DNA of 64,000 bases, from the NCBI RefSeq assembly GCF_023015765.1, contig NZ_JALKAL010000006.1, positions 62,001 through 126,000 of the forward strand. Direction: 5' to 3'. Shown here piece by piece: positions 1 to 64,000 of the stretch; position 1 is the first letter of the stretch, and the number at the start of each line of letters is the position of its first letter. This DNA is from Ornithinimicrobium sp. F0845 (GTDB lineage Bacteria; Actinomycetota; Actinomycetes; Actinomycetales; Dermatophilaceae). Under the pieces are notes generated by a model that worked only from the letters and a program-made list of their open reading frames with translations, ran no database searches and was not told where the DNA came from. Made by a program: the position numbers and the translations under genes.

Positions 1-206
1 CCGCTGGCGTCGACCACGACCACCTTGCCGTGGCCGGGCTGGGAGATGACCTCCCGCAGGACCGAGTTGTCCTCGTGCGCACGCACCGTGACCACCTCGC
101 CCTGGAACCGCGCGCGACCCCCGAAACTGCGCAGCTGCAGGTCGCAGGAGGCGAGCGCCTTACCGTGGGTGTCACAGAGGTCTGCGGTGGGGGTGAACTC
201 GCTCAT
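1..206 (-). CDS. rraA: RraA family protein, 5' part only (runs off the left edge)
   Basis: The first 68 codons are visible, beginning MSEFTPTADLCDTHG and continuing through SFGGRARFQGEV, VRAHEDNS and VLREVISQPG to KVVVVDAS. That order matches the N-terminal half of the RraA family (regulator of ribonuclease E activity A, or 4-hydroxy-4-methyl-2-oxoglutarate aldolase-like). Family proteins are about 160 residues, so more than half lies outside the window. RraA proteins either bind and inhibit RNase E or act as class II aldolases; the sequence shown does not decide which. The gene follows the winged-helix gene on the same strand after a 55-base gap, so cotranscription is possible. The SD upstream of the ATG is weak (AAGG). 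Confidence 0.88.
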   Translation of the reverse strand, partial: MSEFTPTADLCDTHGKALASCDLQLRSFGGRARFQGEVVTVRAHEDNSVLREVISQPGHGKVVVVDAS

Positions 207-261
207 GGTCGGGGCCTTTCGTCCGCGGTTCCTGCAGTATGCCGTGCGCCGGCTCGGGCGC

Positions 262-1350
262 TCAGACGGTGGTGAAGGGGAACGCCTCGAACAGCCTCGG
301 GAGTGCAGCCTCGGCACGCTTGGGCAGGCCGTCGAAGGGCTCCAGCTCCAGCGCGCGCCTGCCCGGCCGGCCGCCACGCTTCCACAGGGCACGGACCTGC
401 CCGTCGACGACGACGCTGCGGCGGAACATGCCGTTCTTGCCGGGCGACAGCAGGAGGACCTCCGCCTCGGACATCGCGAAGGAGCGGTCCTGGTAGCCCA
501 GGATGAACTCGTCGAATCCGGGCAGCAACCAGGGCTTCCGCAGGTCCTTCGCGTGCTCGGTGACCTCGTCGATCAGACCGGGGCGCCAGTATGCCGGCTC
601 GTCGGCGTCGTCCTGATCGAGGTCGCGGGCGGCGTCGGGCAGGGCCGCGCGGATCTCCTTCAGCGGCAGCTTGGTCCACCAGGCGAAGTCCCGGATGGTC
701 GCGGGTCCGTGACTGGTCAGGTAGCGGCGCAGGAGCTCGGTCACCGCCGCGATCCGGTCCCCGTTGAACCGGCCCTCGAGCCCGGAGCCGGGAGGCACCC
801 AGTCCCGGGCCAGCACGATGTTCTGGTCGGTGCCGTTCCACGGTCCGTAGAACGCGAGCGTCTCCGAGACGAACTGGGCCAGCAGGTGATAGCCGCGCCC
901 TCCTGAGGTGGGCTGTCCGATCGAGTCCCAGAGCTCCATGACCTGGCCGCGAGACAGACCCGTCGGGTGGTCCTCGAGCGCGGTGACCAGGGCGTCGCGT
1001 GCCCGGGCGATGTGGGGGCTGGTGAGTCCCAGGTCCGACTGCCGTCGCTCGGCGCCACGCAGCGCGGGACCGGCGCACAGCTGACCCATCCACGTCGCGT
1101 CCGCGGCCGCGAGGAGGAAGACGGTGCCGCGCATCGGGTAGCCCCGCACGATGCGGCCCGCATCGAGATCCTCGACGACGTCCGCGACCGTCCCCTCCCG
1201 CGTGCGAAGTGCCGCCGAGGCGATGACCCCGGGCAGGTCCTGTCCCTGCATCGCCCCCAGGGCCGCGACCGCGTCGGCCGGTCGCGCGAACGGTCGGGTG
1301 ACGACACCCTGCGCCACAAGCCTGCGTCGACCCAGCTCCCTGTCCGGCAT
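262..1350 (-). CDS. Winged-helix DNA-binding protein, AlkZ/YcaQ-like (HTH_42 family)
   Basis: A 362-residue protein with the hallmarks of the HTH_42 (formerly DUF1006) family: GAMQGQDLPG near the N-terminus, RGYPMRGTVFLLAAAD, then the central DFAWWTKLPLKEIRAAL winged-helix segment and the C-terminal LLPGFDEFILGYQDRS. Members include the AlkZ and YcaQ DNA glycosylases that unhook interstrand crosslinks. Many actinobacterial paralogues have no proven activity, so a DNA-repair role is a family-level inference. The open frame extends 20 codons further upstream. I chose the inner ATG because the family usually starts close to the LVAQG segment and a GAGG lies 11-14 bases before it. It lies downstream of the opp operon on the same strand after 88 bases. 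Confidence 0.82.
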   Translation of the reverse strand: MPDRELGRRRLVAQGVVTRPFARPADAVAALGAMQGQDLPGVIASAALRTREGTVADVVEDLDAGRIVRGYPMRGTVFLLAAADATWMGQLCAGPALRGAERRQSDLGLTSPHIARARDALVTALEDHPTGLSRGQVMELWDSIGQPTSGGRGYHLLAQFVSETLAFYGPWNGTDQNIVLARDWVPPGSGLEGRFNGDRIAAVTELLRRYLTSHGPATIRDFAWWTKLPLKEIRAALPDAARDLDQDDADEPAYWRPGLIDEVTEHAKDLRKPWLLPGFDEFILGYQDRSFAMSEAEVLLLSPGKNGMFRRSVVVDGQVRALWKRGGRPGRRALELEPFDGLPKRAEAALPRLFEAFPFTTV

Positions 1351-1438
1351 GGCGCCCAGCCTCACACGTCCACGACGGAAGTGACCACCGGATACCGGCT
1401 CGTCGTGCACGTGGTGCCGCCTCGGCCGACGCCGGGCC

Positions 1439-2464
1439 CTACGTGCCGCCGACCTGTTCCCCGGCGCGCAGGCAGTATGCCGTGTGGTCCGGTCCGAGGT
1501 CGTGTCCGGGCGGGAGGTCCTCGGCGCACTCGGGAATCACCAGCGGGCGGCGGGTCCGGAAGACGCAGCCCGAGGGCGGGTCGATCGGGGAGGGGATGTC
1601 GCCCTCGAGGATGATCCGGCGCCGTTGCCGCTCGGCGACCGGGTCCTCGAGCGGGATCGCCGAGATCAGCGCCTGGGTGTAGGGGTGGCCGGGCGAGCGG
1701 TACAGGTCCTCGCGCGGCGACCGCTCCATGATCCGCCCGAGATAGAGGACCAGCACCCGGTCGCTCATGTGCTCGACCGAGGCCAGGTCGTGGCTGATGA
1801 ACAGGTAGGACAGCCCCATCTCCTGCTGCAACTGCCGGAGCAGGTTGAGGATCTGGGATTGGACCGAGACGTCCAGCGAGGCGGTCGCCTCGTCCAGGAT
1901 CAGCAGCTCCGGCTCGGCCGCCAGCGCCCGGGCGATGCACACACGCTGCCGCTGTCCGCCCGACAGCTCGTGCGGGTAGCGGTCCAGGAACCGGGAGGGC
2001 AGTCCCGCCAGGTCCATCAACTCGGCCACCCGCGCGCGCCGACCGCCCGACGGCCTCAGCCTGTGGATCTGCAGCGGCTCGGCCACCGACTCGGCGACGG
2101 TGCACCGCGGATCGAGCGCGGCCAGCGGGTCCTGGAAGACCATCGCCATGCGCCGCCGCACATCGGTGATCTCGCGGCCGCGGGCGGCGAGCACGTCGGT
2201 GTCGCCGAGCCGGACAGTCCCGGCGTGCACCGGCACCAGCCGCAGCAGGGCGTTGCCGATCGTGGACTTGCCGGACCCCGACTCGCCGACCAGGCCGACC
2301 GTCTCCCCCCGGCCGATGGTGAAGGAGACGTCCTGCACGGCATACAGCCACTGGCGGCGCCCGGCCCCGCGCACCGGGAAGCGGACGTGCAGCCCGTCGA
2401 CCCGCAGCAGCGGGTCGCCGGCCACGGCCTCGGCGGACGACTGGGACTCGGTCGCTGTGCTCAC
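1439..2464 (-). CDS. Oligopeptide/dipeptide ABC transporter ATPase (OppF-like)
   Basis: 341-residue ABC ATPase. Walker A is GESGSGKST, the Q-loop is VFQDPLAALDPR, the signature is LSGGQRQR, Walker B is LLILDEATASLD and the switch His is in FISHDLA. It ends with the oligopeptide-transporter C-terminal cysteine region, including SGCVFRTRRP. It would energise import through the two permeases encoded upstream. The GTG start overlaps the TGA of the preceding ATPase as GTGA, which decides the start over the longer open frame. It is the last gene of oppB-C-D-F. The signature LSGGQRQR, with the LSGGMRQR partner next door, is normal for an OppD/OppF pair. Substrate is unknown; the binding protein is missing. 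Confidence 0.92.
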   Translation of the reverse strand: MSTATESQSSAEAVAGDPLLRVDGLHVRFPVRGAGRRQWLYAVQDVSFTIGRGETVGLVGESGSGKSTIGNALLRLVPVHAGTVRLGDTDVLAARGREITDVRRRMAMVFQDPLAALDPRCTVAESVAEPLQIHRLRPSGGRRARVAELMDLAGLPSRFLDRYPHELSGGQRQRVCIARALAAEPELLILDEATASLDVSVQSQILNLLRQLQQEMGLSYLFISHDLASVEHMSDRVLVLYLGRIMERSPREDLYRSPGHPYTQALISAIPLEDPVAERQRRRIILEGDIPSPIDPPSGCVFRTRRPLVIPECAEDLPPGHDLGPDHTAYCLRAGEQVGGT

Positions 2465-3525
2465 CGCTCTCCCTCCTGGTCGCGGGTCGCGGGCTCGGCC
2501 GAGGGCGGCCGGGCGTCGGGCAGGTAGAACGAGCGCACCCAGTGACCGTCGCCCAGGTCGACCAGCTCGGGGTGCTGGGTCCGGCACCGGTCGTCGCCGC
2601 GCACGGAGCACCGGTCCCAGAAGACGCAGCCCGGCGGGATGGCCCGTGGGTCCGGCGGCGACCCCGGGATGCTCAGCAGCTGGTCGCTGCGCTGCCCCAG
2701 GTGCGGGCGCGAGGCGAACAGACCGCGGGTGTAGGGGTGCACGGTGTCCTGGAAGAGGCGGACGGTCTCGGCGCGCTCGAGGACCTCGCCGCCGTACATC
2801 ACGACGACCTCGTCGGCGATCCCGCCGACCACGGCCAGGTCGTGGCTGATCCAGACGGTGGCGGTGCCGAGGCGCTCCTGCAGCTCGCGGATGGCATCGA
2901 TGATCTGGGCCTGGATCGTCACGTCGAGGGCAGTCGTCGCCTCGTCGGCGATGATCACCTCGGGCTCGCAGGCCAGGGCGACGGCGATCATCACGCGCTG
3001 CCGCATACCGCCGCTCAGCTCGTGGGGGTAGGCCTTGAGCCGCCGGGCCGGGTCGGGGATGCCGACGAGCTCGAGCAGCTCGGCTGCCCGTGCCCGGGCC
3101 TCCCTCGGCTTCAGGCCCAGGTGCACCTCGGGGCCCTCAGTGAGCTGCCGCTCGACGGTGAGCATCGGGTTGAGCGAGGTCGCGGGGTCCTGGAAGACGA
3201 AGCCGATGCGCCGTCCGCGGATCCGCCGCAGGGCGTTGCCGCGCAGGCCGAGCAGGTCGTGCTCGGTGCCGTCGGAGGTGGTGAGCCGGACGTCGCCGGT
3301 GACCCGGGCGTTGCCCGGTCCCAGGCCGACCGCCGACAGCACCGACATCGACTTGCCCGACCCGGACTCCCCGACGATGCCGAGGGTCTGTCCCGGGGAG
3401 ACCGACCAGCTCACGTCGCGCACGATCCGCGCCGTGCCGATCGAGACCGACAGGGACCGCACCTCCAGGGCGGTGGCCGAAACGGGGACGGCCGACGGGC
3501 TCGGGGGACCGGGCAGGGCGCTCAT
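2461..3525 (-). CDS. Oligopeptide/dipeptide ABC transporter ATPase (OppD-like)
   Basis: 354-residue ABC ATPase with Walker A GESGSGKSM, Q-loop FVFQDPATSLNPM, signature LSGGMRQR, Walker B IIADEATTALD and switch WISHDLAVV. The C-terminal oligo_HPY region is present (HPYTRGLFASRP) with the conserved PGSPPDPRAIPPGC cysteine. Position 4 after GKS is Met instead of the common Thr; OppD proteins often have M here. The ATG overlaps the stop of the upstream permease as ATGA. It pairs with the OppF-like ATPase to form the heterodimeric motor at the inner face of the membrane. Confidence 0.92.
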   Translation of the reverse strand: MSALPGPPSPSAVPVSATALEVRSLSVSIGTARIVRDVSWSVSPGQTLGIVGESGSGKSMSVLSAVGLGPGNARVTGDVRLTTSDGTEHDLLGLRGNALRRIRGRRIGFVFQDPATSLNPMLTVERQLTEGPEVHLGLKPREARARAAELLELVGIPDPARRLKAYPHELSGGMRQRVMIAVALACEPEVIIADEATTALDVTIQAQIIDAIRELQERLGTATVWISHDLAVVGGIADEVVVMYGGEVLERAETVRLFQDTVHPYTRGLFASRPHLGQRSDQLLSIPGSPPDPRAIPPGCVFWDRCSVRGDDRCRTQHPELVDLGDGHWVRSFYLPDARPPSAEPATRDQEGER

Positions 3526-4472
3526 CGGGTGCCTCCTCGGGCGGTGGCCGAGGACCGGACGTCGAGGACGTCGCGCAGGATGTCGCCCAGCAGGTTGCAG
3601 GCCAGCACGGTGACGAAGACCGCCAGGCCGGGGAAGACGCTCATCCACCAGGCCTCCTGGAAGAAGGCGCGGGAGTCGAAGAGCATGCGGCCCCAGGACG
3701 GCTCCGGCGGTTGCACGCCGAGCCCCAGGAAGGACAGGCTCGCCTCCGACAGGATCGCGAAGGCCAGCGACAGCGAGGTCTGCACGATGATCGGCGCCGA
3801 GATGTTGGGCAGCACGTGCCGCACCATCTGCCGGCCCGGCCCGGCGCCCAGGGACTTGGCGGCGCGCACGTAGGTCTCGGTGCGCACCGACAGGGTGCTG
3901 GCCCGGGTGACCCGCGCGAAGACCGGGATGTAGACGACGCCGATCGCGATCGTTGCCGTCGTCACGCCCGGTCCGAGGATCGCCACGATGGCCATCGCCA
4001 GCAGGATCTCGGGGAAGGCGAAGAGCACGTCCTGGGAGCGCATGATGACGGTGTCCAGCCAGCCCCCGAAGAAGCCGGCGAGCAGCCCGAGCCCGACGCC
4101 CGCGACCAGGGCGATCGAGACCGCGATCACCGAGACCCGCACCGACACCGCTGCCGAGGCGATGACGCGGGAGAGGATGTCTCGGCCCAGCTCGTCGGTG
4201 CCGAACCAGAACTCGGCCGACGGCGGCTGCAGCCTGGCGTCGAGGTTCACCTCGTTGATCCCGTAGGGCGCCAGCCAGTCGCCGAACAGCGCCAGTACGA
4301 CGACTCCCAGCAGGACGAGCAGCGAGACCACGCCCACCGGCCGCCGGAGCAGGGCCAGCACCGTGCGCCGCCACCCGCGCGGCCCCTCGCGGGGGACCGG
4401 CACTGCAGGGTCGTATGCCGTGGGGCCCGGCGGTGTGCCCGGGTCCGGTTGGGTGGGGGCCGGGGTGCTCAC
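3522..4472 (-). CDS. Oligopeptide/dipeptide ABC transporter permease (OppC-like)
   Basis: 316-residue inner-membrane permease. A polar proline-rich N-terminus leads into the OppC_N segment and first helix (VGVVSLLVLLGVVVLALFGD), then GTDELGRDILSRVI, which is diagnostic for OppC/DppC. The EAA loop reads YVRAAKSLGAGPGRQMVRHV, where the coupling helix contacts the ATPase, and GLGVQPPEPSWGRML follows. The GTG start overlaps the TGA of oppB as GTGA. Together with OppB it forms the pore. Confidence 0.92.
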   Translation of the reverse strand: MSTPAPTQPDPGTPPGPTAYDPAVPVPREGPRGWRRTVLALLRRPVGVVSLLVLLGVVVLALFGDWLAPYGINEVNLDARLQPPSAEFWFGTDELGRDILSRVIASAAVSVRVSVIAVSIALVAGVGLGLLAGFFGGWLDTVIMRSQDVLFAFPEILLAMAIVAILGPGVTTATIAIGVVYIPVFARVTRASTLSVRTETYVRAAKSLGAGPGRQMVRHVLPNISAPIIVQTSLSLAFAILSEASLSFLGLGVQPPEPSWGRMLFDSRAFFQEAWWMSVFPGLAVFVTVLACNLLGDILRDVLDVRSSATARGGTR

Positions 4473-5419
4473 GGGTCACCTCCCAGCTGGATCCGCGGGT
4501 CCACCTTGGCGTAGAGCAGGTCGACGATCAGGTTGACGACCAGGAAGATCACCGCGATCAACAGCACCGCCCCCTGAAGGAGCGGGTAGTCGCGGGCCCG
4601 CACCGCGTCATACACCAGCAGTCCCAGACCCGGCCAGGCGAAGACGACCTCCACGACGATCACCCCGCCCAGGATCGCGGCGATCTGGGTGCCGGTGACC
4701 GTGATGACGGGGACGAGGGCGTTGCGGACGACGTGCCGCGAGAGCACCAGGCGGCGGGGCAGACCCTTGGAGTCGGCGGTCCGCACGTGGTCCATCGAGA
4801 GGGTCTCCAGCACCGAGGAACGGACGTAGCGGGTGAGGATCGAGCCGGCGACCACGCCCACGGTGATGCCCGGCATGATCACCCGCTTGGCCCATTCGAC
4901 CGGGTCCTCGGTGATCGGGGTGTAGCCCGACGGCGGCAGCCACCCCAGGGTCGAGGAGAAGAGCAGGATGAGGAGCATCCCGAGCCAGAAGTTCGGCAGC
5001 GAGACGCCGAGCTGGCTGACCGCCCGGACGATGGAGTCGACCGCGCTGCCGTTGCGCACCGCCGAGATGATGCCCAGCGGGAAGGAGACCAGCAGCGCGA
5101 TGAGGATCCCGACGACCGCCAGCGAGACGGTCGCCGGCAGCCGCGCCACCAGGAGGTGCGTCACCGGCTGGCCGGACCGGAAGCTCACCCCGAGGTCGCC
5201 GGAGACCGCCTTGCTGACGTAGCTGACGTACTGCTCCAGAGGTGGCCGGTCCAGCCCCGAGGCGCGCCGCAGCGCCTCGTAGATCTCCGGGTCGAAGCGG
5301 GTGCCCATCCCGATCCGGATCGGGTCGCCGGGGACCAGGTGGACGATGAGGAAGACGACGACGGTGACGCCGAAGAGGACCACGACCGACTGGGCCAGGC
5401 GGTGCAGCACGTACCTCAT
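4469..5419 (-). CDS. Oligopeptide/dipeptide ABC transporter permease (OppB-like)
   Basis: 316-residue permease beginning MRYVLHRLAQSVVVLFGVTV, the typical OppB/DppB first helix, followed by LVPGDPIRIGMG. The EAA loop is present (HVRTADSKGLPRRLVLSRHV) with ALVPVITVTGTQIAAILGG after it, as in DppB. It is now the promoter-proximal gene of the transporter block. The sequence upstream contains only a hairpin and the last codons of what looks like the binding-protein gene, so a native promoter may have been lost. Expression therefore needs checking. Confidence 0.92.
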   Translation of the reverse strand: MRYVLHRLAQSVVVLFGVTVVVFLIVHLVPGDPIRIGMGTRFDPEIYEALRRASGLDRPPLEQYVSYVSKAVSGDLGVSFRSGQPVTHLLVARLPATVSLAVVGILIALLVSFPLGIISAVRNGSAVDSIVRAVSQLGVSLPNFWLGMLLILLFSSTLGWLPPSGYTPITEDPVEWAKRVIMPGITVGVVAGSILTRYVRSSVLETLSMDHVRTADSKGLPRRLVLSRHVVRNALVPVITVTGTQIAAILGGVIVVEVVFAWPGLGLLVYDAVRARDYPLLQGAVLLIAVIFLVVNLIVDLLYAKVDPRIQLGGDP

Positions 5420-5455
5420 GGGGGCCTCCGGGGGTGGCAGGAGGTGGGCGGTGGG

Positions 5456-5496
5456 GTGCCGCGCCCGGTGGTCGTAGCCCGGGCCGGGCGCGGCAC
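5456..5496 (-). terminator. Perfect 13-bp stem-loop between the SBP remnant and oppB
   Basis: The arms GTGCCGCGCCCGG (5456-5468) and CCGGGCGCGGCAC (5484-5496) pair perfectly around a 15-base loop, with no U-tract. It sits just after the stop of the binding-protein remnant and before oppB. That is where ABC operons often place an attenuator or RNA-stabilising stem, so that the binding protein is made in excess. Similar stems follow the other two SBP genes in this window. Confidence 0.65.
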
Positions 5497-5500
5497 ACAG

Positions 5501-5530
5501 TCAGCCGAGCGTCACGTCGCGGAACCACCG
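5501..5530 (-). pseudogene. C-terminal remnant of an opp-type solute-binding protein
   Basis: The reverse strand reads W-F-R-D-V-T-L-G-stop, ending at 5501. Sequences like this close family-5 solute-binding proteins, and the location directly upstream of oppB is where such a gene belongs. Upstream of about 5530 the same frame gives no recognisable binding-protein sequence and instead runs antisense into a cupin fragment. I infer that all but the last eight or nine codons were deleted. The stretch is too short to prove family identity on its own; the context carries the call. Confidence 0.5.
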
Positions 5531-5700
5531 AGTCGGTGCACGTGCTCGCCGGCCAGCTGGTCGTCGTCATCGGCGAGGAGCGCCACGAGCTGCAGGCCGG
5601 CGACACGATCACCTACGACTGCACCCTCGGCCACTGGTGGGAGAACACCTCCGCCGAGCCCGCCGAGCTCATCGGCCTGACGGTCCCGCTCGGCCTCTGA
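5527..5700 (+). pseudogene. C-terminal cupin half of a truncated HTH-cupin regulator
   Basis: Reads ESVHVLAGQLVVVIGEERH, then ELQAGDTITYDC, HWWENTSAEPAELIGL and a stop at 5700. This is the second half of a cupin_2 domain of the kind fused to XRE-type helix-turn-helix regulators (LxGxLxVxxGxExxxLxxGD is visible). The first cupin strands, the HTH and any plausible start are absent; upstream it abuts the binding-protein remnant on the other strand. Two divergent genes that both lost their 5' ends at one point are best explained by a single deletion across their shared promoter region. Confidence 0.6.
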
Positions 5701-5818
5701 CCAGCACAATGAACCCTCCACGCGACATCGTCGCCGTCTCCTCCGCGCGGGTGCCGGACTCGGGACACGGCGAAAAACGGGGTCGCGCTCCTCACCGGCA
5801 GCGCACAGACTGGGGCGC

Positions 5819-6634
5819 ATGATCTGGATCTGTGAGACCTGTGCCGTGGAAACTGCTGACGTGGAGTCGCCGCCGGAACTGTGCGCCATCTGCGACGACG
5901 AGCGGCAGTGGGTGCCCGAGGGGGGCTCGCGCTGGACGACCCTGGAGAAGCTGAGGGCAAACGGCACCCGCATCGTCATCACCGAGGTCGAGCCCGACCT
6001 GTGGGGCCTGCGCGCGGATCCGGGCGTCGGCATCGCGCAGCAGACGATGGTCGTGCGCACCCCGGAGGGGACCCTGCTCTTCGACGCCGTGGGATATATC
6101 GACGACGAGGCCGTGGAGTTCGTCCGCGGGCTCGGCCCGACGCTCGCCGTGGCAGCCAGCCACCCGCACATGTACGGCGTGCAGACCGAGTGGGCCGCCG
6201 CTCTCGACGCACCGGTGCAGCTCGCCGACCGCGACCAGGAGTGGGTGCGACGCAGCGATCGCGTCGAGTTCTTCGACGAGCGGCACGAGGTCGCGCCGGG
6301 CCTGACGCTGCACCGGGTCGGGGGTCACTTCCGCGGCCAGACCGTCGTCGAGTGGGCCACCGGCAACGACGGCAAGGGCGTGCTCCTGGCCGGTGATGCG
6401 ATCTTCACCAATCCCGACCGCAGGACCGTCAGCTTCATGCGCAGCTATCCCAACCGCCTACCGCTGTCCGGCAACGTGGTCCAGCGCCTGGCCGGCCAGG
6501 TCGAGGGGCTGCACTTCGACCGGCTCTACAACAACTTCGGTGCGGTCGTGCCCCAGGATGCCAAGACGATCATCCGCTACTCAGCCGATCGGCATACTGC
6601 CTGGGTGCGGGGCGACTTCGACCACCTGACCTGA
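5819..6634 (+). CDS. MBL-fold metallo-hydrolase with N-terminal zinc ribbon
   Basis: 271 residues. Four cysteines in two C-x2-C pairs (C5, C8, C22, C25) look like a small rubredoxin/zinc-ribbon cap. The body is a metallo-beta-lactamase fold: TMVVRTPEGTLLFDAVGYID, then AASHPHMYG in place of the classical HxHxDH, HRVGGHFRGQTVVEW, and LLAGDAIF carrying the metal-bridging Asp. The altered first metal motif (SHPHMYG) is shared by a known actinobacterial subgroup and suggests a changed or mononuclear metal site. Substrate unknown. The start ATG is the first in frame. The VOC gene follows after 11 bases, suggesting cotranscription. Confidence 0.8.
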   Translation: MIWICETCAVETADVESPPELCAICDDERQWVPEGGSRWTTLEKLRANGTRIVITEVEPDLWGLRADPGVGIAQQTMVVRTPEGTLLFDAVGYIDDEAVEFVRGLGPTLAVAASHPHMYGVQTEWAAALDAPVQLADRDQEWVRRSDRVEFFDERHEVAPGLTLHRVGGHFRGQTVVEWATGNDGKGVLLAGDAIFTNPDRRTVSFMRSYPNRLPLSGNVVQRLAGQVEGLHFDRLYNNFGAVVPQDAKTIIRYSADRHTAWVRGDFDHLT

Positions 6635-6645
6635 CCGGTGCCAGC

Positions 6646-7413
6646 GTGAGCGACGTGACCGGCGACGCGCACATGATCCCGATGTTGCCGTGCGCAGACA
6701 TCGATGAGATCGGGCAGTTCTGGACGGCGCTCGGCCTGCGCGTGACCTACCGGCAGCTGCGGCCCAACCCGTATGTCGTGCTGGGGCTGGGCGGGATCGA
6801 CCTGCACTACTACGGCATGCCGGGCCACGACCCGGAGCAGAGCCACTCCACGTGCGGGATCGTGGTGTCCGACACCGAGCCGTTGCACGCGCTGTTCGCC
6901 AAGGGGTTCCGGGAGAGCTATGGCACGGTCCCGCAGAGCGGTGCACCGCGGATGACCAGGCCGCGCCGGCGCGCGAACAACGCGGGGCTCAGCGGCTTCT
7001 CGGTGATCGACCCGGCCGGCAACTGGGTCCGGGTCTCGCGCCGTCCCGCGTCCGAGGAGGAGAAGGCGCGGGCGGTCGACGACCGGCTCGAGTGGGCGAG
7101 CTCCGGGGGAGGGCCGCTGGCCCGGGCCCTGGAGAACGCGGTCGTCCAGGGGGACTCCCACGGCGACCCGGAGCAGGCACACCGGATCCTCGCCGGGGCG
7201 CTCGCGCGGCATCCGGACGCCACGGTCGCTGACCGGGCTGCGGCCTGGGCGTATGCCGCCGAGCTGCGGCTGCGGTTGGACGACCCGGCCGGCGCGCGTG
7301 AGGCCGCCGGCGAGGTGGAGGCGCTCGACGACCCCGGCCTGACGGGCGAGGACCGGGCGGCGGTCGACCGGGCCCGCCGCGAATTGGCCGAGCTGCCCGA
7401 GCTGGACGCCTGA
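6646..7413 (+). CDS. VOC (glyoxalase/bleomycin-resistance-like) protein with helical C-terminal extension
   Basis: 255 residues from a GTG start. Residues 10-135 have the vicinal-oxygen-chelate pattern: MIPMLPCADIDEIGQFWTAL, VVLGLGGIDLHYYG, TCGIVVSDTEPLHALF and GFSVIDPAGNWVRVS at the end of the fold. After that come about 115 residues rich in Ala, Arg and Glu, with heptad-like helices resembling degenerate TPR hairpins (EQAHRILAGALARHPDA). Such VOC proteins can be drug-binding immunity proteins or uncharacterised metal enzymes; nothing here identifies a substrate. Confidence 0.75.
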   Translation: MSDVTGDAHMIPMLPCADIDEIGQFWTALGLRVTYRQLRPNPYVVLGLGGIDLHYYGMPGHDPEQSHSTCGIVVSDTEPLHALFAKGFRESYGTVPQSGAPRMTRPRRRANNAGLSGFSVIDPAGNWVRVSRRPASEEEKARAVDDRLEWASSGGGPLARALENAVVQGDSHGDPEQAHRILAGALARHPDATVADRAAAWAYAAELRLRLDDPAGAREAAGEVEALDDPGLTGEDRAAVDRARRELAELPELDA

Positions 7414-7507
7414 GCGTGGAACTGCTGGCCCGGGGCCGGGATGCTCGGATCTGTGCCGACGAGCCGTGGTGAGCCGGGCGGTCCGGGCGCCGACCTACGA
7501 TCGAGCG

Positions 7508-8413
7508 GTGGACAGCGCCCTCACCGAGTCGGCCGTGGAGACGGCGCGGCGCGGCACAGTAGCCCTGGCCCGCCTCTGTGAACGCCTCGCCCTGCCACCT
7601 GAGAAGCCGGACGTGCTGTCCAACCGCGGGTCCCTGATGCTGCGGCTGCCGGGGGCCGGCCTCGTCGCCCGCGTCTCGACCCACACGGGCGCCCAGCGGC
7701 GGGACCCGGGGTGGTGGCTGGGCACCGAGGTCGCGGCCGGCCGGATCGCCCACGCCGCCGGGGTCGCGGTCGTCCCGCCGGCCCACGACGTGGACCCGGG
7801 CCCGCACGAGGTCGACGGGCAGTGGATCTCGTTGTGGGAGGACCTCGGCCCCCAGGAGGCGAGGGCGACCCCGCAGGAGTCGGGCGCCGCGCTCGCGGCG
7901 TGGCACGCCGCGCTGGCGGACGCGGGCCCGGAGCTGCCCCGCATGACCGTCGCCCACCAGGTGATCACCGAGCCGCTGGAGTATGCCGTGCGCCACGGCT
8001 TCATCACCCGCGCCGAGCACGCGGCGCTCACCCGGGAGCACGAGGACGCGCTGGCCGGGACCGCCGGGCTGGGCACCGAGGAGGTGCTGCTGCACGGCGA
8101 CGCCCACCGCGGCAACCTGCTGCGCGACCGCTCGGGCCGCTGGTGCTGGAGCGACCTGGAGGAGGCCTGCCGCGGACCGGTCGAGTGGGACCTCGCCGTG
8201 CTGGGCAGCACGCCCACGGACGAGATCGGGCGGACCGCGCTCACGGCATACTGCGAGATCACCGGCCGCCCGTTGCCGACGCGCGAGGACCTGGCCCCGT
8301 GGCTGCGGCTGCGCTCACTGGAGGGCAACGCGTGGGCGATCGGGTGCGCGGTGACCTTCCCCGAGCGCTATGCCGAGCCGGCCCGGGAGTACGTCGAGCG
8401 GATCGTGGGCTGA
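7508..8413 (+). CDS. Aminoglycoside phosphotransferase family (APH-like) kinase
   Basis: 301 residues. The Brenner motif LLHGDAHRGNLL (catalytic Asp and Asn) is followed by WCWSDLEEACRGPVEWDLAVL, where the Asp of DLE replaces the usual DxD/DWE magnesium site of the protein-kinase-like fold. The N-terminal lobe has NRGSLMLRLPGAGLVARVS, including the ATP-binding strand. Family members phosphorylate aminoglycosides, choline, sugars or unknown small molecules; this one is of the generic environmental type and resistance should not be assumed. I prefer the GTG at 7508 over the upstream start at 7466 because the intervening residues are not family-like. Confidence 0.78.
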   Translation: MDSALTESAVETARRGTVALARLCERLALPPEKPDVLSNRGSLMLRLPGAGLVARVSTHTGAQRRDPGWWLGTEVAAGRIAHAAGVAVVPPAHDVDPGPHEVDGQWISLWEDLGPQEARATPQESGAALAAWHAALADAGPELPRMTVAHQVITEPLEYAVRHGFITRAEHAALTREHEDALAGTAGLGTEEVLLHGDAHRGNLLRDRSGRWCWSDLEEACRGPVEWDLAVLGSTPTDEIGRTALTAYCEITGRPLPTREDLAPWLRLRSLEGNAWAIGCAVTFPERYAEPAREYVERIVG

Positions 8414-8428
8414 GGCTGGAGCCGCACG

Positions 8429-8485
8429 TCAGGCGAGAGCAACGCCCGCCCGTGCCATGGATGCGTCCAGGATGATCCCGGTCAC
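8429..8485 (-). pseudogene. 5' remnant of a PIN-domain (VapC) toxin gene
   Basis: A GTG start overlaps the TGA of the antitoxin frame as GTGA, the normal vapBC arrangement. It reads V-T-G-I-I-L-D-A-S-M-A followed by R-A-G-V-A-L-A-stop after 18 codons. The IILDASMA piece is the first strand of a PIN domain with its first catalytic Asp. The rest of the about 130-residue nuclease is missing, so this cannot be an active toxin. Confidence 0.72.
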
Positions 8486-8724
8486 CGACGCCCCTCGTCG
8501 GTGGCCTCGCGGAGGGGTCTGCCGAGGGTCAGGCCCGCCCGAGCCTCGGCGAAGCGGGCGACGGGGTCGGGGTCGGGGTCCGATGCGGCGGCACCGCGGA
8601 TGCCGACCAGTCTGGCCACGGGACGGCCGTGTTTGGTGATGGTGACGGATCCGCCCGCCTAGACCTCGTCCAGGAGGCGCGGGAGATGCGTCCTGGCCTC
8701 GTAGGCGCCCACAGTGCGCATCAT
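8482..8724 (-). pseudogene. Phd/YefM-type antitoxin gene with an in-frame amber codon
   Basis: Reading from the ATG at 8722-8724 gives MMRTVGAYEARTHLPRLLDE-V, then TAG at codon 22 (8659-8661), then AGGSVTITKHGRPVARLVG and an acidic/Arg-rich tail to a TGA at 8482. It is a clean Phd/YefM antitoxin of 81 codons except for the TAG, which sits where homologues usually carry Glu (GAG to TAG is one change). Both partners are damaged, so the pair is a dead toxin-antitoxin locus. It fills most of the gap between the APH-like gene and the glycosyltransferase gene. Confidence 0.8.
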
Positions 8725-8786
8725 CTGAGACTAGTCGACGACCAGGCTGAATCACGTGAGTGTGGCCGAGTGGAGAGAATGGGGCC

Positions 8787-10031
8787 ATGCGCATCGCGAT
8801 GCTCGCGGCGGGGAGCCGCGGCGACTACCAGCCAGTGCTTGCCGTCGCGCGGGGGTTGCGGGACCGCGGCCACGAGGTCGGGGTGACCGCCACCAGCGAC
8901 TACGTCGACCTGGTCGAGGGCGCCGGGGTGGCCGTCGAGGAGGTGCCCGTCGACGTGATGGGCTACTACCGCAACGACCTGCTGCAGCACGGGATGCCGG
9001 TCGGTCTCAACGACCAGCTCGAGTTCCTGGGGCAGGTGGCCCGGGCCATGGCGCCGGCCGTCCGGGAGACGCTGACCGGGATGTGGTCGCGCTACGACGC
9101 CGTGGTGACCACGGCGATGAGCGCGGCCTGGCCGGCGATGATCGACCGGGCCCGCAAGCCGCAGGTGCTGATGATGTTCCTGCCGGCCATCCCGTCCCTG
9201 TGGGGCGACGCCAGCCTGTACTCCGTCCGCGAGGGCCGCTCGCTGACGAACCTGCGCGCCGGGGTGCGGGCCATGCGGGCCTCCACCAACCTGGTCACCG
9301 ACGTCCCCGGGGTCACCGCCGCGCAGCGCCGCCGGGCGATGCTCCAGCTCGCGACGGTGCCGGCCTTCGTCGCCAACTCGGCGCAGATCGTGACCCCGCG
9401 CCGCGTCGGCGGCCGGCGGATCCGCTGCACCGGCTATCCCTTCCTCGACGTCCCCGCGGGCACCAAGCTGCCGGCCGAGGTGGCGGACTTCCTCGACGGC
9501 GGCCCGGAGGCGGTCTACGCCGGCCTCGGGTCACACACGGTGCCCGCCGTGCGGGACGCCCTGCGACACACGGTCGACGCCGCACTGGCCCTGGGTCACC
9601 GCGCGATCGTCCAGGAGGGATCGGGGCTGGAGGAGCAGGGGGAGTATGACGAGCGCGTCCTGTTCGTCGGCGACGTCCCCCACGAGCTGCTCTTCCCCCG
9701 CGTGGCCGCGGTCGTGCACCACGGCGGCGCCGGCACCACCGCACAGGCGCTTCGCGTCGGCCGTCCCCAGGTGGTGCTGCCGTTCACCATGGACCAGCCC
9801 TTCTTCGGCCGGCGGGTGCAGGAGATCGGTGTCGGCTCGGCACCGGTGCCCACGCCCGAGGCGAGCCCGGAGCGGCTCCGGACCGCACTGCATACTGCCC
9901 TCGAGGCAGGAGTCGTCGACCGGGCGCGTGTGGTGGGCCGGCTGGTGCGCGGCGAGGACGGTGTCGGGGGAGCGGTGGCGGTGATCGAGGAGGAGCTGCG
10001 GACGGGCGGTAACGAGCCGACTTCCAGCTAG
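8787..10031 (+). CDS. UDP-glycosyltransferase-like protein (GT1 / sterol glucosyltransferase type)
   Basis: 414 residues. The N-terminal [20 protein letters not shown] is the classic GT-B acceptor-domain start of the family that includes Ugt51-like sterol and macrolide glucosyltransferases. The C-terminal donor-binding region is [43 protein letters not shown], with the HHGGAGTT and FTMDQPFFG elements of the nucleotide-sugar site. It likely transfers a sugar from a UDP or similar donor to a small lipid or polyketide; acceptor unknown. The upstream ATG-like start at 8760 adds nine non-family residues, so MRIAM is preferred. Its TAG stop shares the bases CTAG with the convergent lysA stop. Confidence 0.85.
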
Positions 10032-11392
10032 CCCACGTCGAGGGCGAGCAGATCCTCGACGGTCTCGCGTCGCACGATGACCCGCGCGTGACCGTCCCGC
10101 ACGGCGACCACCGGCGGCCGCGGCGTGTGGTTGTACTGGCTGGACAGGCTGCGGCAGTAGGCGCCCGTCGCGGCGACCGCGAGCAGGTCGCCGGCGCGCA
10201 GGTCCGCGGGGAGCTCGGTGTCCCGCACCAGGATGTCGCCGCTCTCGCAGTGCCGCCCCACCACCCTGGCGCGCATCGGCCCGGCCCCGGACGCGCGGTT
10301 CGCCAGCACGCAGGTGTAGTCGGCGCCGTAGAGCGCGGGCCGGACGTTGTCGCTCATGCCACCGTCGACCGAGACGTAGGTGCGGGTGCTCCCGTCCTCG
10401 AGCCTGACCTCCTTGACCGTGCCCACCTCGTAGAGGGTGAACGTGCTGGGGCCGGCGATGGCCCGGCCGGGCTCGACCGAGATCCGGGGCCGGGGCACCT
10501 CGCCCAGCGCCGCGAGCTCGCGGTCCACCACGGTCGCCAGCCTCTCGGCGAGCTCCGCGGGGGAGAGGGGGTCGTCCGCGGGGGTGTAGGCGATGCCGAA
10601 GCCGCCGCCCAGGTCGAGCTCGGGCAGGAGTATGCCGTGGTGCCGGCTGACCTCGGCATGGAGCCCGATCAGTCGGCCGGCAGCGACCTCGAACCCGGCG
10701 GTGTCCATGATCTGGGACCCGATGTGGCTGTGCAGGCCCAGCAGCTCAAGGTGCTCGCGGTGGTGCAGGACCCGCTCGACGGCCTCCTGCGCGGCGCCGC
10801 CGGCCAGGCTGAAGCCGAACTTCTGGTCCTCGTGCGCCGTCGCGATGAACTCGTGGGTGTGGGCCTCGACGCCGACCGTGACCCGCACCAGCACCCGGGC
10901 GCGCACCCCGAGCTCGGTGGCGGCCTGAGCCAGCCGGTCGATCTCGGTGAGGGAGTCCACCACGACCCGGCCCACGTCATACTGCAGGGCCTGGCGCAGC
11001 TCGGCGACCGACTTGTTGTTGCCGTGCAGGGCGAGGCGCGCGCCCGGGAATCCGGCCCGCTGGGCGACCGCGAGCTCGCCGCCGGAGCAGACGTCGAGAC
11101 CGAGTCCCTCCTGCTGCACCCAGCGCGCGACCGCGGAGCAGAGGAACGCCTTGCCCGCGTAGTAGACGTCGGCGCCGCCGCTGACCTGCGCGAACGCGGT
11201 GGCGAAGGCCTCGCGGAAGGCCCCGGCCCGGTGGCGGAAGTCCTGCTCGTCGACGACATACGCCGGGGTGCCGAACTCCTCTGCCAGGGAGACCACGTCG
11301 AGACCGCCGACGGCGATCCGGCCGTGCGCGTCGCGGTGCACGGTCTCCGCCCAGAGGCGCGGGTGCAGGTCGGGGGAGTGGGTGGCGCTCAC
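10028..11392 (-). CDS. lysA: Diaminopimelate decarboxylase
   Basis: 454-residue PLP enzyme of the alanine racemase/ODC fold. It converts meso-diaminopimelate to L-lysine in the cytosol. The PLP lysine is in [10 protein letters not shown] (K81); HSHIGSQI, the glycine-rich [10 protein letters not shown] phosphate loop and [10 protein letters not shown] follow, with the C-terminal substrate cysteine in VGRHCESGD and the Tyr in [14 protein letters not shown]. The GTG start gives the usual N-terminus ([18 protein letters not shown]). Standing alone next to a glycosyltransferase, it is not linked here to thrA/hom. Convergent four-base overlap with the upstream gene. Confidence 0.95.
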
Positions 11393-11436
11393 GCAGGGAG
11401 TCTAGGAGCCAGCGCCGTCAACCGGACCGGTCGCTG

Positions 11437-12253
11437 TCAGGGCGTGGGCAGGTCCCGGATGATGTCCATCAGGGTGTCGTCCAGCACCGCGGTGCCGCCG
11501 ATGAGTCTGACCGACTGAGGGTCCAGCGCCACGATCGCCTCGCGGGACGCGCTGGGGAGGCGACTCTGGTTGGCCAGCAGGACCGGGGCCCCCTCGGAGG
11601 CCGCGAGGGCCGACACGGACAGTGCGTCGGCGAACCACTCCCCGGACGCGAGGTAGGCGCGCGGGGCACCGGTCGGGTAGGACTCGAAGAGCGCGGCGGC
11701 CGTCTCGAAGCGGGTGCTCCCGCTGATCCGCGTGACCGGCGCGATCTGACTCAGCTCGTACTCCACCGAGGCGGTGACCGTCCCGTGGCCTCCGACGATC
11801 GTGATGCTCGGCGGGTTGAGGGCCTCCAGGGTCTGGCGGGTCACGGGGGGAAGGTCGAAGGTCTTGGTCAGCATCACCGGTGCTCCCTCGGCCCCGGCGC
11901 GTGCCGACGCGGCGAGGGCGTCGGGCATCATCGGGACGAACGGCGGTTTGGGGACCAGGGGTGTCCCGGAGGCGATGTAGACCGTGACGTAGCCCGGCTC
12001 GAAGGTGGCCGCGAGGAGTGCTGCCGTGCCGTAGCGGTCCGTCCCGGAGATGCGGATCGGCTCGATCCCCGCGGCCAGCAGCTCCTGCTCCACCGCAGGC
12101 TGGATGACGGAGGTGCCGCCCAGGACGATGGCGTGGGCGGTCGACCGCCACCATCACCTCCTCGTCGGCGCCCGGCGGTGCCGCCGCGGCGGGGGCGGCG
12201 ATCAGTGCGATCAGGGACAGGGCGGCAAGGGCACAGCGGCTTCGGGTGCGCAA
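11437..12253 (-). pseudogene. Secreted cell-wall-binding repeat 2 (CWB2) protein with a frameshift
   Basis: Two reading frames are needed. From a TTG at 12251-12253, preceded by GAGAGG, the protein begins with a signal peptide: RCALAALSLIALIAAP, then AAAAPPGADEEVMVAV. From about 12150 onward the recognisable sequence is in another frame: HAIVLGGTSVIQPAVEQEL, ISGTDRYGTAALLAATF, and two further CWB2 repeats (RISGSTRFETAAALFES; YLASGEWFADALSVSALAA). CWB2 domains anchor proteins to the actinobacterial or clostridial envelope. No catalytic domain remains, and the total length is not a multiple of three. The shift could be real decay or a sequencing error. Confidence 0.72.
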
Positions 12254-12398
12254 CGGGGTCGTCCTCTCGTGCGGGGCGAACGGCTCTCGGTGCTGGTCCC
12301 GATCTGGTGCGGACCACCCCCTGGCCGGCGATGTGGGCCACGGTAGCCGGGGTGTCACAGGCGGCGCGCTGGATCGATGCCCTCTTCGGCAGGGCCTC

Positions 12399-12433
12399 TT
12401 GACAAAGTTAGTTAATGAGACATACTAACTCTC
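12399..12433 (+). promoter_or_regulatory. Promoter with embedded inverted-repeat operator for the ROK regulator; leaderless start
   Basis: A perfect -35 (TTGACA, 12399-12404) stands 16 bases before CATACT (12421-12426), which is 4/6 of a -10. The ATG follows seven bases later, so the transcript probably begins at or next to the start codon, and there is no SD. The perfect inverted repeat AGTTAGT-N11-ACTAACT (12406-12430) covers the space between the two promoter boxes and the -10. That is where a ROK repressor would block its own promoter. Confidence 0.7.
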
Positions 12434-13546
12434 ATGACACAGGTCACCGGTCGACCGCGCGGCGGGCGACGCCCCGTCGGCAAGGTGCTGCCGGGTGACG
12501 CGAGACGTCATCACCGGGCCCTGGTCCTGCAGCAGCTCTTCGACGACGGCCCGCGCAGTCGCGCCGACCTCTCCCGGGAGACGGGGCTGACCCGGGTGAC
12601 CGTCTCCGACCTGGTCGCCGAGCTGCTCGACACCGGCATGCTGGTCGAGCTGGGCCACCGCCCCGGCGTGCGCCAGGGGAAGCCCGCCACCCTCGTCGGG
12701 CTCGCCGACACCGCCCCCGTGGTGGTCGCGCTGGACCTGTCCGGCGACCGGATCCTGCGCTCTGCCGTGGTGGACCTGCACGGTGGCATCCTCACGGCAG
12801 AGTCCGTCGAGCTGTCCGAGGGTGAGGCGGCCGTGGCCGAGGTGCTCGCCCTCGTCGCCCGGCTGCGCGAGCAGCTGACCCGGCCCGTGCTCGGGGTCGG
12901 CATCGGCGCGCCCGGCATCATCGACCACGCGGGGACCGTGCTGCACGCACCCAACCTGGGCTGGTCCGACCTGGCCCTCGCCGAGCGGGTGCACCGGGAG
13001 ACCGGCCTGCCGGCATACGTGGCCAATGACGCCAACATGGCGACCGCCGCCGAGACCAGCTTCGGCGCCGGTGACGACGCGGGGCTGCTCCTGGTGACCA
13101 TCGGTCACGGTGTCGGGGGAGGGGTCCTGGTCGACGGCCGGGTGCTGGCGGGCCCGCTGCTGTCCTCGGGGGAGATCGGGCACGTGGTCGTCGACCCGGA
13201 CGGTCCGACCTGTGCCTGCGGCAACCGCGGGTGCCTGGAGACGATCCTGGCGGTGCCCACCCTGCGCCGGGCGCAGACCGAGGCCGAGCTTGTCGCGGCG
13301 GGGCAGCGGCTGGGCTCGGTGCTCAGCCCGGTCGTGACCACGCTCGGCATCGCCGACGTCGTGCTCTACGGCCCGGCCGAGCTGCTCGACGGCCACCTGC
13401 TGCGGGCGACGCAGGACGCGCTCGCCCACCAGACCCTTCCCTTCGTTGCCCGGCAGGTCCACGTGCGCGTGGTCCCGCTGGCGGACGAGCTCGTTCTGAA
13501 GGGAGCGGCAGCGCTCGTGCGCTACCGCGAGATAGGCGTGGTGTGA
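12434..13546 (+). CDS. ROK-family transcriptional repressor of the amino-sugar operon
   Basis: 370 residues. Residues about 25-85 form a winged HTH (VLQQLFDDGPRSRADLSRET, then GLTRVTVSDLVAELLDTGML). The rest is a ROK sugar-sensing domain: VGVGIGAPGIIDHAG, VANDANMATAAE, TIGHGVGGGVLVDG and the Cys-rich zinc motif CACGNRGCLE. NagC/Mlc-type proteins of this family bind operators until a phosphorylated amino sugar releases them. Downstream kinase and deaminase genes suggest N-acetylglucosamine-6-phosphate or a similar effector. The first gene of the locus, with a probable autoregulatory operator over its promoter; the SBP gene starts 45 bases after its stop. Confidence 0.85.
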   Translation: MTQVTGRPRGGRRPVGKVLPGDARRHHRALVLQQLFDDGPRSRADLSRETGLTRVTVSDLVAELLDTGMLVELGHRPGVRQGKPATLVGLADTAPVVVALDLSGDRILRSAVVDLHGGILTAESVELSEGEAAVAEVLALVARLREQLTRPVLGVGIGAPGIIDHAGTVLHAPNLGWSDLALAERVHRETGLPAYVANDANMATAAETSFGAGDDAGLLLVTIGHGVGGGVLVDGRVLAGPLLSSGEIGHVVVDPDGPTCACGNRGCLETILAVPTLRRAQTEAELVAAGQRLGSVLSPVVTTLGIADVVLYGPAELLDGHLLRATQDALAHQTLPFVARQVHVRVVPLADELVLKGAAALVRYREIGVV

Positions 13547-13591
13547 CCCCTGGGTTCACTACCGACCACCACCACCGAGAGAGGTTCAACG

Positions 13592-14950
13592 ATGAAGCTC
13601 AGCACCATGACCCGGGCCGCGGTAGTGACGACTGTCGCCGCGACCCTGCTGGCCGGCTGCGGCCAAGGGAGCACGACGGACGACCCGACCGACGACGCCA
13701 CGGACGACGCCGCGGCCGACGAGGGCGAGGCTGACGACGGCGAGGCGACCGACGGGGCCGAGGAGACCGACGCCCCGGCCGAGACCGGCGGCGAGGAGGC
13801 CTCCGGCGAGACGATCACCCTGTGGCTGGCCGGTGAGACCGACACCCCGGTCGAGCTCGAGGAGTGGCTGGTCACCGCCTTCAACGAGGAGACCGGTGCC
13901 ACGCTCGAGGTGCAGCGGATCCCCTGGGGAGAGCTGCTGGAGCGCGCCAACCAGGCCCTCCCCGACCCCGACAACACGCCTGACGTGATCGAGATGGGCA
14001 ACACCCAGGTTCCGACATACACCAGTGTCGGTGCGTTCGAGGACCTGTCCGGCCTGCTCGGCGAGCTGGGCGACATCGGCCCCGAGGGCTTCATCGAGGC
14101 CGGCACCTATGAGGACACCGTCTACGCGGTGCCCTACTACTGGGGCTCGCGCTACATCTTCTTCGACAAGGCCGCCTTCAGCGACGCGGGCCTGGAGGTG
14201 CCCACCACGCTCGAGGAGTTCTCCACCGCGGCGATCGCGCTGCGCGAGGCCGGCGGCGACGGCTTCTCCGGGCTCTGGCTGCCCGGGCAGGACTGGCGCA
14301 ACGGCATCAGCTGGATCTTCGCGCACGGCGGCGACATCGCCGTCAAGGAGGGTGACCAGTGGGTCGGCGCGCTGTCCTCGCCCGAGAGCGTGGCCGGCCT
14401 GACCCAGTGGCAGGAGCTGTACGCCGGCGCCTCCACCGCCCCGCAGGACGGCAAGGACGCCGAGGCCTGGGTGCCGTTCAACAACGGCGAGGCCGCGATG
14501 TTCATGGCGCCGAGCTGGGCGCGCTGGAGCGTGGAGGAGACCAGGGCCGAGGACCTCGGCGCGTTCGCCCTCCCCGGTGTGGACGGCGGCGTCGCCCCCG
14601 TGTTCGCCGGCGGGTCCAACATCGCCATCTCGGCCCAGTCGCAGCACAAGGAGCTGGCCGCCGACCTGATGCGGCTGATCTTCAGCGACGAGTACCAGAC
14701 GATGCTCGCCGAGAACGGCCTCGGCCCGGCCAACCCCGAGTTCACCGCGCTGATGGGTGACGACGAGTTCGCGCAGGCCGCGATCTCCGCCGCCGAGAAC
14801 GCCAAGCTGACCCCGGCCTCCTCGGAGTGGGCCGCGGTCGAGACCGCCTCGGTCATGGAGGAGTTCTTCGGCCGCATCGCCGGCGGCGAGGACGTCGCCA
14901 CGGTCGCCGCGGAGGTCGACACCCAGCTGGCGGACATGCTCAACGGCTGA
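13592..14950 (+). CDS. Sugar ABC transporter solute-binding lipoprotein (family 1; DasA/NgcE-like role)
   Basis: 452 residues. Signal peptide with lipobox L-L-A-G-C (Cys23), then an extremely acidic linker of Asp/Glu/Thr/Ala repeats to about residue 70, as in many actinobacterial lipoproteins. The family-1 binding fold follows: TITLWLAGETDTPVELEEWL, NTPDVIEMGNTQVPTYTS, YAVPYYWGSRYIFFDKAAF, FNNGEAAMFMAPSWA and FAGGSNIAISAQSQHKELA. It would capture the substrate outside the membrane and deliver it to the two permeases encoded next. Catabolic neighbours (hexosaminidase, sugar kinase, NagB) suggest GlcNAc, chitobiose or a muropeptide-derived amino sugar. A strong SD (GAGAGAGG) precedes the ATG. 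No ATPase gene lies in the operon; a shared MsiK-like ATPase elsewhere is probable. Confidence 0.88.
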   Translation: MKLSTMTRAAVVTTVAATLLAGCGQGSTTDDPTDDATDDAAADEGEADDGEATDGAEETDAPAETGGEEASGETITLWLAGETDTPVELEEWLVTAFNEETGATLEVQRIPWGELLERANQALPDPDNTPDVIEMGNTQVPTYTSVGAFEDLSGLLGELGDIGPEGFIEAGTYEDTVYAVPYYWGSRYIFFDKAAFSDAGLEVPTTLEEFSTAAIALREAGGDGFSGLWLPGQDWRNGISWIFAHGGDIAVKEGDQWVGALSSPESVAGLTQWQELYAGASTAPQDGKDAEAWVPFNNGEAAMFMAPSWARWSVEETRAEDLGAFALPGVDGGVAPVFAGGSNIAISAQSQHKELAADLMRLIFSDEYQTMLAENGLGPANPEFTALMGDDEFAQAAISAAENAKLTPASSEWAAVETASVMEEFFGRIAGGEDVATVAAEVDTQLADMLNG

Positions 14951-14972
14951 GCAGGCCCAGGCAGTATGACGT

Positions 14973-15008
14973 GAGGGGCCGGTGCCGGGCGCCGGCACCG
15001 GCCCCCTC
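14973..15008 (+). terminator. 16-bp stem-loop after the SBP gene
   Basis: GAGGGGCCGGTGCCGG (14973-14988) pairs with CCGGCACCGGCCCCCTC (14992-15008) with one bulged base and a three-base loop; no U-tract follows. It lies 22 bases beyond the SBP stop, before the 32-bp repeats and the first permease. It probably reduces read-through into the permeases or protects the SBP mRNA 3' end. Confidence 0.65.
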
Positions 15009-15020
15009 GCTGCCCGCAGG

Positions 15021-15116
15021 GTCTACAAAACCTCCCCAAGAATGCGGGTGGGGTCTACAAAACCTCCCCAAGAATGCGTGGGAGGCGTACAGAACCTCCC
15101 TCAAAATGGGTTGACG
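15021..15116 (+). repeat. Three tandem copies of a 32-bp unit (ACAAAACCTCCCCAAGAATG element)
   Basis: Units start at 15021, 15053 and 15085, exactly 32 bases apart. The first two share GTCTACAAAACCTCCCC and AAGAATGCG; the third is degenerate (GCGTACAGAACCTCCCT, AAAATGGG). The array fills the SBP-permease gap just upstream of the permease SD. The same unit with the same 32-bp period occurs inverted inside the tmsA-like gene at 40.5 kb. There are no spacers, so it is not CRISPR. CCTCCCC could pair with SD-like GGGAGG in the same RNA. Confidence 0.9.
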
Positions 15117-15129
15117 AGAAGGGTGCAGG

Positions 15130-16092
15130 ATGACGGACCAGGAGACGGCGCGGGTGCCCCTGACGCCGACGCCGGTGACCGCGCCCGACCGGCGTCGCCG
15201 GCGCCGGCGCGGCGGGCTCGGTGGCTACTGGCTGCTGCTACCGGCGATCGCGGTGCTGCTGATCGGCGAGGGCTATCCGCTGGTGCGGCAGGTCATCATG
15301 TCCTTCCAGGAGTTCGGCCGTGCCCAGCAGTTCGGGGCGCCGCCGGAGTGGATTGGCCTGGACAACTACCGCGCGCTGTTCACGGACTCGCAGATGTGGG
15401 GCGTGGTCGTGCGCTCCCTGGTGTTCTGCGCGGTCAACGTCGCCCTGACCATGGTCATCGGCACGACCTTCGCGCTGATCATGCTCCGGGCACCGCGCGT
15501 CCCGCGGGTTGTGCTGCAGGTGAGCATGCTGCTCTGCTGGGCGATGCCGGTGATCGCGGCGATGACCGCCTGGCAGTGGTTGTTCGACAGCCGCTACGGC
15601 CTGATCAACTGGACGCTGACCAACCTGGGCCTGGGTGACTTCACCCGGCACAACTGGCTGATCGAGCCGCTGTCCTTCTACCTCGTCGCCACCGTGATCG
15701 TGGTCTGGATGAGCGTGCCGTTCGTGGCGTTCACCGCCTACGCCGCGCTCACCCAGGTGCCCGAGGACGCACTGGAGGCCGGGCAGATCGACGGCGCCAA
15801 CGCCTGGCAGCGCTGGCGCTTCATCATCTACCCCTCGATCCGCCCGGCCCTGACCATCGTGCTGATGCTGCAGATCGTGTGGGACCTGCGGGTCTTCGCC
15901 CAGATCCACTACCTGCAGGGGGTGGGCGGGGTCCCCAGCGAGACCCACCTGCTCGGCACCTACATCTACACCCTCGGCGTCGGACAGAGCGAGTACGGCA
16001 TGGCCTCGGCCTTCGCCCTCTTCGTGCTCGTGCTCACGCTGGTCCTCACCGCGCGCTACGTGCACGCCCTCCTGAAGGCGGAGACGGTATGA
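15130..16092 (+). CDS. Sugar ABC transporter permease, MalF-type
   Basis: 320 residues with six predicted membrane helices, starting after a basic R-R-R-R-R-G segment (GYWLLLPAIAVLLIGEGYPL). The EAA coupling loop is YAALTQVPEDALEAGQIDGA followed by NAWQRWRFIIYPSIRPAL, typical of carbohydrate uptake transporter-1 MalF-like subunits. An SD-like AAGGG/GCAGG lies before the ATG. It forms the channel with the next gene product and has no dedicated ATPase nearby. Its TGA overlaps the next ATG. Confidence 0.92.
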   Translation: MTDQETARVPLTPTPVTAPDRRRRRRRGGLGGYWLLLPAIAVLLIGEGYPLVRQVIMSFQEFGRAQQFGAPPEWIGLDNYRALFTDSQMWGVVVRSLVFCAVNVALTMVIGTTFALIMLRAPRVPRVVLQVSMLLCWAMPVIAAMTAWQWLFDSRYGLINWTLTNLGLGDFTRHNWLIEPLSFYLVATVIVVWMSVPFVAFTAYAALTQVPEDALEAGQIDGANAWQRWRFIIYPSIRPALTIVLMLQIVWDLRVFAQIHYLQGVGGVPSETHLLGTYIYTLGVGQSEYGMASAFALFVLVLTLVLTARYVHALLKAETV

Positions 16093-16925
16093 GACGCATC
16101 GGACGCACCACCCGCGGACGCCTGTGGGGCGCGGTGGCCGTCGCCCTCGCCCTGGTCTGGGCCTTCCCGGCCTACTGGATCCTCAACGGCGCGCTCCAGC
16201 CGATCGAGGCCCTGCGCGCACCGACCCCCTCGTTCGTGCCCACCGACCTCACCCTCGACGCCTTCGGCCGGGTCCTGGACGGCGAGTTCTTCGCCTCGCT
16301 ACGGCTCAGCCTGTCGGTGACGCTGATCTGCGTGGCGCTCGCCGTGGTCTGCGCGTTCGTCGCCGCCGTCGCGATCTCCCGCTTCCGGTTCCGCGGGCGG
16401 GTCTCCTTCATCATCGTGGTGCTGACCATCCAGATGATCCCGCCGGAGGCGCTGTTCATCAGCCAGTACCGGATGCTCAACGACTGGAACCTCTACAACA
16501 CGATCGCCGGTCTGTCGCTGCTCTACGTCGCGGCCGTCCTGCCGTTCACGGTGTGGCTGCTGCGCGGCTTCGTGGACGGCGTCCCGGTCGAGCTCGAGGA
16601 GGCGGCGATGGTCGACGGCTGCAGCCGGTTCCGCGCGTTCTTCACCATTACCTTCCCGCTGCTCGCGCCCGGACTGATCGCCAGCGGCGTCTTCGCCTTC
16701 CTCCAGGCGTGGAACGAGTACACCCTGGCCGTGGTCGTCATGGAGCCCGACAACCGGACGCTCCCGCTGTGGCTGCGGGGCATGACCACGGTGTCCAACC
16801 AGGCGATCGACTGGCCGGCCGTCATGGCGGGCTCGGTGCTCGTGGCCGTCCCGGTGATCGTCTTCTTCATGATCGTGCAGACCAAGATGACCCAGGGTCT
16901 GGTCTCGGGGGCGGTGAAGGGATGA
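16089..16925 (+). CDS. Sugar ABC transporter permease, MalG-type
   Basis: 278 residues, six helices, starting MRRIGRTTRGRLWGAVAV. The EAA loop reads VPVELEEAAMVDGCSRFRAF, followed by FFTITFPLLAPGLIASGVFAF, and the C-terminus has QTKMTQGLVSGAVKG, a hallmark of MalG-like permeases. The start is fixed by ATGA overlap with the preceding gene; its own stop overlaps the next ATG the same way, so translation of these genes is probably coupled. Confidence 0.93.
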   Translation: MRRIGRTTRGRLWGAVAVALALVWAFPAYWILNGALQPIEALRAPTPSFVPTDLTLDAFGRVLDGEFFASLRLSLSVTLICVALAVVCAFVAAVAISRFRFRGRVSFIIVVLTIQMIPPEALFISQYRMLNDWNLYNTIAGLSLLYVAAVLPFTVWLLRGFVDGVPVELEEAAMVDGCSRFRAFFTITFPLLAPGLIASGVFAFLQAWNEYTLAVVVMEPDNRTLPLWLRGMTTVSNQAIDWPAVMAGSVLVAVPVIVFFMIVQTKMTQGLVSGAVKG

Positions 16926-18457
16926 CCGAGCTGCAGTATGCCGCCAGGAGCGTCCTGCTCGCCGGTTTCGCCGGGCCGGTGGTCCCGTCCTGGCTGCCCC
17001 GGGAGGTGGGGCTGGGCCTGGGTGGCGTCTGTCTCTACGGCAACAACGTCGCACCGGGTCACGACCTCGCCGCCCTGGCCCGGTCCCTGCGCGAGCTCGC
17101 CCCGACGGCCGTGTTGGCGATCGACGAGGAGGGCGGCGACGTCACCCGGCTGCACACCACCACGGGCAGCCCGTATGCCGGGGCCGCCGTCCTCGGCCGC
17201 CTCGATGACTTAGAGGTGACCCGGCAGGTGGCCGCCGGGATCGGCGCCGAGCTGGCCGCGGCCGGCATCTGGCTCGACCTGGCGCCCTGTGCCGACGTGA
17301 ACTCCGACCCGCTCAACCCGGTCATCGGCACCCGCAGCTTCGGCGCCGACCCGGCGCTGGTGGCCCGGCACACCGAGGCATTCGTCAGGGGCCTGGCGTC
17401 CGCGGGTGTGGCGGCGAGCGTGAAGCACTTCCCGGGGCACGGCGACACCCGCACCGACTCGCACCACGGGCTGCCGACCGTGCGGGCTGCCGAGGACGTC
17501 GTGCGGCAGCGCGAGCTCGTGCCCTTCGCCGCAGCGGTCGCCGCCGGGACGCCGACCGTGATGACCTCCCACGTCGTGATCGAGGCGATCGACCCGCTGC
17601 GCCCGGCGACGTTCAGCCCGGTGGTGCTGGGCGACCTGCTGCGGGACGAGCTCGGCTTCGACGGTGTGATCGTCACCGACGCCCTCGACATGGCGGGCGC
17701 GCAGGGCACCGGTCCCGACGCGATCGGCATCCCCGGCGCAGCGGTCCGGTCACTGGCGGCCGGTGCCGACCTGCTCTGCCTCGGCCCGGAGACCACGACG
17801 GACGGGGCAGTCGTCATCGAGCAGGTCGTGGAGGCCATCCTCGCGGCGGTCGACGACGGCACGCTCCCCGCGGCCCGGCTGCTCGACGCCGCCGAGCGGG
17901 TCGCCCGGCTGCGGGAGGAGTGGGCCGTCACCCCGGCAGCCGTCGCCGCAGACGGGGCCACCGGTCTCGCGGACCCGGCCGACCCGCACTCGGTCACCCG
18001 GGTCGCCCGCGCGGCCTCGCTCCGTGCCGCGACCGCGGCCCTCTCCAACGTGCCCGTCCTGCCGGGACCGGCCGTCGTGCACGTCGACACCGCCAGCAAC
18101 CCCGCCGTGGGTGAGACGGCCTGGGGGCTGCCGTGCGGGTCCCTGCCCGGCCTCCGCTCCAGCGTCCGGTTGGTGCCGAAGGACCTGGCGAGGACCAGCC
18201 CACCGACTGGCCCGAGCCTGATCGTGGTGCGCGGTGCCACCCGCGACGAGCGGGTCTGGGAGTGGATCTGCGGGGCCGTGCGCGGCAACAACCAGACCTG
18301 GTTGGTCGAGCTGGGCTGGCCCGACCCCTGGCTCAGCGCGCTGGACCGGGTGGTCTGCACCTACGGCGCGTCGGCAGCGAGCACCGAGGCGCTGGCGAAG
18401 GCACTGACCCATGCGTCGGGGATGCCGTCGGGGAGCCTGCCGAGGAGGGGCTCATGA
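16922..18457 (+). CDS. Cytoplasmic GH3 beta-N-acetylhexosaminidase (NagZ-like)
   Basis: 511 residues without a signal peptide. The NagZ signature KHFPGHGDTRTDSHHG spans 168-183, with the Asp179-Ser-His181 dyad that acts as acid/base in N-acetylglucosaminidases of this family. The nucleophile Asp253 is in GVIVTDALDMAGA. The GH3 N-terminal domain covers about residues 10-335; the last 170 residues are a second domain not needed in short NagZ enzymes. It should cleave terminal beta-GlcNAc from imported chitooligosaccharides or muropeptide fragments. Being cytoplasmic and cotranscribed with an importer, it implies that di- or oligosaccharides are taken up intact. Confidence 0.88.
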   Translation: MTELQYAARSVLLAGFAGPVVPSWLPREVGLGLGGVCLYGNNVAPGHDLAALARSLRELAPTAVLAIDEEGGDVTRLHTTTGSPYAGAAVLGRLDDLEVTRQVAAGIGAELAAAGIWLDLAPCADVNSDPLNPVIGTRSFGADPALVARHTEAFVRGLASAGVAASVKHFPGHGDTRTDSHHGLPTVRAAEDVVRQRELVPFAAAVAAGTPTVMTSHVVIEAIDPLRPATFSPVVLGDLLRDELGFDGVIVTDALDMAGAQGTGPDAIGIPGAAVRSLAAGADLLCLGPETTTDGAVVIEQVVEAILAAVDDGTLPAARLLDAAERVARLREEWAVTPAAVAADGATGLADPADPHSVTRVARAASLRAATAALSNVPVLPGPAVVHVDTASNPAVGETAWGLPCGSLPGLRSSVRLVPKDLARTSPPTGPSLIVVRGATRDERVWEWICGAVRGNNQTWLVELGWPDPWLSALDRVVCTYGASAASTEALAKALTHASGMPSGSLPRRGS

Positions 18458-19374
18458 GCGTGCGGATCGGCATCGACATCGGCGGCACCAGGATCGACGC
18501 CGCGGCCGTCGAGGAAGGCAGCGACGGCGCCTACCGGGTCCTCACACAGCACGCGGTGCCGACCGTCCGCGGACCGGAGGGGATCACGGCCGGCCTGCGC
18601 ACGGCATACTGCCGACTCCTGGACCAGCTCGGTCCGGCCACCTCGGTGACCGGCCTGGGCATCGGGGTGCCGGGCATCGTCCGCGGCGGCACGGTCGCGC
18701 ACGCCGTCAACCTCGGGCTCGACGGACGCCCGCTCGACCTGGCGGGGCAGGCCGCGACGCTGACGGCGGTGCCGGTGCGGGTGGAGAACGACGTGAAGGC
18801 GGCGGCCTGGGGTGCGGCGCAGTGGCTGCGGGCGACCGACGGCGCGGGCCCGGACGTGGACCTGGCGCTGCTCAACGTCGGCACCGGGCTGGCCGCCGGG
18901 CTGGTCCTGGACGGCTCGCTGCGGCGGGGGACGCGGGGCCTTGCCGGGGAGATCGGCCACCTGGTCACCGACCGGTCGGGGCCGGTGTGCCCGTGCGGGA
19001 AGCGGGGGTGCCTGGAGCTCTACGCCTCCGGTGGTGGCCTGGCGCGGCGCTGGGCGGGGTCGGCGGCGCAGCTCATGACGGCTGCGGCGGCGGGTGATAC
19101 CAACGCGCAGACGGTTCGCGACGACCTGGTGGCGGGGCTGGCGCAGGCGGTGCGGATCCTCGTCCAGGCGACCGACGTCGCGCAGGTCGTCCTGGCCGGC
19201 GGAGTGGTCACCTCGACACCCGCGCTGCAGGGTGCGCTGCTGGCCGAGCTGCGTAGCCACGGCACCGACTCCGGCTTCGAGCAGCACCTGGCGGTGCACG
19301 AGCGGGTGCGGTGGCTGCCCGAGGACTACCCGGCCGGGTCGGTCGGCGCCGCCCTGCTGCCTGCGGGGGAGTAG
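18454..19374 (+). CDS. ROK-family sugar kinase (N-acetylglucosamine/glucosamine kinase candidate)
   Basis: 306 residues. The phosphate-binding loop is IGIDIGGTRIDAAAV; GLGIGVPGIVRGGTV, VENDVKAAAWGAAQW (catalytic Asp in END) and the zinc motif CPCGKRGCLE follow. There is no HTH domain, so it is a kinase rather than a repressor. Between a hexosaminidase and GlcN-6-P deaminase, its probable job is to phosphorylate the monosaccharide released in the cytosol. GlcNAc and GlcN are the leading substrates; family membership does not separate them from glucose or ManNAc. Overlaps the preceding gene by ATGA. Confidence 0.85.
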   Translation: MSVRIGIDIGGTRIDAAAVEEGSDGAYRVLTQHAVPTVRGPEGITAGLRTAYCRLLDQLGPATSVTGLGIGVPGIVRGGTVAHAVNLGLDGRPLDLAGQAATLTAVPVRVENDVKAAAWGAAQWLRATDGAGPDVDLALLNVGTGLAAGLVLDGSLRRGTRGLAGEIGHLVTDRSGPVCPCGKRGCLELYASGGGLARRWAGSAAQLMTAAAAGDTNAQTVRDDLVAGLAQAVRILVQATDVAQVVLAGGVVTSTPALQGALLAELRSHGTDSGFEQHLAVHERVRWLPEDYPAGSVGAALLPAGE

Positions 19375-19377
19375 GCC

Positions 19378-20145
19378 GTGGAGGTCGTCATCACCGCGAC
19401 ACCGCGCGAGGCGGGGCTTCTCGTGGCGGACATCCTGGAGCGCACCGTCCGGGCGGGAGCAACGCTGGGGTTGGCGACCGGTTCCTCGCCGGAGCCGGCC
19501 TACGAGGAGCTGGTGCGGCGCCACCGCGAGGAGGGGCTGGACTTCGGGGGGTGCCGGGCGTTCCTGCTGGATGAGTATGTCGGGATCCCCGCCGACCACC
19601 CCCAGTCCTACCACCGGACGATCCGGCGGATGCTGACCGACCGGGTGGGGCTGACCAGCGTGGACGGCCCGGACGGGACCGCCGCGGACCTGCCCGCCGA
19701 GGCTGCGTCATACGAGGAGAGAATCCGGCGGGCCGGGGGCATCGACGTGCAGCTGCTGGGGCTGGGCACCGACGGGCACCTCGGGTTCAACGAGCCCGGG
19801 TCCTCGCTGGCCTCGCGCACCCGGGTGAAGACGCTGACCGAGCAGACGCTCTCGGACAACAGCCGCTTCTTCGCGGGCGAGGTCGTGCCGCACCACGTGC
19901 TGACCCAGGGGCTGGGCACCATCTCCCAGGCGCGACACCTGGTGCTCGTGGCGACCGGCGCGGGCAAGTCCGGGGCGCTGGCGGCGGCGGTGGAGGGGCC
20001 GGTCAGCGCGTCCTGCCCCGCGTCGGTGCTGCAGCTGCACCCGCACGTGACGGTGGTGGTCGACGAGGCCGCGGCTGCGCGGCTCGAGCACGCCGACTAC
20101 TACCGGTTCGCACACGAGCACAAGCCCGACTGGCAGGGCTACTGA
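19378..20145 (+). CDS. nagB: Glucosamine-6-phosphate deaminase
   Basis: 255 residues from a GTG start three bases after the kinase stop. Family motifs: LGLATGSSPEPAYEEL (phosphate loop), FLLDEYVGIPADHPQSY (the catalytic Asp-Glu), QLLGLGTDGHLGFNEPGSSL (catalytic His and Glu), and VPHHVLTQGLGTISQARHLV. It converts GlcN-6-P to fructose-6-P and ammonia, feeding amino sugars into glycolysis. The deacetylase NagA, needed if GlcNAc-6-P is the intermediate, is not in the operon. It appears to be the last gene; a hairpin-capable GC block follows. Confidence 0.93.
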   Translation: MEVVITATPREAGLLVADILERTVRAGATLGLATGSSPEPAYEELVRRHREEGLDFGGCRAFLLDEYVGIPADHPQSYHRTIRRMLTDRVGLTSVDGPDGTAADLPAEAASYEERIRRAGGIDVQLLGLGTDGHLGFNEPGSSLASRTRVKTLTEQTLSDNSRFFAGEVVPHHVLTQGLGTISQARHLVLVATGAGKSGALAAAVEGPVSASCPASVLQLHPHVTVVVDEAAAARLEHADYYRFAHEHKPDWQGY

Positions 20146-20198
20146 GCCCGCCGACCCCCTGCCTGACGGTCGCTCCCCGCCGATGCCGGGGCGGGCAC
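20146..20198 (+). terminator. Possible terminator after nagB
   Basis: GCCCGCC directly after the nagB stop can pair with GGCGGGC near 20190-20196, and an inner CCCCG/CGGGG stem (20175-20191) can form instead. No U-tract. Weak evidence. Confidence 0.35.
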
Positions 20199-20207
20199 AA
20201 TGGGAAG

Positions 20208-20648
20208 ATGGAGCAGAGCATCACGGTCGACATCACCGCCCCGCCCGAGCGGGTGTGGGCGGTCCTGTGCGACGTGGAGAGCTGGCCGGAGTGGACGCCG
20301 ACGGTGACCTCGGTGCGCCGGCTCGACGAGGGCCTGCTCCGCGTGGGAAGCCGTGCGGTAGTCAATCAGCCGCGCCTCCCCGAGACCGAGTATGTCGTCA
20401 CTGAGCTCGAGCCCGATCGCTCGTTCACCTGGGTGGCCAGCGCGCCGGGGGTGCGCACGACGGCCCGACATCTCGTCGATCCGCTTCCCGAGGGTGGTGC
20501 CCGGGTGAGGCTGTCGGTGGCGCAGGCCGGGTTGTTGGGGGTGGTGATGGGCCGCTTCCTCCGGGGACTCACGGACCGCTACCTCGCCAACGAGGCCAAC
20601 GGACTCCGGGCGCGGGCCGAGCAGGACGGGTCCGAGCAGGAGGTTTGA
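20208..20648 (+). CDS. SRPBCC (START/Bet v1-like) family protein
   Basis: 146 residues: MEQSITVDITAPPERVWAVL, CDVESWPEWTPTVTSVRRLD and then VVTELEPDRSFTWVASAPG and ARHLVDPLPEGGARVRLSV make a standard polyketide_cyc2/SRPBCC pattern (helix-grip fold with a hydrophobic pocket). Such proteins bind small lipophilic ligands; some are toxin-like or cyclases, most have no assigned role. It stands alone on the + strand between nagB and the helicase gene. Confidence 0.85.
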   Translation: MEQSITVDITAPPERVWAVLCDVESWPEWTPTVTSVRRLDEGLLRVGSRAVVNQPRLPETEYVVTELEPDRSFTWVASAPGVRTTARHLVDPLPEGGARVRLSVAQAGLLGVVMGRFLRGLTDRYLANEANGLRARAEQDGSEQEV

Positions 20649-20744
20649 CCACCGCCCCGGAACCCTGCGCGTGCCGGCCCTGAATCGGTGGGCTCTGACT
20701 CGGTGGGCTCTGGTAGGCATAGGGCACCCGACGAAGGAGTCGCT

Positions 20745-22409
20745 GTGCCAGCGCGTTGCATCCCGCCAGATCCCGCCTTCACCACCCAGTCTGAGCGGGA
20801 GGTGTGGGAGGCCCTGCGCCAGCAGCTGGGCGACGACGCCGTCCTGATGGCCAACCTGCGGCTGCTCGACGACGAGGGTGACCACGAGATCGACCTGGTC
20901 GCGATGATCCCCGGCGCGGGCATCGTTGTCATCGAGGTCAAGGGCGCGACGGTCTCCCAGGACCCCCAGGGTCAGTGGCAGCTACGCAGCAGGGAGGGCA
21001 CCCGCCGCATCGACCCGGCCGGGCAGCTGACCCGCAGCAAGTACGCACTGGTCCACTACATCGAGAACGACCCGCACTGGTCCCGCACCCGGGTGCGGTG
21101 GGGGCACGCCCTCGTCACGCCATACACCCACATCGACGAGGGCTTCTCGAGTCCGGACCTGCCTCGTTTCGCGATCCACGGGAGGGACGACCTGCCGCAC
21201 CTGGCGGAGCGGCTGGCGACGGCGCTGCAACGGCAGGAGACCGGGCACCGCGTGCCGAGCGACGAGGACGTCGAGGCGGTCCTGACCATCTGGCGGGGTC
21301 GTCACCGGATCGGGTCCTCGGTCGTCGCCGAGGCCGACGAGCGCGAGGCGACGGTCGACCGGTTGACCCAGGAGCAGGCGATGCTGCTGCGGGTCACCCG
21401 GCTGCTCAGACGGGTCGACATCCGTGGGGGAGCCGGCAGCGGCAAGACGGTGCTCGCGCTGAGCCAGGCCAAGGAGCTGACCCGGGGGAGCGGCACCGAG
21501 GGGCGTCCGGCCCAGCGGGCGGCGCTCCTGTGCTACTCCATCGGGCTGGCGACCTACCTGCAGCGGGAGATCGCTGCGGCACCCCGCAAGCACCGGCCGG
21601 CCTACGTCGGCACCTTCCACGGGCTCGGCATGACCTGGGGTGCGCCGGACGGTGATCGCACGGACAGCCCGTTCTGGGAGGACGAGCTGCCGGCGATCAT
21701 GCTCGAGCTCGCGCAGCAGCTGCCCGAGAAGGAGAAGTTCGACTCGATCGTCGTCGATGAGGCCCAGGACTTCGCGGAGTCGTGGTGGGCGCCGCTGCTG
21801 GCGGCCCTGCGGGATCCCGACGAGGGCGGGCTCTACATCTACTCCGACGAGAACCAGCGGCTGTTCCCGCGCTTCGGCCGGCCGCCGATCGAGCTCGTGC
21901 CGCTGGTCCTGGACCACAACCTGCGCAACACCCGGCCGATCGCCGAGTCGTTCGAGTCGCTCGCGCCCTCGCGGATGCGGTCGCTGGGCGGTGACGGGCC
22001 CGACGTCACCTTCGTCCCGGCGTCGGCCGAGGACGCGCTCGACCTGGCCGACGACCAGGTGGACCGGCTGCTCGACGAGGGTTGGGAGCCGCGTCACGTC
22101 GCGCTCATCACCACGAAGTCGCGGCACCCGGTCCAGCTGGACCTGCAGGAGTCACGCGGTGACGAGGGCTACTGGGAGAGCTTCTGGGACGAGGACGAGG
22201 TCTTCTACGGGACGGTTCTCGGGTGCAAGGGCATGGAGCGCCGCGGGGTGGTGCTCTGCATCAACTCCGCCGACACCGAACGCGCGCGTGAGCGGCTGTA
22301 TGTCGGGATGTCCCGGGCCACGGACCGGCTCATCGTCGTGGGCGACCCGGACTGGATCCGTGAGGTGGGCGGCGAGCGGGTCGCCCGGCGCCTGGGTGTC
22401 ACGCCCTGA
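20745..22409 (+). CDS. NERD-domain superfamily I (UvrD/Rep-like) helicase
   Basis: 554 residues. The N-terminus is a NERD nuclease-related domain (DHEIDLVAMIPGAGIVVIEV-K-G, with the E-I-D and E-V-K of a PD-(D/E)xK-like site). The helicase part has Walker A GGAGSGKTVLAL, Walker B IVVDEAQDF, YIYSDENQRLF, LDHNLRNT and the C-terminal ERLYVGMSRATDRLIVVGD motif VI. The protein is shorter than full UvrD helicases and lacks large 1B/2B insertions, as usual for NERD helicases. The GTG start is chosen because AAGGAG lies six bases upstream; the longer frame would add 19 residues without an SD. A DNA-repair or defence-related role is plausible. Confidence 0.85.
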   Translation: MPARCIPPDPAFTTQSEREVWEALRQQLGDDAVLMANLRLLDDEGDHEIDLVAMIPGAGIVVIEVKGATVSQDPQGQWQLRSREGTRRIDPAGQLTRSKYALVHYIENDPHWSRTRVRWGHALVTPYTHIDEGFSSPDLPRFAIHGRDDLPHLAERLATALQRQETGHRVPSDEDVEAVLTIWRGRHRIGSSVVAEADEREATVDRLTQEQAMLLRVTRLLRRVDIRGGAGSGKTVLALSQAKELTRGSGTEGRPAQRAALLCYSIGLATYLQREIAAAPRKHRPAYVGTFHGLGMTWGAPDGDRTDSPFWEDELPAIMLELAQQLPEKEKFDSIVVDEAQDFAESWWAPLLAALRDPDEGGLYIYSDENQRLFPRFGRPPIELVPLVLDHNLRNTRPIAESFESLAPSRMRSLGGDGPDVTFVPASAEDALDLADDQVDRLLDEGWEPRHVALITTKSRHPVQLDLQESRGDEGYWESFWDEDEVFYGTVLGCKGMERRGVVLCINSADTERARERLYVGMSRATDRLIVVGDPDWIREVGGERVARRLGVTP

Positions 22410-22765
22410 CGGCCGGCCGCCGACGGACACGTCGCCCGGGTCGTGGAGGCCAGGATCCGTCGAGCGCGGCGGCCGAGGTCGCTGAGGTCCACTCGTCCGG
22501 CATCGGCTGCGGCAGCCAGCCGCTCAGCAAGGTCCAGCGCCTCGTCGAGCTCCGGCCCGACGATCGCGGAGTCCTGTCCCATGTCGCGCAGGATCGTCGT
22601 CTCGGTCCGTGAGGCGATCAACGGGTCGGCGACCCCCTCGATCCAGACCCTGGTGCGGTGGCCGTCCCCACGTTCCTCGCCGGTGATCCGCTCGAGCGCG
22701 TAGATGCGGTCCGCGCGGGCGAACTTGCCGAAGCCCAGCGCGATCATCCGCGTGTCGGAGGTCAT
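22205..22765 (-). CDS. RemA/DUF370-like small protein with an apparently run-on C-terminus
   Basis: The N-terminal 60 residues (RMIALGFGKFARADRIYAL, GHRTRVWIEGVADPLIASRT, ETTILRDMG) resemble the RemA/DUF370 fold: IxxGFGxxxxAxRI followed by R-TR-V-V. Actinobacterial versions continue with a short acidic helix, seen here as ELDEALDLAERLAAAADAG and ending near RRARRIL. From there the open frame continues about 75 codons antisense to the helicase 3' end with no protein-like character, so the natural stop may have been lost or shifted. RemA is a DNA-binding regulator of matrix genes in Bacillus; function here is not established. The start is the ATG at 22763-22765; a GTG five codons upstream is possible. 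Confidence 0.6.
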   Translation of the reverse strand: MTSDTRMIALGFGKFARADRIYALERITGEERGDGHRTRVWIEGVADPLIASRTETTILRDMGQDSAIVGPELDEALDLAERLAAAADAGRVDLSDLGRRARRILASTTRATCPSAAGRQGVTPRRRATRSPPTSRIQSGSPTTMSRSVARDIPTYSRSRARSVSAELMQSTTPRRSMPLHPRTVP

Positions 22766-22776
22766 GACCCATCTTG

Positions 22777-22814
22777 GCACTCACTGCTGGTGCAGCGCAC
22801 TCACTGCTGGTGCA
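22777..22814 (+). repeat. Two direct copies of an 18-bp unit, 20 bases apart
   Basis: GCACTCACTGCTGGTGCA occurs at 22777-22794 and again at 22797-22814. Each copy starts GCAC and ends GGTGCA, so GCAC/GTGC form short internal dyads. The pair lies between the divergent RemA-like gene and the LuxR-type regulator gene and is about two helical turns apart. That suits a regulator-binding site, although it also resembles the other gene-end repeats in this window. Confidence 0.75.
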
Positions 22815-22900
22815 CCGCAGCGCGGCAGGACATGATGTGTCCGACCACTGGACGCGGGACGGCGGCGGCACGATGACGGTGACAGGCAGCGGGCGCGGGG

Positions 22901-25618
22901 ATGGTTGACGCGCTGCTGGAGACTAAGCTGCTCCGCCCCCGACCACGTCGTGGCACGGTGCCACGGAGGCGCCTGGCGAGCCTGCTCGCGCGCGCGGACG
23001 AGGCGCCCGTCACCCTTGTCTCGGCTCCGGCCGGGTTCGGCAAGACCACCCTGGTCGAGTCGTGGCTGCGCCCGGGAGACAGGCCGGTCGCATGGGTCTC
23101 CCTCGATGAGGGTGACCGCCGGCTGACGTCCTTCATGTCCTACGTCCTCACCGCACTCGACCGGACGGTGCCGGGGTCGGCCGGCGCGGCCCTCACCCTG
23201 TGGAGGTCCGGCCAGGCGCCGGCCGAGACCATGCTCGCCGGGGTCCTCAACGAGCTGAGCGTGCATGACGGGGACCTCACCCTGGTCCTGGACGACTACC
23301 ACCTCGCGGACGGCCCGGAGGTCGCGGAGGTGCTCGCCTTTGTCGTCGATCACCTGCCACCGCAGCTGCACCTCGTCCTGAGCACGAGGTCCGATCCCGC
23401 GCTTCCTCTGCCTCGCCTGCGCGCCCGCGGCGAGCTCGTCGAGATCCGTGCGGCCGACCTACGCTTCGATGGCGACGAGGTCGCGGCCTATCTCAACGAC
23501 CTCCACGACCTCGATCTGCCCGCCGCGGCGGTCGCGGCGCTCGAGACCCGCACCGAGGGCTGGGTGACCGCCCTCCAGCTCGCCGTGCTCTCGCTGCGCG
23601 ACCGGGCGGACCCCCAGCGGTTCATCGACCGTTTCACCGGGGATGCGCGCTTCGTCGTCGACTACCTCGTCGAGGAGGTCTTGCACCGACAGCCCGACGA
23701 CGTGCGCCGCTTTCTGCTCGACACCTCCGTCCTCGAGCGGCTCACGGCCTCGTTGTGCGACGCGTTGTCCGACCAACCGGGGCGTGGGCTCTCGATGCTC
23801 GAACAGCTGGAGCGCGACAACCTGTTCGTGGTCCCGCTGGACGAGCACAGATCCTGGTTCCGCTATCACCACCTGTTCGCCGACGTCCTCCGTGCCCATC
23901 TGCGTCGGGAACGGCCCGGGGACATCCCCGAGCTGCACCGCCGTGCCAGCCGGTGGTTCGCCCAGGAAGGTGCTGTCGAGGCCGCGGTGCGGCACGCCCT
24001 CGCCGCGGGCGACGACGCCACGGCCGCGGAGCTGGCGGAGGAGGCGATCCCGGACCTGCGGCGCAGAAGGAGAGAGGACGTCATACTGCGCTGGGTCGAC
24101 GACCTGCCCGCAGGGGTGGTGCGTGACCGTCCGGTTCTCGCGATCGGGTTGGTGGGTGGCCTGATGGCCAGCAACGACTTCGCGGGCGTCGAGGCACGGT
24201 TGACCGACGTCGAGGCCATGCTGGCCAGGCCGGCGTCGGAGCTGGTCGTCGTGGATCCGGGGGAGCTCGCGTCAGTGCCCGCCCGCGTCGAGATGTACCG
24301 GGCCGCCCTGGCACTGGTGTCAGGAGACCCCGCAGCGACGATCAGCCACGCGCACCGGGCCATCGCGGCGGCACCCGCAGGCGACCACCTGTCCCTGGCG
24401 GCAGCCTCCGGGCTCGCGGGCCTGGCCTCCTGGGCGACCGGCGACATCGTCACGGCGCACGAGTCGTATGTCGTGTGCGCGGCCGGACTCGAACGTGCCG
24501 ACCACATCGCCGACGTGCTGGGCTGCTCGCTCACCATCGCCGACCTGGAGCTCGCGCTGGGGCGCCTGGGCGACGCCGACCGCACCCTGCGTCGAGCCCT
24601 GGATCTTGCGCGACGTCGTGGCAGTGACGGAGAGGTCCTGCGGGGCACGGCGGACATGCTGGTCGCGTTGAGCCGGGTCGCCTGGCACCGCGACGACCTG
24701 CCCGCCGCCGCCGAGCTCCTGCGCCGGGCGGACGCACTCGGTGAGTCCGCTGGCCTGCCGCAGAACCCGTACCGCTGGCGCGTGGCGATGGCACGACTGC
24801 GCGCCGCCGAGCGTGACTGGCCTGCGGCGCTGGAGTTGATCAACGACGCGGAACGGGTCTACGTCGGGGACTTCTCCCCGCCGGTGCACCCCGTCCACGC
24901 CACCCGCGCCCGGATGCTCGCCGCCTCCGGTGACCTCGCGCTGGCCCGCAGCTGGGTCAGGGAGCACGGCGTGGCGGCCGGTGACGACCTGAGCTACCTG
25001 CGGGAGTACGAGCACGTCACGCTGGCCCGCATCCTGCTCGCCGGGCAACGGGCGACCGGCGAGACAGGAAGTCTCCACGAGGCCATCGTGCTGCTGGACC
25101 GGTTGCTCGACGGGGCTGAGGCTGGCGGTCGCGGAGGTACGGTCATCGAGATCGAGGTCCTGCGCGCGCTCGCGCACCACTCGGCGGGCGCGGACCAGCC
25201 GGCACTGGCGGCGCTCGAGCGTGCCGTTGACCTGGCCGAGCCTGACGGCTGGCTCCGGTTCTTCCTCGAGCCCGGCCCCGGGATGGGCGAGCTGCTGGGT
25301 GACCTGGCCCGCCGCCGACCCGACTCGGAGCTCGTGGTGCGGCTCCTTGAGCGGCGAGCTGACGGCATACTGCCCCGCGAGGTGACCCGGGAGGCTCGCG
25401 GGACACTGCCGGACCCGCTGAGCGAGCGCGAGCTCGACGTGCTGCGCCTCCTCGGCTCCGACCTCGGCGGGCCCGCGATCGCGCGCGAGCTGTTCGTCTC
25501 GCTCAACACCGTGCGGACGCACACCCGGCACATCTACACCAAGCTCGGGGTCAACAACCGCCGGGCGGCCATCAGCAGGGCGCACCAGCTCGGGCTGCTG
25601 ACCCGGACCGCACGCTGA
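22901..25618 (+). CDS. Large LuxR-family STAND (LAL/MalT-type) transcriptional regulator
   Basis: 905 residues. N-terminal NTPase: Walker A SAPAGFGKTT (41-50) and Walker B TLVLDDYHLA (127-136), followed by an arginine-bearing HLVLSTRSDPALPLPRLRAR segment. A helical TPR-like middle (about 380-830) senses the inducer in MalT-type proteins. The C-terminal LuxR HTH is at about 840-905: PLSERELDVLRLLGSDL, IARELFVSLNTVRTHTRHIY, TKLGVNNRRAAISRA. Such STAND regulators switch on ATP plus a small inducer and activate neighbouring or distant genes. The 18-bp direct repeats upstream and the DUF4386 pair downstream are candidate targets. Confidence 0.9.
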   Translation: MVDALLETKLLRPRPRRGTVPRRRLASLLARADEAPVTLVSAPAGFGKTTLVESWLRPGDRPVAWVSLDEGDRRLTSFMSYVLTALDRTVPGSAGAALTLWRSGQAPAETMLAGVLNELSVHDGDLTLVLDDYHLADGPEVAEVLAFVVDHLPPQLHLVLSTRSDPALPLPRLRARGELVEIRAADLRFDGDEVAAYLNDLHDLDLPAAAVAALETRTEGWVTALQLAVLSLRDRADPQRFIDRFTGDARFVVDYLVEEVLHRQPDDVRRFLLDTSVLERLTASLCDALSDQPGRGLSMLEQLERDNLFVVPLDEHRSWFRYHHLFADVLRAHLRRERPGDIPELHRRASRWFAQEGAVEAAVRHALAAGDDATAAELAEEAIPDLRRRRREDVILRWVDDLPAGVVRDRPVLAIGLVGGLMASNDFAGVEARLTDVEAMLARPASELVVVDPGELASVPARVEMYRAALALVSGDPAATISHAHRAIAAAPAGDHLSLAAASGLAGLASWATGDIVTAHESYVVCAAGLERADHIADVLGCSLTIADLELALGRLGDADRTLRRALDLARRRGSDGEVLRGTADMLVALSRVAWHRDDLPAAAELLRRADALGESAGLPQNPYRWRVAMARLRAAERDWPAALELINDAERVYVGDFSPPVHPVHATRARMLAASGDLALARSWVREHGVAAGDDLSYLREYEHVTLARILLAGQRATGETGSLHEAIVLLDRLLDGAEAGGRGGTVIEIEVLRALAHHSAGADQPALAALERAVDLAEPDGWLRFFLEPGPGMGELLGDLARRRPDSELVVRLLERRADGILPREVTREARGTLPDPLSERELDVLRLLGSDLGGPAIARELFVSLNTVRTHTRHIYTKLGVNNRRAAISRAHQLGLLTRTAR

Positions 25619-25694
25619 GCCCGGACAGCATCACCACCCGGATCACCAGATGAGGTGACGACGGCTCACCAGCTCCGCTCCTAACGTCCCGGGC

Positions 25695-25952
25695 ATGAGC
25701 ACCGCACACGAGCCGGATCGGGTCGAGATCCGGCTCCGGGGACACCTCGACGAACGGTGGTCCTCCTGGTTTGACGGTCTGACCGTCGAGCTCGAGGCCG
25801 ACGGCGTCACGCTCCTGCGCGGTCGTGTGGCCGACCAGTCAGCCCTGCACGGGCTCCTGGCCAGGCTCCGGGACCTCGGCATCCCGCTCATCTCGGTCGC
25901 CGTGGTCCCCGTCCCGTCCCAGCAGTCCCGCACGAGAGGCACCCAACCATGA
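25695..25952 (+). CDS. Small conserved protein of unknown function
   Basis: 85 residues: DRVEIRLRGHLDERWSSWFD, GLTVELEADGVTLLRGRVAD, then SALHGLLARLRDLGIPLISV. This pattern is common in actinobacteria, often next to DUF4386 genes or LAL regulators. It reads as a small alpha/beta domain without a signal peptide or metal motif. It overlaps the DUF4386 start by ATGA, so the two are translationally coupled. No function assigned. Confidence 0.8.
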   Translation: MSTAHEPDRVEIRLRGHLDERWSSWFDGLTVELEADGVTLLRGRVADQSALHGLLARLRDLGIPLISVAVVPVPSQQSRTRGTQP

Positions 25953-26728
25953 TCACCACCACCCCACCCACGACAGCTCGGGCGGCGGCGCCGTCCGACC
26001 GAATGAGGAAGGCCGCACTCTGGGCCGGCGTCATGTACCTCCTCACCTTCGTGTCGATCCCGACCCTCGCGCTCTACGGGCCGGTGAAGGAGGCCGGCTT
26101 CGTGACTGGCCTCGGATCCGACAGCGGAGTGCTCCTCGGAGGAGCCCTGGAACTGGTCGTCGGGCTCACCTGCATCGGCACGGCCGTGGCGCTCTACCCG
26201 GTCGTGCGGAGGCAGAACGAAGCCCTGGCCATGGGTTTCGTCGGAGCGCGCATCCTGGAGGGGACGCTCATCTTCGTGGGCGTCGCCAGCCTCTGGACGC
26301 TGATGGCCCTGCGGCAGGGCGGCGCCGGAGCAGAGGCAGCGCTGATGGGGGAGATCCTGGTGGCGTTCTACGACAAGGTATTCCTGGTCAGCCAGGGTCT
26401 CATCCCGACCTTCAACGCGCTGCTGCTCGGCACCCTGCTCTATCGCTCGCAGCTGGTCCCGCGGGTGCTGCCCGTCCTCGGCTTCATCGGCGCCGGCACC
26501 CTGCTGACCTACAACACCGCCGCCCTGCTCGGGTTCTCCGGCGAGCTGGCGGAGGTCCTCGCGCTGGTGATGGTGCTCCCGATCGCGACCTGGGAGTTCT
26601 CGCTCGGTGTCTACCTGGTCGTCAAGGGCTTCCGGCCCGCGGCCGTGGCCCGGCTCGACACGGTGCCGGCGACACCCGGCAGCCCGTGGCCCGGCCTGCA
26701 CGCTCCGCCGCACGGGCTGGTGCGCTGA
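25949..26728 (+). CDS. DUF4386 family integral membrane protein
   Basis: 259 residues with six to seven hydrophobic helices. The family pattern starts at RMRKAALWAGVMYLLTFVSI and continues through LGGALELVVGLTCIGTAVAL-Y, ARILEGTLIFVGVASLWTL, DKVFLVSQGLIPTFNALLLG and the terminal LPIATWEFSLGVYLVVKGF. DUF4386 proteins are uncharacterised. Its coupling to the small protein and position directly after a LuxR-LAL gene suggest one regulated unit. The C-terminal tail is Pro/Ala/Arg-rich and probably cytoplasmic. Confidence 0.85.
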   Translation: MITTTPPTTARAAAPSDRMRKAALWAGVMYLLTFVSIPTLALYGPVKEAGFVTGLGSDSGVLLGGALELVVGLTCIGTAVALYPVVRRQNEALAMGFVGARILEGTLIFVGVASLWTLMALRQGGAGAEAALMGEILVAFYDKVFLVSQGLIPTFNALLLGTLLYRSQLVPRVLPVLGFIGAGTLLTYNTAALLGFSGELAEVLALVMVLPIATWEFSLGVYLVVKGFRPAAVARLDTVPATPGSPWPGLHAPPHGLVR

Positions 26729-26744
26729 CGCAGCTGAGGTGACC

Positions 26745-26850
26745 CACTCCGCGTCTTCGAGCGCCTCCCGTATCTTCGGGCCGGACTGCAACCGGCTCGA
26801 GGAACGACGGGGCGCTCGAAGACGCGGTGTGGCGCTCGACGACGCGGTGT
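26745..26850. repeat. Inverted plus tandem 20-bp units forming a large stem between convergent genes
   Basis: The unit GGCGCTCGAAGACGCGGTGT is at 26811-26830 and repeats immediately as GGCGCTCGACGACGCGGTGT (26831-26850). Its inverse, ending TCTTCGAGCGCC, is at 26745-26765. The arms 26745-26765 and 26811-26831 pair at 20 of 21 positions around a 45-base loop. The element fills the gap between the DUF4386 gene (+) and the isomerase gene (-), so it could end transcription from both sides. Confidence 0.8.
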
Positions 26851-26896
26851 GGCGCGTGCCCAGGCCCGGTTGAACACCGCGTAGGTGAGCGTGGAC

Positions 26897-27898
26897 CTAC
26901 TCCTGGTTGAAGGCCGAGTCGAACGAGGCCGTGGCGGGGGAGTAGTCGAACTTCTTGAGGAACTCCAGCGCCTCGGGCGCCCCCTCGAGCCGGTCCATGC
27001 CGGCGTCCTCCCACTCCACGGAGATGGGGCCGTCATAGCCGGCAGCGGCCAGCGCGCGGAAGCAGTCCTCCCACGGCACGTCGCCGCGCCCGGTCGAGAC
27101 GAAGTCCCAGCCGCGACGCGGGTCGCCCCACGGCAGGTGCGAGCCGAGCCGTCCGTTGCGGCCGTTGCCGATCCGCATCCGGGTGTCCTTGCAGTCCACG
27201 TGATAGATCCGATCGGCGAAGTCGGTGATGAAGCCGACCACGTCGATGTCCTGCCACATCATGTGGCTCGGGTCCCAGTTGAGGCCGAACGCCTCCCGGT
27301 GCCCGATCGCCTCGAGCGTCCTCACCGTCGACCAGTAGTCGTAGGCGATCTCGCTGGGGTGCACCTCGTGGGCAAACCGGACACCGCACTCGTCGAAGAC
27401 GTCCAGGATCGGGTTCCACCGGTCGGCGAAGTCCTGGTAGCCGGCCTCGATCCGCTCGGCGGGCACGGGTGGGAACATCGCGACGTACTGCCAGATCGAG
27501 GAGCCGGTGAACCCGACGACGGTGTCCACGCCCATCCGCTGCGCGAGTCTGGCGGTGAGTTTCAGCTCCTCGGCCGCACGCTGCCGCACGCCCTCGGGGT
27601 CGCCGTCGCCCCACACCCTCGACCCGACGATCGAGCGGTGCCGCTCGTCGATCGGGTCGTCGCAGACCGCCTGCCCCTTGAGGTGGTTGGAGATCGCCCA
27701 GCACCCCAGGTTGTGGCGACGCAGGATCTCCAGCCGCCCCTCGACGTACTCCTCGTCGTCCCAGCGCCAGGCGTCCAGGTGCTCGCCGGAGACCGCGATC
27801 TCCAGCCCGTCATAGCCCCACCTCGCGGCGAGCTCGGCGACCTCCTCGAGCGTCAGGTCGGCCCACTGGCCGGTGAAGAGGGTGAATCGGCGTGCCAT
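26897..27898 (-). CDS. Sugar phosphate isomerase/epimerase (xylose-isomerase-like TIM barrel), IolE/IolI type
   Basis: 333 residues. AP_endonuc_2/xylose isomerase-like barrel with the metal ligands in RFAHEVHPSEIAYD (Glu/His), GLNWDPSHMMWQ (Asp/His), IYHVDCKDT (His/Asp) and PISVEWED (Glu). These proteins isomerise or dehydrate sugars, inososes or hydroxypyruvate. It is the last gene of the carbohydrate locus, 46 bases after the dehydrogenase gene. Strong SD (AAGGAGAG) before the ATG. Substrate not determined. Confidence 0.85.
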   Translation of the reverse strand: MARRFTLFTGQWADLTLEEVAELAARWGYDGLEIAVSGEHLDAWRWDDEEYVEGRLEILRRHNLGCWAISNHLKGQAVCDDPIDERHRSIVGSRVWGDGDPEGVRQRAAEELKLTARLAQRMGVDTVVGFTGSSIWQYVAMFPPVPAERIEAGYQDFADRWNPILDVFDECGVRFAHEVHPSEIAYDYWSTVRTLEAIGHREAFGLNWDPSHMMWQDIDVVGFITDFADRIYHVDCKDTRMRIGNGRNGRLGSHLPWGDPRRGWDFVSTGRGDVPWEDCFRALAAAGYDGPISVEWEDAGMDRLEGAPEALEFLKKFDYSPATASFDSAFNQE

Positions 27899-27944
27899 GG
27901 TCTCTCCTTGCCTCGTCAGTATGTCGTGCGGCTGGGTCAGCGTG

Positions 27945-29078
27945 TCAGTTGCCGGTGTCGGTGAAGGTGCCGCCGCGCCCGTGGCTGGTCTCGATCGCCT
28001 CGAGCACGCGCTGCACCGCCAGGCCGTCCTCGAAGCTGGCGTGCACCGGCTCGCCGCTCGCGATCGCGCGCAGGAAGTCGGCCGCCTGCGAGGTGAAGGT
28101 GTGGTCCCAGCCGAGCACGTGCCCGGCTGGCCACCAGGCGTCGACGTAGGGGTGCTCCGGCTCGGTCACCAGGATCGTGCTGGCCCCGTCGGTCCGCGCG
28201 TCGCCGGTCTGGGTGAGGACCAGCTCGTTGAGCGACTCCAGGTCGAAGCGCAACGAGCCCGTGGTGCCGTAGAGCTCGATGGCCAGGGCGTTCTTGCGCC
28301 CGGTCGCCACCCGGCTCACCTCGAGGCTGGCCACCACCCCCGAGGCAGTATGCAGCGTGGCCCAGGCCGCGTCGTCGACCGTGACCGCTTCGGTCCCGTC
28401 GGGTCCGGGTCGCTCCGCGACGAAGGTCTTCAGTGCGCCGCTCACCTCGGTGACGTGCTCGTCGAGCAGGAAGTGGAGCTGGTCGACGGCGTGCGAGCCG
28501 AGGTCACCGAGCACGCCGGAGCCGGCGGTCTCCTTGCGCAGGCGCCAGGTCATCGGTGCCTGGGGGTCGCTGAGCCAGTCCTGCAGATAGCTGAGGCGGA
28601 CCTGCTGCACCCGGCCGATCCGGCCCTCGCGGACCAGGTCGCGGGCCAGCGCCAGCGCCGGGACGCGGCGGTAATTGAAGCCCAGCAAGGCGCGCCCGGG
28701 GGAGTCCGCGGCGGCGGCCACGAGGGCTTCGCACTCGGCGACGCTGTTGGCCAGCGGCTTCTCCACGAGGACGTGCTTGCCGGCCGCCAGGGCGGCGAGG
28801 GCGACCTCGGCGTGCAGGTGCCCGGGCGTGCAGACGTCGACGATGTCGATGTCCTCGCGGGTGACGACCTCGCGCCAGTCGGTGGCGGCCTCGGCCCAGC
28901 CCAGCACGTCGGCCGCCTCGCGGACCCTGGCGCCGTCGCGGCCGACGAGGGTCTGCAGGCGCACCGGCGGGACGTCGGGATAGAAGGCGCCGACGTTGCG
29001 CCAGGCGTTGGAGTGGGCCCGGCCCATGAAGGAGTAGCCGATCACGGCGACCCCGAGCGCTCCGGTCGGGTCAGTCAT
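27945..29078 (-). CDS. Gfo/Idh/MocA family oxidoreductase
   Basis: 377 residues. The Rossmann start is LGVAVIGYSFMGRAHSNAW; VDVCTPGHLHAEVALAALAA and GKHVLVEKPLANSVAECEAL carry the catalytic Lys of the EKP motif. The substrate half includes GDLGSHAVDQLHFLLDEHV with the conserved His. NAD(P)-dependent oxidation or reduction of a sugar or cyclitol, such as inositol 2-dehydrogenase-type chemistry, is expected. Overlaps the preceding isomerase gene by eight bases and is flanked by a second isomerase, the usual arrangement in inositol- or polyol-type catabolic operons. Confidence 0.88.
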   Translation of the reverse strand: MTDPTGALGVAVIGYSFMGRAHSNAWRNVGAFYPDVPPVRLQTLVGRDGARVREAADVLGWAEAATDWREVVTREDIDIVDVCTPGHLHAEVALAALAAGKHVLVEKPLANSVAECEALVAAAADSPGRALLGFNYRRVPALALARDLVREGRIGRVQQVRLSYLQDWLSDPQAPMTWRLRKETAGSGVLGDLGSHAVDQLHFLLDEHVTEVSGALKTFVAERPGPDGTEAVTVDDAAWATLHTASGVVASLEVSRVATGRKNALAIELYGTTGSLRFDLESLNELVLTQTGDARTDGASTILVTEPEHPYVDAWWPAGHVLGWDHTFTSQAADFLRAIASGEPVHASFEDGLAVQRVLEAIETSHGRGGTFTDTGN

Positions 29079-29937
29079 GGAGGTCCCCCTCGGTCAGCGA
29101 CCGCAGGAAGGCCAGTCCGGTGGTGGCCAGGTCGTCCTGGGTCGGGGCCAGTGGCCGCCAGATCGAGGCGGCGGTGGCGATGGAGGCGTTCTCGGCGGTG
29201 AAGCTCTCGATGGTGAGCGGGCCGGTGTAGCCGACCTCGTCCAGCGTGCCCAGCAGGGCGGGCCAGTCGGTCTGGTCGCCGCCGGGTGCACCACGGTCGC
29301 TGCCGCAGACCTGGACGTGCACCAGGTGCCGCCCCGCCCGGCGCACCGCGTCGGCGGAGGAGCGCTCCTCGATGTTCAGGTGATAGGTGTCCAGCGCCAG
29401 ACCGACGCCGTGGCCCAGCAGGTCGCCGAGCCCGGTGAGGGCCTGGTCGACGGTGTTGACCAGGGAGGTCTCATAGCGGTTGAGAGGCTCGATGCCCAGC
29501 GTGAGCCCGAGGCCGGTGGCGTGCTCGGCCACCGGTGCCAGGTTGTCCCGCCACTGCTCGTAGGCCGCGGCACGCTCGGCGGCGGTCATCCGCCAGACGC
29601 GCCCGGTCGCGGCGTAGAACGGGCCGCAGACCGACCTCGCGCCGATGCCCGCCGCGAGGTCGAGGCACGCGCGCAGATAGTCCTGGGTGGCCCGGACCTG
29701 GGCGTCGTCGGCGGCGACCAGGTCGCGGCCGGGGGCCATCGCGCCGACCACGCTGGGGCTCAGCCCGGTCTCGGCCAGGGCTGCGGCGACGGCCGGGACG
29801 GTGAGGTCGCCGGGGTTCTCCAGCGGCAGCTCGACCGCGTCGAAGCCCATCCCCGCGATCCGCTCCAGGAGCGCGGGCAGCTCGCGGTCGGTCAGGGGCG
29901 AGGTCCAGACCCAGGTGTTGACGCCGATGGCTCGCAA
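29071..29937 (-). CDS. Sugar phosphate isomerase/epimerase (TIM barrel), second paralogue
   Basis: 288 residues starting MRAIGVNTWVWTSPLTDREL, with GFDAVELPLENPGD, LGLTLGIEPLNRYETSLVNT (metal Glu), GLALDTYHLNIEE (Asp/His), HVQVCGSDRGAPG and PLTIESFTAEN (Glu). This resembles the D-tagatose 3-epimerase/hydroxypyruvate isomerase side of the family. The TTG start is supported by AGGAG six bases upstream. It shares little with the 26.9-kb isomerase beyond the fold, so the two probably act on consecutive intermediates. Confidence 0.87.
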   Translation of the reverse strand: MRAIGVNTWVWTSPLTDRELPALLERIAGMGFDAVELPLENPGDLTVPAVAAALAETGLSPSVVGAMAPGRDLVAADDAQVRATQDYLRACLDLAAGIGARSVCGPFYAATGRVWRMTAAERAAAYEQWRDNLAPVAEHATGLGLTLGIEPLNRYETSLVNTVDQALTGLGDLLGHGVGLALDTYHLNIEERSSADAVRRAGRHLVHVQVCGSDRGAPGGDQTDWPALLGTLDEVGYTGPLTIESFTAENASIATAASIWRPLAPTQDDLATTGLAFLRSLTEGDLHD

Positions 29938-30036
29938 GGAGAACTCCTGTCACGCGGTGGGCGGTGTCGTGTCGGTGGGTGTCGTGTTGGTGGGGAAGGG
30001 GCAGGGGAAAGGGGCAGGTCAGGGTGGGGTGCCGGG

Positions 30037-30077
30037 GGACGTGACACTGGTGCAGGTGGTGCACCAGTGTCACGTCC
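30037..30077 (-). terminator. Perfect 18-bp stem-loop downstream of the SBP gene
   Basis: GGACGTGACACTGGTGCA (30037-30054) and TGCACCAGTGTCACGTCC (30060-30077) are exact complements around GGTGG. It lies 40 bases after the SBP stop and about 100 before the next gene on the same strand. It probably separates high SBP expression from the catabolic genes. The rest of the gap is G-rich without coding potential. Confidence 0.75.
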
Positions 30078-30117
30078 GCGACTGGTCTGTCGTGATCAGC
30101 GACCGGCTCACCGATCG

Positions 30118-31371
30118 TCACGGGATGACGCGGTCCTGCCACACCTGCGGGTAGCCGGGCAGGTCCTCGCCGCCGAACTTGGCGTAGTGGCCGTCGGGCA
30201 TGCCCTCGTTGGCCGCCAGGAAGTCGGCGCGCTCGGCCTCGGTGATCGGGGTCTGCGGGAGCACCCACTCGGTCGGGACCTCCTCGCCGGCGAAGATCAT
30301 CTCCAGGGCCAGCAGCGGGGTGCGCCACTGGAAGTTGGAGTAGACCGGGGCCAGGCCGGTCAGGCCCGTGTCCTCCCACTTGCGCAGGAAGCTCATCTCG
30401 TCCTCACCGGTCATCACCGGGTAGTCCACGCCGGCGTCCTCGAAGGCCTCGATGGCGGCGACGGCACCGTCACCGGCATCCATCCAGACACCCTGCACGT
30501 CGCCGGTCGCGAGCTCGTCGCTGATGATCTTCTTGATCTCCGTCGGGTCGGCGCCGGTGAAGTAGTCGACCGCCTCGATGCCGTTCTCGGAGAAGATCTT
30601 CTCGGCCGCGGCCCAGCGGTGCTCCAGCACGTCCACGCCGGGCAGGATGCGCAGCGCCACGACCTTGTCGCCCTCCTCCAGGTTGTCCACCAGGAACTCG
30701 GCGGTGTCGATGCCCCACGCGTAGCCACCGATCGGGTGGATGAAGGTGGTGGCGCAGTCGGTCTCGACACCACGGTCGAAGACGACGACCGGCAGGCCGG
30801 TGTCGCAGGCCCGCTCGACGGCCGGGGTCAGCGCCGCCGTGGAGCTCGGGCTGATGACGAACGCGTCGCAGTTGCCCTCGTTAATGAAGTAGTCGATGTC
30901 GGCGATCTGGGTGTTGTCGTCGTCCTGTGCGTCCCGGGTCTCCATCTCGGAGATGACGCCGGACTCCTGCAGCACCTTGAGCTGCTCGTTCATCGTGATC
31001 CAGCCGGTCTGTCGCCACGGGTTGCTGATCGAGGCGTTGGAGAAGCAGACCTTGTGCGGGCCCTCAGCGGCGAACTCGGAGGTGTCGGTCATCGGGCCGT
31101 CGATGTACTGCAGGTGCGGGGCGTTGGGGTCGCCCTCGAACGTGGCCGAGCGCTGGTCGTACTGGGTGTCGAAGACAGCCTGGTCGAACCAGTCGTCTGA
31201 CGAGCCCTCCTCGGCCTCCTCGCCCTCACCCTCGGCGGGCTCCTCGGCGGCCGGGTCCTCGGCGGACTCGGTGGTGGCCGGGTCGTCGAGGGCGGGGTCG
31301 GTGGAACACGCGGCCAGCATGGCGAGCGCCGCCACGGCCGCAAGTGGTGCGGTCAGCATCTTTCTGCGCAT
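30118..31371 (-). CDS. Sugar ABC transporter solute-binding lipoprotein (periplasmic-binding-protein type 1, RbsB-like)
   Basis: 417 residues; lipobox L-A-A-C with Cys22, then an acidic Glu/Ala-rich linker (EEPAEGEGEEAEEG). The fold segments are KVCFSNASISNPWRQTGW, DIDYFINEGNCDAFVISPSS, LPVVVFDRGVETDC, GDVQGVWMDAGDGAV and YPVMTGEDEMSFLRKWED, as in Peripla_BP_4 sugar-binding proteins of ribose/xylose/inositol transporters. The mature protein is longer than RbsB. Good SD (AGGAGAG). It follows two permease genes and the ATPase gene, an order (A-C-C-B) typical of actinobacterial polyol or sugar operons. Confidence 0.9.
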   Translation of the reverse strand: MRRKMLTAPLAAVAALAMLAACSTDPALDDPATTESAEDPAAEEPAEGEGEEAEEGSSDDWFDQAVFDTQYDQRSATFEGDPNAPHLQYIDGPMTDTSEFAAEGPHKVCFSNASISNPWRQTGWITMNEQLKVLQESGVISEMETRDAQDDDNTQIADIDYFINEGNCDAFVISPSSTAALTPAVERACDTGLPVVVFDRGVETDCATTFIHPIGGYAWGIDTAEFLVDNLEEGDKVVALRILPGVDVLEHRWAAAEKIFSENGIEAVDYFTGADPTEIKKIISDELATGDVQGVWMDAGDGAVAAIEAFEDAGVDYPVMTGEDEMSFLRKWEDTGLTGLAPVYSNFQWRTPLLALEMIFAGEEVPTEWVLPQTPITEAERADFLAANEGMPDGHYAKFGGEDLPGYPQVWQDRVIP

Positions 31372-32537
31372 CAGTTCTCTCCTGTGGTGGTGCCCGGGAC
31401 GGGCGGGGTGGGACCGGTGTCCCCGGCGGTGGTGCCGGGAGTATGAGGGGTGGTGTCCCCGGCGGTGGTGCCGGGAGTCTGCGGGGTGGTTGCCGGATCT
31501 CGACGGCGTGGGCGGAGCCCGGCGCGCCAGGCCTTTCCTGCGGCGGCCACGGCGAGGATGATGATCACGCCCTGGACCGTGTCGCGCCAGGTGGAGGCGA
31601 CACCGAGGAAGTTCAGCAGGGTGAAGAGCAGCTCCAGGGCGAAGGCGCCCGCGGCCGCCGACAGCACCCAGCCGCGCCCACCGCCGAGCACCACACCGCC
31701 GAGGACGACGGCGGTGATCGCGGTGAACTCGTAGCCGCGGCCGACCGAGGGGTGCACGCCGGCGTAGCCGACCAGGATGATCCCGGCGACGGTCGCGGCG
31801 AGCGAGGACAGGATGAAGGCGCGGGTCTTGACCCACCACACCGGCGCACCGGCGAGGTGGGTGGCGTCCGGGTTGTCGCCGGCGGCGATGAGGGTGCGGC
31901 CATAGGGTCGGCGCATCAGCAGCACCGCGCCCACGGCGAGCACGACCAGGATGATCGCGGGGTAGGGGATGATGTCGACGACCGGCACGTCGCGGATCCC
32001 GCCGCGGCCGATCTGGCGGAAGCTGTCGACGGGGTTGCCGGTCGCGGCGCCACCGGTCAGGTAGAGGACGAGCCCGGACAGCGCGAGCATCGTGCCCAGC
32101 GTGACGATGAAGCTCGGCACCCGCAGGAGCGTGGTGGCCAGCCCGTTGACCAGGCCGACCAGCGTGCCCAGGACGAGCATCAGCAGCATCACCGGCAGGA
32201 TCCTGGACTCGTCCTGGCCGATGAGGTTGCCCGAGATCACCACCTGCATGGTGACGACCGAGCCCATGGACAGGTCGAACTCGCCGGCGACGATCACGAA
32301 GTACTGGCCCATCGCGGCGATCGTGATCGGGGCGGTGCGGCCGATGAAGCGGATCAGCGAGCCCGGCTCGCCGAAGTTGGGGTTGGCGGCGACGACGGCG
32401 GCCAGCAGCACCCCGCACAGGATGAAGACCGCGCCACCAGGCGTGCCCAGCGTGCGGGCCAGGCGCTGCATCCGGCTGCCCTGCCGCTCGGCCAGCAGCC
32501 CCGGAGCCTGGTCGTAGGTCGTGGTGCCGGTGCTCAT
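31371..32537 (-). CDS. Sugar ABC transporter permease (RbsC-like), second subunit, with repetitive C-tail
   Basis: 388 residues with about ten helices. Family segments are GQYFVIVAGEFDLSMGSVV, LRVPSFIVTLGTMLALSGLV, TLIAAGDNPDATHLAG and VVLGGVVLGGGRGWVLSAAA. The last 45 residues leave the membrane domain and consist of TPQTPGTTAGDT-type 12-residue repeats ending in GTTTGEN, which is not usual for the family. Its ATGA start overlaps the first permease, and its TGA shares a base with the SBP ATG. Two different RbsC-type permeases imply a heterodimeric channel. Confidence 0.9.
   Translation of the reverse strand: MSTGTTTYDQAPGLLAERQGSRMQRLARTLGTPGGAVFILCGVLLAAVVAANPNFGEPGSLIRFIGRTAPITIAAMGQYFVIVAGEFDLSMGSVVTMQVVISGNLIGQDESRILPVMLLMLVLGTLVGLVNGLATTLLRVPSFIVTLGTMLALSGLVLYLTGGAATGNPVDSFRQIGRGGIRDVPVVDIIPYPAIILVVLAVGAVLLMRRPYGRTLIAAGDNPDATHLAGAPVWWVKTRAFILSSLAATVAGIILVGYAGVHPSVGRGYEFTAITAVVLGGVVLGGGRGWVLSAAAGAFALELLFTLLNFLGVASTWRDTVQGVIIILAVAAAGKAWRAGLRPRRRDPATTPQTPGTTAGDTTPHTPGTTAGDTGPTPPVPGTTTGEN
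31416..31487 (-). repeat. 36-bp coding minisatellite in the permease C-tail
   Basis: Two copies of a 36-base unit start at 31416 and 31452 (GGTGTCCCCGGCGGTGGTGC, then CGGGAGT and a variable nine bases). They encode the 12-residue repeats TPQTPGTTAGDT and TPHTPGTTAGDT; a third degenerate copy lies beside them. The period is a multiple of three, so copy number can change without shifting the frame. Confidence 0.85.
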
Positions 32538-33574
32538 GATGCTTCCTGCAGGGCCCTGTCACCCAGGGGCTGCTTGCCGAACCTGGGTGGCCGTGCCGAC
32601 GTGCGACGGGCATAGACCGCGACGGCGGCGATGATGACCACGCCCCGCACGACGTCCTTGAGGAAGGGGTTGACCTCCATGACGCCCATGACGTTGTCCA
32701 TGACGGCGAAGATCGCGACACCGCCGAGGGTGCCCAGGATGTTGCCCTTGCCGCCGGCCAGGACGGTGCCGCCCAGGACCACGGCGGCGATCGACATCAG
32801 GTCGTAGCCACCCTGGGCGCCGATGGTGGGGCTGCCCACGCTGAGCCGGGCCAGCAGGAGGAGACCGGCCATCCCCGCGAGCACCGAGCAGAGCACGTGG
32901 GCCAGCACCACCGGTGTCGTGGTGTGCAGTCCGGACATCCGGGCGACCTCGCGGTTGCCGCCGACGGCATACAGGTGGTGGCCCACCCGGGTGCGCCGCA
33001 GCAGGAGGATGACCAGCAAGGCGCAGCCGAGCATGATGAGGGTGGAGACGGGCACGGGCCCGATGTTGGTGGCACCGATCAGCCGGAAGTCCCGCGGGGC
33101 GGACCCGGCCGACCCCTTGTAGTTGGTGGCCAGGTAGCCGGCCAGGATCAACCCCATCCCGAGCGTGGCGATGAAGCCGTGGACGTCCAGCAGCGTCACC
33201 ACCAGACCGTTGACCAGACCGATCAGGGCCGAGACGCCCAGGGCGACGACGACACCGAGCACGATGTTGCTCGTCTGCCCGGCCATGATCACCCCCGCGA
33301 CCAGACTGGTCAGGCTGGTGACGTAGGGGACGGACAGGTCAAGGCTGCCGGCCAGGATCACCAGCGTCTGCCCGATGGCGATGAAGCCCAGGATGCTCGT
33401 GCCGGTGAGGATCGCCGAGATGTTGCCCGGGCTGAAGAAGTTGCGGCCGGACATCGCCGTCAGGACCGCTCCCGCGACGATCGTCAGGGCCAGGACGACG
33501 AAGACGATGCCGGTCGAGGTGATCGGTGCGCGGCGTCGGGTCGACGTCGTCGTCGTGGTGGTGGAGGTGCTCAT
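32534..33574 (-). CDS. Sugar ABC transporter permease (RbsC-like), first subunit
   Basis: 346 residues. After a Thr/Ser run come eight to ten helices with GFIAIGQTLVILAGSLDLSV, LLDVHGFIATLGMGLILAGY, HLYAVGGNREVARMSGL and VVLGGTVLAGGKGNILGTLG, all standard BPD_transp_2 features. The start overlaps the ATPase stop as ATGA, as does its own stop with the next permease. It pairs with the neighbouring permease in the inner membrane. Confidence 0.92.
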   Translation of the reverse strand: MSTSTTTTTTSTRRRAPITSTGIVFVVLALTIVAGAVLTAMSGRNFFSPGNISAILTGTSILGFIAIGQTLVILAGSLDLSVPYVTSLTSLVAGVIMAGQTSNIVLGVVVALGVSALIGLVNGLVVTLLDVHGFIATLGMGLILAGYLATNYKGSAGSAPRDFRLIGATNIGPVPVSTLIMLGCALLVILLLRRTRVGHHLYAVGGNREVARMSGLHTTTPVVLAHVLCSVLAGMAGLLLLARLSVGSPTIGAQGGYDLMSIAAVVLGGTVLAGGKGNILGTLGGVAIFAVMDNVMGVMEVNPFLKDVVRGVVIIAAVAVYARRTSARPPRFGKQPLGDRALQEAS

Positions 33575-35157
33575 GCTGCGTCACCGCCCGGGGTGGTGCC
33601 GGTGGCGTCCGCGCGGGTGGCCAGGGCCAGCACCTGCTCCTCGGAGGAGCCCGCGGGCAGCTCGCCGGCGAGCCGGCCCTCGTGCATCACCAGGATCCGG
33701 TCGGACATGCCGATCACCTCGGGGAGCTCGCTGGAGACCATGAGGATCGCGACTCCCTCGGCGGCCAGCTGGCGCATCAGCTCGTAGATCGAGTGCTTGG
33801 CGCCCACGTCGATGCCACGGGTCGGCTCGTCCATCAGCATCACCCGGGGGTTGGTGCTCAGCCAGCGGGCGAGCACCACCTTCTGCTGGTTGCCACCGGA
33901 GAGGAACTGCACCTCCTGGTCCATCCCGCGGGCGGCGACGGCCATGGATGACAGGACCCCCGGCATACTGCCTCGGGCGGTGCGCGTCCGGCCGGGGAAC
34001 ACGGCACGGACCACGCCCAGCGCGTTGTCCAGGATCGACTGGTTGAGCGCGAGGCCCTTGGCCTTGCGGTCCTCGGTGACCAGGGCGAGCCCGCGCCGGA
34101 TCGCCTGGCGGGGGGAGCCGATCTGAACCGGCTTGCCCTGCAGCTCGAGGCGACCGCGGGTGAACGGCTGCGCCCCGAAGATGCCCTCGACCAGTTCCGT
34201 GCGGCCCGAGCCCTGGAGTCCGGCGAGACCGACGATCTCACCGGCGCGCAGGCGCAGGTCGATGCCGTCGACGTAGCCGTTGCCGGCCCCTGACAGGGTG
34301 AGCACCTCGGCGCCGGGCTCCGTCCCGGGGACCGGGTCGGGGAAGAACGCCGACATCGGGCGACCCACCATCATCCGGACCAGCGCGGCCTCGTCCAGCT
34401 CCCTCGTGGGCCGGGTCGCGACGTGGCGGCCGTCCTTGAGGACCGTGATGGTCTCGCACAGCTCGAACAGCTCGGGCAGGCGGTGGGAGACGTAGAGGAC
34501 GGCGACGCCGCGCTCCTGCAGGCGGCGGACCATGCTGTAGAGCAGGGCGACCTCGTGATCGGCCAGGGCGGCGGTGGGCTCGTCCATCTGGATGATGCGG
34601 GCGTCGTAGCTGACGGCCTTGGCGATTTCGACGATCTGCTGCTCGGCGACGGACAGGCTGCGGACGACGGTCTGCGGAGAGAGGCCGACGACGCCGAGAC
34701 CCTCGAGCAGCTCCGCGGTGTCCCGCTGCATCGCTCCGGTGTCGACCAGCGCCCCGCGACGGGGCTCGCGGCCGAGGTAGATGTTCTCGGCGACGCTGCG
34801 GTCCGGCAGCAGGTTGAACTCCTGGAAGACCGTGGCAAGGCCGGCCTGCTGCGCCTGCACCGGGTGTCCGAAGGCGCGGCGCTCGCCGGCGATCTCGATC
34901 GTGCCGCCGTCGGGCTGGTAGACCCCGGCCAGGATCTTCATGAGCGTCGACTTGCCCGCGCCGTTCTCACCCACGAGGCCGTGGACGGCGCCCGCGCGCA
35001 GCTCGAGGTCCACGTCCTCCAGCACGGCGTTGCCGAAGAAGCGCTTGGTCAGTCCGGTCGCGCGCAGCAGCGGCGCGGAGGTGTTGCTTGCGGTCCCGTC
35101 GTGGGGAGGCCCGCCGTGGGGTGGCCCGGGCTGGGCGACGTCGGTGTCGTACGGCAC
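33571..35157 (-). CDS. Sugar ABC transporter double ATPase (RbsA/XylG-like)
   Basis: About 528 residues with two nucleotide-binding domains. First: GLVGENGAGKSTLMKILAG, LSVAEQQIVEIAKAV, RIIQMDEPTAALAD, VLYVSHRLPE. Second: GLAGLQGSGRTELVEGIFG (degenerate Walker A with GSGRT), QFLSGGNQQKVVLARWL, RVMLMDEPTRGIDVG. This asymmetry is typical of RbsA-class ATPases, where the second site is weakly active. I start it at the GTG at 35157 (VPYDTDVAQPG) because a -10-like CATAGT ends six bases before it, giving a leaderless message; the open frame extends nine codons upstream into the promoter. Confidence 0.88.
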   Translation of the reverse strand: MPYDTDVAQPGPPHGGPPHDGTASNTSAPLLRATGLTKRFFGNAVLEDVDLELRAGAVHGLVGENGAGKSTLMKILAGVYQPDGGTIEIAGERRAFGHPVQAQQAGLATVFQEFNLLPDRSVAENIYLGREPRRGALVDTGAMQRDTAELLEGLGVVGLSPQTVVRSLSVAEQQIVEIAKAVSYDARIIQMDEPTAALADHEVALLYSMVRRLQERGVAVLYVSHRLPELFELCETITVLKDGRHVATRPTRELDEAALVRMMVGRPMSAFFPDPVPGTEPGAEVLTLSGAGNGYVDGIDLRLRAGEIVGLAGLQGSGRTELVEGIFGAQPFTRGRLELQGKPVQIGSPRQAIRRGLALVTEDRKAKGLALNQSILDNALGVVRAVFPGRTRTARGSMPGVLSSMAVAARGMDQEVQFLSGGNQQKVVLARWLSTNPRVMLMDEPTRGIDVGAKHSIYELMRQLAAEGVAILMVSSELPEVIGMSDRILVMHEGRLAGELPAGSSEEQVLALATRADATGTTPGGDAA

Positions 35158-35163
35158 GGCTCG

Positions 35164-35208
35164 ACTATGACACGGTTCACACACTTTTGTCGAGTCCCTG
35201 ACGAAAGT
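35164..35208 (-). promoter_or_regulatory. Promoter and inverted-repeat operator shared by the ABC operon and the divergent ROK gene
   Basis: On the minus strand TCGACA (35188-35193) and CATAGT (35164-35169) are 18 bases apart and lead directly into the GTG at 35157. Overlapping the -35 is the dyad ACTTTCGTC-N8-GACAAAAGT (35183-35208, one mismatch between arms), centred in the gap between the two divergent genes. The ROK product encoded next door is the obvious binder. Confidence 0.65.
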
Positions 35209-35228
35209 TGCGTGTTGAGGGTTTCTAA

Positions 35229-36407
35229 GTGCCGTGGTTCACTTCGGTGGTGCGCACCAGCGATATCTTCGACCTGCTCCGGGACGGCCGGCCCCGCACC
35301 CGTGCCCAGCTGGCGGAGTCCACCGGCCTGGCCCGGTCGACCGTCGCCGCACGGGTCGAGGTGCTGATGAAGCTCGGGCTGGTCGCTCCCTACGGTGACG
35401 CGCGCTCCACCGGTGGGCGCCCGCCGTCGCTGTTCGCGCTCAACCCGGCCGTGCGGGTGGTGGCCGCGGTCGACGTGGGCGCGACGCACGCGGTCGCGGT
35501 GCTCTGCGACCTGTCCGGTGCCGTGCTCGCCGAGACCCGCGCCGCGCTCGACATCGCCAGCGGCCCGCACGAGGTGCTCGGGTGGGTGACCGCGACCGTC
35601 GCCACGCTGCTGACACAGGCGAAGCGACCGGAGTCCGACCTGGCCGCGATCGGCATCGGGCTGCCGGGGCCGGTCGAGCACTCGACCGGCCGCCCGATCA
35701 ACCCGCCGATCATGCCGGGCTGGGACCGCTACGACGTGCCGGGGCACGTGCAGCGCACCTACCCCGTGCCGGTGCTCATCGACAACGACGTCAACATCAT
35801 GGCGCTGGGCGAGCAGCAGACCCACCTGCGTGATGTCGACGACCTCGTCTTCATCAAGGTGGCGACCGGCATCGGTGCCGGCATCATCAGCGGTGGAGCG
35901 CTCCAGCGCGGTGCCCAGGGGACCGCGGGGGACCTGGGCCACGTGCGGGTGCTGCGGGGCGAGGGTGTGATCTGCCGGTGCGGCAACGAGGGCTGTCTGG
36001 AGGCGATCGCAGCCGGACCGGCACTGGCCGCGCGGCTGCGGGAGGCCGGCCACCAGGCCACGTCGACGCAGGACGTCGTCGACCTGGTGCGCAGCGGCGA
36101 CGTCAGCGCCATCCAGGAGATCCGGCAGGCTGGGCGGGACCTCGGCGAGGTCGTCGCCACGATGGTCAACCTGATCAACCCCTCGGTCGTGGTCATCGGC
36201 GGGCGGCTCGCCGACTCGGGCGAGCACCTGCTGGCCGGCATCCGCGAGGTGGTCTACCGCCGGTCGCTGCCGCTTGCGACGGAGTCATTGCGGGTGGTCG
36301 CCTCCCGCGCCGGACCCGAGGCCGGCGTGCTCGGCGCGGCGTCCATGGCCATCACGCACGTACTCTCGCCCGAGGCCATCGAGGCCGCCAGCGCCGCAGT
36401 CGGCTGA
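35229..36407 (+). CDS. ROK-family transcriptional regulator, divergent from the sugar ABC operon
   Basis: 392 residues from GTG. Winged HTH at about 10-60 (DIFDLLRDGRPRTRAQLAES, TGLARSTVAARVEVLMKLG), then AAVDVGATHAVAVLCDLSG, AIGIGLPGPVEHSTG, IDNDVNIMALGEQQ, KVATGIGAGIISGGAL and the zinc motif CRCGNEGCLE. It should repress the divergent transporter/catabolic operon until a sugar or sugar phosphate binds. No convincing SD. It is unlike the 12.4-kb ROK protein in its HTH, which fits the different operator sequence. Confidence 0.87.
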   Translation: MPWFTSVVRTSDIFDLLRDGRPRTRAQLAESTGLARSTVAARVEVLMKLGLVAPYGDARSTGGRPPSLFALNPAVRVVAAVDVGATHAVAVLCDLSGAVLAETRAALDIASGPHEVLGWVTATVATLLTQAKRPESDLAAIGIGLPGPVEHSTGRPINPPIMPGWDRYDVPGHVQRTYPVPVLIDNDVNIMALGEQQTHLRDVDDLVFIKVATGIGAGIISGGALQRGAQGTAGDLGHVRVLRGEGVICRCGNEGCLEAIAAGPALAARLREAGHQATSTQDVVDLVRSGDVSAIQEIRQAGRDLGEVVATMVNLINPSVVVIGGRLADSGEHLLAGIREVVYRRSLPLATESLRVVASRAGPEAGVLGAASMAITHVLSPEAIEAASAAVG

Positions 36408-36411
36408 CCCG

Positions 36412-38748
36412 TCAGGGGACCAGCGTGTGGAGCTGGTTCTGGACGCCGATGGAGACCGCCCCGGTGCCGCCGAGGACCACGACCGTGGCAGGGTTCAACC
36501 GGTCCAGCTCGGCCCAGGTCACCGCGGGGATCGCGCCGTGCTGCACGAGCAGCACCGGGTTGTGCGCCGCTCCCGCGACGGCGGCCCCGGCCAAGGCGTC
36601 CGGCCAGTTCTGACCGGTCGCGAGGTAGACGTTGGTCGGGGGTGAGTAGTCGTCGCTGACCTCCACGGCCGTCGCGTAGCGGTCCGATCCGAAGATCCGG
36701 GTGACCGGGCCATAGGCCGCCAGCTGGGTGGCCACGGACGCCGAGACCGCACCGGTGCCGCCCAGCACCCGGATGCTGTTCGGGCTCAGTCGCTCGAGCT
36801 GTTCGATCGTGGCGGCCGGGAGGTTGCCCTGTTGGGTGAGCAGCACAGGGCCGTCCAGCGCACCCGCGCGGGCGGCGCCGGCGAGGGCGTCGGGGAAGTT
36901 CTGGCCGGTGGCGACATACACCACGTCGGCCACGTCGAACTCCTCGGCGATCACGCCGGCGGTGCCGTAACGGTCGGGGCCGGCCAACCGGGTGACGGTG
37001 GCACCGGTGAGCGTGCCGACCTGCGTGCGCACGGTCTCCGAGATCGCCCCCACACCACCGAAGAGGTACACCTGCGAGGGTGCGAGCCGGGTCAGCTCCG
37101 CCTGGGTCGAGACCGGGAGGGTGCCCTGTTGGGTGAGCAGCACCGGCGCTCCCTGGCTGCCGGCCAGCGCCGCGCCGACCAGTGCGTCGGGGTAGTCGTG
37201 CCCGGTGGCGAGGTAGACGGTGTCCGCGCCGGCCGGGTACGCGGACTCGGATACGGCCGCAGCGGTCGCGTAGCGGTCAGCACCGGACAGGCGGACCACG
37301 TCCGGGCCGGTCTCGATCAGCGCCAGCGCGTCGAGCCGGCCCTCGCCGAAGGCGTTGTTGTTGGCCGCGGTGCCACCACACACGATGTTCGAGGTGTCGA
37401 TGGCGGTGCCGTCCAGCAGCGCGCGGGTGGTCGTCACGTCGCCGACCATGGTCGGGCGGGCCGACCACAGCAGGGCCACCGCGCCCGCCACGTGCGGTGA
37501 GGCCATGGACGTGCCGGTGCCGGTGGCATAGCCGTTGCCGGGATAGGCCGACCGGACGCTCGTGCCGGGCGCCGAGATGTCGGGCTTGATCGTCCCGCCC
37601 TGGCCCTCACCGCGACTGGAGGAGGGAGCGATGCCATGGCTGATGGTGTAGTTGCCGACCGAGTAGTTGATGATCCGGCTGCCGGGGGAGGACGAGGTGT
37701 CACACCCCGGTCCCAGGTTGCCGTTGGCGAAGACCGCGAACTGCCCGGAGGCCGCCCAGGCCGCCGAGATGTCCTCCATGAAGGGAGCGTTGGAGGCGAG
37801 CTCGCTGCCCCAGGAGTTGTTGATGACGTGTGGCCGCAGGTCCGGCCTCGGGTTGCCGCCGGACAGGTCGGTCGGGGCCAGGGTCCACTCGCCCGAGGCC
37901 ACGAGCGCGGCGTCCGTGGGGCAGCACCCGTTGGCGGCGATCCACCGGGCACCGGGTGCGACGCCGATCTGGTTGGACCCGCCGTCGGTGCCGACCATCG
38001 TGCCGGTCACGTGCGTGCCGTGACCGTTCGGGTCGTCCGGCGCGGTCGGACTGCCGTGCCCCGCGTTGAACCAGCTGTAGTTGTGGTCCACCGACCCGCC
38101 GCCGCTGCTCCCGCGGTACTGGTTGATGAGGGCAGGATGGTCCCACTGGACGCCGGTGTCGATGCTGGCCACCACGATGCCCTCGCCGGTGGTGCCCGTG
38201 GCCCACACGTCGTCGGCGTTGATGTCGGCGATGCCCCACTCGACGGCCTGCGGCACCATGGCCGGGCTCGTCCCGAGCTCGTCGTCCGGCGGGGACACCT
38301 CGACCGTCCCGTAGATGCGGGCCACCTCCGGGTCGGCGGCCAGCGACGACACCAGACCGGCGCGCCCGTCGGTCACCCGGATCGCGTTGGTGATGCTGAA
38401 CGCCTGGTAGTCGACGCCGGCGGCGTCCAGATCGGCACGGACCTGCGCCTGGCTCGCCTCCGCGGTGGCGACCAGCGCGTCATACACCGCCTGACCGCGG
38501 GCGTCCCAGTCCTCGATCGAGGAGGCGGCCGAGAGGTCAGCCCGGTCGGCGAAGTAGATCCAGAAGTCTGCCGCCCCGTCGGTCTGCAGCTCGGCGAGGA
38601 CGGATGAGTCGACCCGGTCGCCGCCCGACGGGTCTGCGGCAGGAGCCGGTGCTGTGCCGCTGCCGTGTGCGACGAGACCGCCGCCGAGGACGAGTGAAGC
38701 GCCTGCGAGGCTCGCGAGCAGTCGCCGGGCAAGGGGTGGGTTCGGCAT
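36412..38748 (-). CDS. Secreted subtilisin-like (S8) protease with three C-terminal cell-wall-binding (CWB2) repeats
   Basis: 778 residues with a signal peptide (LLASLAGASLVLGGGLVAHG) and an inhibitor-I9-like propeptide (DFWIYFADRADLSAASSIED). The catalytic triad is Asp197 in VASIDTGVQWDHP, His243 in NGHGTHVTGT and Ser414 in TGTSMASPHVAGA, with the oxyanion Asn near 342 in FANGNLGPG. From about 485 to the end there are three CWB2 units (VRLSGADRYATAAAVSES, VTRLAGPDRYGTAGVIAEE, VTRIFGSDRYATAVEVSDD). It should be held on the envelope and cut extracellular or surface proteins. Strong SD GGAGG before the ATG. The frameshifted 11.4-kb gene carries related CWB2 repeats. Confidence 0.92.
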   Translation of the reverse strand: MPNPPLARRLLASLAGASLVLGGGLVAHGSGTAPAPAADPSGGDRVDSSVLAELQTDGAADFWIYFADRADLSAASSIEDWDARGQAVYDALVATAEASQAQVRADLDAAGVDYQAFSITNAIRVTDGRAGLVSSLAADPEVARIYGTVEVSPPDDELGTSPAMVPQAVEWGIADINADDVWATGTTGEGIVVASIDTGVQWDHPALINQYRGSSGGGSVDHNYSWFNAGHGSPTAPDDPNGHGTHVTGTMVGTDGGSNQIGVAPGARWIAANGCCPTDAALVASGEWTLAPTDLSGGNPRPDLRPHVINNSWGSELASNAPFMEDISAAWAASGQFAVFANGNLGPGCDTSSSPGSRIINYSVGNYTISHGIAPSSSRGEGQGGTIKPDISAPGTSVRSAYPGNGYATGTGTSMASPHVAGAVALLWSARPTMVGDVTTTRALLDGTAIDTSNIVCGGTAANNNAFGEGRLDALALIETGPDVVRLSGADRYATAAAVSESAYPAGADTVYLATGHDYPDALVGAALAGSQGAPVLLTQQGTLPVSTQAELTRLAPSQVYLFGGVGAISETVRTQVGTLTGATVTRLAGPDRYGTAGVIAEEFDVADVVYVATGQNFPDALAGAARAGALDGPVLLTQQGNLPAATIEQLERLSPNSIRVLGGTGAVSASVATQLAAYGPVTRIFGSDRYATAVEVSDDYSPPTNVYLATGQNWPDALAGAAVAGAAHNPVLLVQHGAIPAVTWAELDRLNPATVVVLGGTGAVSIGVQNQLHTLVP

Positions 38749-38925
38749 GAGGTCCTCCTAAGACCAGGACTGCGAGGCGGATTCACGACTCCGCCGAGCA
38801 CGGTGCGAAGGAAGCACCGGCTGCTTCAGTCAGACTAGGACCTGCGCGGTGTCGGCAACAGCCTCTGCAGATGTATTTTCCGAGGTTCTCGGTCGTCACC
38901 CGGCGCGCCCGGTCGGGGAGGCAGG

Positions 38926-40233
38926 CTAGTCGCGGACCGCGGTCTCCACGTCCCAGTCGGGCCGCAGCGGGATGCCGCTCCGCCCCTCCGGCGAGGTCCG
39001 CACGCCGAGCACCTGGTGCAGCTGGATGTTGTTGCGCTCGAAGTTCACCCGCGACCCGGCCAGGTAGACGCCCCACACCCGCGCCGTCCCCAGCCCCGCC
39101 TCGGCCACACACTCGTCCCAGTGCTCGGACAGGTTCTGCCCCCAGGCGCCGGTCGTGCGGGCGTAGTGCTCGCGCAGGTTCTCCTCGTGCCGAACCTCGA
39201 ACCCGTTGTCCTCCATCACCGAGACGATGTGCCCGACGCCGGACAGCTCCCCGTCCGGGAAGGTGTAGCGGTTGGTGAACGGATCCCTCAGCAGGCCGTT
39301 GTGCCGGTTGTGGGGGTGGGTGATGCAGTGGTTGAGCAACCGCCCCTCGTCCCGCAGCCGCTCCCTCAGGAAGGTGAAGTATGCCGGGTAGTTGCGCACC
39401 CCGATGTGCTCGGTGAGCCCGATGCTCGAGACCGCGTCGAAGCCCCGCTCGGTCACGTCGCGGTAGTCGCCGTGCCGGATCTCCGCGGAGCCGGTCAGCC
39501 CCTCGCGCTCCAGCATCTCCTGCCCCCACGACGCCTGGTTGCGCGACAGGGTCACGCCGAGCGCGGTCACGCCGTAGTGCTTCACGGCGTGCCGGACCAT
39601 GCCACCCCACCCGCACCCGACGTCCAGCAGCCGCATCCCCGGGGTCAGGCCCAACTTCTGGCAGATCAGGTCGAACTTGTAGGACTGGGCCTCCTCGAGC
39701 GAGGCCTCCGCGTCGGGAAAGACCGCGCAGGTGTAGGCCATCGACGGCCCGAGCACCAGCTCGTAGAACCGGTTGGACACGTCGTAGTGGTGCGAGATCG
39801 CCTCGGCGTCGCGCGCCCGTCCGTGCCGCAGACCGTGCGCCAGACGCCGCCACGGGGCCGGGGCCTCCTGCGGCGGGAGCTCCGGCACGTGCAGCCCGGT
39901 CTCCCGGACGAACCGGGCCAGGTCGGGCAGCTCGCGCAGCGTCGGGCGGCGCGCCTGCAACCGGGTCAGGAAGTTCACCATCACCGGGTACGGGTTGCCC
40001 TCGTCCATCCCCTCGATGACCAGCTCGTCGGCCAGGTAGGCCCGCATCAGACCGATCGACCGGTGCGCGGTGAGCAGGTAGTTCAGCGCCTCCGGGCTGC
40101 GCAACCGCACCACCTGGCCGTCGGGATCGCCGCCGGTGGACCCGTCATACGCCTCCACCCGCAACCCGCTCCCCGGGCCGAAATACCGGTCGAAGGCCTC
40201 ACCGACCGTCATGCTCCCGCCGTTCCGGGTCAT
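38926..40233 (-). CDS. Cyclopropane-fatty-acyl-phospholipid synthase family methyltransferase (TmsB/UfaA-like)
   Basis: 435 residues. SAM site RLLDVGCGWGGMVRHAV (201-217); ISHHYDVSNRFYELVLGPSM and YTCAVFPDAEASLEEAQ-Y-K are the CFA-synthase acceptor motifs, with FDAVSSIGLTEHIG (conserved Glu) and NRYTFPDGELSGV further on. The enzyme methylates or methylenates oleoyl phospholipids. Directly after the FAD-oxidase-like gene, with a four-base overlap, this is the tmsB-tmsA (bfa) arrangement that makes 10-methyl branched fatty acids such as tuberculostearic acid. Which product is made cannot be read from sequence. Confidence 0.88.
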   Translation of the reverse strand: MTRNGGSMTVGEAFDRYFGPGSGLRVEAYDGSTGGDPDGQVVRLRSPEALNYLLTAHRSIGLMRAYLADELVIEGMDEGNPYPVMVNFLTRLQARRPTLRELPDLARFVRETGLHVPELPPQEAPAPWRRLAHGLRHGRARDAEAISHHYDVSNRFYELVLGPSMAYTCAVFPDAEASLEEAQSYKFDLICQKLGLTPGMRLLDVGCGWGGMVRHAVKHYGVTALGVTLSRNQASWGQEMLEREGLTGSAEIRHGDYRDVTERGFDAVSSIGLTEHIGVRNYPAYFTFLRERLRDEGRLLNHCITHPHNRHNGLLRDPFTNRYTFPDGELSGVGHIVSVMEDNGFEVRHEENLREHYARTTGAWGQNLSEHWDECVAEAGLGTARVWGVYLAGSRVNFERNNIQLHQVLGVRTSPEGRSGIPLRPDWDVETAVRD

Positions 40234-41669
40234 CGTGCGCGCACCGCCTTGTCATAGAGGGTGGGGAAGCGGCCCTGGGGGTCGTACCGCTCCTTGATCT
40301 GGTCATAGGTCTGCCCGCCGTAGAGCGCGGCGAAGGTCGCCTCGTCGTAGAACGCCTCCGAGTAGAGGCCCTTGTGCCCGCCGAGCTCGGTGACCTTCGC
40401 CTCGATCGCCCGGTTGGTGTCGCCGTGCACGTGCCCCTCGGTGATCGGCACCGCCGACCAGAAGCCCACGTTGACATAGGGCACGCCGGGCCGCATCGGA
40501 TAGAGCGGCCACGGGGTCCCCCCAATTCTTGGGGAGGTTTTGTCCGCCCCCCGCGCATTTTTGGGGAGGTTTTGTCCGCCCTCCCGCAGCTGGACCGGGC
40601 ACAGCCACACCGGCTCGATCGGCACGTGCTCCAGGAACCAGTCCAGGAACTCGGCCGTCCGGTCCAACGGGATCTCGACGTCCTGGATGACCCGCTCCTG
40701 CGCAGGCCTGCCACGCAGCCGGTCGATCCCCGCGACGATCCCGCGGCGCGCCTCCAGGTCCTGGATCCGCCAGTAGAAGTCGCTGCGCAGCCACTGCTTC
40801 GGCCACACCCGCCGCAGCGCGGGGTGCTGGGCGCCGAAGGCCCGCGAGCACCAGAACCAGTCGGTGTCCCAGCGCCACAGGTAGTCCCGGACGGTCAGCA
40901 CGTCCCGCCGCCGGTGCTGGATGGAGCGGTAGTACATCTGCTGGCCGGTGTAGTCGCTGGGCCGGTCCTGCCCCCCCACCTCGTCCGACCAGCGCCCGAG
41001 CGTCAGATAGGACTCGGTCGCGCCGAACACCACGCCGTCCAGGAAGTCGACCTCCTCACCGTCCCAGTCATGGGTGGCCATGATCAGCCCGACGGCGTCG
41101 AGCAGGTCGGGGAGGCGACCGAAGCGCACGTGCCGCAGCACGACATACGGCCGGGTGGGGGCGGTCTCGATGGTGAGTGTCAGCGCGTAGCCGAGCGAGC
41201 CGTAGCTGTTGGGGAAGGCCCGGAACAGCTCGGCGTGCTCGTTGTCCGGTGTCGCCGTGACCGCCTCACCGGTGCCGGTGAGGACCCGCAGCGCGGTGAC
41301 CGACTCGTGCGGCAGCCCCTCGCGGAAGCTGGTCGACTCGATGCCCAGACCCGTGACGGCCCCGCCGAGCGTGATGGTCTTGAGCTGGGGCACGACCAGC
41401 GGCATCTGTCCGTGCGGCAGCAGCTCGTCCACCAGCTGTTCGTATGTCGTGAGGCCGCCGACCGTGGCCGTCGCCGGCTGGTCGTGGGTCGCCTCGGTCC
41501 GGGAGATCACCCCGGTGAACGCGGACAGGTCCAGTCCGGTGGACGCCTCGGACGCGCGGGGGCGGAAGAGGTTGGAGGTCTGCTTCGCCAGTCGCACCCG
41601 ATCGCTGGCCCGGACCGTGGCCTCCGCCCGCGCGACGGCATCCTCGAGGTCCGTCTGCACTGCGGTCAT
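40230..41669 (-). CDS. FAD-binding oxidoreductase, TmsA/BfaA-like, carrying an in-frame repeat insertion
   Basis: 479 residues. The PCMH-type FAD-binding part includes LVVPQLKTITLGGAVTGLGI-E and FPNSYGSLGYALTLTIETA. The C-terminal part has IEPVWLCPVQLRE and PWPLYPMRPGVPYVNVGFW, typical of the reductase that converts the 10-methylene intermediate to the 10-methyl acyl chain. Between those two conserved pieces, residues 364-385 are encoded by two 32-bp repeat units, read as GGQNLPKNARG and ADKTSPRIGG in two different frames. Homologues I remember have a shorter, variable loop here. The reading frame is intact. The ATG at 41669 is preferred over a long non-family extension. ATGA overlap with the methyltransferase. 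Confidence 0.85.
   Translation of the reverse strand: MTAVQTDLEDAVARAEATVRASDRVRLAKQTSNLFRPRASEASTGLDLSAFTGVISRTEATHDQPATATVGGLTTYEQLVDELLPHGQMPLVVPQLKTITLGGAVTGLGIESTSFREGLPHESVTALRVLTGTGEAVTATPDNEHAELFRAFPNSYGSLGYALTLTIETAPTRPYVVLRHVRFGRLPDLLDAVGLIMATHDWDGEEVDFLDGVVFGATESYLTLGRWSDEVGGQDRPSDYTGQQMYYRSIQHRRRDVLTVRDYLWRWDTDWFWCSRAFGAQHPALRRVWPKQWLRSDFYWRIQDLEARRGIVAGIDRLRGRPAQERVIQDVEIPLDRTAEFLDWFLEHVPIEPVWLCPVQLREGGQNLPKNARGADKTSPRIGGTPWPLYPMRPGVPYVNVGFWSAVPITEGHVHGDTNRAIEAKVTELGGHKGLYSEAFYDEATFAALYGGQTYDQIKERYDPQGRFPTLYDKAVRAR
40523..40580 (-). repeat. Two tandem 32-bp units of the ACAAAACCTCCCC element inside a coding sequence
   Basis: Read on the minus strand, both units contain GGACAAAACCTCCCCAA; one continues AAATGCG and the other GAATTGGG. 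The period is 32 bases (the GGGG blocks begin at 40531 and 40563). The three-copy array at 15.0 kb has the same core and the same period in the opposite orientation. Because 32 is not a multiple of three, the copies are translated in different frames, with a couple of extra bases restoring the gene's frame. Confidence 0.9.
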
Positions 41670-41719
41670 GAGCCCATCCTGCCGCAGCTGATCGGACTGC
41701 GCAGCACTACGATTCCGCC

Positions 41720-42478
41720 ATGACACCAGGGGAGGCGCCCGCGGCGGGGGCTGAGCAACCCGCTGTGGGGGAGGGGCAGCCCGCCGCAGCGGCTCCCTTG
41801 GCAGCCGACCCCGGCGGCGACGGCTCCGCGACGCGCCGCCCGCCGCGTGTCGCGGGAGAGGCGACCAGCCGGGCGCGCACCTGGGTGACGGCCACGCCAT
41901 ACCGTCTGCCGTTGGCCGTGGCCATGGTCGGGCTCGTGCTGAGCGCTCCCTTCGGTGGCTGGCGCCCGGCCGAGTCCGGGGCGGTGCCGGTCACCGCGGC
42001 GGACGAGGTCGTCGAGGCCGCGCCGTTCGAGATCACCCTGGAGCGCGCCTACTTCTCCCCGCGGCCCAGCGAGTCGTTCCCCGCGCTCGACCCCGGTCAG
42101 CAGTACGTCGTGGTGCTGGGCACCCTGACCTCGCGCCACGACGCGACGGTCGATGCCACCTACCTCACCCGGGCGGTGGCCATCGAGGACCTGCCCGAGC
42201 CGATCGACCTGCTCGGCAACCCGGTTGAGGTGGCGGATGCGCGGCCTGAGCTCTACTCCGCCCAGGACAGCACGTCCGTGCTCCGGGTCGGTCCGGACCT
42301 GACCTACGACATCGGCCTCGTCTACCGCACCGCCGCCGACGAGCTGCCCGAGGAGCTGACGTTGGCGCTGTCCGGCTACACCTGGCGGCCCGACGCGTTC
42401 ACCGGTGAGCACGACTGGCGTGACCCCGCCGTCGTGTCCGAGGTCGTGGTGCCGCTGGCCCGGCAGGAGCAACCGTGA
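41720..42478 (+). CDS. Membrane-anchored protein of unknown function (module gene 1)
   Basis: 252 residues, not recognised. A 55-residue Pro/Ala/Gly-rich cytoplasmic N-terminus is followed by one membrane helix (LPLAVAMVGLVLSAPFGGW) and a 160-residue extracellular domain with alternating strands: FEITLERAYFSPRPSES, QQYVVVLGTLTSRHDATVDA, DLTYDIGLVYRTAADELPE. The order resembles small immunoglobulin-like (DUF4352-style) beta sandwiches, but this is only a resemblance. TACGAT ends six bases before the ATG, so the message may be leaderless. Its stop overlaps the next gene (GTGA), and three more genes complete the module. Confidence 0.65.
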   Translation: MTPGEAPAAGAEQPAVGEGQPAAAAPLAADPGGDGSATRRPPRVAGEATSRARTWVTATPYRLPLAVAMVGLVLSAPFGGWRPAESGAVPVTAADEVVEAAPFEITLERAYFSPRPSESFPALDPGQQYVVVLGTLTSRHDATVDATYLTRAVAIEDLPEPIDLLGNPVEVADARPELYSAQDSTSVLRVGPDLTYDIGLVYRTAADELPEELTLALSGYTWRPDAFTGEHDWRDPAVVSEVVVPLARQEQP

Positions 42479-43056
42479 ACCGGAGGTGGGGCCGCCTGGC
42501 CAGGGCGGGGTTCGTCGTCCTGGCGCTCGTCGCGGGCAAGGAGCTGGCCACCGCGCTGCCCGACCAGGACGTCTCGCTGCGCCCGTTCGAGGTCGCCGGC
42601 GAGCTGGGGACCCCGGTCGAGCTGCGCACCGGCACCGTGGAGGTGCGCGAGGTGCAGCTGAACCAGACCGTCATCACGCCGACCGCCGGCTACCGGACGC
42701 CGGGGCTGTGGGTGGCGGTCAGCACCAGGCTCACCCCGGCGCAGGAGAAGGAGACGTTCGCGTATGCCGCGGTGCGCTCTGAGGACGGGCGCCGGGTCTG
42801 GGAGGGGCGCACCAGGAGCAGTCTGAGCTGTCCGACGCCACCGCCGGGCGTGCCGGTCACGTGCGACCTGCTCTTCGAGGTCCCGCCCGAGGCGTTGGTC
42901 GGTGCCGACCTGCTGGTGTCCACCGAGGCCGACCAGCGGCACGACTCGTTGGCCGTCATCGACCTGGCCATCACCGCCGAGCAGGTCGAGCGGGCGCAGG
43001 CGCAGGACGAGCCGGTCGAGACCCGGGAGGCCCTCGTGGGCGGTGGCGATGACTGA
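42475..43056 (+). CDS. Membrane-anchored protein of unknown function (module gene 2)
   Basis: 193 residues, not recognised. A short basic start and one hydrophobic segment (ARAGFVVLALVAGKELATAL) act as a signal anchor, followed by a beta-rich outer domain (LRTGTVEVREVQLNQTVI, GLWVAVSTRLTPAQEKE, LSCPTPPPGVPVTCDLLFEV with two cysteines that could form a disulfide). The ending is acidic. Overlaps both neighbours by a few bases, so the three are one transcription unit. Confidence 0.65.
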   Translation: MNRRWGRLARAGFVVLALVAGKELATALPDQDVSLRPFEVAGELGTPVELRTGTVEVREVQLNQTVITPTAGYRTPGLWVAVSTRLTPAQEKETFAYAAVRSEDGRRVWEGRTRSSLSCPTPPPGVPVTCDLLFEVPPEALVGADLLVSTEADQRHDSLAVIDLAITAEQVERAQAQDEPVETREALVGGGDD

Positions 43057-43723
43057 GGGCGGCGCGACCGCGGTGCACGCACCGGTGCACCGGGGCTGGT
43101 GGCGCCGCAACCGGTGGGCGCTGCTGGCGCTGCCCGTGGTGCTGGTGGTCGTGGCGCTCAGCGGGGCGGGCCGGATCGCGACGTTCTGGTGGCCGCTGGA
43201 GATGACCGACGGCATCGAGACCCAGGTCGGTGAGATGACCCGCTTCACCGACGACTACGTCGACGCGGGAGGCGAGCACGAGCGGACCCTCCGGATCGCC
43301 GTGCGCGACGTGGTGCCCGATGCCGATCCGGTCACCTCCCGCGGTGAGCCCGTCCTGGGGGAGGGCCTGCTGCCCGAGGGCACCCGGTTGTGGCAGCTGC
43401 AGATCGACGTGGAGGCCGACCCCGAGACGGTGCTCAGCGGGTGCCGCATCGCGCTGGTCGACGCCGACGGACGGCTGGCCGAGCGCGACACCACCCTCCT
43501 GGTGTGGGACGCCGGCTGGGACGCGTGCCAGCCCGTCGACACCGCCAACCCGAGCGCCCAGCTGTTCGTCGACGAGGGTGAGCACGAGCGCTCGACCCGC
43601 CCCCCGGCATACTCCCGGACGGTGCAGCTGCTCGCGGCGGGTGACTTCGAGCCGATCGCGGTCAGGGTGTGGTGGGAGCCGCCGACGTACCTGACGGCTC
43701 GGCTGCCAGACGCCGGGCGGTGA
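43049..43723 (+). CDS. Membrane-anchored protein of unknown function (module gene 3)
   Basis: 224 residues from the ATG at 43049. One membrane helix (RWALLALPVVLVVVALSGAG) and a beta-rich outer domain: RTLRIAVRDVVPDADPV, TRLWQLQIDVEADPETV, GCRIALVDADGRLAERDTTL, WDACQPVDTANPSAQL, with two cysteines about 80 residues apart. The topology and strand order match genes 1 and 2, suggesting three diverged copies of one design. Its 3' end overlaps the convergent membrane protein gene by 62 bases. Confidence 0.65.
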   Translation: MTEGGATAVHAPVHRGWWRRNRWALLALPVVLVVVALSGAGRIATFWWPLEMTDGIETQVGEMTRFTDDYVDAGGEHERTLRIAVRDVVPDADPVTSRGEPVLGEGLLPEGTRLWQLQIDVEADPETVLSGCRIALVDADGRLAERDTTLLVWDAGWDACQPVDTANPSAQLFVDEGEHERSTRPPAYSRTVQLLAAGDFEPIAVRVWWEPPTYLTARLPDAGR

Positions 43724-44942
43724 CCAGCAGCCGGTCGACGGCGGCGGCGACCAGGGTGACCTGCAGGAGCAACGAGACCGAGGTGCTGGCGATCCGGACG
43801 TAGGCGTCGAAGGAGACCATGTCGTCGGCGGCCTGGGGCCCGAGCGCCCAGCGGATGATCTCTGCGGTGGCCGCCTCGGCGTAGCGCGAGACCAGGAACG
43901 CCAGGCAGAACAGCACCATCGGCACCACTCCGCCCACCGCGAGCGTTCGCAGCCCGCCCATCAGGGTGGTGAACCGGCCGAACATGGCCCTGCTCACCGA
44001 CGTCAGCCAGCCCTGCAGCGGCTGCGGCAGCAACGCCACCCGCTCCTGGACCCGGGTCAGCTGCTGCGCGGACCAGGTCAGGCGCGGGCTCATCGCAGTG
44101 ACGCCCAGGGACCGGCTGGTCAGGGTGCCGCCGTAGACCACGGCGCCGGTGGTCAACCAGGCCAGCGGCAGGACGACCAGGGCGTTCAGGTCAGTCAGCA
44201 GCCCGCCGACCCACCCGGCGACCGTGGACACCGGTCCGGCCAGCGGGCCGATCAGATCGAGGAACCAGGCCCAGCCGTCCAGCACCCAGTCGACGAAGAC
44301 GCGCTGCTCGATCCAGTCCTGGATCCCGTTGATCTCGGCGAGCAGCATCGAGGCCAGCCAGGTCAGCCAGGCGACCTCGAGCCAGGCCGCGAACAGCCGG
44401 GCCGGGACGTTGCTGCGGGTCACCCCGGTCCAGTCCAGGACCCGGCGCAGCAGCAGCACCGCGAGGATGACCACGATCATCGTCGTCGTGTCGACATCGG
44501 CGATCGTGCGGCCCTGGATGGTGGTGGCGTCGAAGATGTAGGAGTCGTTGCGGTACTCATCGGCCATCGCCTCGTTGAGGAACCGGTTGCGGTCGGCCCG
44601 CAGGTAGCCCTGGGCCGAGTAGACCGCCAGGAACGGGACCAGCGCGCCGGCCAGGAGGGTCAGCTTGTCCTGCCGGACGGGTCCGTGCCAGAGGGAGGGA
44701 CCGACCGCGTCTAGCATGAGCAGGACCGCGACCATCAGCGACAGCGGGGCGAAGGGCAGCAGCGCCGCGCCCAGCCACACGTCGACCCCGCTGCCCTGAA
44801 CGGCGAGGTAGATCGCGATCTCGCGCCCCGCCATACCCAGCAGGTAGAGCACGAGCAGCACCGGCCAGTGCCGCCAGAGCAGCCGCGCGGCGTCCCGGAG
44901 CACGACCAGCTCGTCGCGCAGCTGCAGACCCAGGCCGTTCAC
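43662..44942 (-). CDS. Polytopic membrane protein of unknown function (module gene 4)
   Basis: 426 residues with about seven to eight membrane helices, for example WPVLLVLYLLGMAGREIAIY, LPFAPLSLMVAVLLMLDAVG, TTTMIVVILAVLLLRRVLDW, GVVPMVLFCLAFLVSRYAEA and STSVSLLLQVTLVAAAVDRL. No transporter or enzyme motif seen. It opens on GTG and ends inside the 3' end of module gene 3 on the other strand. The overlap and the shared envelope location suggest it works with the three anchored proteins, but this is inference. Confidence 0.65.
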   Translation of the reverse strand: MNGLGLQLRDELVVLRDAARLLWRHWPVLLVLYLLGMAGREIAIYLAVQGSGVDVWLGAALLPFAPLSLMVAVLLMLDAVGPSLWHGPVRQDKLTLLAGALVPFLAVYSAQGYLRADRNRFLNEAMADEYRNDSYIFDATTIQGRTIADVDTTTMIVVILAVLLLRRVLDWTGVTRSNVPARLFAAWLEVAWLTWLASMLLAEINGIQDWIEQRVFVDWVLDGWAWFLDLIGPLAGPVSTVAGWVGGLLTDLNALVVLPLAWLTTGAVVYGGTLTSRSLGVTAMSPRLTWSAQQLTRVQERVALLPQPLQGWLTSVSRAMFGRFTTLMGGLRTLAVGGVVPMVLFCLAFLVSRYAEAATAEIIRWALGPQAADDMVSFDAYVRIASTSVSLLLQVTLVAAAVDRLLVTARRLAAEPSGTSAAPTTP

Positions 44943-44985
44943 GGGCGCAGTCTAAGGTCAGTGCGGCGAGCACCACCCGATGCGC

Positions 44986-45495
44986 TCAGTCGGGCACCAC
45001 GGCCGGGGTGCGCGGCGACAGGATCACGAGGCTCGTCGGTGTGGAGCGCCGTGAGGCGTGGGCGTCCAGGCTCTGCTCGACCTCCCGCCACCGGTCCCAC
45101 AGCCTGCTGTGCTCCGCGCCGGAGACTTCCCGGGCCGTCACCGCGCGCACACCGTCGCGCGTCTCGACTAGCACCTGCGGGTGCGCCTGCAGGTTCAGCC
45201 ACCAGGCGGGGTCCCCCTCACCCCAGCCGTTCATGGCCAGGGTGACGAGATCGCTGCCGTCCTCGATGTAGGCCAGGATGACGCTGCGGTCGTGACCGGT
45301 CCGGCGCCCGATGGTGGTCAGGCGCATCGTGCCCCAGCTGCGCGACCTGGGCCGCCACAGGCCGAGGTGGCCGCCGGTCAGCCGGTGGATGTTGCGGTGC
45401 ACGGCCCACGCGCGGGTGACGAACCACCGTGGCGGCACACGGACCGTCCGGCCGTCGGCACGCGCTGCGTGCGCCACTGGCTTCGGATCCGACAT
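44986..45495 (-). CDS. Deazaflavin (F420)-dependent nitroreductase family protein (Ddn-like)
   Basis: 169 residues with the family's RSWGTMRLTTIGRRTGHDRS, VILAYIEDGSDLVTLAMNGW and PAWWLNLQAHPQVLVETRDG. These small split-barrel proteins bind F420H2 and reduce quinones or nitro compounds at the membrane; the mycobacterial Ddn activates nitroimidazoles. The ATG at 45493-45495 follows GAGGGAG; the longer frame is not family-like. Ends with a hydrophobic LVILSPRTPAVVPD tail. No obvious operon partner. Confidence 0.87.
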   Translation of the reverse strand: MSDPKPVAHAARADGRTVRVPPRWFVTRAWAVHRNIHRLTGGHLGLWRPRSRSWGTMRLTTIGRRTGHDRSVILAYIEDGSDLVTLAMNGWGEGDPAWWLNLQAHPQVLVETRDGVRAVTAREVSGAEHSRLWDRWREVEQSLDAHASRRSTPTSLVILSPRTPAVVPD

Positions 45496-45654
45496 CGTTC
45501 TCCCTCTGTGCCGTCCAATCCCTTGCACGCTAGCGGAGTTCGGGCGGGCAGGACAGTGCTCGTCGGCTGGGTGCGCCACGCGGATGCGGGTGAGGAGGCC
45601 CGGACGTAGCGTGGAAAGCGTCGCCGGCGTGGCGACGGACCCCTAGGAGGAGCC

Positions 45655-45912
45655 ATGAGCGAGAACTCGATCAAGGACCCGGAGATGTATGAGTCGCTGC
45701 GCGACGAGGGGAACTCCAAGGAGAAGGCCGCCCGCATCAGCAATGCTGCGGCAGACGAGGGCCGGTCCGAGGTGGGCAGCCGGGGCGGCGAGGCCGAGGA
45801 CTACGAGGACCGCACCGTCGAGGAGCTGCAGGACCGCGCCAAGGAGCTCGGTCTCGAGGGATACAGCGACCTCACCAAGGACGAACTGATCGACAAGCTG
45901 AGGTCGCATTGA
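45655..45912 (+). CDS. Small Rho-N-domain-like protein (DUF7218-type)
   Basis: 85 residues. MSENSIKDPEMYESLRDEGN, then SKEKAARISNAAADEG, a Gly/Ser hinge and a C-terminal SAP/Rho-N-like helix pair (TVEELQDRAKELGLEGYSDL, TKDELIDKLRSH). This small protein is common in actinobacteria and is usually annotated as having a Rho termination factor N-terminal domain; nucleic acid binding is inferred from that fold. Excellent SD (AGGAGG). Overlaps the next gene by four bases. Confidence 0.85.
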   Translation: MSENSIKDPEMYESLRDEGNSKEKAARISNAAADEGRSEVGSRGGEAEDYEDRTVEELQDRAKELGLEGYSDLTKDELIDKLRSH

Positions 45913-46502
45913 CCGACCCGCCGGAGGACGGCGAGCCGGAACGACACACCTCACGCAGCCAGACTCGGGACGGACCTCGCCCTGAGCAGTCACGCCCCGA
46001 CGAGTCACGCCCCGAGGAGTCACCAGAGGACCCGCACGAAGGCGGACCGGGTCGGCACGAGACCGAGCAGGAGCGCTACGACCGCAACTGGGTCGAGCTG
46101 CTGCAGGAGATCAGGGTGACCCAGATGGGCACCCAGATCATGACCGGCTTCCTGCTGGCCGCCGCGTTCCAGGACCGGATGGCGGACCTGACGACCTTCC
46201 AGCGGACCGTCTACCTGGTCCTGGTGGTCCTCGGGGTGACCACCACGGCTCTCGGTCTGGCCCCGGTGAGCCTGCACCGCACGCTGTTCCGGCGGCGGAT
46301 GAAGAAGGAGATCGTGCAGCTCGGCCACGCCTTCCTCCGCGTGGTTCTGGCCGGTGTTGTGCTCATGCTGGCCGGCACCGCCACGCTGATCTTTGACATG
46401 GTCCTCGGGACCGTGCCCGCCGTCGTGGTGGGCTCCCTGGTCCTGCTCGGCTCGGCCATCTTCTCCATCACGATGCACCGGCTGGCCGCTCGGCACGACT
46501 GA
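45909..46502 (+). CDS. DUF6328-like membrane protein
   Basis: 197 residues from a TTG start fixed by a TTGA overlap. A charged, Glu/Arg/Pro-rich first 60 residues precede NWVELLQEIRVTQMGTQIM, TGFLLAAAFQDRMADLTTFQ, then four hydrophobic segments (YLVLVVLGVTTTALGLAPV, VVLAGVVLMLAGTATLIFDM, VVVGSLVLLGSAIFSI). The ELLQE-RV-Q-G-Q--TGFLL pattern is the DUF6328 hallmark. Function unknown; coupling to the Rho-N-like protein suggests a stress or envelope role, which is inference. Confidence 0.78.
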   Translation: MTDPPEDGEPERHTSRSQTRDGPRPEQSRPDESRPEESPEDPHEGGPGRHETEQERYDRNWVELLQEIRVTQMGTQIMTGFLLAAAFQDRMADLTTFQRTVYLVLVVLGVTTTALGLAPVSLHRTLFRRRMKKEIVQLGHAFLRVVLAGVVLMLAGTATLIFDMVLGTVPAVVVGSLVLLGSAIFSITMHRLAARHD

Positions 46503-46519
46503 CTGACGGACCGCGCGCC

Positions 46520-46541
46520 GGGTGAAGATCACAAGTCACCC
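46520..46541. promoter_or_regulatory. Inverted repeat upstream of the giant protease gene
   Basis: GGGTGA-N10-TCACCC (46520-46541) is a 22-bp dyad 120 bases before the chosen ATG. Its size suits a dimeric regulator or an RNA hairpin. No matching -35/-10 is clear. Confidence 0.35.
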
Positions 46542-46659
46542 AAGGGCGTCCAAAGGTTTCGTCAACTCCCTAGGAGTCGCGCCCGGTCGGGGCTACCTTC
46601 CGAGGCGTCCCCTAGGCAGCGTCGGCCGGGCGCGTGCCTGTCTCGTCACTGGAGCTGTC

Positions 46660-49600
46660 ATGCCGTTGCGTGAAACCTGGTCCCGTCTGCTTGCCCTCAC
46701 CCTCGGGTGGGCGCTCGTCCTGAGTCTGCTCGGGGTCGCCCCGTCGTCAGCCGTCGGCACCCCACCGCCGACGGCCGCGGCCGATCTCGCGCAGGCCGAC
46801 GTGACGCAGGCCGACCTCGCGCAGGCCGACGTGACGCAACACGACCTTGCGCACGACGAGCTGGCCGACGACGTGACGCTGGCGGGGGAGTCCACGTCAC
46901 TGCTGGACGATCTCGACGTCAGTGTCGCGGACATCGACCCGGACCAGGCCACCACGACCGGCCCGAACGCCGCGGGCGACGCGAACGCCGCCGGCGACGC
47001 GACAGCCGCCGGCGACGAGACGCCCGACGCCGAGGACGGGTCCGCACCGGAGGTCGAGGAGGACCCGGCCGTCACCGACCTGGCCGCTGCCCTGCTGCGG
47101 CACCCCTCCGCCGACGACGGACCGAAGATCGACCCGGCCGTCACCGCCGCGCTGGCCGAGGACGACCAGGTCACGGTGATTATCGAGCTGACCGGCTCGG
47201 CCGACCTCGAGGCACTGGCCGGGAAGGCCCACACCGCCGGGCTCGAGGCCGCCCGCGAGGTGCGTTCGTCGGCCCGCGCCTACGGCGAGGACACCGCGGC
47301 GGAGGCGGGGGCCGCCGCCGATGCGGCCCGTGGCCAGGTGGTCGTCGAGACCCTGCGCGAGACCGGTGCGCAGCAGCGTGCCGACCTGATCGCCGATCTC
47401 GGCGGGTCCGGCCTGGCGGCCAGCTCGGAGGAGCCCGCCGGCGGTCCCGGCAACCCGGTCGACCTGTGGGTCGTCAACAGCGTCGGCGCCACCATCGACG
47501 CCGCCACCCTGGCCGAGCTCGAGGCACGCGACGACGTCGCGCACGTCCGTCTCGAGCAGGAGATCCAGGTGGACCCCGAGGCCACCAGCGAGCCGGCCCT
47601 GCCGACCTGGAGCCTGGAGAAGGTCAACGCCCCGCAGACCTGGGGGGAGTACGGCCACCGCGGCGAGGGCGTCACGGTCGCCGTGCTGGACACCGGTGTC
47701 GACGGCGGCCACCCCGCGCTCGCCGGGCAGTACCGCGGCAGCGACGGCGACCACTCCGACTCGTGGTTCGTCACCACGGGTGAGAACTACCCGACGCCGG
47801 GCGACGGCAACGGTCACGGCACGCACGTCACCGGCTCGATCGCCGGGGGACCTCCCGGTGAGGTCATCGGTGTGGCACCGGACGCCGAGTGGATCGGCGT
47901 CAAGATCCTCAACGACGGCGGCCGCGGAGGCGAGGTCGGCATCCTGTCCGGCATGCAGTGGGTCCTCGCGCCCGGCGGTGACCCGGCCCAGGCTCCAGAC
48001 ATCGCCAGCAACTCCTGGGGCAGCGGTCCCGGCAGCAGCCGCGTCTTCTGGGACGCGGTCGCCGCGTGGCGCGCGGCGGGCATCGTGCCGATGTTCGCCA
48101 ACGGCAACGACGGGCCGGCCGGCGGCACGGTCGGCCTGCCGGGTGGTTACCCGCACTCCATCGGGGTCGGCGCCACCGACATCAACGACACGATCGCCTC
48201 CTTCTCCAGCCGCGGCCCGATCAACTGGGACGGCGTGGAGTACGTCAAGCCACAGGTCAGCGCGCCCGGCGCCGCGATCTACTCCGCCTGGCCGCAGGAC
48301 TCCGGGCAGGACTACCACACGATCTCGGGCACCTCGATGGCCACGCCGCACGTCAGCGGTGTCGCCGCGCTGGTCCTCTCGGCCAACCCCGCGCTGGGCG
48401 TGGACGAGCTCCAGGAGATCCTCGAGGAGACCGCCCGCACCGCGCCGTTCATGGGCCAGATCCCGAACAACGCCTACGGCTACGGCATCGTCGACTCCTA
48501 CGCCGCGACCACCCGCGCCGCGCACTCCGGCCTGGTTGCCGGTCAGGTCACCGGGCCCGACGGCCCGGTCGCCGCGACGGTGAGCATCGCCGACGGACCG
48601 TCCACGACCGCGGACCCCGCCACCGGCGACTACGAGCTCTACGCGCCGCCCGGCACCCAGACCCTCCAGGTCAGCGCCTACGGCTACCAGTCCCAGGAGC
48701 ACACCGTCGAGGTGACGCAGGGCGGCTTCGTCGAGCTCGACATCACCCTGACGTCGCAGGACACGGCCGCGCTCACCGGCACGGTGACCGCCGCGGGCAC
48801 CCCGGTGACCGGCGCGGCGGTCTCGGTGGTCGGCCAGCCCGGCACCACGACATACTCCGACGAGGCCGGCGCCTATGCGCTGACCCTGCCGCACGGCACC
48901 CACGAGCTGCGCGTGCAGGCCACCGGCTACCGCCCCTGGACCGGTGAGATCACCATCGACGGCGCGGCCGTCCGCGACGTCGAGCTGGAGCCGCTGGCGC
49001 TGCCGGGCACGGAGGCCTGGCCGCAGCTGAAGGGCAACGCGGCAGGCCACGGACTGGCTGCCACGGGTCTGGACGCCGCGAGCCTGGAGCAGCAGTGGAC
49101 GACCAAGGTGAGCAGCGTGATGTTCGGCTCGCCCGCCTCGGACGGGGAGAGCGTCTACCAGCTCTCGGTCAACGGGACCCTCACGGCGCTCGACCTGGCG
49201 ACCGGCCAGACCCGCTGGTCGATCCCGACCGGCACCGACCAGCGGGGCACGCCGGCCGTCTCCGCCGACGGCGGCACCGTCTACGTCACCACCGGCAACA
49301 ACGGCACCATGCTCGCGCTCAACGCGGCCGACGGCTCGGTCCGGTGGACCTACGACTTCGAGGGGGACACCCCCACCTACGGCTCGCCGAACGTCGCCGA
49401 CGGCACCGTCTACGTGGCCGTCGGGTCCGGGGAGACCGGCTCGATGCACGCCGTCGACGGGGAGACCGGCGAGCGGGTGTGGCGCACCGCGATCGGCGGT
49501 GGCGTCTTCTTCGGCCCGACGGTCGCGGGCGGGGTGGCCGTGACCTCCAGCGTCGGGGACGGCACGGTCGTCGCGCTCGACGCCGCGACCGGCGCCCCCC

Positions 49601-52600
49601 TGTGGGAGCGGAGCGACACCATCGCGATCACCATGCCGGCGGTCGACGCGGGCAAGGTCTATCTCGGCACCACCAACGAGGACTTCACCAGCGGCTCGCT
49701 GCTCGCGCTCGATCTCGCGACCGGCGCGACGCTGTGGGAGACCGGTGGCCACGGCGACACCCAGGGCAGCAGCCCGGTGCTCTACGACGACCTGGTGATC
49801 CTCGGCTCGCACACCGCCGGCTCGGTGGCGGCCTACGACGCCACGACCGGCGAGCGGCAGTGGACCCACTTCGTCGGCAGCGCCGTGACCTCCTCGGTCG
49901 CCGTCACCACCAGCGGCGTGGTGCTCGGCGGCGCGCAGAGCTGGGACGTCTTCGCCCTCGACGCGGGCACCGGTGAGCCGCTCTGGGAGGAGCAGATGCC
50001 GGCCCCGATCCTCTCCTCGACGGCCGTCGCGGACGACGCGGCGCTGTTCGTCTCGCGCGACGGCACGGTGGCGTCCTACATGTCGACCGGGGTGGTCACC
50101 GGCGTCGTGACCGGGCCGGAGGGGCCCCTCGCGGCCACCGTCGAGCTGGTCGGGACCGACCACGAGACCACGGCGGACCCGGCCACCGGCGCCTACGAGC
50201 TGCGTGCTCCCGCCGGTGACTACACGTTGCGGATCAGCAGCTACGGGCTGTCCACCCACACGCAGGAGATCACCCTGCGGCCCACCGAGGACCTGACCGT
50301 CGACGCGACCCTGACCGCGGTCGGGGCCGGCGCGGTCACCGGCACCGTCTCCGACGAGGACGGACAGCCCCTCGAGGGCGCCACGGTCACGCTGACCGGC
50401 GTCCCGCTGGACCCGGCGACGACCGGCCCGGACGGCAGCTTCACCTTCGGTGACGTCGCCGAGGGGGAGTGGGAGCTGGTCGCCGAGCTGCCCGGCTACG
50501 CCACCGTGACCCAGACCGTCACGGTCTCCGCGGGCGAGACGACCACCGTGGACCTCGTCCTCGGCGGCTTCGACCTGGCGGTCGTGGCCGACTACAACAG
50601 CCGGCTGTCGACCATCCTGCGCAACCAGGGCTGGTCGGTCGACGAGCTGAGCTTCGCCGAGGCGGCCCTGGCTCCCGAGCGCTACGACGCGATCGTCCTC
50701 AACGGCCGCTCCGGCGACTACGCCCGGGACAACGTGGACGCGATCGAGGCCACCCTCACCGGCGCGGACGCGGCCGGCACCAGCATCATCGCGCTCGACA
50801 GCTGGGGAGCGGTCGGCGGCAGCGTCGACGAGGTGCTGGAGCTGCGCGGCAGCGAGGGGCACCTAGAGTCCGTCTACGGCCGCAACGGGCCGGTCTGGCT
50901 GACCGACCCCGTCGACCACCCGATCACCGCGCCGATCGACCAGACCCGCTACCAGATCCTCAGCGACGACTCGCACGCCTGGCTCGTCGGCTACGAGGGC
51001 GGCAACCTGGCGACCCTGGGCGACGACACCTCGGGTGAGCTGGGCTCGGGCATCGGCTACGAGCGGACCTCCACCGACTCCGTGCAGGTGCTGCTGCCCA
51101 GCCACGGCTCCAGCGTGCTCGTCGGGCCCGAGGAGAACTGGACGGCCGGTGCCGAGGCGATCTTCGTCGCCGCCGTGGAGCACGCGGTCGCCGCCGAGTT
51201 CGGCACCGTCGCGCTCACCGTGACCGGCCCCGACGGCGCGCCGCTGGACGCCGAGGTCTCCGTGACCGGCTCCTTCGAGCGCGAGGACCTGACCGGCGGG
51301 ACCGGGGAGCTGCTGCTGCCCGAGGGCACCCACACGCTGCTCGTCTCCGCGCCCGGTATGACGGACAGCGAGCACGAGGTGACCGTCACCGTCGGCGGGA
51401 CCACGCCGCTGGCGGTGGGCCTGGTGGCCTCGGACGCCGGCTCGATCGGTGGCACCGTCAGCGACGCCACCGGCGCCCCGATCGCGGGGGCGCAGGTCAG
51501 CGTCGAGGGTGGCGAGCCGGTCACCAGCGACACCGACGGCAGCTACCTGATCGCCGACCTGGAGATCGGCACCTACACGGTGACGGCCTCGGCCGACGGC
51601 TTCATCGCCGGCACGGTCGCGGACGTGGCGGTGACCGCGGGCACGGTCACCGACGTGGACTTCTCCCTGGTCAGCGCGCCGAACGTCGCCGTCGTCGGCG
51701 ACTACTCCAACCGGCTGACCGACTTCCTCACCGCAGCCCAGATCCCGGCCACCTCGCTCGGCTGGGAGGTGATGGACGACCTGGGCTCCTACGACGCGGT
51801 CATCCTCAACGACCCGCCGTCGATCGCGGACCAGCAGTGGCTGGACAACCTCGCGGCCTTCGACGAGGCGGGCGTCAGCGTGATCTTCCCGGTCGCCAAC
51901 AGCGCCACCTCCACCTCGGCGGTCTACGAGCTGTCCGACCTCACCGGCAACCCCGCGGACATCGAGCGGCACGGCGGCTTCAACAGCGCCCCCAAGGAGC
52001 TGACCGGGGTGATGGACCACCCGATCACCGCCGGCCTGGGCGAGGAGCCGGTGATCTACCTCAACGCCGACAGCGACGCGCCCTACCTCGTCGACTACCA
52101 GGGCATCACGCTGGCCACGGTCGGCATGGAGGGCACCGCCGCCGGGCCCGGCATCGCGTATGACGTGCGCACGCCGGACAGCGTGCACGTCCTGCTCAGC
52201 GGGCTGTTCGTCAGCGCCGGCACCGAGACCGACGTGGAGTGGGCGCCGGAGGGGCAGCAGCTCTTCCTCAACGCGGTCCGCTACGCCGGATCACCCGGGC
52301 TCGCGCAGGTCAGCGGGTCGGTCACCGACCCCGACGGCGTGCCGGTCCCCGGGGCCGACATCGCGGTCGTGGGACAGACGTGGACGGCGACCACTGGTGA
52401 CGACGGCCAGTTCCTGCTGGGCCTGCCGGACGGGACCTACACCATCGAGGTGAGCCGCCACGGCTACCTCACCCAGACCCAGGAGGTCACCGTCGACGGC
52501 GGCCCGCAGGACCTCACCTTCGTGCTCGAGGTCGCCGACGTCGGGACGCTGAGCGGCACCGTCACCGGCACCACGCTGCCCGGCACCGGGCTCGGCGTGG

Positions 52601-55600
52601 AGCCGAGCGCCGACGGCGTGCCCCTGGACGGGGCCGTGGTGCGGGTCGTGGGCACCCCGATCGAGACCGTCACCGACGCCGACGGCAGCTTCACGCTGCC
52701 GCGCATCGAGGCGGGTGAGCAGGAGCTGGAGATCGAGGCCGACGGCTACATCCGCACCCTGCACGCCTTCACCATGCCGTCCGGCGACCACACCGAGCCC
52801 GTCGAGGTCCTGGAGTCGGCGACGGTCGGCGTCGTCGCCGACTCGACCTCCGGCGTGCACGAGGGCCGGCTCAAGGCCTTCCTGACCGACTGGGGCTACG
52901 ACCCGGTCGACGTCGACTGGACCGACGGCGCGGCGCTGGCCGAGGTGGACATGGTCCTGGTCAACGACCCGAGCTCGGCCCAGGACGGCCTGCCGACCTT
53001 CCTCGACCACGCCAACCGCAACGACCTGCCGGTCGTGTGGACGGGCAACTACAACCGCGGCGTGATCGAGGACATGGTCGAGCTCTACGGCGACCCGCAG
53101 AGCTGGGAGGACGGCACCCTGGACGGCACAGTGACCACCACGGTCACCGCCGACCACCCGCTGACCCAGGGGCTGCCGGACACCTTCGCCACGACCGACC
53201 ACAACCGGATGTACGGCGCCTTCACCGGCTACTCCGGCACCACGGTCGCCACGGTCGCCAGCGAGGCGGGACCCGCCGGCGACGCGATCGCCTACGACGG
53301 CCGGACGGTCGGGTCGGTCGACGTGCTGCTCGCGACCAACGGGGCCTCCTCCTACGGCGCGGTCGGGACCCGGGACCTGCCCGAGTTCTACTTCTCCCCG
53401 CAGACCTCCCGCTCGCTGACCAACGCCCTGCAGTGGTCGCTGACCGCCGACGGCCTCGGCTCGGACACCCGGGGCACGGTGGTCACCGCGGCCGGCGAGC
53501 CCGTCGAGGCCACGGTGACCGTCGAGGAGACGGGTCGCACCTACCCGGCGCGCGAGGGAGACGGGAGCTACGTCATACCCCTCGAGCCGGGCACCTGGAC
53601 GCTCACCGCGTCCACCTTCGGCTACGACGACGCCAGCACCACGGTGACCGTCGCGGAGGGCGAGTCGGTCACCTCCCAGATCACCCTCCCGCAGTCCGCG
53701 GGGGCCGCGATCAGCGGCACCGTGCTCTCTCCCGAGGGCGCGCCCGTGGCCGGTGCGAGCGTGGTCGTGGAGGGCACGGAGTATGCCGTCACGACCGGTG
53801 CCGACGGGACGTTCACCTTCGCGCACCTCCCCTCCGGCGACTGGGTCGTCGTGGCCAGCGCCGAGGGCCTGGTGACCGACTTCGTGGACGTCACGGTGGC
53901 CGACGGCGCCCCGGCGACGGCCGACGCCCGGCTGGGCGCGGCCGCGCACGTGGCCCTGGTCGGCGACATCTCCAACGGGTCGATGGGTGAGTTCCTGGAG
54001 GCCAACGGCTACACCATCGAGCGGTTCTCCTACCGGGACCTGTCGCTGGTGGACGTCACCACGGGGACCTACGACCTGGTCTTCCTCAACGGCTCGAGCA
54101 TCGAGCCGACCGAGGAGGAGTTCGAGGGCTTCCTGGCCCAGGCGGCGGCGCACGACGTGCCGGTGGTGCTGCCCTCGCAGTACGGCTCGGGCTCGATCCG
54201 CACCCTCTCGGACTACACCGGCGACCCGGTCTCGGTCGACAACGACTTCGAGCCCGACTCGACGGGTCTGCTGGTCAACGTCGACCACCCGGTCTTCGAC
54301 GGCTACGACGTCGGCGAGACGGTGACGATCCTCAGCGACCCCGGGACCAACCAGCAGTTCCAGTCCTTCGCGGGCTACACCGGGACGATCCTGGCCGACA
54401 CGGTGCACCCGGGCACGGGCACACTGTTCGACCAGGGCGTGGGCTACCGGTTCGCCTCACCCGGCTCGGTCCACCTGCTGCTGGGCAGCCTCGGCGCCAG
54501 CTCCTACGCCTCGCCGGTCAACGCCTGGACCTTCGACGCCGAGCGGGTCACCCTCAACGGTGTCGCCTGGGCGCTGGTGGCCCGGCAGAGCGACGTGCAC
54601 GGCACGGTCACCGGCAACGGTGCGCCGGTCGAGGGCGCCGAGGTCACCGTGGCCGGCACCGCCACCCGCGACGTCACAGGCGCGGACGGCGCCTACGAGG
54701 TCGGCGTCGCCTCCGGCGAGGTCACCCTGGAGGTCTCCGCCGCCGGCTTCGAGCCCTACAGCGGGACGGTGACCGTCGCGCCGGAGGAGAGCCTGCTGCA
54801 CGACATCGAGCTGACGCCGCTGGCCGAGTCGAGCCTGACCGTCACGGTCGTCGACGACGTCACCCGTCAGCCGGTCGCCGGCGCACAGGTGCACGTGGAC
54901 GGCCCGACCGACGGCTCCGCCGAGACCGGCGGCGACGGCGTGACCGTGGTCGAGCCGGTGCTGGTCGGTGACTACACGGTCACCGTCGAGGGGCCCAACC
55001 ACGTCGTCGCGACCGCCGAGATCACCGTGGGCGAGGAGCCGGCGGCGATCACCGTGGAGGTCTCGCCGATCCGGGTCGGGGTTCTCGGCGACGTCGACGG
55101 TGACCTCACCGAGTTCCTCGTGACCGAGGGCGTGGCCTCCGAGGAGACCGCGTGGTCCGAGGTCGCCGGGTCGATCGACGACTACGACGCGGTCGTGGTC
55201 AACGGCGGGCAGCCGACGGGGTCCGAGTTCGACGCCCTCGTGCAGGCGGCCGACGGCGCGCAGGTGGACCTGGTGTTCACCGGCACCTACGGCGTCACCG
55301 AGGGCGGCATCCGGCTGCTCGAGGAGCACGGCGACGGGGTGACCGTCGGTGGCCAGGGTTATGGTGACGGCGCGGTCGGCCTGACCGACGTCGCGGACCA
55401 CCCGATCTTCGCCGACGTCGCGGACCCGAGCCAGATCCTGGCGGACGACAGCTACTACAGCTGGCTGTCGGCATACTCCGGAGACGCCCTGGCGACCCTC
55501 ACGGTCGGTGGCGCGTCCACTGGCACCGCCGTGGCGTTCGAGCAGCGCACCGACCTCAGCGGTCACCTGCTGCTGAGCTTCGCGGCGGTCTCGGACTACA

Positions 55601-56469
55601 TGGGGCCGGACCGCGGCTGGACCGAGGGCACCGAGCAGGTCGTGCTCGGCTCGCTGGAGTGGCTGCTGCTCGCGCCGCCGCCGGTGCCGACGCTGACCAC
55701 CGACGAGACGCTGGTGGGCGCGAGCCCGGTCGAGGTCTCCGGCGTGGCGTGGGACGCCGACGAGGTGCAGGTGCTGCGCGGCGAGGAGGTGCTGGCCACG
55801 GTCGTCCCGGCGCAGGACGGCAGCTACACCGCCAGCGTCGACCTGGCCGAGGGCGAGAACACGCTCGTCGCCTCGGCCGGCAACGAGACCGGCACGAGTG
55901 TGAGCGAGCCGCTGACCATCGTGCTCGACTCGACCGCACCGGTCCTGGAGTGGACGCCGGAGGACGGCGCCGTGGTGACCGAGCCGGAGGTCACGGTGAG
56001 TGGCACCGTCAGCGACGAGTATGCCGAGCCCGTCACCCTGACCGTGCAGGGCGAGCAGGTCGCGGTCGGTGGTGATGGCACCTTCGAGGTCGTCGTGCCG
56101 CTTGCCGAGGGCTCGCAGAGCGTGACCGTCGTGGCGACCGACGCCCTGGGCAACCAGGTCTCCGAGTCACGGCAGGTCGTCCACCACGACGTCCGCGCCG
56201 CCTGGAACGTCCTCGGTCTGGGCCCGGTGACGATCGTGCACGTGCAGCTGACCGACTCCGAGGGTCGACCGGTCGTGGCCGACGACGTCGACCTGCAGCT
56301 GCTGCAGGACGGCGAGGCGATCAGGACCGTCGGCACCCTGCCGGCCGGTCGCGGGCACTACGTCGGGTTGCTGTTCGGGGTCCGGCGCGGCACCTACGAC
56401 CTGCGCGCCGTGGTCGACCTGGACGGTGACGAAGTGCTTCTGGACGGGCCGGCGGTGCGCATCCGCTAG
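46660..56469 (+). CDS. Giant secreted subtilisin-like protease with beta-propeller and five tandem flavodoxin-like/carboxypeptidase-regulatory modules
   Basis: 3269 residues; start chosen at MPLRETWSRLL because GGAG lies five bases upstream and a signal peptide (ALTLGWALVLSLLGVAPSSA) follows at once. Order: Ala/Asp/Gln-rich repeats (about 40-140); propeptide-like region; S8 domain about 320-620 with Asp344 (VAVLDTGVDGG), His386 (NGHGTHVTGS) and Ser559 (SGTSMATPHVSG); two CarboxypepD_reg-like domains to about 783; a PQQ-type propeller about 785-1142 with blades such as GTLTALDLATGQTRWSI and TMLALNAADGSVRWTYD; another regulatory-like domain; then five modules beginning near 1302, 1672, 2052, 2427 and 2802. 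Ig-like domains close the protein. No LPXTG, CWB2 or C-terminal helix is visible, so how it stays at the cell is unclear. Confidence 0.9.
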   Translation: MPLRETWSRLLALTLGWALVLSLLGVAPSSAVGTPPPTAAADLAQADVTQADLAQADVTQHDLAHDELADDVTLAGESTSLLDDLDVSVADIDPDQATTTGPNAAGDANAAGDATAAGDETPDAEDGSAPEVEEDPAVTDLAAALLRHPSADDGPKIDPAVTAALAEDDQVTVIIELTGSADLEALAGKAHTAGLEAAREVRSSARAYGEDTAAEAGAAADAARGQVVVETLRETGAQQRADLIADLGGSGLAASSEEPAGGPGNPVDLWVVNSVGATIDAATLAELEARDDVAHVRLEQEIQVDPEATSEPALPTWSLEKVNAPQTWGEYGHRGEGVTVAVLDTGVDGGHPALAGQYRGSDGDHSDSWFVTTGENYPTPGDGNGHGTHVTGSIAGGPPGEVIGVAPDAEWIGVKILNDGGRGGEVGILSGMQWVLAPGGDPAQAPDIASNSWGSGPGSSRVFWDAVAAWRAAGIVPMFANGNDGPAGGTVGLPGGYPHSIGVGATDINDTIASFSSRGPINWDGVEYVKPQVSAPGAAIYSAWPQDSGQDYHTISGTSMATPHVSGVAALVLSANPALGVDELQEILEETARTAPFMGQIPNNAYGYGIVDSYAATTRAAHSGLVAGQVTGPDGPVAATVSIADGPSTTADPATGDYELYAPPGTQTLQVSAYGYQSQEHTVEVTQGGFVELDITLTSQDTAALTGTVTAAGTPVTGAAVSVVGQPGTTTYSDEAGAYALTLPHGTHELRVQATGYRPWTGEITIDGAAVRDVELEPLALPGTEAWPQLKGNAAGHGLAATGLDAASLEQQWTTKVSSVMFGSPASDGESVYQLSVNGTLTALDLATGQTRWSIPTGTDQRGTPAVSADGGTVYVTTGNNGTMLALNAADGSVRWTYDFEGDTPTYGSPNVADGTVYVAVGSGETGSMHAVDGETGERVWRTAIGGGVFFGPTVAGGVAVTSSVGDGTVVALDAATGAPLWERSDTIAITMPAVDAGKVYLGTTNEDFTSGSLLALDLATGATLWETGGHGDTQGSSPVLYDDLVILGSHTAGSVAAYDATTGERQWTHFVGSAVTSSVAVTTSGVVLGGAQSWDVFALDAGTGEPLWEEQMPAPILSSTAVADDAALFVSRDGTVASYMSTGVVTGVVTGPEGPLAATVELVGTDHETTADPATGAYELRAPAGDYTLRISSYGLSTHTQEITLRPTEDLTVDATLTAVGAGAVTGTVSDEDGQPLEGATVTLTGVPLDPATTGPDGSFTFGDVAEGEWELVAELPGYATVTQTVTVSAGETTTVDLVLGGFDLAVVADYNSRLSTILRNQGWSVDELSFAEAALAPERYDAIVLNGRSGDYARDNVDAIEATLTGADAAGTSIIALDSWGAVGGSVDEVLELRGSEGHLESVYGRNGPVWLTDPVDHPITAPIDQTRYQILSDDSHAWLVGYEGGNLATLGDDTSGELGSGIGYERTSTDSVQVLLPSHGSSVLVGPEENWTAGAEAIFVAAVEHAVAAEFGTVALTVTGPDGAPLDAEVSVTGSFEREDLTGGTGELLLPEGTHTLLVSAPGMTDSEHEVTVTVGGTTPLAVGLVASDAGSIGGTVSDATGAPIAGAQVSVEGGEPVTSDTDGSYLIADLEIGTYTVTASADGFIAGTVADVAVTAGTVTDVDFSLVSAPNVAVVGDYSNRLTDFLTAAQIPATSLGWEVMDDLGSYDAVILNDPPSIADQQWLDNLAAFDEAGVSVIFPVANSATSTSAVYELSDLTGNPADIERHGGFNSAPKELTGVMDHPITAGLGEEPVIYLNADSDAPYLVDYQGITLATVGMEGTAAGPGIAYDVRTPDSVHVLLSGLFVSAGTETDVEWAPEGQQLFLNAVRYAGSPGLAQVSGSVTDPDGVPVPGADIAVVGQTWTATTGDDGQFLLGLPDGTYTIEVSRHGYLTQTQEVTVDGGPQDLTFVLEVADVGTLSGTVTGTTLPGTGLGVEPSADGVPLDGAVVRVVGTPIETVTDADGSFTLPRIEAGEQELEIEADGYIRTLHAFTMPSGDHTEPVEVLESATVGVVADSTSGVHEGRLKAFLTDWGYDPVDVDWTDGAALAEVDMVLVNDPSSAQDGLPTFLDHANRNDLPVVWTGNYNRGVIEDMVELYGDPQSWEDGTLDGTVTTTVTADHPLTQGLPDTFATTDHNRMYGAFTGYSGTTVATVASEAGPAGDAIAYDGRTVGSVDVLLATNGASSYGAVGTRDLPEFYFSPQTSRSLTNALQWSLTADGLGSDTRGTVVTAAGEPVEATVTVEETGRTYPAREGDGSYVIPLEPGTWTLTASTFGYDDASTTVTVAEGESVTSQITLPQSAGAAISGTVLSPEGAPVAGASVVVEGTEYAVTTGADGTFTFAHLPSGDWVVVASAEGLVTDFVDVTVADGAPATADARLGAAAHVALVGDISNGSMGEFLEANGYTIERFSYRDLSLVDVTTGTYDLVFLNGSSIEPTEEEFEGFLAQAAAHDVPVVLPSQYGSGSIRTLSDYTGDPVSVDNDFEPDSTGLLVNVDHPVFDGYDVGETVTILSDPGTNQQFQSFAGYTGTILADTVHPGTGTLFDQGVGYRFASPGSVHLLLGSLGASSYASPVNAWTFDAERVTLNGVAWALVARQSDVHGTVTGNGAPVEGAEVTVAGTATRDVTGADGAYEVGVASGEVTLEVSAAGFEPYSGTVTVAPEESLLHDIELTPLAESSLTVTVVDDVTRQPVAGAQVHVDGPTDGSAETGGDGVTVVEPVLVGDYTVTVEGPNHVVATAEITVGEEPAAITVEVSPIRVGVLGDVDGDLTEFLVTEGVASEETAWSEVAGSIDDYDAVVVNGGQPTGSEFDALVQAADGAQVDLVFTGTYGVTEGGIRLLEEHGDGVTVGGQGYGDGAVGLTDVADHPIFADVADPSQILADDSYYSWLSAYSGDALATLTVGGASTGTAVAFEQRTDLSGHLLLSFAAVSDYMGPDRGWTEGTEQVVLGSLEWLLLAPPPVPTLTTDETLVGASPVEVSGVAWDADEVQVLRGEEVLATVVPAQDGSYTASVDLAEGENTLVASAGNETGTSVSEPLTIVLDSTAPVLEWTPEDGAVVTEPEVTVSGTVSDEYAEPVTLTVQGEQVAVGGDGTFEVVVPLAEGSQSVTVVATDALGNQVSESRQVVHHDVRAAWNVLGLGPVTIVHVQLTDSEGRPVVADDVDLQLLQDGEAIRTVGTLPAGRGHYVGLLFGVRRGTYDLRAVVDLDGDEVLLDGPAVRIR
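46780..46839 (+). repeat. Two 30-bp tandem units encoding A-D-L-A-Q/A-D-V-T-Q repeats
   Basis: Units at 46780-46809 and 46810-46839 differ at two positions and encode ADLAQADVTQ twice. A decayed third copy follows (HDLAHDEL). In-frame, so copy number can vary. The product is a five-residue periodic Asp/Gln segment directly after the signal peptide. Confidence 0.85.
50567..55670 (+). repeat. Five tandem coding modules of about 1.12 kb in the giant protease gene
   Basis: Module starts, taken at the first strand (FDLAVVADYN, NVAVVGDYSN, TVGVVADSTS, HVALVGDISN, RVGVLGDVDG), lie near 50567, 51676, 52816, 53940 and 55066. Each has an about 205-residue alpha/beta part with Y-D-x-(I/V)-(V/I)-(L/V)-N-x and DHP-I/L-T/F, like a GATase1/DUF4350-type fold without the catalytic Cys. 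The first four are followed by one or two CarboxypepD_reg-like beta domains. Copies have diverged at protein level, so duplication is old. Confidence 0.8.
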
Positions 56470-56569
56470 CCGACCGGGCGCAGGGTGTTGCTGTCTCAGG
56501 GTCGACCGAGCGCCCCCGCGCGGAGATTTCGGCGACTGAGCGCTCAGCCTGCCGATTGCCCCACGCCGA

Positions 56570-56648
56570 TGTGTGGACTTTGTTCCCGCGTGTGGCTTTT
56601 GGTCCCCCAGCGGGATCAAAAGCCACACACGGGAACTTTCTCCACACA
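56570..56648. repeat. 79-bp nested palindrome built from four 18-20-bp units
   Basis: The main arms 56582-56606 and 56612-56636 match at 23 of 25 positions around a five-base loop; outer arms TGTGTGGA (56570-56577) and TCCACACA (56641-56648) extend the stem past a four-base internal loop. Each arm is itself two direct copies of a unit of the form GTGTGG-x4-TTTG-x-TCCC. It lies 100 bases after the giant gene. Confidence 0.88.
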
Positions 56649-56652
56649 CCAC

Positions 56653-56709
56653 GCCTCCGGAACCCCCCGCCAAGCGGCGGGGCGCCTCCGGAACCCGCCA
56701 TGCGGCGGG
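56653..56709 (+). terminator. Two tandem GC hairpins downstream of the giant gene
   Basis: GCCTCCGGAACCC is repeated (from 56653 and 56684). Each copy leads into a stem: CCCCGCC/GGCGGGG (56665-56682) and CCCGCC/GGCGGG (56694-56709), both with four-base loops. Together with the palindrome just before, they probably end transcription. The remaining bases to 56932 hold no gene that I can support. Confidence 0.6.
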
Positions 56710-56932
56710 AGGACGGACGCCCCCATGCCGATCGGTCGCCCCTGGGAGCGCGACCAGGTGCGCTCGGTCGGGTGGTGGGGTGTCTGGCGAAGTAGCGCAA
56801 CCCCTTACGCGCGGGGCGCCGAGCCGCTAGCGTGGGGCCCCCGGTCAAGTCCGGGGCGGAGTTCGCCTCGGGCGCGACCTGGGCCAGGACACAGGGGACC
56901 CCGGCGGATCCGTCGGTGCAGATGGGAGCGAC

Positions 56933-57781
56933 ATGACGATCATCAGGGCAGCAATCACCCAGACGACGTGGACCGGCGACAAGGACTCGATGCTGGACAA
57001 GCACGAGCAGTTCGCCCGGGACGCGGCGGCGCAGGGAGCGCAGGTGATCTGCTTCCAGGAGCTGTTCTACGGTCCCTACTTCGGGATCACCCAGGACAAG
57101 AAGTACTACGGCTTCGCCGAGCCGGCGGACGGGCCGATCGTGCAGCGGTTCGCCGACCTGGCCAAGGAGCTCGGGCTGGTCTCCATCCTGCCGATCTACG
57201 AGGAGGAGCAGACCGGCGTCTACTACAACACCGCCGTGGTGGTGGACGCCGACGGCACGGTGCTCGGCAAGTACCGCAAGCACCACCTCCCGCACCTGGA
57301 CAAGTTCTGGGAGAAGTTCTACTTCCGCCCCGGCAACCTCGGCTACCCCGTCTTTGAGACCGCCGTCGGCAAGGTCGGGACCTACATCTGCTACGACCGG
57401 CACTTCCCGGAGGGCTGGCGCGAGCTGGGCCTGAACGGCGCGCACCTGGTGTTCAACCCCAACGCGACCAAGCCGGGGCTGAGCAACCGGCTGTGGGAGG
57501 TCGAGGGACCCTGCGCGGCGGTAGCCAACGGCTACTTCGTGCTGCAGCCCAACCGCGTCGGACTGGAGGACAACGAGTATGGCGAGGAGGCGGTCAACTT
57601 CTACGGCACCAGCCAGGTCATCGACCCGCGCGGCAACTTCGTCGGGGAGCGGGGCTCGGCCGAGTCCGAGGAGGTGCTGATCCGCGACCTGGACCTGGAC
57701 ATGGTCCAGCAGATGCGTGACGACTGGCAGTTCTACCGGGACCGCCGCCCGGACTCCTACACCCGCATCGCGCAACCGTGA
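56933..57781 (+). CDS. Nitrilase-superfamily amidohydrolase, beta-ureidopropionase type
   Basis: 282 residues. The catalytic triad is visible as Glu43 (ICFQELFYGPYF), Lys116 (GKYRKHHLPHL) and Cys153 (GTYICYDRHFPE). The sequence is close to the N-carbamoyl-beta-alanine/putrescine amidohydrolase branch (CFQELFYGPY; FYFRPGNLGYPVFET). It would hydrolyse N-carbamoyl-beta-amino acids to beta-alanine or beta-aminoisobutyrate, CO2 and ammonia, the last step of reductive pyrimidine breakdown. SD GGGAG. First gene of the set, followed by dihydropyrimidinase after 25 bases. Confidence 0.87.
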   Translation: MTIIRAAITQTTWTGDKDSMLDKHEQFARDAAAQGAQVICFQELFYGPYFGITQDKKYYGFAEPADGPIVQRFADLAKELGLVSILPIYEEEQTGVYYNTAVVVDADGTVLGKYRKHHLPHLDKFWEKFYFRPGNLGYPVFETAVGKVGTYICYDRHFPEGWRELGLNGAHLVFNPNATKPGLSNRLWEVEGPCAAVANGYFVLQPNRVGLEDNEYGEEAVNFYGTSQVIDPRGNFVGERGSAESEEVLIRDLDLDMVQQMRDDWQFYRDRRPDSYTRIAQP

Positions 57782-57806
57782 CACACCGACCACAGAGGAG
57801 CTGAGC

Positions 57807-59228
57807 ATGAGCACCACCCTCATCACCGGCGGCACCGTCGTCTCGTCCACCGGTCGCACCGAGGCCGACGTCCTGATCGACGGCGAGAAGGTCGTGGCCG
57901 TGCTGGCACCGGGGTCAACCCTGCTCGGTCACGACCTGGCCAGCAGCGCAGGTGCGGTGATCGACGCCACCGGCAAGTACGTCATACCGGGTGGGATCGA
58001 CGCACACACCCACATGCAGATGCCGTTCGGCGGCACCGAGGCCTCCGACACCTTCGAGACCGGCACCCGGGCCGCAGCGTGGGGCGGGACGACGACGATC
58101 ATCGACTTCGCGATCCAGCGCTACGGCGAGCGGGTCGAGGACGGCCTCGCCGCCTGGCACGACAAGGCCGGCGGCAACTGCGCCATCGACTACGGCTTCC
58201 ACCAGATCATCGGCGGCGTCGACGAGTTCTCCCTCAAGGCGATGGAGACCCTGCTCGACGAGGGGATCAGCAGCTACAAGCTGTTCATGGCCTACCCCGG
58301 CGTGTTCTACAGCGACGACGCCCAGGTGCTCAAGGCGATGCAGAAGGCCGCCGACCTGGGGTTGCTGACGATGATGCACGCCGAGAACGGCCCGGCCATC
58401 GACGTGCTCGCCGAGCAGCTCTACAACCAGGGCAAGACCGACCCCTACTTCCATGGGGTCGCGCGCGCCTGGCAGATGGAGGCGGAGGCCACGCACCGCG
58501 CGATCATGCTCGCCGACGTCACCAACGCACCGCTGTATGTCGTGCACGTGAGCGCCAAGCAGGCGGTCGCCCAGCTCGCTGCCGCTCGCGACCGGGGGCG
58601 CAACGTCTTCGGTGAGACCTGCCCGCAGTACCTCTACCTCTCCCTGGAGGAGCAGCTCGGCGCGCCCGGCTTCGAGGGTGCCAAGTGGGTCTGCTCGACG
58701 CCGCTGCGCTCGCGGGAGGAGCGGCACCAGGACGCCATGTGGCAGGGGCTGCGCACCAACGACCTGCAGATGGTGTCCACCGACCACTGCCCGTTCTGCA
58801 TGAAGGACCAGAAGGAGTTGGGCAAGGGCGACTTCCGGGCCATCCCCAACGGCATCGGCTCGGTCGAGCACCGGCTGGACCTGATGTACCAGGGCGTGGT
58901 CACCGGCGAGATCACCCTGGAGCGCTGGGTCGAGCTGACCTCCACCACGCCGGCCCGGATGTTCGGCCTCTACGGCACCAAGGGGGTCATCGCCCCCGGC
59001 GCGGACGCCGACATCGTGGTCTACGACCCGCAGGGGCACACCTCGATCGGGCTGGGCAAGACTCACCACATGAACATGGACTACTCGGCCTGGGAGGGCT
59101 TCGAGATCGACGGCCACGTCGACACGGTGCTCTCCCGCGGTCGCGTGCTCGTGGACCGGGGCGAGTTCCACGGGTCGACCGGGCACGGGCGCTACCTCAA
59201 GCGCGGACTCAGCCAGTACCTGGTCTGA
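57807..59228 (+). CDS. hydA: Dihydropyrimidinase (hydantoinase)
   Basis: 473 residues of the amidohydrolase superfamily. The binuclear metal site is GGIDAHTHMQMPFGG (His67, His69), the carboxylated Lys158 is in SSYKLFMAYPG, with MMHAENG, YVVHVSAKQAV and MVSTDHCPFCMKDQKELG (Asp) following. It opens the dihydrouracil or dihydrothymine ring to the N-carbamoyl acid that the neighbouring amidohydrolase cleaves. GAGGAG stands six bases before the ATG. An LLM oxidoreductase gene follows after 12 bases. Confidence 0.93.
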   Translation: MSTTLITGGTVVSSTGRTEADVLIDGEKVVAVLAPGSTLLGHDLASSAGAVIDATGKYVIPGGIDAHTHMQMPFGGTEASDTFETGTRAAAWGGTTTIIDFAIQRYGERVEDGLAAWHDKAGGNCAIDYGFHQIIGGVDEFSLKAMETLLDEGISSYKLFMAYPGVFYSDDAQVLKAMQKAADLGLLTMMHAENGPAIDVLAEQLYNQGKTDPYFHGVARAWQMEAEATHRAIMLADVTNAPLYVVHVSAKQAVAQLAAARDRGRNVFGETCPQYLYLSLEEQLGAPGFEGAKWVCSTPLRSREERHQDAMWQGLRTNDLQMVSTDHCPFCMKDQKELGKGDFRAIPNGIGSVEHRLDLMYQGVVTGEITLERWVELTSTTPARMFGLYGTKGVIAPGADADIVVYDPQGHTSIGLGKTHHMNMDYSAWEGFEIDGHVDTVLSRGRVLVDRGEFHGSTGHGRYLKRGLSQYLV

Positions 59229-59240
59229 GGAGGGGAGCCC

Positions 59241-60257
59241 ATGGACTTCGGAGCCGTCTTCCAGACCAACCCGCCCTCCAGCCGGGTGGTGCAGCTCGCG
59301 CAGCTGGCCGAGCACCACGGGTTCAGCCACGTCTGGACCTTCGACAGCCACCTGCTGTGGCAGGAGCCCTACGTCATCCAGTCCGCGATCCTGGCGGCCA
59401 CCCGCAAGGTGGTCGTCGGTCCGTTCGTCACCAACCCCTCCACCCGGGACTGGACCGTCACCGCGAGCGTGTTCGCCACGCTCAACGAGATGTATGGCAA
59501 CCGCACCGTCTGCGGGATCGGCCGCGGCGACTCGGCGGTGCGGGTGACCAACGGGGCGCCGGCGACGCTGAGGACGCTGCGGGAGAGCGTGGAGGTGATC
59601 CGGGAGCTGGCCAACTCCCGGCCGGTGGAGTATCAGGGCGCGACCCTGCAGTTCCCATGGTCCACCGGGTCCGCCCTGGAGGTGTGGGTCGCGGCCTACG
59701 GCCCCAAGGCGCTGGAGCTGACCGGGCAGGTCGCCGACGGCTACATCCTCCAGCTGGCCGACGTCGACATCGCCCGGTGGATGATCCAGGCGGTGCGGGA
59801 CGCGGCGGACAACGCCGGCCGTGACCCGATGTCGGTGAAGATCTGCGTCTCCGCGCCGGCCTATGTCGGCGAGGACGTGGCGCACCAGCGGGAGCAGAGC
59901 CGGTGGTTCGGCGGCATGGTCGGCAACCACATCGCCGACATCGTGGACCGCTACGGCACCTCGGGGGCGGTCCCGCCGAGCCTCACGGACTACATCGCCG
60001 GGCGCACCGCCTACGACTACAACACCCACGGCCGGACGGACAACGACCACGTCGACTTCGTGCCGGACGAGATCGTCGACCGGTTCTGCGTGCTGGGCAC
60101 GGCGCAGGACCACATCGACAAGCTCACCGCGCTGAAGGACCTGGGGGTCGACCAGTTCGCGGCCTACGTGATGCACGACCTCAAGGAGGAGACGCTGCGG
60201 CAGTATGGCGAGGTAGTCATCCCCGCGCTCCGCGAGCACGTCGTGGCGAAGTCCTGA
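59241..60257 (+). CDS. LLM-class F420-type oxidoreductase of the pyrimidine-catabolism cluster (TIGR03842-like)
   Basis: 338 residues. Luciferase-like barrel: MDFGAVFQTNPPSSRVVQLA, HHGFSHVWTFDSHLLWQEPY, GPFVTNPSTRDWTVTASVF and RTVCGIGRGDSAVRVTNG. These features match the F420-linked LLM subgroup I know as TIGR03842, which often accompanies dihydropyrimidinase genes. No PydA/PydB dihydropyrimidine dehydrogenase is present, so this enzyme may perform a redox step in the pathway; that is inference. Very strong SD (GAGGAGGGGAG). Confidence 0.83.
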   Translation: MDFGAVFQTNPPSSRVVQLAQLAEHHGFSHVWTFDSHLLWQEPYVIQSAILAATRKVVVGPFVTNPSTRDWTVTASVFATLNEMYGNRTVCGIGRGDSAVRVTNGAPATLRTLRESVEVIRELANSRPVEYQGATLQFPWSTGSALEVWVAAYGPKALELTGQVADGYILQLADVDIARWMIQAVRDAADNAGRDPMSVKICVSAPAYVGEDVAHQREQSRWFGGMVGNHIADIVDRYGTSGAVPPSLTDYIAGRTAYDYNTHGRTDNDHVDFVPDEIVDRFCVLGTAQDHIDKLTALKDLGVDQFAAYVMHDLKEETLRQYGEVVIPALREHVVAKS

Positions 60258-60276
60258 GGGCCGGGCCGACGCGTCG

Positions 60277-61332
60277 ATGACCGAGCCGTCCGCCGACGAC
60301 GGGGTGCCCCTGCGGCGCAACCGGGCGGCCTGGGTGACCCGCCTGCTGCTGCTGGGCGTCGCCGTCGCGGTCGTCGTGGCCCTCGTCCGGGCCTACCGCA
60401 GGGTCGACCTGGACGAGGTGTGGGAGGCCATGGGGCACCTCGAGTGGTGGCACGTCCCCGTCCTCGTCGGCGTGCTCCTCCTCCGGCAGGTGCTCAACGC
60501 GGCCCCGCTGGCGATCTACATCCCCGGGGCCGGCTTCTACCGGGCGACGATCAACGACCTGTCGGCGGCCACGGCGTCCTCGTTCGCCCCACCGCCCAGC
60601 GACATGGTGCTGCGCGTGACGATGTTCCGGTCGTGGGGGTTCGACGTCTCCCGGGCGCTGGCCGCCACGACGATGAACGCGCTGACGATGTTCATCATGC
60701 GCTTCGGCGCGCCGCTGGTCGGATTCCTCCTGCTGCCCTTCCTCGGGGTGCCGCTGGGGTTGCGTGCCCTCGACATCGTGAGCCTGCTCGTCGCAGCTGG
60801 CATCCTCGGCGGCGTGCTCCTGGTGGTCCGCGGGGAGACACAGGCGGCGCAGTTGGGACACCGGGTCGCGGGAGTGGTGCGGAGGCTGCGCAAGGACACC
60901 GACCCCGAGGCCTGGGCAACGACCTTCGCCACCTTCCAGCAGAACATCGCCGACGGCTTCCCCCGACGGTTCCCCCGGGCGCTGCTGGCCACCCTGGCGA
61001 TGATGACCGCCGACCTGCTGCTGCTCACCCTGGCCCTGCGGTTCGTGGGGGTCGGTGCCGCGGAGGCGTCGCTGCTGGTCATCGCGGCCGCCTTCTTCTT
61101 CGCCTACCCGCTGACCCTGTTTCCGATGCAGGGGATCGGGCTGCTGGACGCGGCGATCGTCGCGGCGCTGGTCGAGTCGGCCGGCGCCGCGGTCACCGAG
61201 CCGGCCATCGCGGGTCTGATCATCTGGCGGGTCTTCACGATCGCCGGACCTCTCGCACTGGGGGCCGGCGCGATCGTGGTCTGGCGCGGCTCGACCCGGG
61301 ACGCCCGCCCTCGCAGCACGCCCGCGCACTGA
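60277..61332 (+). CDS. UPF0104/lysylphosphatidylglycerol-synthase-TM-region-like membrane protein
   Basis: 351 residues with seven to eight helices. RLLLLGVAVAVVVALVRAYR opens the protein; LLLRQVLNAAPLAIYIPG, SSFAPPPSDMVLRVTMFRSW and FAYPLTLFPMQGIGLLDAAI (with P-x-x-G-I-G) are the family's conserved positions. Members act as flippases or carry lipids, or are of unknown function. It has no MprF catalytic domain. The C-terminal tail is basic. It begins 19 bases after the LLM gene with a poor SD, so it may be read from the same message. Confidence 0.78.
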   Translation: MTEPSADDGVPLRRNRAAWVTRLLLLGVAVAVVVALVRAYRRVDLDEVWEAMGHLEWWHVPVLVGVLLLRQVLNAAPLAIYIPGAGFYRATINDLSAATASSFAPPPSDMVLRVTMFRSWGFDVSRALAATTMNALTMFIMRFGAPLVGFLLLPFLGVPLGLRALDIVSLLVAAGILGGVLLVVRGETQAAQLGHRVAGVVRRLRKDTDPEAWATTFATFQQNIADGFPRRFPRALLATLAMMTADLLLLTLALRFVGVGAAEASLLVIAAAFFFAYPLTLFPMQGIGLLDAAIVAALVESAGAAVTEPAIAGLIIWRVFTIAGPLALGAGAIVVWRGSTRDARPRSTPAH

Positions 61333-61423
61333 CATCCCGCCCCCGCAGCACGCCCGCTGACGCCCTCCGGTGGGGAACGAGCCGCCCGTCACGGGGCCAG
61401 ACCCCCGTGCCACGATGACTGTC

Positions 61424-62524
61424 ATGAGAGCAGTGGTCTGGAACGGTCCCGGCACACCGATGACGGTGGAGGAGGTGCCCGTTCCCCGCCCGCTCGCCGG
61501 TGAGGCGCTGGTGCGGGTCGCCGCGACCGGTGTCTGCCACACCGACCTGCACGTGATCAAGGGCGAGGTCGCCTTCCCCGCTCCGGGCGTGCTCGGGCAC
61601 GAGATCTCCGGTCACGTCGAGACGCTCGGGGACGGGGTGACGGGCCTCGCGGTGGGGGACCGGGTCGTCGGCGCGTTCATAATGCCGTGCGGCACCTGCC
61701 GCCAGTGTGCGGCCGGACGGGACGACATGTGCGAGCCGTTCTTCGAGCAGAACCGCCTGCGCGGCAACCTGTTCGACGGCACCTCCCGGCTGGCCCGGGC
61801 GGACGGGTCCCGGCTGTCGATGTACTCCATGGGAGGGTTCGCGGAGTATGCCGTGGTGCCGGTCACCGGTCTCACCCGCCTGCCCGAGGGGTTGCCGCTG
61901 GAGGAGTCGGCGGTGCTCGGCTGCGCCGCGTTCACCGCCTACGGTGCGGTGTCCCGGGCGGGGGCCGACCTGTCGGGCCGGTCTGTCGCGGTGGTGGCCG
62001 TGGGCGGGGTGGGGTCAAGCGTCCTGCAGTTCGCCAGGCACCTGGGCGCCGACCCGCTGATCGCCGTCGACGTCGACGACGCCAAGCTCGAGGCCGCGCG
62101 GGCGCTCGGTGCCACCGTCACCGTCAACTCGCGCTCCACCGACGCGAGGGAGGCGGTGCTGGAGGCCACCGGCGGGGCGGGCGTGGAGGTCGCGCTCGAG
62201 GTGCTCGGACGCCCCGAGACCGTGGAGCTCGGCCTCTCGCTGCTCCGGGAGGGCGGACAGCTCGTCCTGGTCGGCATCGCCGCCGGGGCCGCGACCGCCG
62301 ACCTGCCCATCACCCAGGTCGTGCGCCGCGGCCTGACCGTCACCGGGTCCTACGGCGCGCGCACCCGCCAGGACCTGCCCGAGGTGGTCCGGCTCGCCGC
62401 CGAAGGGGCCTTCGACGTGCGCCGCGCGGTGACCCGGCGGTTTCCGCTGGAGGAGGCTCCCGCGGCATACGACCTGCTCGACGCGGGAGCGATCCAGGGC
62501 CGCTCGATCGTCACCATGGGCTAG
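61424..62524 (+). CDS. Zinc-dependent alcohol dehydrogenase (MDR family)
   Basis: 366 residues. Catalytic zinc: GVCHTDLHVIKGE and GVLGHEISGHVE; structural zinc: PCGTCRQCAAGRDDMCE (four Cys). NAD binding is VAVVAVGGVGSSVLQFARHL followed by IAVDVDDAKLEAARALGA. Substrate unknown; the pattern is close to class III/arylalcohol-type enzymes. I start at MRAVVW (61424); an ATG three codons upstream is equally possible and neither has a good SD. It ends on CTAG shared with the convergent TetR gene stop. Confidence 0.88.
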   Translation: MRAVVWNGPGTPMTVEEVPVPRPLAGEALVRVAATGVCHTDLHVIKGEVAFPAPGVLGHEISGHVETLGDGVTGLAVGDRVVGAFIMPCGTCRQCAAGRDDMCEPFFEQNRLRGNLFDGTSRLARADGSRLSMYSMGGFAEYAVVPVTGLTRLPEGLPLEESAVLGCAAFTAYGAVSRAGADLSGRSVAVVAVGGVGSSVLQFARHLGADPLIAVDVDDAKLEAARALGATVTVNSRSTDAREAVLEATGGAGVEVALEVLGRPETVELGLSLLREGGQLVLVGIAAGAATADLPITQVVRRGLTVTGSYGARTRQDLPEVVRLAAEGAFDVRRAVTRRFPLEEAPAAYDLLDAGAIQGRSIVTMG

Positions 62525-63105
62525 CGCTGGTCCCGGGGCCGCATCCCCGCCAGGAGGGCCGCGAGCACCCGGTCGGCGTGCTCGTGGGTGACCGGCTCCT
62601 GCGTGACCAGGAACCGGTAGTAGAGGGGCCCGGACCACATGTCCATGGCCAGACTCAGGTCGTAGTCCTCGGCGATCTGCCCCTGGTCGCGGGCAGCCTC
62701 GAGGCGGGCGATGGTCCGCTGCGTCTGGGGACCGATGAAGCGCTCGTTGACCGCCGCCGCGATGTCGGGGTCATGCTGCGCCTCGCCCAGCAGAGCCCGA
62801 TACAGCGGCCCGAAGGGCGGCTTACCCACGAGGTCGATCGCCGCGTGCACCTGGGTGCGCAGGTCGGCCTCGATGTCACCGGTGTCGGGATACTCGAGCG
62901 CTGGGGGATTCGCCGAGAGCACCGCATCCATGAACAGCGCACCCTTGGATGGCCATCTGCGATAGATCGTGTGCTTCCCGACTCCGGCGCGGGCGGCCAC
63001 TGCCTCGATGCTCAGGCGGTTGAAGCCGACCTCGAGCGCCAGGTCCAGGGTCGCCGCTCTGATGACCCCGGTGCGGTCGGGCGGAGTGGGTGAGCGATCG
63101 GTCAT
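62521..63105 (-). CDS. TetR-family repressor, divergent from doxX
   Basis: 194 residues. HTH at about 10-60: AATLDLALEVGFNRLSIEAV, AARAGVGKHTIYRRWPSKGA. The ligand-binding part (YDLSLAMDMWSGPLYYRFLV) follows the TetR_C-type layout. TATAGT ends nine bases before the ATG, so the message is leaderless or nearly so (a GTG two codons upstream is possible). A perfect 14-bp palindrome just upstream of the -10 and a second one 50 bases away suggest that it represses itself and the divergent DoxX-like gene. Confidence 0.87.
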   Translation of the reverse strand: MTDRSPTPPDRTGVIRAATLDLALEVGFNRLSIEAVAARAGVGKHTIYRRWPSKGALFMDAVLSANPPALEYPDTGDIEADLRTQVHAAIDLVGKPPFGPLYRALLGEAQHDPDIAAAVNERFIGPQTQRTIARLEAARDQGQIAEDYDLSLAMDMWSGPLYYRFLVTQEPVTHEHADRVLAALLAGMRPRDQR

Positions 63106-63113
63106 GCCCACGG

Positions 63114-63188
63114 ACTATATCGGCACGGCACGTGCCGTTGCATTTGCGGGGCATCCGGGCTTACCGTGGATGGAACGGCACGTGCCGT
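63114..63188. promoter_or_regulatory. tetR/doxX intergenic region with two identical 14-bp palindromic operators
   Basis: ACGGCACGTGCCGT is perfectly palindromic and occurs at 63125-63138 and 63175-63188, centres exactly 50 bp apart (close to five turns). On the minus strand TATAGT (63114-63119) is a good -10 for tetR, directly beside the first operator. The second operator lies 58 bases before the doxX ATG. Confidence 0.88.
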
Positions 63189-63246
63189 GCCGCTGACGCA
63201 GCGTCTCGTCCGAGACTCGAGACGCCTGATCGAGAGGATTTCCACG

Positions 63247-63594
63247 ATGAGCACCACCGCAACCGTCGTTGTGATCATCGCCGCGGCCTGGGTCGGTTTC
63301 TCGGCCTTCAGCCTGTTCACCCACAAGGCCTACGTGGTCGACAACCTCAGGGACTACGGGGTCCCGGAGAGCTGGTGGCCCTGGCTGGGGACCGCCAAGG
63401 CGCTCGGCGCCGCCGGACTCCTCGTGGGCCTGGCCGTCCCGGCGGTCGGTGTCGCCGCAGCCGCAGGCCTGGTGGTCTACTTCGCCGGTGCCGTCATCAC
63501 GATCGTGCGCGCCGGCACCTACAGCCACATCCCCTTCCCGCTCCTCTACCTCGCACCGGCACTGGCGGCCGGGGTGCTGGTCGGCACCGGGTGA
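63247..63594 (+). CDS. DoxX-like small membrane protein
   Basis: 115 residues with four membrane helices: ATVVVIIAAAWVGFSAFSLF, YGVPESWWPWLGTAKALGAA, GLLVGLAVPAVGVAAAAGLV, FPLLYLAPALAAGVLVGTG. The P-E-S-W-W-P-W-L-G-T-A-K segment is the DoxX-like family's most conserved piece. DoxX-type proteins are linked to thiosulfate/quinone handling or redox stress in other bacteria. The start at MSTTATV is chosen because GAGAGG lies close upstream; an upstream frame runs through the operator. Probably controlled by the divergent TetR. Confidence 0.83.
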   Translation: MSTTATVVVIIAAAWVGFSAFSLFTHKAYVVDNLRDYGVPESWWPWLGTAKALGAAGLLVGLAVPAVGVAAAAGLVVYFAGAVITIVRAGTYSHIPFPLLYLAPALAAGVLVGTG

Positions 63595-63691
63595 CGGCGG
63601 CCGCTTCCCGAGAGCTCCTACAACACCTACGTCCACCCCGGTCGGGCGTGCCCCGCGCGGTCATGTCACCGCCGGATGTCATGGTGAGGAC

Positions 63692-64000
63692 ATGCACCTG
63701 ATCGACGGCACGCCGCGGCTCAGCGCCACGGACCTCACGACGCACCTGGCGTGCGCCCATGCCACGACGCTGGATCTCGAGGCGGCCCGGGGACGGCGCG
63801 AGCGGCCGGAGGCCGGCTTCGATGAGCAGGTGCAGCTCGTCTTCGACAAGGGGCTGGCGCACGAGCGGTCCTACCTGGCCGCGCTGCAGGAGCAGGGGAG
63901 GCAGGTCGTGCACGTCCCGGGCCGCGGGTCCGTCGCCGAGCGCGAGGCGGCCACGGTCGAGGCGATGTATGCCGGGGCGCAGGTGATCTACCAGGCCGCC
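63692..64000 (+). CDS. TM0106-family RecB-like nuclease, 5' part (runs off the right edge)
   Basis: 103 residues visible: TPRLSATDLTTHLACAHATT, LDLEAARGRRERPEAG, VQLVFDKGLAHERSYLAAL and YAGAQVIYQAA. RLSATDL--HLACxH--TLD and the following GxxHE are the opening of TM0106/TIGR03491-type RecB nucleases, which continue with a PD-(D/E)xK core and sometimes a helicase. The rest is outside the window. SD GTGAGG before the ATG. Confidence 0.8.
   Translation, partial: MHLIDGTPRLSATDLTTHLACAHATTLDLEAARGRRERPEAGFDEQVQLVFDKGLAHERSYLAALQEQGRQVVHVPGRGSVAEREAATVEAMYAGAQVIYQAA

Follow-up and report, generated by a model that had tools for sequence, protein, structure and literature searches.

A tandem-core repeat in a tmsA-like gene is best explained as one member of a dispersed, clade-specific repeat family in Ornithinimicrobium

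Small dispersed repeats near genes are known from bacteria as the REP/BIME elements with their RAYT transposases. The repeats described here are likewise small, dispersed and close to genes, but they form direct, not inverted, pairs. In-frame colonisation of enzymes by repeats is best known from Rickettsia. In the cited passages, the Rickettsia palindromic elements measure 105-150 bp and contain long stem-loops, and the family stands in frame in many unrelated genes and supplies a recurrent peptide (PMC10969869, PMC2229807). In Staphylococcus, the dispersed STAR loci each hold one or several short cores arranged as direct repeats; the spacers resemble one another at a given locus but differ from locus to locus, the loci expand and contract locally, and constraint is suspected. 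In the cited parts of that report, the loci lie between genes and lack conservation across species, and the spacers at the described locus are 40-44 bp long (PMC3532100). In Beggiatoaceae, the heptamer TAACTGA forms numerous small groups of two to six direct repeats, mostly just upstream of start codons, and these have been proposed as regulator-binding sites in the cited sections (PMC4679880).

The repeat studied here works like the Rickettsia palindromic elements and is built like STAR, and it fails a defining feature of each. The analogy with the Rickettsia elements, drawn at first pass, holds for the in-frame occurrence in many unrelated genes, with a recurrent peptide; it breaks down over size, palindrome and hairpin, because the repeat has direct cores over ~58 bp with inconsistent hairpin support, and its host is an actinobacterial genus, not Rickettsiales. 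The core architecture and the local likeness of spacers are those of STAR. Unlike STAR, the repeat has a period of 32, sites common to several species and species dialects in its cores, and called genes contain 24 of the 112 arrays while other arrays abut stop codons. The organisation in many small sets of direct repeats recalls TAACTGA, from which it differs by stop-codon abutment and species dialects, neither being described for TAACTGA in the cited sections (PMC4679880). A search of open-licence papers found no description of this repeat family. In-frame colonisation here concerns an actinobacterial genus in which six carrier species were found and a sister species lacks the repeat. Individual sites can be traced between species that differ in dialect, so that one can test directly whether dispersed bacterial repeats remain similar through binding-factor selection, conversion or re-insertion, and can measure how a DNA repeat affects protein sequence.

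The array in the tmsA-like gene

The window, i.e. the whole 64-kb stretch of DNA analysed, belongs to a 4.2 Mb genome, here called G000; congeneric genomes carry other G numbers. Genes were called with our own codon-usage caller. The features of the window discussed below are:

40230..41669, minus strand: host gene, encoding a tmsA-like FAD-binding protein of 479 aa (PF01565 FAD_binding_4, E 8.3e-10)
40522..40579, minus strand: two-core array in the tmsA-like gene, in sense orientation, encoding residues 364-385 with edge codons
40561..40577, minus strand: core 1 (5'-most in gene direction), GGACAAAACCTCCCCAA, exact with 0 mismatches
40529..40545, minus strand: core 2, 32 bp downstream of core 1 and in a different reading frame, 0 mismatches
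15021..15110, plus strand: three-core array between two plus-strand genes, with orthologous three-core arrays in G006 and G008
13592..14950, plus strand: gene upstream of that array (home-made gene caller), stop codon 70 bp before it
15130..16092, plus strand: gene downstream of that array, start 19 bp after it, by eye resembling an ABC sugar permease

With up to 3 mismatches, GGACAAAACCTCCCCAA has 4 sites in the 64-kb window, compared with a mean of 0.05 and a maximum of 1 in 100 shuffles. The first-pass annotation had placed two such cores 32 bp apart in the codons for residues 364-385 (GGQNLPKNARGADKTSPRIGGT), between conserved blocks of the protein family. Both cores are exact and the protein coordinates are right, with the conserved WLCPVxLR and WPLYPM flanking the insert. 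As was also proposed, the 32-bp period is not a multiple of three and core 2 is read in a different frame. The suggestion that the insertion had been trimmed to fit is unneeded: the two-core array is 58 bp long, and several arrays occupy 20 codons. The same unit and period had been seen at 15.0 kb, and three units indeed lie there at 32-bp steps throughout, with core sites at 15023 and 15055 (plus strand; 2 mismatches each to GGACAAAACCTCCCCAA) and a third, weaker unit at about 15087. The gene downstream of the tmsA-like gene (window positions 38926-40233) shares 4 bp with its end (40230-40233).

The TmsA-like protein has its best named relatives in actinobacteria, including Ornithinimicrobium. 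The insert is common to G006, where it is in frame, and its DNA has diverged between G000 and G006. The corresponding loop is shorter in G015 and G013, and long and unrelated in G008 and G010. It had been argued that repeat-less homologues with an equally long and similar stretch would speak against an insertion. The length does recur, being about equal in homologues without the repeat (G008, G010, L095 and L104), but their residues are dissimilar; residues like those of the G000 protein are found only in G006, which itself carries the DNA repeat. The loop residues of the G001 and G017 proteins are the same as those of the O. pekingense and O. tianjinense proteins. An AlphaFold2 model based on 32 sequences (pTM 0.83, mean pLDDT 77.5) assigns residues 365-388, which lie between strands 354-360 and 397-408, a pLDDT below 50; the insert thus probably forms a floppy, disordered loop. 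The array would then be a tolerated passenger of the tmsA-like gene.

Anatomy and distribution of the repeat family

A search of G000 for the 15-base core with at most 1 mismatch returned 52 sites (27 plus, 25 minus), and the reversed-pattern control returned 0. The repeat is therefore not restricted to the two sites seen at first pass; such a restriction would have refuted the original proposal. Together with the window, these sites make up 33 arrays: 8 with one core, 17 with two, and 8 with three or four. The G000 loci read were the sites with at most 1 mismatch, more than 10 further model matches lying outside this sample, and those of the relatives were chosen among the better model matches; the array statistics thus describe a sample. 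In the six-genome and orthology statistics below, an array by construction holds at least two cores 29-35 bp apart, and the duplicate L265 is left out.

The cores are ~20 bp long and mostly number two to five per array: the 111 multi-core arrays have 2 cores in 77 cases, 3 in 25, 4 in 4 and 5 in 5. Of 159 core-to-core steps in six genomes, 146 measure 32 bp, within an allowed range of 29-35, and the step becomes 31 in some G010 arrays. The majority sequence of the inner unit in G000 is GCGTACAAAACCTCCCCAAGAATGCGnGGGnG, and the last core of G000 arrays ends about AATKGG. In four genomes the majority base accounts for 84-91% in cores and 60-70% in spacers. Adjacent spacers within one array have an identity of 0.83 (n=38), whereas spacers from different arrays of the same genome have 0.55 (n=2197), a pattern that growth by local duplication would produce. 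The detection matrix was built from 33 units, 31 of them from G000 and one each from G006 and G015, which inflates the similarity within G000. Consensus units of the G000 and G019/G008 types have no stop codon in six frames; the G010-type unit has stop codons in one of six.

Six of the 31 congeneric genomes carry the family according to the sequence model, with at least 96 units in G000, 84 in G019, 60 in G008, 49 in G006, 17 in G010 and 16 in G015 (all lower bounds, 150 candidates having been scored in each genome), and at E 0.1 it finds no units in the remaining 25. An exact 15-base search of 97 genomes, G000 included, gave matches only in G000, G006 and G015. The exact two-core pattern, which other dialects would escape, occurs in 4 of 186 genomes of the taxonomic family, all in this genus, and is absent from the 155 non-congeneric ones. 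The exact pair pattern had 0 matches among viral contigs, and the strict pair pattern matched 0 stretches of a genome-contig collection from which near records may be absent. In a TmsA tree, the five carriers having tmsA form one clade (100/100), and its sister is the repeat-less G013; G019, a 75% complete genome, has no tmsA match. The best explanation of the 40.5 kb feature is membership in a family of tandem-core repeats that is dispersed and clade-specific and would have spread in the ancestor of the carrier clade. Along the chromosome, the listed sites show no significant departure from evenness (KS P 0.68 for 52 sites in G010 and 0.28 for 46 in G006).

Arrays beside stop codons and inside genes

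Of the 112 arrays read, 24 fall within genes and the remaining 88 do not. Fifty arrays have a bottom-strand gene as their right neighbour, and in 31 of these (27 distinct genes) the stop codon of that gene directly adjoins the array end, at a distance of 0 or -1; the same holds for 2 of 55 top-strand left neighbours. Dispersal would at some time have copied arrays to new sites, with a polarity favouring the base after the stop codon. Eleven G000 gene ends were searched in the relatives and nine were followed, two of those in G006 only. Arrays are present by eye at or just inside the gene end in 11 of the 41 orthologous ends, and in 0 of 7 in G013. One G015 end, left out of the 11, resembles a decayed unit. 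Also left out is L279 (G010:C1:2237367-2238267), behind the stop codon of a relA-like gene, where a 31-bp tandem duplication is present in three copies. Its unit contains the gene's last codons and stop codon, and it is possibly an array being born by local duplication. At L219 and L211, two convergent genes each have their own array, back to back. A CTNA-like target-site motif at the right end was considered and rejected, as by eye it is not kept in arrays with a plus-strand right neighbour or within genes.

Eighteen of the 24 in-gene arrays are in sense orientation. Fourteen of these (8 of 12 distinct genes) share one phase and encode the peptide xNLPKNx..A.xTSPx. The original description of a dispersed small repeat in frame within an enzyme extends well beyond tmsA, to nine other Pfam-typed genes and four untyped ones. 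Besides the TmsA-like FAD-binding protein, the typed hosts are a TPP enzyme, which we take to be MenD-like, a MaoC protein, a maltokinase-GlgB fusion with the array between its two halves, a molybdopterin oxidoreductase, and GMC, Fer4 (ferredoxin-type), TetR, MauE and kinase-HutF proteins. The repeat had also been called mobile-looking. Recent mobility finds no support here, since several in-gene copies occupy the same place in more than one species.

In the TPP gene, five carriers have array-like segments of 20-23 residues and G010 has 18 unlike residues; the repeat-less G013, G002 and G004 have 12-15 residues at this site. The MaoC gene of four carriers encodes 20-29 residues at its site, array-like peptide included, compared with 3 in G002, 8 in G013 and 32 unlike residues in G004; in the carrier G000 the flank matches are 21 bp apart, so there is no array. 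The molybdopterin gene has 20-21 residues at the site in G015, G000, G008 and G010 (by eye, the likeness to arrays is weak outside G015), 13 in G006 and 10 in G002. In G006, an array (L189:1569-3629) bridges kinase-like and HutF-like domains into one frame of 686 residues; the two domains match separate frames in G000, G010 and G015, and in G008 there is an interrupting TGA. A model match at G000:C1:67993-68026 lies between two flank matches of the GMC oxidoreductase gene, and G000 may share the in-gene GMC array of G010 (L238).

Concerted change of the cores and its possible causes

Orthologous array pairs were identified by their flanks (37 pairs) and their identity was compared with that of non-orthologous arrays of the same two genomes, by resampling that treats array pairs as independent, which is not fully the case. 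In the 27 pairs other than G008-G019, orthologous and non-orthologous cores are about equally alike (head 0.63 vs 0.61, 0.15 of resamples; body 0.78 vs 0.77, 0.38 of resamples). The outer edge, defined as the 8 nt after the last core and possibly including host bases such as the stop codon, has 0.77 vs 0.50 (0 of 5000 resamples). The spacers of these pairs have a weak signal (0.56 vs 0.51, 0.042 of resamples), which leaves room for conversion or re-insertion. When all 37 pairs are taken together, orthologous core heads are slightly more alike (0.70 vs 0.67, 0.029 of resamples), an effect that comes from the close pair G008-G019 (0.89 vs 0.82, 0.022), in which spacers are strongly shared (0.76 vs 0.49). 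Matches to the G010-type pattern number 91 in G010, 44 in G006, 19 in G015 and 4 each in G000 and G008, with 0 in G019, G013, G004 and the control. The array sites are old, and their cores follow each genome's dialect and evolve in concert.

We see about an even chance that the array is a dispersed, once-mobile repeat whose cores are recognised by a putative trans-acting factor. Such a sequence-specific factor would still recognise the cores, and the sites would drift together when its preference shifts. It is probably a DNA-binding protein, because 32 bp correspond to about three helical turns. Homogeneous cores beside heterogeneous spacers argue against simple gene conversion, since the 10-bp spacers should then have been converted too, and a trans-acting factor would better explain homogeneous cores with private spacers. 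Array positions within operons and genes would be unusual for binding sites of a transcription factor and count against such a factor, as do the 8 of 33 G000 arrays with a single recognisable core, the 31-bp steps in G010 and the G000 fold-test signal given below. Only tentatively, and leaning somewhat against it, do we offer the bolder version in which a clade-specific protein or RNA recognises the phased cores and its shifts in specificity drag the sites along, including those embedded in enzymes, rewriting residues of unrelated enzymes species by species. Continued copying of a non-autonomous mobile element, by a transposase or recombinase that prefers gene 3' ends and inserts or replaces arrays, is an unlikely but serious alternative, in which the dialects would stem from separate bursts or from gene conversion by master copies. 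It would suit the one-sided exact abutment of stop codons, the presence or absence of arrays at the same gene end between species and the coexistence of several subfamilies in G006. However, spacers are not common to the arrays of one genome (0.55), in-gene positions are common to several species (the TPP and MaoC genes; tmsA in G000 and G006), and by eye the terminal inverted repeats and target-site duplication typical of a MITE were not noticed at the boundaries. Y1_Tnp (RAYT), the sole transposase family searched, has no match in the 31 congeners, the same search being positive in 5 of 14 control genomes, and a REP/RAYT system was rejected.

The abutment in one orientation, and the back-to-back arrays of convergent genes, would also fit an RNA element of 3' ends (a terminator, mRNA stabiliser or ribosome-related signal) acting in the bottom-strand sense after the stop codon. 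In spacer-permutation fold tests (16 tests, four genomes), the core with its following spacer folds better than permuted in G000 (0.003 and 0.017 for the two strands) and in one G008 test (0.037), but the other 13 are above 0.05, with nothing in G006 and G019. An RNA element appears quite improbable, given in addition that the G008 and G019 dialects have lost the T-rich tail that follows GGGGAGG, that 24 of 112 arrays are inside genes, and that an Rfam search of 16 loci gave two tRNA matches and one SRP RNA match, none on an array. A hairpin or structured RNA was dropped as the main reading because fold support is inconsistent between genomes, and an intrinsic terminator, suggested by the G000 bottom strand, because the T-run is missing in G008 and G019 and the fold test is inconsistent. 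Selection on the loop peptide itself, with the DNA repeat incidental, would explain the common phase and peptide of most sense copies. It is hardly credible for a repeat with 88 of 112 arrays outside genes and a period not divisible by three, and the TmsA loop is modelled with very low confidence and differs freely among members of the protein family.

Two variant forms were also observed. A minor subfamily, with CCACTAC replacing CCTCCCC, exists beside the main one at L015 and L035 in G000 and at several G006 and G015 sites. At L285 (G008:C54:141407-142307), an array with a period of roughly 32 bp has a quite different sequence (acacagagggaagatcgga type), and at the same gene end G000, G006 and G010 have arrays of their own dialects.
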